This document shows, piece after piece, positions 1 to 36,604 of a stretch of 36,604 nucleotides of DNA; the stretch's first letter is position 1, and each line of letters opens with the position of its first letter. Both the position numbers and the translations under genes were made by a program. The stretch is from Candidatus Bipolaricaulota bacterium (GTDB taxonomy: Bacteria; Bipolaricaulota; Bipolaricaulia; UBA7950; UBA9294). The notes beneath the pieces are model-generated. The model was not told the DNA's origin and ran no database searches. It saw only the letters and a program-made list of their open reading frames with translations. The DNA is taken from NCBI GenBank assembly GCA_003979035.1, contig RXOA01000119.1, forward strand, positions 1 to 36,604. Reading direction: 5' to 3'.

Positions 1-1
1 C

Positions 2-1219
2 TACCGGAAGCGGCATCACCTGGATTGGGAAGAAGAAGGCATGGCCGTTCTCGTCCAAAACATGATCGGGAGTTCGTACAGCCACGGATGGTTCTACCCT
101 CTTGTCGGCGGCGTCGCGTTTTCCCGCAATTTCTACCCCTGGAGTTCCCGCCTCTCTCCGGAAGACGGAATCGTGCGTCTTGTCGTCGGAACGGGCACGC
201 GCGCCGTAGGACGAGAGTACGCGCGCGTTTTCTCTCCGCGGCTTCCCGGATTGAGACCGGAAGGAATTGATGCCGCAGCCATTGTTCGCTACTCGCAAGA
301 GACAGTGGACGTGCTCGACATCGCCGGCCAAGGGCTTGTGCAACGACAGCTCAACCAGCTCGACAACCCCCTCCTCACGAAGATTTGCTCGATCGTTCAC
401 GGCGACGGAACAGTCTCCGAGCCGTTCGCCCCGGTCGCCGTGCTCTCCGGCGAGCAACGGCTGGTGGCATCCTTCTCACGCCTGATCGAGGGGGTGTCTC
501 TTATGCCGTTCGGCCCTCTGATTCGCCAGCTTCTCGACGGCTTGGAGAGACTGTTTCAACTTCCGGTTGATGTCGAGTTCGCTTTGGATTTCTCAAGCCC
601 GCAGGCTTCGGAAGCAGGTTCGCCGCTGTTCTTCCTACTCCAGGCTCGACCGCTGGGCGGCCGCCCCGAACACAGTCGCATCACGCTCCCGGATGCGACC
701 GAGAGCCGCATTCTTCTTGACTGCCACCAGGTTCTCGGGAATGGCGTCTGCAAAGGGCTTCGCCACCTTGTGCTCGTCGATCCAGCGGCGTATCGATGGG
801 ACCAAGCGCACACCATCGCTCGCACCATCGGTAGGATCAACGATGAAATCGACGACGACCCGTACATCCTCATCGGCCCGGGACGCTGGGCTTCGTCCAA
901 CCCTCAGCTCGGCGTGCCCGTCCAATACAGTGAAATCTCCGGCGCCACTGCGATCGTCGAAATGGCCACCGAAGCGTTTGCACCGGAGCTTTCCTACGGG
1001 ACCCATTTCTATGCGGACATGGTCGCAAGTGGCGTGCTCTATTTGCCGTTCCACGAAGGGGCGGGAGATGTCTTCCGGAAGGCGTTGCTCCCCGAAGAAG
1101 CGATCGCCTATCAAGACGAGTATGTGACTCACTACGTCATCGGGACCGGTGTCGACGTGTACGTCGATGGTGCAAGCGGCCGCGGTCTGATCCAGTTTCG
1201 CCAACCCATCGACGACTAG
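2..1219 (+). CDS. PEP/pyruvate-binding domain protein, C-terminal part (5' truncated by window edge)
   Basis: The reading frame is open from base 2, so the ATG at 41 is internal and the gene starts upstream of the window. The stretch beginning GMAVLVQNM, followed by GVAFSRNFYPW and VRLVVGTGTRAVGREY, is the ATP-grasp-like PEP/pyruvate-binding domain shared with PEP synthase and pyruvate phosphate dikinase. Further on, ILIGPGRWASSNPQLGVPV and EISGATAIVEMA match the C-terminal half of the large stand-alone family annotated as PEP/pyruvate-binding proteins, which lack the swivelling His and PEP-utilising domains of true PpsA. The role is presumably phosphotransfer or PEP sensing; the exact reaction of this family is not known to me. 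No downstream partner follows on the same strand. Confidence 0.85.
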   Translation, partial: YRKRHHLDWEEEGMAVLVQNMIGSSYSHGWFYPLVGGVAFSRNFYPWSSRLSPEDGIVRLVVGTGTRAVGREYARVFSPRLPGLRPEGIDAAAIVRYSQETVDVLDIAGQGLVQRQLNQLDNPLLTKICSIVHGDGTVSEPFAPVAVLSGEQRLVASFSRLIEGVSLMPFGPLIRQLLDGLERLFQLPVDVEFALDFSSPQASEAGSPLFFLLQARPLGGRPEHSRITLPDATESRILLDCHQVLGNGVCKGLRHLVLVDPAAYRWDQAHTIARTIGRINDEIDDDPYILIGPGRWASSNPQLGVPVQYSEISGATAIVEMATEAFAPELSYGTHFYADMVASGVLYLPFHEGAGDVFRKALLPEEAIAYQDEYVTHYVIGTGVDVYVDGASGRGLIQFRQPIDD

Positions 1220-2645
1220 GAAGCCAACGCTCGAAACAGCTGCCCACCCCCTCAAGAGAGCCGAAACCGCCGGGAAGGGGAAAAGGGTCTCACGAATGCG
1301 GACGTTGGCCTCTCGCCACCCGGGGATGCATCAGACCTCCGATGTGCAGAACCGTCCCATGCGAGAACCGCAGAAGACGTCCTCCCGAAAATCATCGGTC
1401 CACACGGACTACGAAGATCGTTCCTCCGCTTCCGGCGCACGGTACACGGCCGCCGGAAGCGTGAGACGTTCTTGTGTCGCCGGGCCGACGCACTTGGCGG
1501 ATTGCGCTCTCCCAGCACCGAGAGACGGCTCGATTCCCGCGAACCGTCGGCCTGGGTGGACGGGCTTGCCAAAAGGAACCGAAGGGCCTCCCAGGAGGCC
1601 GTAGCCTGCCGTCACATCGCGGCCCACGAGCTTCTGCGGGGAGCGTTGAAAAGAGAAGCCCAAACGCGCACACCTCCACACAGCAGGGAGACGACACCAC
1701 CGAGCCGCAAGGCCCCTTCCGCAGGCAATGAGTCACCGTTGTCCCTGAGCGCGAGGCAGGCCTCCTTCCGACGATATGCCGCCCAAACCGTGTGGTTGAG
1801 TCGGAGCCTCGGGATACGTCGGGATTTCCCTTCTGCCACGGTGACGAGGAGATGGCTCCTGAGATCTGCCACGTCGGCAGCAAGGCCGGACCACAGAAAG
1901 GGCGTGGCGCACCCCGACGATTTCCCGGGCGAGCAGGTCAAGCCTGTTTCCGGCGTGGCGTTCTGCGCCTTTCGGCGCTGATGGAGAGCCAGGGCCACCG
2001 GCTTCCTGCTGTTCAAGCGTCATGCTCAAGAGGCCGCCGGCAATCTGCTTCACGTCCATTCGCAAATCTCCGCCCCCCCCCGATCGTCCCTCAACCCCCC
2101 GCCATGAGTCCGATCGGGAAACATCCCACTTCGAGTGCTTGCTCCGCAACATCCTTCATCGCGAACTGCAGGCAAAAGACCACATCGTCGATCAATCGGC
2201 GGATACATCGTCTGGGCTCCGTGTGACTCTCGTTTCCCGCTTGAAACGCTGATCGGCCCCGGGAGTCTTGCGGACGATTTCGCTGCGCCGAGCGATGAAC
2301 AGCGTCGAGGCCTCTCCCGAATCCTTGAGCGAACGCTTGGCCGTCTGAGAACGCTGCCGGAAGGTGTTCCTCGCGGTTCCGCGGTGCGCGGTTCGCCCAA
2401 TCCGATTCCCCGCCCCATCGAACCCAACCGCTGACGGACGCTCACCGCCAGCTTCCACTGGCGTCTGAAGATCATCTCCCGACTGACCAGAGTGGCTGGT
2501 TTGGATCTGGAGACCGGGGTCTGCATCAACCCGGTGCCGCCGAACCCCGACCCGGCATCGGCCGGGCCGCGGCCCGGGTGACAAAGCGAAGACGCCCGCG
2601 CAGCAGGCGTCTTCGCCGGAATCCCAACATCTCACAGGGAGCGTT
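1220..2645. other. 1.4-kb stretch without a convincing gene; several hairpins
   Basis: This gap lies between the PEP-binding gene and the end of the phosphofructokinase gene. The track lists many overlapping ORFs on both strands, but none has a Shine-Dalgarno plus a recognisable domain, and their translations are rich in R, S, P and G, as expected for shadows in GC-rich DNA. Visible structure includes a near-palindrome GGCCTCC-CA-GGAGGCC at 1585-1600, a minus-strand hairpin GCGCC-GAAA-GGCGC at 1965-1978 with a GNRA-type loop, a run of nine C at 2073-2081, a 16-bp perfect palindrome at 2562-2577, and the terminator at 2586-2616. In plus frame 2, translation from about 2220 to 2574, broken by a stop at 2432-2434, looks slightly protein-like (SFHWRLKIISRLTRVAGLDL) and could be a decayed gene. 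I cannot identify it. Confidence 0.5.
2586..2616 (-). terminator. Rho-independent terminator after pfk
   Basis: This is a perfect 11-bp stem (GCGAAGACGCC / GGCGTCTTCGC) with a 9-nt loop, followed on the minus strand by TTTGT. It lies 29 bp beyond the stop codon of the minus-strand phosphofructokinase gene and so marks the end of the long sugar gene train. Confidence 0.8.
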
Positions 2646-3671
2646 TCACTCGAAAAGCTCGAGGAGATAGCGTAGACCTTCCTTGACCGGACGAGGAGCC
2701 CTCAACGCATCTTCAAGCGCCACCGGAACAATGGCAGTGGCTTGGAGCGCAGTCATCACGTCGAACTGCCCGTCCTCTGCGAACTCGATCGCCGCTGCAC
2801 CGAACCGGCTCGCGAGGATCCGGTCAAACGGAGCGGGACTACCTCCTCGCTGCAGATAGGCAAGGTTGGTGACTCGAACCGGCATTTGCATCCGCTCCGA
2901 GAGGCGGTTGGCCACATACTGTCCGACGCCGCCAAGCCGCGCATGTCCGAACGCATCCACCTCCGCCTCGGCGACGACTTGACCGTGCGCGCTTGCCGGG
3001 ACAGCCCCTTCGGCAATGATGACGATGCTGAACCGTTTCTTAAGCCTCTCGCGTCGCTGGATCTTCGCGTAGACCGCGTCCATATCGAATTGGATCTCCG
3101 GAATGAGAATGACATCGGCGCCTCCGGCAATCCCGCCGTAGAGACTGAGCCAACCCGCATCACGACCCATGACTTCCAGGATCAGCACCCGATGGTGAGA
3201 TGCCGCCGTCGTGTGAAGCCGATCGAGCGCTTCGGAGACGACCTCAATCGCGGACCAGAAACCAAGAGAGTAATCGGTGAGGGCAATATCGTTGTCAATT
3301 GTCTGCGGAATGCCGATCGCCTCGACCCCATAAGGGGCCAAGCGATGCGCCACCCCCATCGTGTCGTCGCCGCCAATCGCAATCAAGAAATCGATCCCGT
3401 TCACGTCAAGCGTCTCCACGACCTGCTCCGGGCCGCCGTCAACGCGGAACGGATTCGTCCGCGAACTGCCGAGGATGGTTCCGCCAATGTGGAGAAGCCC
3501 CGACACATCGGCGACGGTCAGCGGCTGAACGAGGTTTTGCATCGGGCCTTTCCAGCCTTCGAGGAACCCCATCACCTCAATGCCCCGTTTCGCCCCGAAA
3601 CGCACAATCGAACGAAGCGCTGCATTGATCCCCGGGGAATCTCCTCCGCCCGTCAGTACACCAGCTCGCAT
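2646..3671 (-). CDS. pfkA: 6-phosphofructokinase, PPi-PFK/group III type
   Basis: This 341-aa protein phosphorylates fructose-6-phosphate (or possibly sedoheptulose-7-phosphate). It shows GVLTGGGDSPG at the N-terminus, GGDDT at residues 100-104, PQTIDND at 122-128 with the catalytic Asp126, and MGRDAGW and GIAGGADVILIPE further on. In the family, Gly at the position of D103 favours ATP, while Asp there together with Lys at the position of Q123 is the hallmark of PPi-dependent enzymes. This protein has the Asp but a Gln in place of the Lys, so its phosphoryl donor cannot be called with certainty. Start: GGAGGGCGATACG-ATG gives a strong ribosome-binding site. The gap to the upstream aldolase gene is 12 bp, and it is the last gene before the terminator. 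Confidence 0.93.
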   Translation of the reverse strand: MRAGVLTGGGDSPGINAALRSIVRFGAKRGIEVMGFLEGWKGPMQNLVQPLTVADVSGLLHIGGTILGSSRTNPFRVDGGPEQVVETLDVNGIDFLIAIGGDDTMGVAHRLAPYGVEAIGIPQTIDNDIALTDYSLGFWSAIEVVSEALDRLHTTAASHHRVLILEVMGRDAGWLSLYGGIAGGADVILIPEIQFDMDAVYAKIQRRERLKKRFSIVIIAEGAVPASAHGQVVAEAEVDAFGHARLGGVGQYVANRLSERMQMPVRVTNLAYLQRGGSPAPFDRILASRFGAAAIEFAEDGQFDVMTALQATAIVPVALEDALRAPRPVKEGLRYLLELFE

Positions 3672-3683
3672 CGTATCGCCCTC

Positions 3684-4676
3684 CTAGCCGTTCAGGGCCT
3701 GCCCGCCGCTTCCTGCCTGCTCCAGAAGCGCGCATGCAATCCGGCTGACGCCTTCCTGCACTGCTTTTCCGACCGCGCGCGGATCGAACGCCTTCTTGCT
3801 CGGACTCCACTCGCTCCCTGAGAATAAGTTGATGACATCGTCCTCGACGCCGGCCGGCGGCAGAATTTCGTGCTGGTGTTCGAGGTAGAACCGGCACGCG
3901 GCGCGACCATAGCCGTACTGGTAGTGTGTGTCCTTGTTCAGCTTCCGGATGCCGAAACGGATGACATCGTGGACCTGGTCCGCAAGGAGCCCTGACGAGC
4001 CGTGCAACACGAGTGGCACAAACATTCCCTCTTCGGCGAACCGATCCCGAATCGCGCCGGCAATATCCGTCCGCAGTTCAATGTTCCTTCCCTTGGAAAC
4101 CCCGTGCTGCGTTCCAATCGAAATCGCCAACAAGTCGGCGCCGGTGTCACGAATGAACTCCACCGCTTCTGCGGGATCCGTATAGAACGCTTCATCCGAC
4201 TGGATTTCGTCCTCAACGCCCTTAATCTTGCCGAGTTCCGCTTCGATCAGGATGCCGCTGCCGGACGCCAACTGCACGACGTCTCGACTGATGCGAACGT
4301 TCTCGTCAAAGCTTTCCTTCGAGGCATCGATCATGATGGAGGAAACCAGCCGTTCGTCGATCACCATCTCGATCAGGTCCATCTCGTCGTGTGTGAAATG
4401 GTCGAGATTGATGAACACGTTGATCGGAAACGCTTCCGCAAGCTCGTGCACAATCCCGCACAGTGTCCGCAGTCCGACGCGTTTGTCGCCGCTCCCCATG
4501 TACTTCGCCGCCCCGGGGCTGATCTGGACGACCAGATCCGATGTGGCATCGGCGTAGGTCTTCAGCAACGCAAGCAAGATCGTCGGCTCCGCGATATTGT
4601 TGGCCATGAACGCGAAGCCGTTCTTCTCCGCCTTCCGATACGCTTCGCGCAGGCTATCTCCTCCGGCAAATGGCAT
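3684..4676 (-). CDS. fba: Class II (zinc) fructose-/sedoheptulose-bisphosphate aldolase family
   Basis: This protein cleaves ketose-1,x-bisphosphates to DHAP plus an aldose phosphate. Family motifs are NLDHF (the first metal/active-site region), EAELGKIKGVEDE, SIGTQHG and LHGSSGL, which carry the zinc His residues and the phosphate-binding loop. I chose Met15 of the track ORF, because GGAGGTGGGG directly precedes that ATG and MPFAGGDSLREAY resembles the usual start of the family. This gives 330 aa, within the family range; the longer start at 4718 has no good ribosome-binding site. Fructose-, tagatose- and sedoheptulose-bisphosphate are all possible substrates from sequence alone. Its pairing with PFK inside a pentose operon hints at a C7 or C6 bisphosphate role. 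Confidence 0.9.
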   Translation of the reverse strand: MPFAGGDSLREAYRKAEKNGFAFMANNIAEPTILLALLKTYADATSDLVVQISPGAAKYMGSGDKRVGLRTLCGIVHELAEAFPINVFINLDHFTHDEMDLIEMVIDERLVSSIMIDASKESFDENVRISRDVVQLASGSGILIEAELGKIKGVEDEIQSDEAFYTDPAEAVEFIRDTGADLLAISIGTQHGVSKGRNIELRTDIAGAIRDRFAEEGMFVPLVLHGSSGLLADQVHDVIRFGIRKLNKDTHYQYGYGRAACRFYLEHQHEILPPAGVEDDVINLFSGSEWSPSKKAFDPRAVGKAVQEGVSRIACALLEQAGSGGQALNG

Positions 4677-4890
4677 CCCCCACCTCCGTGCGAAGATCCG
4701 GCCCTCCGCGCTGCTCATTCGAACAGCGGCAGTCTCCCGGACCCGTTCGCCATCCTCTCATCTCTCGAATGCGCCGATTCTTCCCGTACCCGCCGCGGCA
4801 GCCCAAGGTGCTCCGGCACAGGCGTGTCCTTACGCCATCCAACCGTGAATCGGACATCGTTGTCCTGTTCAATGAACGATCTGCCCTTGA
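4677..4890 (-). other. 214-bp gap inside the sugar operon with a doubtful 61-aa ORF
   Basis: A 61-codon minus-strand ORF (4715-4900) starts inside the end of the lyxose isomerase gene and stops at 4715. I see no domain and no ribosome-binding site worth the name, and its codons (many CGG, AGG and AGA) differ from those of its neighbours. It is more likely a leader or spacer before the strong aldolase ribosome-binding site than a gene. Confidence 0.3.
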
Positions 4891-5553
4891 TCATATCCAA
4901 CCGAGGTGCGAATCGTAGTCACTGACCAACAACCATCGGGGAGGCTCGTCTTCTTCGATGGTGGGGAAGCGCTTGGTATCTCCGACGAACTGGTTGTCGC
5001 CGACATCATCGTTGAACGTCGAGACTTCTCCCCCAATGACATCGCCTCCTTGGGCGCGGAAAGCATGGAACACTCCCGGCACGAGCGTCACGCTCTCGCC
5101 AGGACCAAGCATTAGCTCGCTACCCGAGGTCAGCACCTGCTTCATTCCATTGATGCAGAGTTGGATCTCGGAGGCGCCATCGGGGAACGCGCCAAGCGTC
5201 ACGATCAGCACACCCCCGCCACGATTGATGATGTCTTCAGTCTTGGCGTAGTGGGCGTGCAAAGGGGTACGTTGATCGCAACGAATCAGCATCAGCTTCT
5301 CCGCATACCCGGACGTGCCTATCCGTTTCATGTTGCGCAAGGTGAGAAGCACCAGTCCATCGGTGCGAAACCGACCCTTCCTCCATTCCGCCACGTCCCA
5401 TCCAAGGCGGGATTGCACAATCGGCAGCGCGGCCCGGCCCTGGTGCTCCCATTCCTCGCGGGACCAATCGGCAAATGGCGGCAACGCGATTCCCCTCGTC
5501 GCGAACAGGCACACTGTCTCCTCGATGATCGCATTGATTTGGGAGCGTCTCAT
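4891..5553 (-). CDS. D-lyxose ketol-isomerase (cupin)
   Basis: The protein is about 220 aa and resembles bacterial D-lyxose isomerases, which interconvert D-lyxose and D-xylulose (some also D-mannose and D-fructose). LHAHYAKTEDIINRGGG is the metal-binding cupin motif (H-x-H...E), and a second His lies in GVFHAF. The track ORF starts at 5601, but MRRSQINAIIEE matches the usual N-terminus of the family, so I place the start at 5553. A GGAGG lies 12 nt before it, slightly far. No ribosome-binding site precedes 5601. The gene follows xylulokinase by 80 bp, so its product, xylulose, would feed that kinase. An uncharacterised 214-bp gap separates it from the aldolase gene. Confidence 0.85.
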   Translation of the reverse strand: MRRSQINAIIEETVCLFATRGIALPPFADWSREEWEHQGRAALPIVQSRLGWDVAEWRKGRFRTDGLVLLTLRNMKRIGTSGYAEKLMLIRCDQRTPLHAHYAKTEDIINRGGGVLIVTLGAFPDGASEIQLCINGMKQVLTSGSELMLGPGESVTLVPGVFHAFRAQGGDVIGGEVSTFNDDVGDNQFVGDTKRFPTIEEDEPPRWLLVSDYDSHLGWI

Positions 5554-5633
5554 TCTCGAAGGCTGCCTCCAACAGATGCAGACAGCGTACCGCGTACACA
5601 TCGCCGACGCCAGTTCGTCGCAAACCGGACAGG

Positions 5634-7142
5634 TCAGTAGGATTCCGCGTAGCGGCTCAACTCATGGCTGATGTGTCGCAATGCTGGATACAGCTCTTTG
5701 TACAATGAGAAGACTTGCTCGTACCGCCCCGTTGATTCACGCTCGGGTTCGATCCTTCCTTTGACCTTGATGGTAGCGGAACAAGCCTCATCCACGGAGG
5801 CCCAGATCCCGGCGCCGACGCCGGCAAGGAGTGCCGTCCCGTAGGCCGCACCTTCCAACGTGTTGACAAGCACGAGCTCTCTTCCCAGCACGTCGGACAG
5901 AATCTGTCTCCAGCAAGAGCTTCGCGCGCCCCCACCCGAGATGCGAATCTCGCACGTCTTGTCCACGCCGGCGGCCGACAGCAGTTCCAGTCCTTCACGG
6001 AGACCGAAGCTGACACCCTCCAAGACGGCCCGTGCAAGCGCGGCGCGATCGTGCCGAACCGTCAGGCCGACAAATGCTCCGCGAGCCCGTGCATCGGCGT
6101 ACGGGGTTCTCTCCCCGGTCAAGTAGGGAAGAAACAGCAGTCCGTTGCTTCCGACGGGAACGTGGGATGCCTCGCGCGTCAGGACGTCGAAGCTTTCGGT
6201 CGGAACCAACTCATCACGGAACCAGCGGAGACTGCCGGCGGCAGACAGCATCACGCCCATGAGATGCCAGCGACCGGGCACAGCGTGACAGAACGCATGC
6301 AGGCGTCCTCCCGGCTCAACGATTGGCCGATCCGTTGGAGCGAAGACAACGCCGGATGTCCCAAGCGTCATCGCCAATGTGCCCGCATGCGACGCACCGA
6401 CACCAATCGCCTGAGCCGCCTGGTCTCCGGCGCCCGCGAAGACGGGAGTTCCTGCAGGAATCCCGGTCCACTTAGCGGCTTCCGGCGTGATGTGACCAGT
6501 CACCTCCGGTCCCTCGTGTGTCGGGGGAAGCCATGATTTCTCGATTCCGAACGCGCCCAGGATCGCCGTCGCCCAGTCCCGCTTGGCAATGTCCAGAATC
6601 AAGGTGCCTGAAGCGCCAGCGCGGTCGGTGGCGAATCGTCCCGTAAGCCGGAATCGCACGTAGTCTTTAGGGAGCAGGATCTGAGCAATCCGCGCATACG
6701 CATCTGGTTCGTTCTCCTTCACCCAAAGCAGCTTGGGCAGCGTGAACCCCGCCATTGCGTCGTTGCCCGTCAGCGCGAGCAGTTCGCTCCTTCCGAACAC
6801 ATCACGGATCTCGTCGCACTGCTCCTCGGTCCGCTGATCGTTCCAGAGGATTGCCGGCCGTACAACACGATGAGACTTGTCCAGCAACGTGAGCCCGTGC
6901 ATCTGCCCGGTCAAACCTACGCCGATAATGTCCCGGCCGTCGATGGCCGCTTCCGTCAGGACACGGCGCATGCTACGCCACGTTCCGTTCCACCAGTCGT
7001 CTGGATTCTGCTCAACCCACAGTGGCCGTGGCATATCCCACGAGTGCTGGGTCAGAGCGGATCCGACGACATGGCCGCGCTCGTCAACCACGATCGCCTT
7101 GACCCCGGTGGTAGAGACGTCAATACCAACCACGTAGCTCAT
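5634..7142 (-). CDS. xylB: Xylulokinase (FGGY carbohydrate kinase)
   Basis: This 502-aa cytoplasmic kinase forms D-xylulose-5-phosphate from D-xylulose and ATP. Evidence is the ATPase-fold start GIDVSTTGVKAIVVDE, the xylulokinase-specific GLTGQMHGLTLLD (about residues 77-89), ILWNDQRTEEQC, GAGDQAAQAIGVG, TLGTSGVVFAP and a C-terminal SGGGARSSCWRQILSDVLG segment that lines the nucleotide site. The length is the family norm and no motif is missing. It lies 32 bp downstream of the xylose isomerase gene and 80 bp upstream of the lyxose isomerase gene, between the two isomerases that would supply its substrate. The start ATG at 7142 is preceded by GAAAGGGGAAC. Confidence 0.96.
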   Translation of the reverse strand: MSYVVGIDVSTTGVKAIVVDERGHVVGSALTQHSWDMPRPLWVEQNPDDWWNGTWRSMRRVLTEAAIDGRDIIGVGLTGQMHGLTLLDKSHRVVRPAILWNDQRTEEQCDEIRDVFGRSELLALTGNDAMAGFTLPKLLWVKENEPDAYARIAQILLPKDYVRFRLTGRFATDRAGASGTLILDIAKRDWATAILGAFGIEKSWLPPTHEGPEVTGHITPEAAKWTGIPAGTPVFAGAGDQAAQAIGVGASHAGTLAMTLGTSGVVFAPTDRPIVEPGGRLHAFCHAVPGRWHLMGVMLSAAGSLRWFRDELVPTESFDVLTREASHVPVGSNGLLFLPYLTGERTPYADARARGAFVGLTVRHDRAALARAVLEGVSFGLREGLELLSAAGVDKTCEIRISGGGARSSCWRQILSDVLGRELVLVNTLEGAAYGTALLAGVGAGIWASVDEACSATIKVKGRIEPERESTGRYEQVFSLYKELYPALRHISHELSRYAESY

Positions 7143-7174
7143 TCGCCGTTCCCCTTTCCTTCTTGTCCAGATGA

Positions 7175-8344
7175 CTACCGAACTCCAAGAAGCAGTTCCA
7201 CGACCAACTGATCCAACTCCTCGTACGGCTGTCCCCGCAGGGCAAGGGCTGCACGATCGAAGCTGTGTTGCTTCAGACTCTCCGCCTTCTCGTCGGAATA
7301 TGTTCCCGTCCAGCGGGTGGTGTTTCCGTCATCCTCCGTGATCCGCGCAAGCAACGCCTGGATTCGCGTGTCGTCACGGAACGCGTCCGCTTTCTCCTTG
7401 AGGATCAGATAGGTCCGCATGCAACCCCGCGCAAACGCGCGCACGTCTTCAGCATCGGAGGTGCGCAGCGCGTGCGCGTCGAAGTGACGAGATCCGGAGT
7501 AACCCACGTCCTCCAGGAACTTCACCAAGAAGAACGCCTGCTTGACACTGTGGCAACCAAATCTCCAATCCTGATCGTAGCGTGGGCCATTTTGATCGTT
7601 GAGATCAATGTGGAACAGCTTCCCCGCATCCCAGGCTTGAGCGACAGCATGCATGAAATTCAGTCCCGCCATCTGCTCGTGCGCCACTTCCGGATTGACG
7701 CCAACCATCTCCGGATGGTCCAACGTAGAGATAAACCCGAGCATCGCGCCGGTCGTGGGGAGGTACAGGTCCCCTCGTGGTTCGTTCGGCTTGGCCTCGA
7801 GCGCGAAATTCATCCCGTACCCATGGCTGATGTTGTACTCGCATAGGAAGTTCAGGGCTTCTCGGAACCATCGCGATGCATCAAGCGGGTTCTTCCCTGC
7901 ATCCGTTTCCGTTCCCTCTCGTCCGCCCCAGAAGACGTAAACCTTGGCGCCAAGCTCAGCGCCGAGGTCTATCCCTCGCATTGCCTTCTGCAGCGCGTAG
8001 GCACGAACCTTCGGATCGTTGCTGGTGAACGCCCCATCTCGAAACACAGACTCGCTGTACAGGTCTGTCGTGGCCATCGGCACGCAGAGTCCTGTGTCTT
8101 CGAGCGCCCTCTTGAACGACGACACAATGCGCTCTCTCTCGCCGGATGTCGCGTCAATCGGGACAAGATCATTGTCGTGGAAGTTGACGCCGTATGCGCC
8201 AACATCGGCGAGCAGATGCACGATCTCAACTGGTGACAGCGCATCGCGCACGGGCTTCCCGAATGGATCTCTCCCCGTGTTTCCCACGGTCCACAAACCG
8301 AACGTGAACTTATGTTCCGGTCGCGGTTGATACCTGTCTGCCAT
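7175..8344 (-). CDS. xylA: Xylose isomerase, short (actinobacterial-type) class
   Basis: This enzyme interconverts D-xylose and D-xylulose. The protein (389 aa) resembles the short class I enzymes in length and in its start [18 protein letters not shown]. Catalytic and metal residues are visible: H56 and D59 in VNFHDND, E183 and K185 in [13 protein letters not shown]219 and H222 in NPEVAHEQM, then HIDLNDQ and RYDQDW, and a late Asp in HFDAH. The track start at 8350 is only one base from AAGGAG, whereas the second ATG at 8344 sits 7 nt from it, so I use 8344. It follows a dehydrogenase gene by 25 bp and precedes xylB by 32 bp, as expected of a co-transcribed pair. Confidence 0.96.
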
Positions 8345-8369
8345 GAGCATTCTCCTTGGTTGATTTCGG

Positions 8370-9566
8370 TTAGTACTGAATCGAGACTCGCTCGCCGCCG
8401 ACTGAAGAGGCGAGAATCGCGTCGCAAATCACTGCGCACTTGTAGCCGTCTTCGAAGGTGGCACCATACGGAGCCACGTCGGTATCGTTGGCGATCGAAT
8501 CCAACAGGTGATGGAGCGTATGGATGTGAGCATGCTCCCAGCCCAAATTGTGCCCGTGCGCCCACCACGCACTCATGTATGGGTGATTGCTTTCGGTGAC
8601 CGATACCGTACGGAATCCTTGTCCTTGCCCACGCTTGACATCGCAGATCTCCAATTCGTTCAGCCGCTCCAGGTTGAACCGCAGCGAACGCTTCGCGCCG
8701 TTGATCTCGAACGTGAGCCCGTTCTTGTGCCCACCGGCAAACCGTGTGGCTTCGTAGGTACCGATCGCGCCGTTCTCGAACCGAACAATCGCCTCGAATG
8801 CGTCATCAACATCCACAGGGACCACTTCTCCACCGCCGGGCTTGGTCCGCTGCTTGATGAATGTTTCCGTCGTGGCTGAAAGAGAAGCGGGCTCTCCGAC
8901 AAGGAATCGACTGAGATCGATGATGTGCGCCCCCAGATCACCGAGCGCACCCGACCCCGACACATCTCTGCTCAACCTCCAGACCCAAGGGAACCCCGGA
9001 TCCATGATCCATTCCTGAAGGTAGCGCGCGCGGAAGTGGTAGATTTCGCCGACTTCGCCGGCGTCGATCAATTCCTTCGCCAATCGCACCGCCGGGACGA
9101 ATCGATAGTTGAAGCTGCACAGGTGCTTCACGCCTGCGTCGCGAACCGCATTCCACATCCGCTTTGCTTCGCCAGCCGACCGCGCGAGCGGCTTCTCGCA
9201 TAGCACATGCTTGCCGGCCTTCGCAGCCTCGATACACGGCTCGGCGTGGAGGTTGTTGGGACCGCAGTTGTCAAGAAGCTCGATGGCCGGGTCGGCAATC
9301 AGCACGCGCCAGTCGCTTGTTGCTCGCCCATACTCGTACCGTCGTGCCGCTTCTTCCGCTGCTTCCTGTGGGACACCGCAAATACCGACAAGTTTCGCCT
9401 TCGCCGCCGGCGGCCAGAAGATGTACGGAATCTTTTTGTACGCGTTGGTGTGGGCCTTTCCCATGAACCCATACCCCAGCATTCCTACACCAATCTCCCT
9501 CCAGGAAGCATCTGACGCACCTGTTCCCTTCGAAAGGCTAACAAAGCCCACTTCCTTCTCTGTCAT
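8370..9566 (-). CDS. Gfo/Idh/MocA family oxidoreductase (first copy)
   Basis: This is a NAD(P)-dependent sugar or polyol dehydrogenase of 398 aa. The N-terminal Rossmann fold begins [24 protein letters not shown] is the family EKP motif, with the catalytic Lys. [19 protein letters not shown] carries the C-terminal domain Asp and His. The start was moved to 9566 because GGAGGTGTC-ATG precedes it; the track start at 9608 has none and lies in the intercistronic hairpin. It is clearly paralogous to the second copy at 10638-11795; both share the EKPLAR and GDLG(A/S)H blocks. The substrate cannot be read from sequence; oxidation at C1, C2 or C3 of a sugar or glycoside is possible. The adjacent TIM barrel and second dehydrogenase suggest an oxidation, isomerisation and reduction sequence. 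Confidence 0.9.
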
Positions 9567-9581
9567 GACACCTCCGGGAAA

Positions 9582-9611
9582 CCGGTGCTGGGATAGAGCT
9601 CCCAGCACCGG
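9582..9611 (-). terminator. Intercistronic hairpin between isomerase-like and dehydrogenase genes
   Basis: This is a perfect 12-bp stem, CCGGTGCTGGGA / TCCCAGCACCGG, with a 6-nt loop. It begins 11 bp after the isomerase-like stop codon and is followed on the minus strand by TTTCCC and then the ribosome-binding site of the dehydrogenase. The short T run suggests partial termination or protection of the upstream mRNA rather than a full stop. Confidence 0.6.
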
Positions 9612-9622
9612 CCGATTCGCTA

Positions 9623-10591
9623 CTAGCTACGATCAAACCACAATGCCGCAGGCTCTTCCCGAATGATGACACCATTGAGGAACCCCGCAGCTTTGTTCAA
9701 ACCCTCTTCAAGCGACATCTGATGATCCTCGTGCTCAATGCTGATCACGCCGTCGTACCCGATCTCCTTGAGGGTCCAGATGAACGCCCTCCAGAATTCC
9801 TCACCGTGTCCGTATCCGACTGTCTTGAAGTTCCAGCCACGACCTTCCGCACTGAGGTTCTTGGTCTCGAGAACTCCGAAACGCTCCGCAACACCCTTCT
9901 CTACGGCGCTATCCTTGGCATGGACGTGGAAGATGCACTCGCGAAGCTCGCGTGCCGCAAGGCAAGGGTCCATCCCTTGCCAGAAGAGGTGACTGGGATC
10001 GAAGTTCGATCCGATGGCCGGTCCCACCGCCTCCCGAAGCTTGAGAAGCCGCTCTGGATTGAACACTGCATCGCCAGGATGCATCTCTAGCGCGATCTTC
10101 TCCACGCCGCACTTCTTCGCATGCTTGGCAATCTCTTTCCAGGTTGGGATCAACTTTTCTTCCCACTGCCATTTCAACAGATCCGCGTAGTAGTCCGGCC
10201 ACGAACAGGTGACCCAATTGGGGCACTTCGCATCCTCGCTGTCTCCAGGGCAGCCTGCGAAGCCAACGACACAGTCCACACCGAGCTCGCCGCAAAGCTG
10301 CAATGCTTCTTTGAAATCCCGGGTATGCTGTTCCGAGATGCTCTTGTCCGGGTGAACAACGTTCCCATGGCAGCTCAAGGCACTAATCTCAACTCCGCGA
10401 CCTGCGATCAGTGACTTGAGCGCCTTCAGCTTTGACGGATCTGCAAGAAGCGCTCCAGGATCGCAATGTATCTTCGGGATGAACCCTCCTGTTCCCAGCT
10501 CGATCATGTCGAGGCTCAGATTGGAGAGAGCATTCAGTGCTTCCTCTAGAGAGCGGTCTGCGTACACTACCGTGAAGCAACCTAGTTTCAT
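9623..10591 (-). CDS. Sugar phosphate isomerase/epimerase-like TIM barrel (AP endonuclease family 2 fold)
   Basis: This 322-aa protein starts MKLGCFTVVYADRSLEEALN and has the metal-binding residues expected of xylose-isomerase-like TIM barrels: ALEMHPGD, NFDPSHLFWQG, IFHVHAKD and SIEHEDH near the C-terminus. Family members include IolE/IolI-type dehydratases and isomerases, 3-epimerases and enzymes acting on 3-keto-glycosides. The catalysed step here is unknown. It is flanked by two Gfo/Idh/MocA dehydrogenase genes, an arrangement often seen in inositol and keto-sugar pathways. The start at 10591 has AAAGGGG about 8 nt upstream. It contains no nuclease-specific feature, so a DNA repair role is unlikely. 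Confidence 0.85.
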   Translation of the reverse strand: MKLGCFTVVYADRSLEEALNALSNLSLDMIELGTGGFIPKIHCDPGALLADPSKLKALKSLIAGRGVEISALSCHGNVVHPDKSISEQHTRDFKEALQLCGELGVDCVVGFAGCPGDSEDAKCPNWVTCSWPDYYADLLKWQWEEKLIPTWKEIAKHAKKCGVEKIALEMHPGDAVFNPERLLKLREAVGPAIGSNFDPSHLFWQGMDPCLAARELRECIFHVHAKDSAVEKGVAERFGVLETKNLSAEGRGWNFKTVGYGHGEEFWRAFIWTLKEIGYDGVISIEHEDHQMSLEEGLNKAAGFLNGVIIREEPAALWFDRS

Positions 10592-10637
10592 TCTTCTGCC
10601 CCTTTCGTGTTGTATGTCCTCATCCAGATACCGTCGC

Positions 10638-11795
10638 TTAGCCTAGCGAGACCCATTCCCTGGTTTCCGCTGACTTCTGGATCGCGTCGCAAAGCATGTT
10701 GATCCTGAGCCCATCGCGGAAATTCGGATTCGCACTGCCGTCATTCTGAATCGCCTTCACCATCTCATACATCTGGACAGCGAACGTCTCACCGAACCCA
10801 ATCCCCATTCCTTGGATCGGCCACAGGGCCTCGCCGTAGGGATGATCAAATCCTCCCGTGAGAACCCGTGTGAATCCGCTGCGTTCATTCGGTGTATCGA
10901 AGGTAGAAAGAAGAACCTCGTTGGGGCGTTCCCAGTCGAAGAACACCGCGCCCTTCATTCCGTAGACCTCGAAATCGAAGTGGTTCTTCTTCCCCGAGGC
11001 CAGCCTGCTTGCCACAAGACTGCCTTGCGCGCCGTTCTCGAACTGCAGCAAGACATCGCAAATATCGTCGACGTCAACTTTCCCCATCTTGACAGCTCCG
11101 CCCTCCGCCTTGTGCCCCAGCCCCCCAGCTCCGATCGGACGCTCAGTAATGTGTGTGGAAAGCAGTCCTGCCACCTGAGAGATTTCGCCGACAAGGAATC
11201 GAGACATGTCAAGTACATGGGAGCCGAGATCCCCCAAGCTCCCGCTGCCTGCGATCTCCTTTCTGAAGCGCCAGCTCAACGCGCCAGTTGCGTCGAGACC
11301 CCAGTCCTGGACGAACGATCCTCGGAAGCCTACGATTTTTCCAAGTCGCCCTTCATCGATCCATCGCTTGATCAGCTGAACCGCAGGTGCTTTTCGGTAG
11401 TTGAATCCGATCCCGTGCTTCACCCCAGACCGCTCTGCGGCGTCGGCAATCTCTTTGGCTTCGGCGGCAGTCCGTGCAAGCGGCTTCTCACAGAAGATGT
11501 GTTTCCCGTTGGCGATCGTCTCCAGAGCGATCTCCCTGTGCATGTCATTCGGCACGCAAACGAAAACCAGATCAATCTGATCGCTGGAGACAAGCTTCCT
11601 CCAATCGTCGGTCCACTCTGGGATCGCCAATCGCTCTGCCGTTTCCCTCGCAAGCGAAGCATCCCTCTCCGCAATCATCCGCAGGTGGACGTCCTTCGTC
11701 TCTGCTGCGAAGAAAGTCTTCATCATGTGGTACCCGACGGTATGCGTTCTTCCGATGAGCCCCCCACCAACGATTCCGATGTTCACTCGTGCCAT
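10638..11795 (-). CDS. Gfo/Idh/MocA family oxidoreductase (second copy)
   Basis: This is a 385-aa NAD(P)-dependent dehydrogenase. It shows the Rossmann motif NIGIVGGGLIGRTHTVGY, the EKP motif in FCEKPLARTAAEAK, and GSLGDLGSHVLDMSRFLVG in the C-terminal domain. The start was moved from 11861 to 11795, where AAGGAGAGAGC-ATG gives a proper ribosome-binding site and MARVNIGIVGGG begins directly with the fold. It lies 72 bp after the permease gene, as the first catabolic gene behind the transporter, which suggests that it acts on the imported compound. Paralogy with the 8370-9566 gene suggests either two different oxidations or a forward and reverse pair. The substrate is not determined by sequence. 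Confidence 0.9.
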   Translation of the reverse strand: MARVNIGIVGGGLIGRTHTVGYHMMKTFFAAETKDVHLRMIAERDASLARETAERLAIPEWTDDWRKLVSSDQIDLVFVCVPNDMHREIALETIANGKHIFCEKPLARTAAEAKEIADAAERSGVKHGIGFNYRKAPAVQLIKRWIDEGRLGKIVGFRGSFVQDWGLDATGALSWRFRKEIAGSGSLGDLGSHVLDMSRFLVGEISQVAGLLSTHITERPIGAGGLGHKAEGGAVKMGKVDVDDICDVLLQFENGAQGSLVASRLASGKKNHFDFEVYGMKGAVFFDWERPNEVLLSTFDTPNERSGFTRVLTGGFDHPYGEALWPIQGMGIGFGETFAVQMYEMVKAIQNDGSANPNFRDGLRINMLCDAIQKSAETREWVSLG

Positions 11796-11867
11796 GCTCT
11801 CTCCTTTCTGTGCTCCAGGTTGCCGATCCTCGTGCTTTGCTTTGTGCCGCATCTCATGCAAGGCTCT

Positions 11868-12845
11868 CTAGCTTTGGATCCCTCGCAAACGATTGATGAC
11901 GACTGCTGTAAGAATCAGCAGCCCGTTCGCGAACTGGATGTAGTACCCTCCGATATTGGCAAGGACAAGGCCGTTTCGAATGACTCCGATGATCAGAACA
12001 CCGAGGACGGTTCCCAAGACCGTTCCGATTCCACCGTTCAGGCTGGTCCCCCCAATGATGACTGCCGCAATGATGGCCATCTCGTATCCAGATGCGATCG
12101 ATGGCTGTGCCACCCCGAGTCGAGCAATCAGCAGGACACCCCCAAGCGCACCCAACGCGCCTGCCAAGACGTACGTAAGCAACGTGACCTTCGCCGTCTG
12201 AACACCCGAGTAGCGGCTGGCAACCTCGTTTCCTCCAGTCGCATACAGCTGATAGCCAAACACCGTGTACCGCTGGATGAGATGAATCACGATGGCCACA
12301 GCCAGAAAGAAGACAATCGGGACGGGGACGACGCCACCGATCAACCCCTGTCCCAATGCCGTGAACGAGGAAGGAAGGTTCACGACAGGCAGTCCTTTCG
12401 TGATCATGAATGCAACCCCGCGCACGACGCTCATCATTCCGAGCGTCGTAATGATCGGTCCCAGTCGAATGCGAGTGATGATCAACCCGTTAACCAAACC
12501 GATGCCCATGCCTGCAACAATGGCGATGAGAACCGCCGGGAAAACGGGGACGCCACTCACCATAAGCAACGATACAAGGATCCCTGATAGCGCCATGTTC
12601 GACGCGATCGAGAGATCCAACCCTCCTGTGATCATGACAAGCATCATCCCGAGTGCGGCGATCCCTTCGAAAGAAACAGCCCTGAGAATGCTGAAGATGT
12701 TCCCCATTGAGAGGAAGTTCTTGGCCAGGAACGACAACGCGATCACGAGTACGATCAACGCCATCAGAACGCCAGTCTCCCGCCCTCGGAAGACCCGGAG
12801 TAGCGCTTTCTTGCTCGAGTTGGCCATCGATTGTCTCTTACTCAT
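11868..12845 (-). CDS. Sugar ABC transporter permease, RbsC/XylH type
   Basis: This integral inner-membrane subunit of a ribose-type importer has 325 aa and many hydrophobic helices. The family signatures are FEGIAALGMMLVMITGGLDLSIASNMALSG (read here in two pieces) and IIGGTSLNGGIGTVLGTVLG, the cytoplasmic coupling region. The start at 12845 (MSKRQSMANSS) overlaps the end of the ATPase gene by 8 bp and is preceded by GAGG and AGGGG. The longer track start at 12881 lies further inside the ATPase gene. The overlap indicates translational coupling of ATPase and permease. Only one permease gene is present, as expected for a homodimeric CUT2 transporter. Confidence 0.93.
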   Translation of the reverse strand: MSKRQSMANSSKKALLRVFRGRETGVLMALIVLVIALSFLAKNFLSMGNIFSILRAVSFEGIAALGMMLVMITGGLDLSIASNMALSGILVSLLMVSGVPVFPAVLIAIVAGMGIGLVNGLIITRIRLGPIITTLGMMSVVRGVAFMITKGLPVVNLPSSFTALGQGLIGGVVPVPIVFFLAVAIVIHLIQRYTVFGYQLYATGGNEVASRYSGVQTAKVTLLTYVLAGALGALGGVLLIARLGVAQPSIASGYEMAIIAAVIIGGTSLNGGIGTVLGTVLGVLIIGVIRNGLVLANIGGYYIQFANGLLILTAVVINRLRGIQS

Positions 12846-14382
12846 CGCCCCTAGCCTCCTCACGGACTCCGTTTCCCGCACTGCCTCCGGTATTCACTGC
12901 GCCTGTGATTGCATGCATGATTTCCTCTTGCGTAACCGCATCCGATTCGTACTCCCCTGTGATCCTGCCCTTGTACATCGTGATGATTCTGTTGCTAACC
13001 GATATCAACTCGGGCAGCTCACAAGATGTCATGACGCATGCCTTGCCTTCTCCTACAAGGTCGCGAAGGATGCCATGGATCTCGGACTTCGCGCCCACAT
13101 CGACTCCGCGCGTAGGATCATCCAACAGAAGCAGATGCGGATTGGTTACGAGCCATTTTGCCAGGACAACCTTCTGCTGATTCCCTCCGCTCAAGTAGTT
13201 CACAGCTTGCCAGGGTGAGTGAGATCGGATAGAGAGCATTTTGATCACTCTCTCACCAAGTTTTCGGATCGCATTGCGTTGTATGATCCGCTTCCTGCTG
13301 AGCGTGCGCAGAATGGTGATCGCCGTGTTCTCAGCCACCGATTGAATGAGGTTCAACCCCTCAACATGACGATCCACAGGGACATAGCCCAGGCCCGCCC
13401 CAATCGCATCTTTCGGCGTCCGGATCTCCATTTTCTTGCCGTCAATCAGCACAGTTCCCCGAACCTCGGATTCGAGACCGAAGAGGCCTTTCATGAGGTC
13501 GCTTGCGCCAGATCCCTGAAGGCCAGCAAGACCCAGGATCTCGCCCGGATAGACGGAAAGGGAGACGTCGGTGACCTTGTCGGAAACAGAGAAGCCGTCA
13601 ACTGCCAGTACCGGCTCAGTGTCAGCACTTCTCACGGGTGTTACTCTCTCGAACGCCTGCACATCATGGCCTGCCATCAGGGTGGCAACACGGGCAGGAG
13701 TGACCTCTTCGATGCTGCCGGTGAAAACATTGCTGCCGTCTCTTAGGATGGTGATCCGACTGGCAATTCGGAATACCTCATCGAGTTTGTGGGACACATA
13801 AACCACAGTGATATTCTGCTCTCGGAGCTTTGCAATGAGATCGAAGAAACTCTCCAGTTCCTGCAAAGCCAGAGCAGATGTGGGTTCATCCATAATGATG
13901 AGTTCGACGTTCATTGCTACGGCCTTGCAGATCTCCACGACTTGTCGTTCACCGATGGAGAGTCTGCTGAGCAGCTCATCAGGCTCTCTTTCCAAGCCGA
14001 ATTGCCTAAGAAGTGCCCTTGCTCTCTGATTCCGCTCTCCCCACATGAGAGGCCTCAGAGTTGTCTTCGAAAGCTCCGAAAGGTAGATGTTCTGCGCGAC
14101 TGTGAGGTTTGAGCACTGAGGGAAGTGCTGATGCACAACACCCACTCCTAGATTTCGAGCATCCAGCGGACTCCGGATGTCCGTGGCTTCCCCTTTCCAC
14201 AGGATCTCTCCATCATCTTTGCTCTCAATGCCAGCACATACCTTGATCAGTGTCGACTTGCCGGCTCCGTTCTCACCCACAAGAGCGTGGACACTGCCCG
14301 CCTCAACACCGAAGCTCACTCCCTTGAGTGCTTGCACCCCTGGGAATGTCTTCACGACGCCCTGTACTTCAAGTAGGTTCAC
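12838..14382 (-). CDS. Sugar ABC transporter ATP-binding protein, RbsA/XylG type (two fused ABC domains)
   Basis: This 514-aa protein powers the CUT2 importer. The first ABC half has an intact Walker A, GENGAGKST (residues 36-44), LSIGERQVVEICKA and IIMDEPTSAL. The second half has the degenerate Walker A GLQGSGASDLMKG typical of RbsA proteins, with LSGGNQQKVVLAKWL and LLLDDPTRGVDVG. The asymmetry is normal for the family. It lies 114 bp after the binding-protein gene, behind a hairpin, and overlaps the permease start by 8 bp. The substrate is probably an aldopentose or a related sugar, given xylA, xylB and the lyxose isomerase gene downstream; specificity resides in the binding protein. Confidence 0.95.
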   Translation of the reverse strand: MNLLEVQGVVKTFPGVQALKGVSFGVEAGSVHALVGENGAGKSTLIKVCAGIESKDDGEILWKGEATDIRSPLDARNLGVGVVHQHFPQCSNLTVAQNIYLSELSKTTLRPLMWGERNQRARALLRQFGLEREPDELLSRLSIGERQVVEICKAVAMNVELIIMDEPTSALALQELESFFDLIAKLREQNITVVYVSHKLDEVFRIASRITILRDGSNVFTGSIEEVTPARVATLMAGHDVQAFERVTPVRSADTEPVLAVDGFSVSDKVTDVSLSVYPGEILGLAGLQGSGASDLMKGLFGLESEVRGTVLIDGKKMEIRTPKDAIGAGLGYVPVDRHVEGLNLIQSVAENTAITILRTLSRKRIIQRNAIRKLGERVIKMLSIRSHSPWQAVNYLSGGNQQKVVLAKWLVTNPHLLLLDDPTRGVDVGAKSEIHGILRDLVGEGKACVMTSCELPELISVSNRIITMYKGRITGEYESDAVTQEEIMHAITGAVNTGGSAGNGVREEARGDE

Positions 14383-14442
14383 GTTGCCATCCTAGCCGCC
14401 CTTGGGAGCTTGCCCATCATTTCCTCTGCCCTTAGGAGATAG

Positions 14443-14475
14443 GGAGGCTTCCCCCGGTCGAAAGGAGAAGCCTCC
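14443..14475 (-). terminator. Intercistronic hairpin between binding protein and ATPase genes
   Basis: This is a 9-bp perfect stem GGAGGCTTC / GAAGCCTCC with a 15-nt loop. It starts about 20 bp after the binding-protein stop codon. Such hairpins after ABC binding-protein genes typically protect the 5' message or cut read-through, so that more binding protein than ATPase is made. No U tract follows, so protection or partial attenuation is more likely than full termination. Confidence 0.55.
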
Positions 14476-14496
14476 TCCGCTGGAACAAGAGCTAAG

Positions 14497-15483
14497 CTAT
14501 CCTTCCCATTCCGCCATCAAGTCGCGATAGTCGGAGACGCTGATGCTGTCGCCGCCCCCATCCGAAGTGATGATATCCATGCCTGAACTCAGCATCGTAA
14601 TCGGGTTCTCAGCGAGGTAGCCAGCAAGCGCAGGCGTCCTCAGGAGCGAGAACAGCATATTCACGCTGCCGTAGCCCATCTCGTAGAAGCGTTGTCCGAT
14701 GCATGCTTTGAGGATCCCCGCTTCGACATACTGAAGCGCGTTTTCAAGGGGATCCACGCCCACGCACAGCAACTCGCCATTCTGGACTCGTTCGTTCACG
14801 GTTGGCATCGAGCCCACATTCCCCCACCAGGGGAACCCGGTCGTTGTCGCCAAGCCGTCGATTTCGGGATTCGCCGCGATGTAGTTCTCCACAGCATCGA
14901 CTGCAAGTCCGATTTCGAGCGCTGTCGTGGTGAAGCGAGTGACGACTTCGATATTCGGGTATCCCGCAAACGTGTCCAGCATCCCTTCATATCGCGCGTC
15001 AAGGTTCGGGTGTCCGACGTAAACCTGGAAGATCGCAACCTTCCCTTCTCCACCCATCGCCTCGGCAAGCTGTGAAGCAACGAGCTGTCCGAGCTCGAAG
15101 TCAGGTGTTCCGTAATAGATAAGCCTCGGGCTGTCCGGGCAATCCGAATCCCAGGTCACTACGGGGATGCCCTTCTCCGCGGCCTGAACAAGGATCGGCC
15201 GCATCGCATCGGCACTGCTCACCGATACGGCAATCGCATCCACTCCGCGATTCAAGAGGTCCTCGACGACTCGAGCAGCCTCATAGCCCTCGTCGGAGAC
15301 CGGGCCCGTATAAATCAGGTCGATCCCAAGTTCTGCGGCTGCTGCCTCAGCGCCTGCCTTCGTCGCGAAGAACACAGGATTATCGAGCGCCTTCGGGACA
15401 ACCGCAATCTCGATATCCGCAGCCGCAGCCAAGATCCCCAAAGACATGATGCACAGCAGAACAACTCCAAGAGTCTTTCTCAT
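14497..15483 (-). CDS. Sugar ABC transporter substrate-binding protein, RbsB-like (periplasmic binding protein, peripla_BP_4 type)
   Basis: This exported binding protein of 328 aa has an N-terminal signal peptide, MRKTLGVVLLCIMSLGILAAAA, with likely cleavage after AAA. The Cys at position 11 is not in a lipobox, so it is not an obvious lipoprotein. The mature part reads IEIAVVPKALDNPVFFATKAG, then GVDAIAVSVSSADAM and VVTWDSDCPDSPRLIYYGT, the pattern of ribose/autoinducer-2-type binding proteins. The start was moved to 15483, preceded by AGGAGGGAACTTG; the track start at 15573 lacks a site and would hide the signal peptide. It is the first transporter gene after the repressor gene (136-bp gap). 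Confidence 0.93.
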   Translation of the reverse strand: MRKTLGVVLLCIMSLGILAAAADIEIAVVPKALDNPVFFATKAGAEAAAAELGIDLIYTGPVSDEGYEAARVVEDLLNRGVDAIAVSVSSADAMRPILVQAAEKGIPVVTWDSDCPDSPRLIYYGTPDFELGQLVASQLAEAMGGEGKVAIFQVYVGHPNLDARYEGMLDTFAGYPNIEVVTRFTTTALEIGLAVDAVENYIAANPEIDGLATTTGFPWWGNVGSMPTVNERVQNGELLCVGVDPLENALQYVEAGILKACIGQRFYEMGYGSVNMLFSLLRTPALAGYLAENPITMLSSGMDIITSDGGGDSISVSDYRDLMAEWEG

Positions 15484-15619
15484 CAAGTTCCCTCCTAGGT
15501 ATGCCCAATGCAAGTTGATGACCTTATTCCATCTCCTCTTCGTCGATGAACACTTCCATCTTCCTGCAACCACCTCCCTTGCTAGTGGAAAGGCAAGTCT
15601 GTACTCACAAGATCCATCC

Positions 15620-16624
15620 CTATGTCATTGGCGCACAACATGATTCCCGAATCATCAGTTCACACGGCAGCACAACTTGTTCGGCCTTGGACTCTCCTCT
15701 GGCAATCCGTTTCAGCAGAAGACCCATCGCCGTATAGCCCATCCTGTATTGATCCTGTGCAACAACGCTCAATGCCGGATTCCAGGATCGCGCCCATCCT
15801 GGGTCATCGAATCCCATGACCGACACATCCTCGGGGCACCTGAGCTTCGTCTCTTGCAGGTTCTTCAGGGCACCAAGGACCATGAGATTGTTGGTGGCGA
15901 AGACTGCTGTTGCCGGTTCGACTTGTTCCATCAGGTGGCGCATGGCTTCGAAGGCTCCCTCAACTTTAAGGCCCGCCTCCCAGATCAATCCATCATCGCA
16001 GGTAAGTCCAGCCGCCTCGTGGGCCTGCCTCCAACCACGGAGCCTATCGCGGAAGGTCGCGATGCCCTCCATCTCAACGATGATTCCGATTCTCGTGTGC
16101 CCAAGACTGATGAGATACTCAGTTGCCTGTCTCGCGCCTTCAATATTGTCGGAATACACTTGGTCAATCGGGAAATCGTCGAAGGGGCGATCTATCGCTA
16201 CAAAAGGAACTCCGCGATTCCGAAGTCGCCGCAACGTGCTTGCGGCAGCAGCAGATGGCGCGATTAGGAAGCCATCCACTCTTCGCTCAAGCATCAGTGA
16301 GACGCTGAGATTCTCCCTCTCAGGATCTTCATCCGTGTTACACAGAATGAGGCTATAGCCGCGCTCCCGTGCACAGTCTTCTGCTCCCCTTACAACGCCG
16401 GGGAAGAACGGGTTCGCGATGTCAGAGACCAAGACGGCGATTGTCTCCGACAGCCCTGTTCTCAGCCCTCTGGCGCGTTGATCCGGCTTGTAGTCCAGCT
16501 CGTCAATGGCCTGGCGTACACGCTGTGCCAGCTCTTCGCTGACATATCGTGTGTCATTGAGAACATGAGATACCGTAGTAATGGAAACGGCCGCCTTCTC
16601 AGCGACTTCACGCATCGTTGCCAA
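15620..16624 (-). CDS. LacI-family transcriptional repressor (first copy), TTG start
   Basis: This is a 334-aa repressor with an N-terminal helix-turn-helix (TMREVAEKAAVSITTVSHVLN), a hinge helix (KPDQRARGLRTG) whose Leu would enter the minor groove, and a periplasmic-binding-protein-like effector domain ending GFDDPGWARSWNPALSVVAQ. The track start at 16678 lies inside the operator array. GGAGG sits 6 nt before a TTG at 16624, which gives MATMREVAE, identical to the start of the second LacI paralogue, so TTG is the likely start; the ATG at 16615 is the alternative. It lies first in the sugar gene train, behind the promoter and four operator units, and so probably represses itself and the genes that follow. 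The effector is probably the imported sugar or a derivative. Confidence 0.92.
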   Translation of the reverse strand: MATMREVAEKAAVSITTVSHVLNDTRYVSEELAQRVRQAIDELDYKPDQRARGLRTGLSETIAVLVSDIANPFFPGVVRGAEDCARERGYSLILCNTDEDPERENLSVSLMLERRVDGFLIAPSAAAASTLRRLRNRGVPFVAIDRPFDDFPIDQVYSDNIEGARQATEYLISLGHTRIGIIVEMEGIATFRDRLRGWRQAHEAAGLTCDDGLIWEAGLKVEGAFEAMRHLMEQVEPATAVFATNNLMVLGALKNLQETKLRCPEDVSVMGFDDPGWARSWNPALSVVAQDQYRMGYTAMGLLLKRIARGESKAEQVVLPCELMIRESCCAPMT

Positions 16625-16662
16625 TAAGAACCTCCAGCCCGCCAGCCGCAAAGACAAGGTTA

Positions 16663-16710
16663 GGAAACCTTTGCGCAAACCTTAGCGCGAACGTTTGCGC
16701 AACCGTTTGC
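16663..16710. promoter_or_regulatory. Four abutting 12-bp LacI-type operator units
   Basis: The 48 bases divide exactly into GGAAACCTTTGC, GCAAACCTTAGC, GCGAACGTTTGC and GCAACCGTTTGC. Each matches the perfect palindrome GCAAACGTTTGC at 10, 10, 11 and 11 of 12 positions. A central CG or CC flanked by AA and TT is the usual LacI-family operator pattern. The array runs from the edge of the -10 box through the predicted transcription start toward the repressor's ribosome-binding site. Confidence 0.75.
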
Positions 16711-16738
16711 TTATAGCGCGAAAACTATGGAAAGTCAA
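16710..16738 (-). promoter_or_regulatory. Sigma-70-type promoter for the repressor and sugar operon
   Basis: On the minus strand TTGACT (16738-16733) and TATAAG (16715-16710) are separated by exactly 17 bp; each box matches consensus at five of six positions. The transcription start should fall near 16703, inside the fourth operator unit, leaving a leader of about 80 nt. I found no equally good promoter between 16624 and 2646. Confidence 0.75.
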
Positions 16739-16952
16739 GTCCTAGGACAAACGTCAGCTGGATCAGCAAGCGCCACTCCGGCACAGAAAGCGTTCTCGGA
16801 ATGGGACTTCGGGAAGGCAGCGTGAAGCCGATCACGAACGGCCTGCTTGACTACAGATCGAATTCCTCGCCCCTGCTGCATGCAAGGCCAATCTCAGCCT
16901 TGTCAAGTCGGGAGTTGGGCACGCGCTACTGGCTGTAAAGAGACGCCCAGAG

Positions 16953-17975
16953 TCAATCCAGGGAGAGCGGTGAGTCCGCGGCAGGCTGGCCGGTGGATTC
17001 CCGAATGCGAAGCTCGCAGAGGAGACAGATGGTCTTCGGGGGCGACGTGTCGCCCTTGATCCGCTCCAACAGCAGCTCGGTTGCCTTGTACCCCATCTCG
17101 TAGGGCTGCTGCGCAACTGACGTGATTGCCGGTGAGAAGGCACTTGCCCAGTCAGGATCGTCGAAGCCGATGACTGAAACCATTTGTGGGCAGCTGATTC
17201 CAGCATCTTTCAAGTATCGGAAGACTCCCAGCGTCATCAGGTTGTTCGTGCTGAAGATGGCGGAAACAGGATCACTCCCGGAGAGAAGCCGTTTCGCCGC
17301 AGCATAGGCACCCTCGACTTCAAGACCCGCCTGCCTGAGATCGCCAGTGTGTGGAGAAAGCCCCCCCTGCGCAAGCGCCTTCTTCCATCCGACGACTCGC
17401 GACCGAAAGCTGGGGATGTCTGCAATCTCCGCGACAATGCCGATTCGAGTGTGGCCAAGGTCGATCAAATGTTTCGTTGCCTCGTAGGCACCTCGTTCGT
17501 TCTCTGAGTAAACCTGATCCACAGGCAGGTCATCCGGACGGTCGATCAGAACCACGGGCGTACCATGACGGATGAGGTTCTCCAAAGCGTCGCTATCGCC
17601 AATTGATGGGGCGACGATGAATCCATCGACCCGACGCTCCAGCATCGTGGATAAGTTGACTCGTTCGGTCTCTGCGCTTTCGTCGGTGTTCGACAGAAGC
17701 ACACTATAGCCACTCTCCCGCGCGCAATCCTCGATGCCACGAACAACCTTAGGAAAGAACGGGTTGGAAATGTCCGAGACCAGGGCGGCAAGCGTCTCGG
17801 TGGAACCCGTTCGCAGACTCCTAGCACGCTGATCCGGACGGTACTCCAGCTTCCGGATTGCCTGACTGACGCGATCCGCGAGTTCCTCACTGACAAACCG
17901 TGTCTGGTTGATTACATGCGATACTGTCGTGATTGAAACACCCGCATACTCTGCGACTTCCCGCATCGTAGCCAT
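16953..17975 (-). CDS. LacI-family transcriptional regulator (second copy)
   Basis: This 340-aa protein is a close paralogue of the regulator at 15620-16624. The DNA-binding segment MATMREVAEYAGVSITTVSHVIN has the same recognition-helix core (SITTVSH), and the hinge reads RPDQRARSLRTG. The effector domain (SNPFFPKVVRGIEDCARESGYS, FDDPDWASAFSPAITSVAQQ) diverges more. The start was placed at the ATG 17975, 8 nt after AAGGTGG; the track start at 17987 is a GTG lying within that site. The gene ends 242 bp upstream of the first paralogue's promoter, so it is probably a separate unit. It may recognise the same operators but answer to a different sugar. Confidence 0.92.
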   Translation of the reverse strand: MATMREVAEYAGVSITTVSHVINQTRFVSEELADRVSQAIRKLEYRPDQRARSLRTGSTETLAALVSDISNPFFPKVVRGIEDCARESGYSVLLSNTDESAETERVNLSTMLERRVDGFIVAPSIGDSDALENLIRHGTPVVLIDRPDDLPVDQVYSENERGAYEATKHLIDLGHTRIGIVAEIADIPSFRSRVVGWKKALAQGGLSPHTGDLRQAGLEVEGAYAAAKRLLSGSDPVSAIFSTNNLMTLGVFRYLKDAGISCPQMVSVIGFDDPDWASAFSPAITSVAQQPYEMGYKATELLLERIKGDTSPPKTICLLCELRIRESTGQPAADSPLSLD

Positions 17976-18229
17976 ACTCGATTCCACCTTCGCGTGGCTG
18001 CAACTTGTTTGCGTCGAACCCTACAATCGAGACAGCTTAGATCCGGACCGGGATCTGCAAGCGACCCGCCCAATCCGGCGAGCTTCCATCAACAAGGTGA
18101 TTGCCACACGACCATCCCGGCTCATTCCAGGATAGGCCCAGGACTTGATTCATTGTCTGCAAGTGGTCCTTTCATCTCTTCAGGCAAAGAACCCTCCTAC
18201 AAGCTGAGAAGCGACCATCTCTTGCCCAA
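17976..18229. other. 254-bp intergenic region with one operator-like site
   Basis: There is no gene here. At 18000-18012, GCAACTTGTTTGC resembles the units of the operator array but is 13 bp with a TTG centre. It lies 25 bp upstream of the second LacI gene and could serve autoregulation. I found no convincing -35/-10 pair and no terminator-like hairpin behind the ATPase gene at 18230. Confidence 0.35.
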
Positions 18230-19306
18230 CTAGATCAGCGTCGCTTCGGTCTCCGGATCGAAGAGATGGATCGTCTGCAAATTGACGCTGAGAAGGATCG
18301 ACGTATCCACATCCACCTTGCTGTGCGGATCAAGGCTGGCAACGACCTGTTGGCCACCACATTCCCCGTAGACAAGCAGGGAGTGTCCGAGTTGCTCGGT
18401 GACGGTGACCTGAATCCGAAGAGCGTTCTTCTCGCCATCTACCGGGCCTGACAGGTCTTCCGGCCTGATCCCGACCACCACGGCTTCCGGAAGCGGCTGC
18501 GCAGACGCCCGCTGAAGTTCGAGATCGAACCCTTCGGACTTCAGTTGAGAAGTCCCATCGACACTCACAACGCTTGCCGTGACGAAGTTCATCGCCGGAC
18601 TACCGATGAACCCGGCGACAAACTGGTTTGCGGGATGATCGTACGTTTCCTGCGGCGATGCGTACTGCTGAACGATCCCATCACGCATGACGGCGATCCG
18701 ATCTCCAAGGGTCATCGCTTCGACCTGATCGTGGGTGACGTAGATCGTGGTCGTCTGCAGCTTGTGATGGAGCTGCTCCAGTTCGGTTCTCATTTGCACA
18801 CGGAGTTTTGCATCAAGGTTCGAAAGAGGCTCGTCGAACAGGAACACCTTGGGATCCCGGACGATCGCGCGCCCCACGGCAACGCGCTGGCGCTGGCCGC
18901 CGGAAAGCTCCCTTGGTTTGCTTTTCATCTTGCTCTCAATGCCGAGGAGATCCGCCGCTTCCTGGACGCGGCGCTTGATCTCATCTTTGGGTGTCTTGCG
19001 CAGCTTGAGCCCGAATGCCATGTTGTTGTAGACATCCATGTGCGGGTACAGCGCGTAGTTCTGGAACACCATCGCGATGTCCCGATCCTTTGGCGGAACG
19101 CGATTCACCACGCGGTCACCGATGCGGATCTCCCCATCGGTCAACTCTTCGAGGCCGGCAACCATGCGCAGCGTTGTCGTCTTTCCACAGCCGGAAGGCC
19201 CAACAAGAACGGTAAACTTTCCGTCTTCGATCTCCATGGAGATGTCATTCACGGCCGTGAAATCCCCGAATTTCTTGGTCACGTTCGTCAGCGTTACTTG
19301 TGCCAT
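18230..19306 (-). CDS. Carbohydrate ABC transporter ATPase, MsmX/UgpC/MalK type (no permeases nearby)
   Basis: This 358-aa cytoplasmic ATPase of CUT1 importers has Walker A GPSGCGKTT (36-44), Q-loop VFQNYALYPHMDVYNNM, signature LSGGQRQRVAVGRAI, DEPLSNLDAKLRVQMRTEL and H-loop VTHDQVEAMT, then a C-terminal OB-fold regulatory region (VVVGIRPEDL). The start was moved to 19306, preceded by GAGGAGTCCAT; the track start at 19378 has no site. CUT1 permeases and a binding protein are absent from the window, so it may be a shared ATPase that energises several importers, as MsmX does. It lies behind the second LacI gene on the same strand and diverges from the transketolase gene. Confidence 0.93.
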   Translation of the reverse strand: MAQVTLTNVTKKFGDFTAVNDISMEIEDGKFTVLVGPSGCGKTTTLRMVAGLEELTDGEIRIGDRVVNRVPPKDRDIAMVFQNYALYPHMDVYNNMAFGLKLRKTPKDEIKRRVQEAADLLGIESKMKSKPRELSGGQRQRVAVGRAIVRDPKVFLFDEPLSNLDAKLRVQMRTELEQLHHKLQTTTIYVTHDQVEAMTLGDRIAVMRDGIVQQYASPQETYDHPANQFVAGFIGSPAMNFVTASVVSVDGTSQLKSEGFDLELQRASAQPLPEAVVVGIRPEDLSGPVDGEKNALRIQVTVTEQLGHSLLVYGECGGQQVVASLDPHSKVDVDTSILLSVNLQTIHLFDPETEATLI

Positions 19307-19669
19307 ATGGACTCCTCTTTCCGCTCTCCCGAAAGTTTGTTGAAGGCAAGACCAACGCACTTCCAGCGGGCGCTTCATCGCTGCACGCTACCAATCCTGA
19401 TCGTGCTCAGTGTATCGAGAAACGCTCGCAAGCGCTAGATGGGCCAGACAACCAGACGACTCATTGCAGAATGCCAGGATGCACTAGAAATACGGCCGTC
19501 CGATCGATCGTCAATCCGCCGCTACGCCGACCGGGTTGACTTTCGCTTCCCGTGTGCTCAAAGTTGATTGCCGTTTGAGCCGAAAGCTCTGCGCCAGGAC
19601 CCATCAGGAAGGATGGCATTGGATGCGTTTCCCGAACCACGCCGGAGCGAAGAAAAGCGGAGGAAATCA
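19307..19669. promoter_or_regulatory. 363-bp divergent intergenic region (ATPase / transketolase)
   Basis: This region must hold promoters for both neighbours. On the plus strand TTGACT at 19536-19541 is a good -35, but no clear -10 follows at 16-18 bp. Two imperfect LacI-like sites abut near 19416-19439 (CGAGAAACGCTCG and GCAAGCGCTAG); they match the array consensus only weakly. I see no RNA gene here. Confidence 0.35.
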
Positions 19670-21739
19670 ATGATCACGTCCCAAGTCGACCACAGTTGTG
19701 TTCATGCATTGCGCTTCCTCTCATGCGATGCAATCGAGCAAGCCCGATCCGGACATCCGGGGCTGCCGCTCGGTGCCGCGCCGATGGCCTATGTTCTGTG
19801 GACACGACATCTTCGCCATCATCCGGCGGCGCCCGATTGGGCCGATCGCGATCGATTCGTGCTCTCCGCCGGTCACGGCTCCGCGCTGCTTTATTCCCTC
19901 CTCGTGCTCTCCGGGTACGGCCTGACGCTCGACGAGCTTCGAGCGTTCCGCCAATGGGGAAGCCGCGCGGCCGGGCATCCCGAGAGCCCCTTGTGTCCGG
20001 GCGTGGAGGTCACGACCGGTCCCCTTGGACAAGGGCTCGCCAATGCCGTTGGAATGGCAATCGCCGAACGGCATCTGGCGGCCCGTTACAACACGGGCAG
20101 CCACACCGTGGTGGACCATTACACCTATGCTCTGGTCGGCGACGGATGCCTGATGGAAGGCGTCTCCTACGAAGCCGCCGCGCTTGCCGGCCATCTCGGG
20201 CTCGGGAAGCTGATTGTGCTCTTTGACTCCAACCGCATCTCACTCGCCGGATCCACGTCGCTTACGACATCCGAAGATACCGGCGCTCGTTTCGCGGCGG
20301 CCGGCTGGCAGGTGCTCAAGGTGGACGATGGCGAAGAACTGCAAGCGATCGACGATGCAATCACCGTCGCGAAACAACAGACGGACAAGCCGACTTTGAT
20401 TGAAGTCTCGACGGTAATCGGACACGGCGCTCCGACCAAGCAGGGGTCATTCAAAGCACACGGCTCGCCGCTGGGCGCGGAGGAGCTTGACGCGGCCAAG
20501 AAAGCGGCGGGATGGCCTGTCGAACCACGATTCTTTGTCCCCGATGATGTACGCCAGCTGTTCGCGTCTGTTGGCGAGAAGGGCAAGAAGCTTCATGAAG
20601 AATGGCTGGAGCGGTTCTCCCTGTACGAAGCCGAGCTTCCCGCTCTTGCCGGGGACTTCCGTCGTCGCATGCAGGGGAAGCTTCCTCAAGGGTGGGACAA
20701 AGCCCTGCCGAAGTTCGAACCGGACGCCAAGGGACTGGCAACTCGCAAGGCTTCAGAGACGATCATGCAGGCTGCAGGCGCCGTCCTCCCCGAGCTGTTC
20801 GGCGGGTCAGCGGATCTTGATCCATCAACATTCACTTGGTTAAAGGAGAAAGGCGATTTCCAGCGGCCGGGCGCGGTCCCTGGCGATCTACAGGGCGCCG
20901 TCGGCGGTCCGTGGGGGTACGAGGGGCGGAACTTGCACTACGGCGTACGTGAACACGCCATGGGCTCGATCGCCAATGGCCTCGCCGCACATGGAGGATT
21001 GATCCCCTACACCGCCACGTTCCTCGTGTTCTCCGACTACATGAGACCGGCAATACGCCTCGCCGCCCTGAGCCGATACCCCGTGGTGTTCATCTTCACC
21101 CACGATAGCGTCGGTGTCGGTGAAGACGGCCCCACCCATCAGCCGATCGAGCAGATCGCTACGCTGCGCGCCATCCCCAACCTCACCGTCATCCGCCCCG
21201 CGGATGCCAACGAGGTGGCTGTCTCCTGGCAGATTGCGATCGAACAACGGAACGCCCCCACGGTTCTTGTCTTTTCGCGCCAAGCGCTTCCAACCATTGA
21301 CCGTACTCAGTGTGGCGCCGCAAACGGGACGCGCCGGGGGGCTTACGTGCTGTGGGACTCCGCTCCCGCCCCCGAGATCCTGCTGATGGCATCGGGATCT
21401 GAAGTTGCCGTGATCCTGGACGCGGCTCAAACCCTCGCGAACGAGGGCCATCGCGTCCGCGTGGTCTCCATGCCTAGCTGGGAGTTGTTCGAGCACCAGC
21501 CGGAGTCGTACCGCCGCGAGGTCCTTCCCGAAAGGATCGGACTGCGCATCGCAGTCGAGGCGGGGATTCGAATGGGGTGGGAGCGATACACTGGGGTCGG
21601 TCCGAAACAGCGAATGCTCAGCATCGATCGGTTCGGCGCAAGCGCGCCTGGCCCCGAAGTCATGAAGCAGCTCGGAATCTCTCCGGAGGCCGTGGTGACG
21701 GCGGCACACTCTCTGCTGATGCAAGAAGCGTCAAGCTAG
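19670..21739 (+). CDS. tkt: Transketolase
   Basis: This 689-aa thiamine-diphosphate enzyme moves two-carbon units between pentose and other sugar phosphates. Motifs are [31 protein letters not shown], the ThDP-binding [32 protein letters not shown] (given here as one family block), then [23 protein letters not shown] and [18 protein letters not shown] in the pyrimidine domain. The start was moved to 19670, preceded by GCGGAGGAAATCA; the track start at 19568 adds 34 residues without a ribosome-binding site. The stop abuts the start of the MFS gene. It is the non-oxidative pentose phosphate step needed after xylulokinase, though it is transcribed away from the sugar operon. Confidence 0.96.
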
Positions 21740-23002
21740 ATGAAGAGACTCCTCGGAAGCATGCTGCGGGAGTACCTTGCGACCATGCGAGGATTCTCGC
21801 GCGATGCAAAGCTCTATCTGATCTGCACGTCTCTGTACAGCTTGATGATCGGGGTGCAGTATCTGTATCTCAACCTCTATGCGCTGGAACTCGGATTCGA
21901 TCAGGCCTTCATCGGATTGCTCGTCGGAATCCCCGCGTTTGTCACCGCGTCGGCGGCCCTTCCCGTGGGCTTTCTCCTGCCACGCTTCGGCTATCGCCGT
22001 GGATTGCTTCTGGGCGTCTCACTCCAGATCGGCGCTCTCCTCGGCTGGACGTTGCTCCCGTTTCGCGCGCCGTTGTTGGCGGCGAGTGCCCTGTGGGGGC
22101 TCGGCTCGGCATTGACGATGATCACCGCATCCCCCCTGATGGCCGACGTTTCTACCGAACGGGACCGCACCCATCTTTTCTCGATTCAATTCGCGGCGGC
22201 GACGCTGGCCACCGTCGTCGCCAGCGCCGTCGGCGGGGTTCTTCCCGGCCTCTATCATCGGCTGTTCGGTCTTCCCGACTCTGGGCCGGCCCCGTATCGA
22301 GCCACACTGATCACGGCAATGGTCATCGCCAGCTTCGCGCTTGCTCCGGTGATCTGGATGGGTCGTCATCGTGGACGGGTGAACCTGTCGTTGAAACGCG
22401 CCAAGCTGCGCCCCCATCGCAAGCCGCTTCTGCAGCTAATCGCTATTCAGCTGACGATCTCGTGCGGCGCCGGGCTGATCATGCCGTTTGTCAACGTGTT
22501 CTATCGGATTGAGTTCGGCGCTTCGGATGCGACCCTCGGGATGGCGTTTGCCATCTCTTCGCTGACAATCGTCTTCGCCGGATTGATGATGCCGCTTCTT
22601 GTGAAGCGACTGGGCAACATCTGGGCAATCGCCTTGACCCAGCTTCTCTCTCTGCCGTTTCTGTTGGTGATGGGCTTTGCGCCGTGGCTTTGGATCTCGA
22701 TCTCCGGCTACCTCATCCGGACGGCGCTCATGAACATGAGCACGCCCACGTTCAACGCGCTTTCGATGGGGGTGGTTCCGCCGTCCCTCCGTCCTCTTGC
22801 CGCAAGCCTCGTTTCGCTGTCGTGGAACGGCGGCTGGGCGCTAAGTTCGTTTGTCAGCGGACACATACAGGGCGTGGCAGGCTTCTCGCCCCTGTTTCTG
22901 GCAATGATGGGATTCTACCTGCTGTCGCCGATTCTCGTGGTCGTCTTCTTCCGCAAGTCCTCCTCCGCGAGCGATGGCGCACACGCGACCGAAGAGCTCT
23001 AA
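21740..23002 (+). CDS. MFS transporter (12-helix)
   Basis: This 420-aa membrane protein has about 12 hydrophobic segments and a major facilitator layout, including GFLLPRFGYRRGLLLGVSL at the loop between helices 2 and 3 and a basic central loop (RHRGRVNLSLKRAKLRPHRK). The start ATG follows the transketolase stop codon with no gap and has only a weak ribosome-binding site, so translation probably depends on coupling. A start a few residues in (21761 or 21785) is possible. The substrate is unknown; linkage to transketolase permits a sugar or sugar-derivative role but does not prove one. The 3' end faces the hydrogenase peptidase gene across 28 bp. Confidence 0.85.
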   Translation: MKRLLGSMLREYLATMRGFSRDAKLYLICTSLYSLMIGVQYLYLNLYALELGFDQAFIGLLVGIPAFVTASAALPVGFLLPRFGYRRGLLLGVSLQIGALLGWTLLPFRAPLLAASALWGLGSALTMITASPLMADVSTERDRTHLFSIQFAAATLATVVASAVGGVLPGLYHRLFGLPDSGPAPYRATLITAMVIASFALAPVIWMGRHRGRVNLSLKRAKLRPHRKPLLQLIAIQLTISCGAGLIMPFVNVFYRIEFGASDATLGMAFAISSLTIVFAGLMMPLLVKRLGNIWAIALTQLLSLPFLLVMGFAPWLWISISGYLIRTALMNMSTPTFNALSMGVVPPSLRPLAASLVSLSWNGGWALSSFVSGHIQGVAGFSPLFLAMMGFYLLSPILVVVFFRKSSSASDGAHATEEL

Positions 23003-23030
23003 TCTAGGGTGCTTCCGGAGACGCCTCTCG

Positions 23031-23504
23031 TCACGAATGCATCGCGGGATCCATGTTCTCGATCCTCGGGACCCGGTCGACGGCGTCCGCTGCAAGCAGC
23101 TCAGCCAGACGCTGCGCCGCACACACGGCTTCCTCCGAAATCGCCTCGCCCAACGCAGTGCTCTTGGGCTCAATGCCGATCAAGACAATCCGACCGGCAG
23201 CTTCCCGCAGACGTTCGATCAGAAATGGCAACGGAAGTCCGTGCGTGGAAAGAAGCATCCTGTCGGCAAATTCGGTCGGAAGACGAAACACGGAGCCAAT
23301 CGGCGCGCCCATCCGCGCGGCGTCGACCACCACAAGAAGATCGGGGGTCTCGCGACGGATGAGTCCGGTTACGTTCTCCGGCGAGAGTCCGGCATCGACA
23401 ATCCGCCAATCCGCCCCTGAATCCCGCAAGTACGCCGCCGTGCGTGCGGCAACGCCGTCATCCCCGGCAAGTGGGTTGCCGATCGCAAGCAGCATCCGCG
23501 TCAT
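23031..23504 (-). CDS. hycI: Hydrogenase maturation endopeptidase, HycI type
   Basis: This 157-aa nickel-dependent protease of peptidase family A31 removes the C-terminal tail of a [NiFe] hydrogenase large subunit after nickel insertion. LLAIGNPLAGDDGVA carries Asp16, VVVDAAR Asp61 and STHGLP His88, matching the three nickel-probing residues of HycI in position. Its start overlaps the accA stop as ATGA, so it is translationally coupled to the acetyl-CoA carboxylase genes. No hydrogenase structural gene is in the window; its target must be elsewhere. It is the last gene of the set, and I saw no clear terminator in the 28 bp before the convergent MFS gene. Confidence 0.88.
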   Translation of the reverse strand: MTRMLLAIGNPLAGDDGVAARTAAYLRDSGADWRIVDAGLSPENVTGLIRRETPDLLVVVDAARMGAPIGSVFRLPTEFADRMLLSTHGLPLPFLIERLREAAGRIVLIGIEPKSTALGEAISEEAVCAAQRLAELLAADAVDRVPRIENMDPAMHS

Positions 23505-24454
23505 GCTTCAGCCAATGTGTGGAATTCCCCAGTATTGCGGTAGCGCGCGTAGCGTGCCTCCACGAGCCGCTCCCGCGGCGTGTTCTGCAGCTCTTCGACA
23601 TGCCGGACAAGACTCGTGCGAACCGATTCAAAGACTTCCGGCCAGTTCTTGTGCGCGCCTCCCAATGGTTCAGGAACGACTTCATCGATCAATCCGAGTC
23701 GCAGAAGCTTCCCCGCCGTGAGTTGCAGCGCTTCCGCCGCCTCTCGAGTTCGATCCTTGTCCTTCCAGAGAATTGCCGCAGCACCTTCAGGACTGATCAC
23801 GGAAAAGGTGGCGTTCTCCAGCATCAGAATACGATCCCCAACGCCAACAGCCAGGGCGCCCCCTGAGCCTCCTTCGCCGACAATGCACACAACAATCGGA
23901 ACACGAAGACGCGACATAAGGGCGAGGTTCTCGGCAATCGCGCCGCCGATATTCCCGGACTCCGACTCCAGCCCCGGATAGGCTCCCGCCGTATCGACAA
24001 GCGAGATCACCGGCAGGTCGAACCGCTCGGCAAGAAGCAGAAGCCGGTGCGCCTTCCGATACCCTTGAGGCCGGGGCATCCCGAAGAAGCGCTCCTTGTT
24101 CTCTTCTGTGGTACGCCCTTTCTGCTGACCGATCACGGCAACCGGTTTGCCGTCAAGTCTCGCCAGGCCGATGATCAGGGCCCGGTCGTCTCCCACGAAT
24201 CGGTCACCATGTAGTTCGTAGAAGTCCGTGAAGATGCGCTCGAAGTAGTCGCACGCGTACGGGCGCTTGGAGTGTCGTGCGATCTTGACGCGATCCCAAT
24301 CCGACAAATCCGCGTAGAGCGCCGCCCGCAACGACTCAAGCTTCGTTTCGAGCTTCGTGATTTCGGATGACAGATCCATCCCTTCCATCTTGTTCAGTTC
24401 TTGAAGCTCGCGGATCTTCGCTTCCAGCAAATCGAGCGTTCGTTCGTCGCTCAT
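23501..24454 (-). CDS. accA: Acetyl-CoA carboxylase carboxyltransferase subunit alpha
   Basis: This 317-aa subunit transfers carboxyl from carboxybiotin to acetyl-CoA in the first step of fatty acid synthesis. The N-terminal helical region (LEAKIRELQELNKMEG, ITKLETKLESLR) is followed by YFERIFTDFYELHGDRFVGDDRA, GRTTEENKERFFGMPRPQGYRKA, SLVDTAGAYPGLESE, GEGGSGGALAVGVGD and ISPEGAAAILWKD, all family hallmarks. The length is normal. The start overlaps the end of accD as ATGA, and the stop overlaps the hycI start in the same way, so the three are translated in series. accB and accC (biotin carrier and carboxylase) are not in the window. Confidence 0.97.
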   Translation of the reverse strand: MSDERTLDLLEAKIRELQELNKMEGMDLSSEITKLETKLESLRAALYADLSDWDRVKIARHSKRPYACDYFERIFTDFYELHGDRFVGDDRALIIGLARLDGKPVAVIGQQKGRTTEENKERFFGMPRPQGYRKAHRLLLLAERFDLPVISLVDTAGAYPGLESESGNIGGAIAENLALMSRLRVPIVVCIVGEGGSGGALAVGVGDRILMLENATFSVISPEGAAAILWKDKDRTREAAEALQLTAGKLLRLGLIDEVVPEPLGGAHKNWPEVFESVRTSLVRHVEELQNTPRERLVEARYARYRNTGEFHTLAEA

Positions 24455-25305
24455 GACTCCCTCTTCTCCGTCGATTGGAAGAATCGAATCACGTGGATCA
24501 GTTCCTCACGAAGGTTCTCACGATTCACCACTCGATCGATAAAGCCATGCTGGAAAGCGAAGGCATCCGTCTGAAAATTCGCCGGAAGATCCTCACCGGT
24601 GGTATCGCGAATGACTCTCCTCCCCGCGAACCCGATCAGAGCACCCCGTTCGGCAATGATGATGTCGCCGAGGCTGGCAACGGAAGCCTGCACACCCCCA
24701 GTGGTCGGATAGGCCATGACCGAGATGAATGGCACGGCATCTCTCGCCAGCCGCTCGCGAACGGCGGCTGTTTTCGCCATTTGCATCAAGGCATACATGC
24801 CTTCTTGAATTCTCGCGCCGCCGGATGAGGAGATAAGGATGAAAGGCGTTTTGCGTTCCGCCGCCTGCTCCATCCCGTAGCAGATCTGCTCACCCACAAC
24901 CGAACCCATGCTCCCGCCGACAAAGCGGAAGTCCATAACCCCCATCACCACAGGAATTTCGCCCATCTTCGCCTCTGCAATCAGGATCGCGCTGGGCAAC
25001 CCCGTTCTCTCCTGAGCAACCTCAATCCGTTCCGGATAGGACTTGCTGTCGATAAACGCCAGCGGATCTCCGGCAACGATGGGCTTCGAAATGTCGACGA
25101 ATGATCCTTCGTCAATCAAAGATTCGATCCGTTCCGGCGCCGTCAGGAAGAAGTACTCCCCGCAGTTGGGGCAAATGTTGTTGTTCTCTCGCACACGACG
25201 TTTGAAAACCAGTTCACCGCACGCCTTGCACTGCATCCACAGGCTCTCGTCCTGGGATCGCTCCAGCTCGACGCGCAAGTACTCTCTGTCTTTGAAAATC
25301 GGCAT
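24451..25305 (-). CDS. accD: Acetyl-CoA carboxylase carboxyltransferase subunit beta (zinc ribbon)
   Basis: This 284-aa partner of AccA has an N-terminal four-Cys zinc ribbon with C26, C29, C45 and C48 (WMQCKACGELV, NICPNCGEYF), followed by the crotonase-like carboxyltransferase core: VVMGVMDFRFVGGSMGSVVGE, SSSGGARIQEGMYALMQMAK and YPTTGGVQASVASLGD. The track start at 25314 is a GTG that overlaps the stop of the DUF502 gene. The ATG at 25305, with AAGGTGA just upstream, gives the usual MPIFK-type start and is preferred. It is translationally linked to accA by an ATGA overlap. Confidence 0.96.
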   Translation of the reverse strand: MPIFKDREYLRVELERSQDESLWMQCKACGELVFKRRVRENNNICPNCGEYFFLTAPERIESLIDEGSFVDISKPIVAGDPLAFIDSKSYPERIEVAQERTGLPSAILIAEAKMGEIPVVMGVMDFRFVGGSMGSVVGEQICYGMEQAAERKTPFILISSSGGARIQEGMYALMQMAKTAAVRERLARDAVPFISVMAYPTTGGVQASVASLGDIIIAERGALIGFAGRRVIRDTTGEDLPANFQTDAFAFQHGFIDRVVNRENLREELIHVIRFFQSTEKRES

Positions 25306-25310
25306 TGCTC

Positions 25311-26000
25311 TCACCTTGTTTGCTTCCGACGACGGAAAAGATGCAGCTGTTCGCGGATCTTCTCTTGATCGCCCTCAATCCGCAAGCCGTCGGGAAGAGC
25401 CGAACCGCTTGACATGATCATCGATAGGGCGTCCTCGACAGGGATATCGATTTCAGTGACTGCATGTTTCGGAACCACGACGAGGTATCCCGACAATGGA
25501 TTCGGCGATGTCGGCACATACACCATGATCGATTCATCCTTGGTAATCTCCTGGACGGTGCCCAGATTCTCATTGGTAACCAACCCAAACACGTACAGGT
25601 TCTCCTTCGGGTACTCGAACAGGACGACCTTGGAGAAGGACGTCGCCGACTCTCGATCAAGAACGGCGTTGAACAACTGCTTGAATGTTCCGTACATCTT
25701 GCGAATCCCCGGTACCGTAAGAACGATCCGCTCCACCCATGCGTGGATGCTTCGCCCCATGACGTTCCGGATGACAAACCCAACCGCAAGGATGATGACG
25801 ATCATGACAATGATCCCCATCCCCGGCACCCATCGGCCGAATGTCGCTTCGACGGCCTGGCCGAAGGCTGTCTCCCTGCCTACGATCCGGTCCACTAGCC
25901 CGTAAAGCCAGTACAGAACGTAGAATGTCGCCCCCAAAGGAAGCAGGGCAACCAATCCACTTACGAACAGGTTCCGGACTTTCTTGAGGAACTGTCGCAC
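25311..26000 (-). CDS. DUF502 family membrane protein, GTG start
   Basis: This membrane protein of about 229 aa matches the DUF502 family, whose biochemical function is unknown. Two transmembrane segments are visible (LFVSGLVALLPLGATFYVLYWLYG, given as the first, and MGIIVMIVIILAVGFVIRN as the second), followed by a soluble C-terminal region with YVPTSPNPLSGYLVVVPK, a conserved family block. The track ORF begins at 26168, overlapping the divergent transglycosylase gene and adding 56 polar residues. GGGAGGCGAGTC precedes a GTG at 26000 (MRQFLKKVRNLF), the normal family start, so I use that. The stop lies 5 bp before the accD start, which suggests co-transcription with the carboxylase genes. 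Confidence 0.85.
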   Translation of the reverse strand: MRQFLKKVRNLFVSGLVALLPLGATFYVLYWLYGLVDRIVGRETAFGQAVEATFGRWVPGMGIIVMIVIILAVGFVIRNVMGRSIHAWVERIVLTVPGIRKMYGTFKQLFNAVLDRESATSFSKVVLFEYPKENLYVFGLVTNENLGTVQEITKDESIMVYVPTSPNPLSGYLVVVPKHAVTEIDIPVEDALSMIMSSGSALPDGLRIEGDQEKIREQLHLFRRRKQTR

Positions 26001-26055
26001 GACTCGCCTCCCGGGCGGATCCGCCACGATTCGCCGTTCGTCGCTGCTGTCGCAC

Positions 26056-26133
26056 TCTTCCGAGCGTATCTTCCGACTTGTCTGTGATTCCGCGCTCTCG
26101 CCGCTTCTTCCGAGTGCATCTTCCGATCTGTCG
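26056..26133. repeat. Imperfect direct repeat, 50-bp period, between divergent genes
   Basis: TCTTCCGAGCGTATCTTCCG at 26056 recurs as TCTTCCGAGTGCATCTTCCG at 26106. Similarity extends to about 28 bp with a few mismatches. The repeat lies between the DUF502 GTG start and the start of the transglycosylase gene, where regulatory DNA is expected. Confidence 0.6.
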
Positions 26134-26136
26134 GCT

Positions 26137-26142
26137 ATTATA
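26137..26142 (-). promoter_or_regulatory. Candidate -10 box for the DUF502-accDA-hycI operon
   Basis: The minus strand reads TATAAT at 26142-26137, a perfect -10. No good -35 is found at 16-18 bp; TTGATG occurs at 20 bp. The box lies just outside the transglycosylase ATG (26147). The plus strand overlaps it with TATTAT, which might serve the opposite gene. Confidence 0.35.
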
Positions 26143-26146
26143 GGCA

Positions 26147-26725
26147 ATGATGAATCGCGGTGCATCAATCCGTCTTCTCTACCGAGTTTTGATCGTCATC
26201 ATCGTCATGGCGATGGCGGCGACGCTGGTGCTGGTATCGACAGCCGTGCTGTTCCCGCTTCGCTACGAACCCAGCATCGATCACTGGGCATCGGAGCATG
26301 GCCAGCTTGATCCGTGGCTTGTCGCTGCCGTCATCCACGCGGAGAGCCGCTTCCGTCCGAATGCGGTTTCCTCGGCCGGGGCACAGGGCCTGATGCAGAT
26401 CATGCCCGCGACCGGGACATGGATCGCCGAGCAAATCGGGGTCGACGTTCCCATCGGTCTTGAAGATCCAGATACAAACATCCGCCTTGGGACTTGGTAT
26501 CTGTCTTATCTGCTGGATCGCTACGGGGGAGACCTCACCACGGCCCTTGCCGCCTACAACGCCGGCCCCTCAGCTGTCGATCGCTGGAAAGCCTCCGGCG
26601 AATCGCCGTACGATGAGACAACCACGTACGTCTCCCGTGTCCTGGACCGCCGACAAGTGTATGCATTGCTGTACGGAACGCCTTTCCTCGGCTCATTGCT
26701 TCGAACTGCGTCGACGTCTCTTTGA
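26147..26725 (+). CDS. Membrane-anchored lytic transglycosylase (SLT domain)
   Basis: This 192-aa peptidoglycan lyase has one N-terminal membrane helix (about residues 11-37) that anchors the SLT domain outside the membrane. The catalytic Glu66 lies in HAESRFRPNAVSSAGAQGLMQIMPAT, with the later DPDTNIRLGTWYLSYLLDRYGGD and ALAAYNAGPSAV blocks, all typical of the Slt70/MltC-like fold. There are two adjacent ATGs at 26147 and 26150 with no clear ribosome-binding site, so the message may be nearly leaderless or use a short leader. It resembles the small SLT proteins found in many bacteria outside the proteobacteria. It is divergent from the DUF502 gene and 64 bp upstream of acs. Confidence 0.92.
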   Translation: MMNRGASIRLLYRVLIVIIVMAMAATLVLVSTAVLFPLRYEPSIDHWASEHGQLDPWLVAAVIHAESRFRPNAVSSAGAQGLMQIMPATGTWIAEQIGVDVPIGLEDPDTNIRLGTWYLSYLLDRYGGDLTTALAAYNAGPSAVDRWKASGESPYDETTTYVSRVLDRRQVYALLYGTPFLGSLLRTASTSL

Positions 26726-26750
26726 TCCACGGGGACCGCTTGGCTAGTAT
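26722..26750 (+). promoter_or_regulatory. Candidate promoter for acs
   Basis: TTGATC (26722-26727) and TAGTAT (26745-26750) are separated by 17 bp, and each matches consensus at four of six positions. The -35 overlaps the stop codon of the transglycosylase gene. The predicted leader would be about 30 nt. Confidence 0.35.
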
Positions 26751-26789
26751 TTCGGCAACCACAATCACAATACGAAAGGTGGTCCAACC

Positions 26790-28751
26790 GTGGCGGAGTT
26801 GGTGAACTGGGTCCGAAAGGATCCTATCGAGGAGAATGTGTTCTGGCCGTCCGACGATCTCAAGGAACGTTCTTGGGTATCGGACGAATCGATCTACGAG
26901 CAGGCAAAGGCAGATCCTGAGGCTTTTTGGGCCAAACATGCCGAAGAGCTGCACTGGTTCAAGAAGTGGGACAAAGCGTATGAATTCTCGCCCCACAACT
27001 ACAAATGGTTCGGCGGCGGGAAGATCAATCTGTCCTACAACTCGCTGGATCGGCATATCAAAGAAGGGCGCGGCGATCGGATTGCACTGATTTGGGAGCC
27101 CGAGCCGATCAATGAGCCTGCTTTGAAGCTCACGTACAGTGAATTGCACAAGCGCGTCTGCAAATTCGCAAACGCACTCAAGGAACTTGGAGTCAGGAAG
27201 GGCGATTCCATCGGAATCTACCTTCCCATGATTCCCGAAGCCGTGATCGCGATGCAGGCGTGTGCTCGAATTGGAGCGCCGCACAGCGTGGTTTTTTCGG
27301 CCTTCTCACCGGAGTCGCTTCGCGATCGAATGATCGATGCCAAAGCCAAGGTGGTCATCACCGCTGACGGGTACTACCGGCGAGGAAAGGCCATCCGGCT
27401 CAAGCAGAACGCCGACAACGGCACCGCAGGCACGCCGGTAGAGAAGCTCATCGTTGTGAAGCGCCTTCAGGAAGACACGCCGATGACCCCCGGCCGCGAT
27501 CTCTGGTACCACGACGTGGTCGCCGACCAGCCGGAAACTTGCCCCGCGGAGGAGATGGATTCCGAAGACCTTTCGTTCCTTCTCTACACGTCGGGCACGA
27601 CCGGCAAGCCGAAGGGGATCATGCATACGACCGGCGGGTATGCCGTTCAAGCCCACTTGACGGCCAAGTGGAATTTCGACCTTCATGAAGGCGATGTCTA
27701 CTGGTGCACGGCGGATGTCGGTTGGATCACGGGTCACACCTACATCAACTACGGTCCGCTGATGAACGGCGTCACCACGTTGGTGTACGAAGGATCGCCG
27801 GATACGCCGGACTACGGTCGATTCTGGTCGATCATCGAAAAGCACAAAGTCACGCAGCTGTATACCGCTCCTACGGCGATCCGCATGTTCGTCAAGCAGG
27901 GTGACGACTGGCCGAACAAGCATGATCTCTCTTCACTGCGCCTTCTTGGGACCGTGGGCGAGCCGATCAATGTGGATGCCTGGCTCTGGTATTTCAACGT
28001 CATCGGCGGCGGTCGCTGCCCGATCATCGATACTTGGTGGCAGACGGAAACCGGGGCCAACATGGTCAACAGCCTCCCCGGAATCGGCCCGTTTGTTCCC
28101 ACGGTCGCCGGGCGATCATTCCCTGGGATTCTTGGCCACATTCTCGACTCCGGCGGATCTCCGGTTCCGGCAGGCGAGGGCGGCTATCTTGCGATCTACA
28201 GCCCATTCCCCCCGGCGCTAACCCGAGGGATCTATGGCGATATGGAACGTTTCGCCAAGCAGTACTTCGCCGAGTACGGTCCAGAACGCTACTTCACCAG
28301 TGATGGTGCTCGCATGGACGAAGCAGGCAACATTCGCATCACCGGTCGCGTGGACGATGTGATGAACGTTGCCGGTCATCGACTGGCGACCGCTGAAGTG
28401 GAGAGCGCGTTGGCGCAGAACGACAAGGTCAGCGAAGTCGCTGTTGTGTCGCGCCCTCACGACCTCAAGGGAGAAGTCCCCGTTGCGTTCGTGCTGCTCC
28501 GCGCTGGCGTCGAGCCCTCCGAAGACATCCGCAAGGAGCTGATGGCGACGGTCAATTCGGTCATCGGTCCGACGGGCCGTCCCGACGAAATCGTCTTTGC
28601 TCACGATGTTCCCAAGACTCGCAGCGGCAAGATCATGCGCCGCGTACTCAAGGCGCTGGTGCGCAACGAGCCTGTCGGGGATCTGACGACACTCCAGAAC
28701 CCCGAGAGCGTGGAGCATCTCAAAGATCAGGTCGGTTACGGAGAATCGTAA
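26790..28751 (+). CDS. acs: Acetyl-CoA synthetase (AMP-forming), GTG start
   Basis: This 653-aa enzyme activates acetate with ATP and CoA through acetyl-AMP. The P-loop YTSGTTGKPKG is at 266-276, TWWQTETG at 415-422 carries the Trp that limits the acyl pocket to short chains, and KTRSGKIMRR (609-618) holds Lys614, the conserved adenylation lysine that is acetylated in regulated Acs proteins. The N-terminal ACAS domain (WFKKWDKAYEF...FGGGKINLSYNSLDRH) is complete. The start is GTG at 26790 with AAAGGTGG 7 nt upstream. A strong terminator follows. The neighbouring OFA transporter gene suggests monocarboxylate uptake; the accAD genes nearby consume acetyl-CoA. Confidence 0.97.
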   Translation: MAELVNWVRKDPIEENVFWPSDDLKERSWVSDESIYEQAKADPEAFWAKHAEELHWFKKWDKAYEFSPHNYKWFGGGKINLSYNSLDRHIKEGRGDRIALIWEPEPINEPALKLTYSELHKRVCKFANALKELGVRKGDSIGIYLPMIPEAVIAMQACARIGAPHSVVFSAFSPESLRDRMIDAKAKVVITADGYYRRGKAIRLKQNADNGTAGTPVEKLIVVKRLQEDTPMTPGRDLWYHDVVADQPETCPAEEMDSEDLSFLLYTSGTTGKPKGIMHTTGGYAVQAHLTAKWNFDLHEGDVYWCTADVGWITGHTYINYGPLMNGVTTLVYEGSPDTPDYGRFWSIIEKHKVTQLYTAPTAIRMFVKQGDDWPNKHDLSSLRLLGTVGEPINVDAWLWYFNVIGGGRCPIIDTWWQTETGANMVNSLPGIGPFVPTVAGRSFPGILGHILDSGGSPVPAGEGGYLAIYSPFPPALTRGIYGDMERFAKQYFAEYGPERYFTSDGARMDEAGNIRITGRVDDVMNVAGHRLATAEVESALAQNDKVSEVAVVSRPHDLKGEVPVAFVLLRAGVEPSEDIRKELMATVNSVIGPTGRPDEIVFAHDVPKTRSGKIMRRVLKALVRNEPVGDLTTLQNPESVEHLKDQVGYGES

Positions 28752-28797
28752 TCAACGTGTGTCTGCTGATGTCATCGCAAGATACAGTCTGAATCAG

Positions 28798-28827
28798 AAC
28801 GGGGGTGGCACAATCCGCCCCCGTTTT
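28798..28827 (+). terminator. Rho-independent terminator after acs
   Basis: AACGGGGGTGG pairs with CCGCCCCCGTT (11 bp, one G-U pair) around the loop CACAAT and is followed by TT. It lies 47 bp after the acs stop codon and about 20 bp before the start of the next gene, so the transporter gene would need its own promoter or read-through. Confidence 0.75.
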
Positions 28828-28847
28828 GCCGTGGTGGAGGTGCAAGG

Positions 28848-30116
28848 ATGGCGGAAACAAGAATCGCCGGCATGAATGCCGAGAGCGGACGCTGGCTGTA
28901 TGTGGCGATCGGCCTGTTGATGAACCTTTGTCTGGGGGCGGTCTACGCATTTAGCGTGTTCCGACTCCCCCTGGAATCGACCTGGGGAATCAGTGCGACC
29001 CAAAGCGGATTGCCGTTCATGGTGTTCCTCGCCATGTTCGCGCTGTTCATGGCGCTCGCCGGCGGCCTTGTCGGCCGGTGGGGAGCAAGAAAAACGGCGC
29101 TGCTCGGCGGCGTTCTTGTCGGCGCAGGGTGGATCCTATCCGGGTTCGCAACCAACATCGCTCTGCTGACCGTTTTCTACGGGGGGATCGCGGGCGCCGG
29201 CGTAGGAATTATCTACGGGTGTCCGATCGCCGTCTCCGCGAAATGGTTCCCCGACAAGAAAGGCATCGCCGTAGGATTGACCGTGATGGGATTCGGTCTG
29301 TCCGCTCTGATCATGGTCCCGCTGATGACGCGTATGATCAACAACCCGGCGGTCGGAGCGCTGGGAACGTTCAAGTATCTCGGGATTGCGTTCTTGGCCG
29401 TGCTGGTCCTGCTCTCGCTTCCTCTTCGCATGCCCGCAGCCGATTGGAGGCCGCGAGGATGGACGGGCGGGGGCGCAGGCGGAGACGCAGCCGGTGTCGA
29501 TATTGACCGCAAGCAAATGGTGCGTACGAGTACGTTCTACGCGCTGTGGGGGACCTATGCCATCGGCTGCCTTGCCGGATTGATGGCGATCGGGATCGCC
29601 AAGCCGTTCGGAGAAGAGATCCTGCGGGCAGCTGGATACGGCGACGTCCGAATGCAGAGCCTACTCACGACGATGGTGGCTCTGTTTGCTGTCTTCAACG
29701 GCGTGGGCAGACCGCTTTTCGGGTGGCTGACCGACAAGTTGAATCCGCGGCGCACCGCAGTATTGTCGTTCGTCCTGATTCTGGTCGCATCGGCGCTGCT
29801 GTATCTTCTTGGCAACGCAAGCCCTGTGCTGTACTTCATTGCATTCGCAGTTCTGTATCTCAACCTCGGCGGGTGGCTTGCCATCGCGCCCACAGCAACG
29901 GCGACGTTGTTCGGAACGACCCACTACGGCAAGAACTACGGGCTTGTCTTCACGTCGTACGGCGTCGGCGCTATCGCGGGAATGCTCCTCTCCGGTGTCA
30001 TCAAGGACGCCACGGGGGCCTATCTTCCGGTGTTCCTTCCGGTCATGGCCCTTGCCGCCTTCGGGGCGATCGTGGCATGGTTGGGGCTGAAGCCGGTACG
30101 AGCCGCGAGTCGGTAG
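28848..30116 (+). CDS. OFA-family MFS transporter (oxalate/formate antiporter-like)
   Basis: This 422-aa protein has about 12 membrane segments. It matches the OFA family of the major facilitators: NLCLGAVYAFSVFRLPLESTWG (an early helix block), a GLVGRWGARKTALLGGVLVG loop, GGIAGAGVGIIYGCPIAVSAKWFPDKKGIAVGLTVMGFG (seen in pieces), and GRPLFGWLTDKLNPRRTA in the second half. The family moves oxalate, formate, lactate, acetate or related monocarboxylates. Location next to acs makes acetate or another short acid plausible. GGAGGTGCAAGG precedes the ATG. A glycine-rich linker (WTGGGAGGDAAGVD) sits in the central loop. Confidence 0.9.
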   Translation: MAETRIAGMNAESGRWLYVAIGLLMNLCLGAVYAFSVFRLPLESTWGISATQSGLPFMVFLAMFALFMALAGGLVGRWGARKTALLGGVLVGAGWILSGFATNIALLTVFYGGIAGAGVGIIYGCPIAVSAKWFPDKKGIAVGLTVMGFGLSALIMVPLMTRMINNPAVGALGTFKYLGIAFLAVLVLLSLPLRMPAADWRPRGWTGGGAGGDAAGVDIDRKQMVRTSTFYALWGTYAIGCLAGLMAIGIAKPFGEEILRAAGYGDVRMQSLLTTMVALFAVFNGVGRPLFGWLTDKLNPRRTAVLSFVLILVASALLYLLGNASPVLYFIAFAVLYLNLGGWLAIAPTATATLFGTTHYGKNYGLVFTSYGVGAIAGMLLSGVIKDATGAYLPVFLPVMALAAFGAIVAWLGLKPVRAASR

Positions 30117-30136
30117 TTCGAGAGAAGGTCGTGCGG

Positions 30137-30186
30137 AGAGCAGTCGGCCCGCTTCCGGTCCATGGAGTTGATTGGCCGACTGCTCT
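30137..30186 (+). terminator. 13-bp inverted repeat after the OFA transporter gene
   Basis: AGAGCAGTCGGCC is repeated inverted as GGCCGACTGCTCT with 24 bases between, followed by GTTCTC. It starts 21 bp beyond the transporter stop codon and ends 40 bp before the oligoribonuclease gene. The long loop and broken T run make it a moderate terminator candidate. Confidence 0.5.
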
Positions 30187-30225
30187 GTTCTCGCGTACGC
30201 TTGCACCTCGGAATAAGGAGAGGAC

Positions 30226-30810
30226 ATGGAAGAAGGCGACCGTTCGAGGTCCAGCCGACTTGTTTGGATCGACCTGGAGACGACCGGGCTTCACCCGGAT
30301 CGAGATGTCATCCTGGAAATCGCAACAATTGTCACTGACAAAGATCTATCCTTGGTTGCCACTGGGCCATGCCTCGTCGTTCATCAGCCCGGAGAGATCC
30401 TCAACGCGATGGACCCTTGGGGCAAGAAGCAGCACGAAGACTCCGGCCTGCTCCAGGAGGTCCGGCAATCGACGCTGTCTACAAGCGATGCCGAAGCGCA
30501 GACGCTCGCCTTCCTGCGCAAACATGGCGCAGCTCAAAGCAACCCTCTGTGCGGCAATTCGATTTGCTTCGATCGTCGTTTCCTCATCCGACATATGCCA
30601 CAGATCGATGCGTACCTCAACTATCGCCATGTGGATGTCAGTTCGATCAAGGAGTTGGTCGCACGATGGTACCCCGAACTCAGCCGATCGATGAGCAATG
30701 AGAAAGCTTCCGCTCACCGCGCGCTGCAGGACATCCAGGAGTCGATCACCGAGTTGCGAACCTATCGGCAGATGATCTTTCGAGAGAAGCTCAATGGACA
30801 CGCTGCCTGA
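30226..30810 (+). CDS. orn: Oligoribonuclease (DEDDh 3'-5' exonuclease)
   Basis: This 194-aa exonuclease degrades very short RNAs, including pGpG from c-di-GMP turnover. The DEDDh residues are visible: D16 and E18 in WIDLETTGL, an Asp in GNSICFDRRFL, and His and Asp in HRALQDIQES. The usual Orn block is GNSIxxDRRFL, so ICF instead of IGQ is a mild deviation. The length is slightly above the roughly 180-aa norm because of a short polar N-terminal extension (MEEGDRSRSS). AAGGAGAGGAC precedes the ATG. The 3' end overlaps the next gene by 17 bp, which suggests co-expression. Confidence 0.93.
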   Translation: MEEGDRSRSSRLVWIDLETTGLHPDRDVILEIATIVTDKDLSLVATGPCLVVHQPGEILNAMDPWGKKQHEDSGLLQEVRQSTLSTSDAEAQTLAFLRKHGAAQSNPLCGNSICFDRRFLIRHMPQIDAYLNYRHVDVSSIKELVARWYPELSRSMSNEKASAHRALQDIQESITELRTYRQMIFREKLNGHAA

Positions 30811-31798
30811 ATGGAGTGATGTGCTGTCCGCCACGCGGATTCTTGACGGAATCGCGCACCGGACACCGGTGCTCACGTGTCGGACCTTGGACCACCTCAC
30901 GGGGGCGCACGTCTTCCTAAAATGCGAAAACTTCCAGCGAACCGGATCGTTCAAGTTCCGCGGTGCATTCACGGCGGTTCGCTCACTGGACGCCAAGCAG
31001 CGACGGCATGGCGTGATCACGCACTCCAGCGGTAATTTCGCTCAAGCGCTCGCTCTTGCCGCACGACTGGAGGGGATCACGGCAACCGTGATCATGCCGG
31101 AAGACTCGACACCGGCCAAGCTGCGCGCATCCCGTGGCTACGGAGCGCGCGTGATTCTGTGCAAGCCGGTGCAGGCATCCCGTGTGGAGGCCACGCGACG
31201 CGAGCAACAGAAATCCGGGGCCACGTTCGTGGATTCCCACGATGATGCCAGGATCATTGCCGGGCAAGGAACTGCCGTTTTCGAGCTTGTCGAGCAGATC
31301 CAATCCACCGAAGCCACACGGGACCACAGGTCAGCGTCTCCGCTCGATGTCGTTCTTGCCCCCGTTGGGGGCGGAGGATTGCTCGCCGGAACAGCGATCG
31401 CGGCAAAGCATCTCTGTCCGGCATTACGGGTGATCGGCTGCGAACCGAGCGCGGCGGATGACGCATTCCGTTCGCTGCAGGAAGGGCGGCGAATTGTCGA
31501 TTTCGTCCCTCGGACAATCGCCGATGGGCTTCGTACCCCGCTGGGCGAAATGAACTTCGCCGTTATTCGCAGCCTTGTCGACGAGATCATCACCGTTTCC
31601 GAGGCGGAAATCGTCGGCGCGATGCGCTGGGCTTGGGAGCGACTGAAAGTCATCATCGAACCGTCAAGTGCCGTCGCTCTCGCCCCGCTGCTCGCACGCA
31701 CTTCGCGGTTCCAGGGGGATCGAGTCGGCGTCGTCTTGAGTGGCGGCAATGTCGACCTCGATCCCTTCTTCGCGACAATGCCCGGCCCGTATCCGTAG
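30794..31798 (+). CDS. PLP-dependent threonine/serine ammonia-lyase (or serine racemase-like)
   Basis: This 334-aa fold-type II PLP enzyme carries the lysine for the Schiff base, K54, in GSFKFRGA, the substrate loop THSSGNFAQALA, the phosphate-binding PVGGGGLLAGTAIA and the C-terminal IEPSSAVALAPLL and LSGGNVDLD. It has no ACT regulatory domain, so it is of the short catabolic type. Threonine ammonia-lyase (to 2-oxobutyrate), serine ammonia-lyase (to pyruvate), serine racemase and hydroxyaspartate ammonia-lyase all share these motifs; I cannot choose between them. It overlaps orn by 17 bp. The ribosome-binding site (AGAGAAG) is weak, so translation may be coupled. Confidence 0.88.
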   Translation: MDTLPEWSDVLSATRILDGIAHRTPVLTCRTLDHLTGAHVFLKCENFQRTGSFKFRGAFTAVRSLDAKQRRHGVITHSSGNFAQALALAARLEGITATVIMPEDSTPAKLRASRGYGARVILCKPVQASRVEATRREQQKSGATFVDSHDDARIIAGQGTAVFELVEQIQSTEATRDHRSASPLDVVLAPVGGGGLLAGTAIAAKHLCPALRVIGCEPSAADDAFRSLQEGRRIVDFVPRTIADGLRTPLGEMNFAVIRSLVDEIITVSEAEIVGAMRWAWERLKVIIEPSSAVALAPLLARTSRFQGDRVGVVLSGGNVDLDPFFATMPGPYP

Positions 31799-31939
31799 CG
31801 ATCAACCGCTCCGTCGTCGCTTCGATGACGCGTCGTTCGCTTCGCATTTCCGATTGCGACTCCCGATCAGGGGCAGGAGCCGAACCGTCGCTTCCTTCCT
31901 CCACGCGATTCCGGTACGGTAGTTCGGGAGCGTGAGACC

Positions 31940-32911
31940 ATGGCCAGGACATTCGCGAAACCGATTGTATTCTTCAGTCATTGTCTGGGATTCGAAGCCT
32001 GTCGCTACAATGGAGCGATCATCCATGAGCCGGCGCTGGAGCAGATAAAGCCATTCCTCTCGATTGAATCGGCCTGTCCGGAGATGGCGATCGGCCTCGG
32101 CGTGCCCCGCTCCCCACTGCGGCTGGTCGAAACGGATCAAGGGGTACGGCTGGTGCAACCAGAGACAGATCGGGACGTCACAGATGCGATGATCTCGTTT
32201 TCGCGCCGTCTTCTGGACGAACTCCGTCCGGTGGACGGCGTCGTGTTCAAGTGGGGTTCACCATCGTGCGGTCCGCGCGAAGTCAGACGGTATTCGAGCC
32301 CCAAGCGCGGTGCATCGTTCACCAAGGGACAGGGGCTGTTCGCGCAATTGCTGTCCGTGGCGCAGCCATCCGTTCCAATTGAAGACGAGGGGCGCCTGAA
32401 GAACTTCGAGATCCGCGAGCATTTCCTCACCCGGCTGTTTGCCGGTTCCGCCCTGCGTCTGGTAGGAGAAGCCGGAGACCTGTCGTCGCTCGTCGCCTTC
32501 CACGCCGAGCACAAGCTGTTGCTGATGGCCTACAACCAGCAGAAGATGCGCGAGCTGGGACGGATCGTCGCATCCGCCCGAAAGGCCGGGTTCAAGGATG
32601 CCTTCGACCGCTATCGTCAGCTGTTCATGGAGGCCCTGTCCCGCACTCCCCGACAAGCGGCCAACATCAATGTTCTGATGCATGCCCTGGGCTACTTCTC
32701 CGATCAGCTGTCCCCGAATGAGAAAGGATTCTTCCTCGACACCCTCGAAGCATATCGGAATCGTCGAGTCTGCCTTAGCGCGGCAACCCGCGTCATGCAG
32801 TCTTGGATTGTACGGTTCCAAGAGCCGTACTTGGCGTCACAAGCCTACTTCGAGCCGTTTCCCGCCGCATTGGTGGACACGCTTGATTCCGGCAAGGGAC
32901 GCGCTCTCTAG
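31940..32911 (+). CDS. DUF523-DUF1722 two-domain protein (YbgA-like)
   Basis: This 323-aa protein has an N-terminal DUF523 domain with Cys15, Cys21 and Cys46 in SHCLGFEACRYNG and SACPEMAIGLG, and WGSPSCG with Cys110, the four-cysteine pattern suggestive of metal or Fe-S binding. It is followed by a C-terminal DUF1722 domain (FHAEHKLLLMAYNQQKMRELG). The same fusion is known as YbgA in enterobacteria; its function is not firmly established. The start is supported by GGGAGCGTGAGACC. The 141-bp gap before it holds no visible gene. DUF1722 is linked to photolyase genes in some genomes, but none is seen here. Confidence 0.85.
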   Translation: MARTFAKPIVFFSHCLGFEACRYNGAIIHEPALEQIKPFLSIESACPEMAIGLGVPRSPLRLVETDQGVRLVQPETDRDVTDAMISFSRRLLDELRPVDGVVFKWGSPSCGPREVRRYSSPKRGASFTKGQGLFAQLLSVAQPSVPIEDEGRLKNFEIREHFLTRLFAGSALRLVGEAGDLSSLVAFHAEHKLLLMAYNQQKMRELGRIVASARKAGFKDAFDRYRQLFMEALSRTPRQAANINVLMHALGYFSDQLSPNEKGFFLDTLEAYRNRRVCLSAATRVMQSWIVRFQEPYLASQAYFEPFPAALVDTLDSGKGRAL

Positions 32912-33015
32912 CAGGCAATCCCGACTCCGCGCTCCCCGTCGGTGCCACCTCGGTGTGGGAACGATCATCTCTTGTGTCGTCGCGCTTCAATCTCCGCTCC
33001 ATCGGAGGCCTCACG

Positions 33016-33021
33016 TATAAT
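33016..33021 (+). promoter_or_regulatory. Candidate -10 box for the PDZ protein gene
   Basis: A perfect TATAAT lies 84 bp upstream of the ATG at 33105, but no good -35 is seen at 16-18 bp. The rest of the 193-bp gap (32912-33104) shows nothing else I can name. AGGGGG immediately before the ATG is a good ribosome-binding site. Confidence 0.4.
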
Positions 33022-33104
33022 GGCTCCACCGGACAGAGGAGACGACGGGCCAACATGGCTACCATCGGTTCGCCCGGTACAGGATCGGAACGACAGGGGG
33101 ATTC

Positions 33105-34094
33105 ATGAGATACCGAAATCGATTGCTGATCATCCTCGCGCTTGTTGCGGCGCTTGCGGCGGTTCAGGGAACGGCGACGCTCGGCGCGGCAACGGGCAGA
33201 TACATCTCCGTAGAGATTGAAGTCTTTGCGCCTTGGGGGTTTCTCGGTCTCGGGACTTGGCAACCGCTTTCCGAGTCTCTCCAGCGATACAGCACGTTCT
33301 CTCTTCCGGCCGAGGAAGCCAATGCCGTGGGCGAAGCAGTCGTCCGCATCGCGTCCGTGAATCCATCTGCTTGGCCTCAGGTCTTGCTTTCGGGGGATCC
33401 CCGCGGCCACGCGTGGGTGTACGGAATCAATCCCGAGCTGGGCACGGCCTACCGCCTACGAGTCATCAACAACACCCCGGCTCGAGTGGGAGTTGTCGTC
33501 GAGATCGACGGACTGAATACGCTGGGGAGCGATTGGATTGCGCAAACATCGGATGACAGGATGTGGATTCTTGCCCCGCAAGGGGCGATGGTCATCTCCG
33601 GATGGCAGGTCTCCAGCCAGGAAGCGCTGGAATTTCGATTCGGCGTTCCCAGCCACACCCACTCTCCGCTCATCGAGCGGCGCGGCCAGATCACCGCCTA
33701 CGCCTACCTGGAAGCCGAGCGCGCGGGAGAACGGGCAACCGAGGCCGGGGCAGTCATTGATCAGCCCGTTCGATACGTCGACTTCTCTCCGCTGACCGAA
33801 CGTGCGGTCGAGACGATTTCAATCCGCTACGGGGCCGGCAACGCCTACTTGGGAGTCGGATGCTCTGAAACGTCGGGGACCGGCATTCGGGTCGATTCCG
33901 TGGATCCCGGCAGTCCGGCCGAACTGTACGGCTTGCGCCCTGATGATGTCATCACGTACGTCAACACCGTCCCCGTCTCAAGCTGCCAGCAGCTCTCAGA
34001 CCTGCTCGCCGCACGCCATTCCGGGGACCGCATTGTGCTCAAACTCCACCGGGAGGGACAGAGCTTCCTCGTCGCAGTGGAATTGGGGGACTGA
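33105..34094 (+). CDS. Secreted PDZ-domain protein of unknown function
   Basis: This 329-aa protein has an N-terminal signal peptide (MRYRNRLLIILALVAALAAVQGTATLGAA) and a C-terminal PDZ domain from about residue 246 (AYLGVGCSETSGTGIRVDSV, PGSPAELYGLRPDDVITYVN). The middle (about 30-240) reads like beta-sandwich segments (YRLRVINNTPARVGVVVEIDG, LEFRFGVPSHTHSPLIE) and shows no protease triad, so it is not an HtrA-type enzyme. It may be a periplasmic or surface adaptor binding C-terminal peptides. The gene is convergent with the PKD-metacaspase gene, with 37 bp between stops. A two-Cys pair near the PDZ (C in GVGCSE, C in SSCQQL) could form a disulfide. Confidence 0.75.
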   Translation: MRYRNRLLIILALVAALAAVQGTATLGAATGRYISVEIEVFAPWGFLGLGTWQPLSESLQRYSTFSLPAEEANAVGEAVVRIASVNPSAWPQVLLSGDPRGHAWVYGINPELGTAYRLRVINNTPARVGVVVEIDGLNTLGSDWIAQTSDDRMWILAPQGAMVISGWQVSSQEALEFRFGVPSHTHSPLIERRGQITAYAYLEAERAGERATEAGAVIDQPVRYVDFSPLTERAVETISIRYGAGNAYLGVGCSETSGTGIRVDSVDPGSPAELYGLRPDDVITYVNTVPVSSCQQLSDLLAARHSGDRIVLKLHREGQSFLVAVELGD

Positions 34095-34131
34095 GGACAA
34101 GCCCGCTGACCACGCTTCCGAAGAGCTGCGA

Positions 34132-36604
34132 TCACGGAGTCCGGGCAAGAACGATCGCCGCATCTCCCCGGCCGGTGAGTTGCGGCTGTTGATGGACGCC
34201 CAACCAGGAGAAGACAAACGCGTCAACCCTGGGCGCGATATACCGCGCCGCCTCGGCGGCAGTCACACGTTCATCGCCGTCAGCATCAGCACCGCCTTGC
34301 ACGGCTTCCAAGAAGAAGTACGTGAACACGCCGTGACCCAAAGCTTCGGACTCACGCGCGATTTGACCTTCTCCGGCGGCGGCGAGAATGACGGTCGAAG
34401 ACGACGCAAGTTCGTCCCAATCACGGTGCTCGCCTTCCTCCGTCGCAGGCCGTTCACCATCCGCTCCCTGCCGATCAGAAACCGTGCGCCCTCCTGCTTC
34501 GGCCCCTCCGGAAAAACACGTATCAAGCAGCAGAACAACACGTTGCGACGGAATTCTTCCGACGAATCCCGCCAACTCATCGTCCCTTAGTGCCGTCTCC
34601 GCCTCAGCGCCGACGATCGTGTCCCGCAACACGAACAACTCATCCCATCCATCCGACTCATCGCCGTTGTCATCTTCGGCTCGTGCCCCGTGACCGGAGA
34701 ACGACACGATGACAAGATCATTCTCACCCGCTTCCCGCCGCAGCCAGCCCAGCGCCTCCCGGACGTGGAGGAGGTCGGCGGGACCGGAGGATAGTCCGCC
34801 GACATCGTCGACGCGTCCTTGTTCATCGAGGAGAAGCCGAAGATGATCTAAGGGGACACCTTCCGAGAGGGCCCACCGAGCAATCGCTACGGCGTCCTCG
34901 CGGGCGTATTGGAGATCATTCACGGTTGCGTAGTCGGAAATCCCGATCGCCAGAACCCACACGTTCGCCGGAATCGTCGCATCACTCGACGAAACGACCT
35001 CGATCACGAAATTCGTGCGATCGGTCAGTCCTTCGTGATCGGTCACTTCAAGCGTTGCCTCATACGCTCCCACGACAGCGTAGGCATGGCGAGGATGTTG
35101 CTCGTCGCTCCGTTGCCCATCTCCGAACGACCACGACCACGCAATGATCACTCCGTCCGGATCTGTTGAGATATCCGTGAACGCCACCGGTTCTCCAACC
35201 AGCGGAGACACGGGGGAGAAAGCCGCTGTGGCGATCGGGGCCGCCCGCGGCACCACGTCGACCACGTCGGAAACCACGCCCGTCCGGCCGCCGGCATCTG
35301 TGACCCGCAAGACGACTGCAACCGGCCCCTCGTTGAGAAGCGGCAGTCTTGACACAGGATTCTCCGTTCGCAGTTCGACCACGCCGTCTCCCCCAACATC
35401 CCAAGCAAACTCGACAATCCGGTCCTCGGAGATCGACTCCCCCGCATCGACGACCAGCATGTCGCCGATCCTTGTCGTGCCCTCCCGCCGTCGCCCTGTT
35501 CCGTCTTCGGCGTTCCACGAAAATCGGGCCGTGGTCTCGGTTCCAGCCAGTCCGCCAACTTCCAGCACCTCGGAGATACGGGACGCGCTTCCTTCTTCGT
35601 CCGTTACCGTGAGACCCACGGAGTACGACCCCGCTGCCGGAAACGCGTGGGCGACGACAACACCGGATGCGTTCTCCCCCCCATCTCCGAACGACCACTC
35701 GTACGTCAGCCTGCCGCCGTCCGGATCCTGGCTTGACGCCGCGTCCAGCCAGAGAGTCAGCGGATCGTCGGACTGCAGACCGAACACGGTGAACGCGGCA
35801 ACAGGCGGACGATTCGCTTTGAGTGCATCAAGCTTGATCGTCACGCCCATCTCCAGTCGGACGCCGCCGCCAAGAACGACTCGACCCCGCAGCTTCCCCC
35901 AACGGAAATCCTTGCCCGCTTCAACCTCCAACTGCATCGGATCCTCCGCCCCCCTCGTCTCGATCCATGCAGCGGCGATATCCACTCCGAGTGCGGCGTC
36001 GGCCACAGAAAAGCTCAACTGGAGCGGGTCGTCCACACCCCACACCGCACCGAACCGGATCGATCCCCAAGGAAGACCGGCTGTCAGGCCAACTTGTCCA
36101 CGGATCGCCGGGAACACGCAGATCGAACCACTTACGGCAAGATCCTCGCGATGTGGTGTGAAGCCTCCGTCGAAAAGAATCTCACCCCGCACCGGAGAGA
36201 GATCTCTCAACGTCAACAACGCCTCCCATCTCCACTGCGATAGACCGACCGTGACGCCGATTCGCTCAAGCGAAGCCCCGGCGGGAACGGTCTGGAAGAC
36301 GCCGACATCCACCGTAAACGGCTCAAGAAGAAGCGATGCAGTGGCATCGAATAGGAGCCATCTCTCCGGCCCGGAAAGACGCCCTTGCAGATCCGCTGTC
36401 AGCGCAACGGAAGCGTCGGCGTTCGCTTCCGGATCGATCCTGCCAATCCTCGCGGCGGCTTCCCAGTGGAGCCAGCTGCTCCAAGCCACCCCGCCTGTTA
36501 GGCCTCGATCCGCTTCAATGCCAAACTCCCCGTCCTGCCACGTTACCGCTCCACTCAGCGTGGCGCGCCCGATGGCCTCCCCTCGCCATCCACCCTCCAC
36601 CCCC
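34132..36604 (-). CDS. PKD-repeat metacaspase-type peptidase C14 (5' end beyond window)
   Basis: The frame stays open to the window edge; the track start at 36600 is a GTG without support, so the gene is truncated at its 5' end. By track numbering, residues 1-260 form a beta-rich region of alternating hydrophobic strands (SIRFGAVWGVDDPLQLSFSV). PKD-like domains lie at about 265-348 (YEWSFGDGG), 355-450 (degenerate, VEFAWDVGGDG) and 455-537 (WSWSFGDGQ). The C-terminal caspase-fold domain runs 543-822, with the catalytic His637 in SFSGHG and Cys695 in LLDTCFSGG, plus the DNGDESDGWDE segment characteristic of metacaspases, which cut after Arg or Lys. A DADGDERVTAAE stretch fits a calcium EF-hand loop. 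It is probably exported, but the signal region is missing. Confidence 0.88.
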   Translation of the reverse strand, partial: GVEGGWRGEAIGRATLSGAVTWQDGEFGIEADRGLTGGVAWSSWLHWEAAARIGRIDPEANADASVALTADLQGRLSGPERWLLFDATASLLLEPFTVDVGVFQTVPAGASLERIGVTVGLSQWRWEALLTLRDLSPVRGEILFDGGFTPHREDLAVSGSICVFPAIRGQVGLTAGLPWGSIRFGAVWGVDDPLQLSFSVADAALGVDIAAAWIETRGAEDPMQLEVEAGKDFRWGKLRGRVVLGGGVRLEMGVTIKLDALKANRPPVAAFTVFGLQSDDPLTLWLDAASSQDPDGGRLTYEWSFGDGGENASGVVVAHAFPAAGSYSVGLTVTDEEGSASRISEVLEVGGLAGTETTARFSWNAEDGTGRRREGTTRIGDMLVVDAGESISEDRIVEFAWDVGGDGVVELRTENPVSRLPLLNEGPVAVVLRVTDAGGRTGVVSDVVDVVPRAAPIATAAFSPVSPLVGEPVAFTDISTDPDGVIIAWSWSFGDGQRSDEQHPRHAYAVVGAYEATLEVTDHEGLTDRTNFVIEVVSSSDATIPANVWVLAIGISDYATVNDLQYAREDAVAIARWALSEGVPLDHLRLLLDEQGRVDDVGGLSSGPADLLHVREALGWLRREAGENDLVIVSFSGHGARAEDDNGDESDGWDELFVLRDTIVGAEAETALRDDELAGFVGRIPSQRVVLLLDTCFSGGAEAGGRTVSDRQGADGERPATEEGEHRDWDELASSSTVILAAAGEGQIARESEALGHGVFTYFFLEAVQGGADADGDERVTAAEAARYIAPRVDAFVFSWLGVHQQPQLTGRGDAAIVLARTP

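Follow-up and report, generated by a model that had tools for sequence, protein, structure and literature searches.

The promoter of a LacI/PurR-type repressor gene from the phylum Bipolaricaulota bears four palindromic 12-mers that abut exactly, and arrays of this kind recur at the promoters of related repressor genes with a spacing of 12 or 13 bp that is fixed by repressor clade. We interpret the 48-bp stretch as a close-packed operator array for the adjacent repressor, LacI-1, and on balance judge it likely that neighboring dimers would be bound to it simultaneously, in a clade-specific geometry. Overlapping LacI operators about 13 bp apart are already known (Ravcheev et al. 2014; Escherichia coli gntKU). 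What is added here is the exact 12-bp abutment, the presence of four units, the near-default use of such arrays by the PurR-like repressors of one phylum and the recognition of spacing as a repressor-clade trait.

Four abutting 12-mers across a predicted start site

The window, by which we mean the whole stretch of DNA analyzed, is a 36.6-kb contig of a metagenome-assembled genome that is 71% complete (Table 1). Positions 16663-16710 consist of four 12-mers with zero bases between them, which depart from the palindrome GCAAACGTTTGC by 1, 1, 2 and 2 mismatches; the array was also detected independently by TRF (period 12, 3.8 copies, indels 0%). The promoter TTGACT-17-TATAAG is directed leftward, toward the repressor gene and a sugar-ABC/catabolic operon. 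An automatic promoter scan that requires T at the final -10 position overlooked it. An earlier note on this DNA had described four exactly abutting units with at most two mismatches each, beginning at the last base of the -10 hexamer and covering the predicted start, and both parts of that description hold. To judge from the -10, transcription would begin inside unit 1.

Mismatches across the array sum to 6, whereas the best stretches in 20 Markov windows have 16-24. When repeat and palindrome character are scored jointly and without a consensus, the array reaches 60, compared with no more than 49 in any of 10 Markov windows and 48 in the rest of the window. A degenerate four-unit pattern gave one match in 100 Bipolaricaulota genomes and its reversed control none, the array in the window being the sole four-unit case among these genomes. 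Together these controls rule out chance or a simple repeat as the origin of the array. A scan of the genome for the motif, as the earlier note had proposed, revealed no enrichment beyond the array: a lone 12-mer has 61 matches in the window's genome versus 60 for the control, and a genome-wide regulon of the 12-mer was therefore dismissed.

The promoter-proximal units 1 and 2 have the canonical CG center, which is replaced by GG (CC on the plus strand) in the distal units 3 and 4. Since the canonical center is CG, the distal units are probably the weaker ones. GG centers in distal units were encountered twice, in units 3 and 4 of the window (16663-16686) and in unit 3 of a three-unit array of genome G014 (L019), and may represent deliberately weaker sites.

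Table 1. Features of the window on the minus strand; operator units are numbered and written in the order in which they would be transcribed
Feature	Position	Strand	Remarks
-35 hexamer TTGACT	16733..16738	-	spacer to -10 of 17 bp
-10 hexamer TATAAG	16710..16715	-	shares its last base with operator unit 1
Operator unit 1 GCAAACGGTTGC	16699..16710	-	CG center, 1 mismatch
Operator unit 2 GCAAACGTTCGC	16687..16698	-	CG center, 1 mismatch
Operator unit 3 GCTAAGGTTTGC	16675..16686	-	GG center, 2 mismatches
Operator unit 4 GCAAAGGTTTCC	16663..16674	-	GG center, 2 mismatches
lacI-2	16953..17975	-	paralog 58% identical to lacI-1; recognition helix TTVSHV
lacI-1	15620..16624	-	LacI/PurR/RbsR-type repressor; TTG start, GGAGG Shine-Dalgarno; recognition helix TTVSHV
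Sugar ABC solute-binding protein	14497..15573	-	47 bp downstream of lacI-1; opens the putative regulated operon
Sugar ABC ATPase	12838-14382	-	within 11868..14382
Sugar ABC permease	11868-12881	-	within 11868..14382
Catabolic genes	3684..11861	-	two Gfo/Idh dehydrogenases (levoglucosan-dehydrogenase-like), two sugar TIM-barrel proteins, FGGY kinase, D-lyxose-isomerase family, class II aldolase

Probable operators of the adjacent repressor

LacI-1 and LacI-2, whose gene sits just upstream on the same strand, have a recognition helix identical to that of E. coli PurR, and the solved structures closest to them are those of RbsR and PurR. E. coli PurR sites have a core in common with the units of the window (purR sites read GCAAACGTTTac/cc), and the E. 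coli purR gene itself bears AGGCAAACGTTTACCT and GAGCAAACGTTTCCAC. Units 1 and 2 display, with one mismatch each, the CG-centered even palindrome and AA..TT flanks of a PurR-type operator, and LacI-family genes with the matching helix adjoin the array. The helix encoded next door and the core common to the PurR sites thus support the earlier note's assignment of the units to LacI-family operators. In relatives the half-site covaries with the repressor group: GCAAAC accompanies TTVSHV, GTAAAC accompanies ATVSHV, CTAAAC accompanies ATVSYV and GGTAAC accompanies NTVSR. In family f6, three genomes have a two-unit 12-bp array at the lacI promoter and a second one at the promoter of the next (SBP-ABC) operon, which is homologous to the operon of the window; these second arrays, before the sugar ABC operon beside lacI, lie at L218:5594, L219:2168 and L225:6272.

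There is a strong case that the array comprises operators of the adjacent LacI/PurR-type repressor, which would repress its own gene. Given the helix match, the half-site covariation and the paired f6 arrays, autoregulation combined with control of the sugar operon is the natural reading. The lacI-1 product is the probable binder and the lacI-2 product a possible second one. An array was looked for at lacI-2 and none was found; the two repressors may share the one array. Of the two, LacI-2 is the nearer to the repressor of G014 that has an array (60% versus 51% for LacI-1).

Arrays recur in related genomes

Relatives have two or three units at the equivalent place, across the start site. When 90 upstream regions of LacI homologs in the class were surveyed, 36 contained an array, with two units in 30 and three units in 6. 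Measured from where a good -10 ends, the array begins at -5 to +4 bp in about 31 of the 36, behind TTGACA-like promoters. Intervals of 13 bp (n = 29) and 12 bp (n = 11) prevail in these arrays, and the single instances at 11 and 18 bp look spurious. The GG centers of units 3 and 4 cause the automatic chain rule to count only two units in the array of the window itself. A scan of the class with a three-unit pattern returned mostly coding noise apart from G014 and G034. Pairs spaced by 12 bp also occur in members from Chloroflexota and Rubrobacteraceae.

Arrays are conserved in orthologous promoters, being found upstream of 33 of the 40 proteins with a TVSH/Y/N-type helix. The contrast with the other helix type (1/39) arises in part artificially from the choice of core, because the NTVSR subgroup employs another one and yet has 12-bp arrays. 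TVSR-type repressors were for this reason rejected as a negative control: they appear array-free by the AANCGNTT core, but the distant NTVSR-helix subgroup (L139, L140, L143, L145, L147, L173 and L174) bears GGTAACGTTACC-type arrays at 12 bp. The two nearest homologs of LacI-1 (L017 and L018; 58-59% identity) have no array at lacI, and in both cases lacI comes after an ABC permease gene. Internal TGA stops suspected in the repressors of some relatives turned out to be ordinary C-terminal stop codons.

Spacing is a trait of the repressor clade

Pairs of AANCGNTT cores were sought in 100 genomes at spacings of 8-22 bp; 14 pairs are 12 bp apart and 30 are 13 bp apart, against a mean of 2.9 for every other spacing. 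A motif-free test with CG-centered palindromes produced the same peaks at 12 and 13 and no peak at 9-11 or 14. In a phylogeny of 40 repressors with 30 rows labelled by spacing, 12 and 13 bp are separated by one change, and the 13-bp rows, 17 in number, all group in one branch with 99% support. Every three-unit array keeps a single spacing throughout. The number of units differs between arrays, from 1 to 4, and the spacing stays fixed by clade all the same; spacing is thus under constraint and belongs to the repressor lineage. The distance between array and start codon ranges from 4 to ~80 bp, which indicates that indels are tolerated beside the array and not within it. Common promoter ancestry could explain part of the conservation of spacing. 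The earlier note had envisaged that one unit might be conserved in related genomes and the rest drift freely; where arrays are present, the units are instead in register, varying in number and fixed in spacing.

How are neighboring operators occupied?

The clade-bound spacing suggests that the geometry between neighbors matters, as mutually exclusive operators would be indifferent to one extra base pair, and its simplest explanation is that adjacent dimers are bound together. The earlier note had listed overlapping, mutually exclusive or register-shifting binding first among its suggestions. On such a scheme one dimer would occupy each neighboring pair, and extra units would add occupancy statistically and by local rebinding, without contact between dimers. 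A LacI dimer spans 16-20 bp and must overlap a neighbor 12 bp away, and a number of units ranging from 1 to 4 is what this scheme would allow; the weaker GG centers of the distal units in the window also fit it, and make a graded repression dial possible. However, other spacings should then be tolerated, whereas no feature is more conserved than spacing, which is just 12 or 13 bp and tracks the repressor clade; in addition, the middle unit of three-unit arrays equals the end units in quality. The half-sites point the same way, if less firmly. YG at positions 5-6 is present in 33 of 54 junction-facing half-sites and in 14 of 54 outer ones (p = 4e-4), a contrast that drops to p = 0.09 when the outer halves compared are those clear of promoter and start codon, both p-values being optimistic as the rows are related by descent. 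The better conservation of inner half-sites is thus only suggestive. Taking this evidence as a whole, we consider mutual exclusion unlikely, although it deserves serious attention.

Dimers might instead occupy alternate units, at distances of 24-26 bp, with the intervening units as spares. This arrangement agrees with the usual dimer size and with the ~22-bp pairs reported to be common in the LacI family (PMC4052901). It is nevertheless improbable, being inapplicable to two-unit arrays, the commonest form (30/36), and at odds with the lack of decay in the middle units of three-unit arrays. We find it very improbable that the true site is centered on the junctions (TTTGC|GCAAA), with the apparent units as its outer parts: the junctions of 12-bp arrays are indeed CG-centered too and the best-conserved part, but 13-bp arrays have a single-base junction center, and where related proteins have a lone site (L028, L042 and L130), it is unit-centered, as are the E. 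coli PurR sites. Finally, the palindromes could act as 5' hairpins in the transcript rather than on DNA, for a transcript starting within the array contains inverted repeats that could fold. This idea is scarcely credible, as the CG center, which would be a loop in RNA, is kept apart from the distal GG, and position +/-2 is often mismatched across the junction, so that RNA pairing is not maintained.

A model for repression by close-packed dimers

Simultaneous binding of adjacent dimers, the reading that we prefer, has to accommodate what is known of LacI/PurR-DNA structures, in which base contacts extend to ~7 bp from the center (PMC4052901). Neighbors at 12 bp consequently share contact zones, and side-by-side binding is not obvious; overlap is described as hard to square with structure by Ravcheev et al. 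(2014; PMC4052901). In our model each 12-mer would be a PurR-like site, with half-site GCAAAC and the hinge at its center. In the absence of the inducing sugar, dimers of LacI-1, possibly together with LacI-2, would fill the 48-bp array from the -10 to about +40 and exclude RNA polymerase from the promoter of lacI-1 and the sugar-uptake and catabolic genes; inducer would free them. Neighbors 12 bp apart here, and 13 bp apart in the sister clade, would most likely be bound at once in a geometry set by the clade. Contact between adjacent dimers would fall at the border of two units; to give them room, the DNA might be kinked and unwound step by step at each center, splaying the dimers apart. The depth of repression could be tuned by the number of units and the strength of the distal ones. 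Tentatively, we also entertain the more specific possibility that dimers held at once on abutting 12- or 13-bp operators, with a pitch particular to each clade, build a kinked repressor filament over the promoter. If so, the four units would specify the longest such filament among the arrays seen here.

Two dimers bind one overlapping site in a fixed geometry in the case of QacR and DtxR. These proteins have other folds and do not kink DNA through a hinge helix, and the resemblance is an analogy only.

Relation to known LacI-family operators

A literature search for overlapping or tandem LacI operators yielded one directly relevant source, PMC4052901. That study (Ravcheev et al. 2014) reports LacI-family intersite peaks at 13, 22 and 32 bp, with overlapping sites upstream of 110 operons and four-site groups at 5, and claims a role in repression for the overlapping GntR sites of E. 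coli gntKU; it offers overlapping pairs no explanation in terms of structure, and the parts of it considered here do not mention an effect of clade on spacing. We checked the E. coli gntK promoter, where the two sites are 13 bp apart (TGTTACC|GATAACAGTTACC|CGTAACAT); a preferred center distance of ~13 bp thus extends over the window (12), its relatives (12/13) and gntK. The arrays resemble such pairs in their CG-centered palindromes, fixed short spacing and overlap. They differ in the four units, exact 12-bp abutment and PurR-type half-sites of the window, in their near-default place over the start across the phylum and in the division of spacing by repressor clade.

With the E. coli PurR box and PurR-DNA complex the window shares the TTVSHV helix, the 12-bp core and, by inference, autoregulation, whereas in E. 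coli purR two single sites are separated by 88 bp and there is no packed array. The RafR and ScrR pairs, at 22 and 32 bp, likewise combine several operators with a preferred spacing and have been interpreted as cooperative binding (PMC4052901); they are non-overlapping and whole helical turns apart, and 12-13 bp is neither.

Since 2014 at the latest, overlapping operators ~13 bp apart have been on record, and no structural explanation has accompanied them. A phylum in which such arrays are usual, with two spacing classes in two repressor clades and 1-4 units, renders the question directly testable. LacI repressors are moreover standard parts in synthetic biology, to which a packed array of fixed pitch would add a new type of operator.

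The catabolic genes of the window are assigned to the putative operon from their strand and spacing. A D-lyxose-isomerase-family protein and an FGGY kinase are encoded near 8370-11861. Within 8370-11861 the two levoglucosan-dehydrogenase-like Gfo/Idh genes lie on either side of a sugar TIM-barrel gene.
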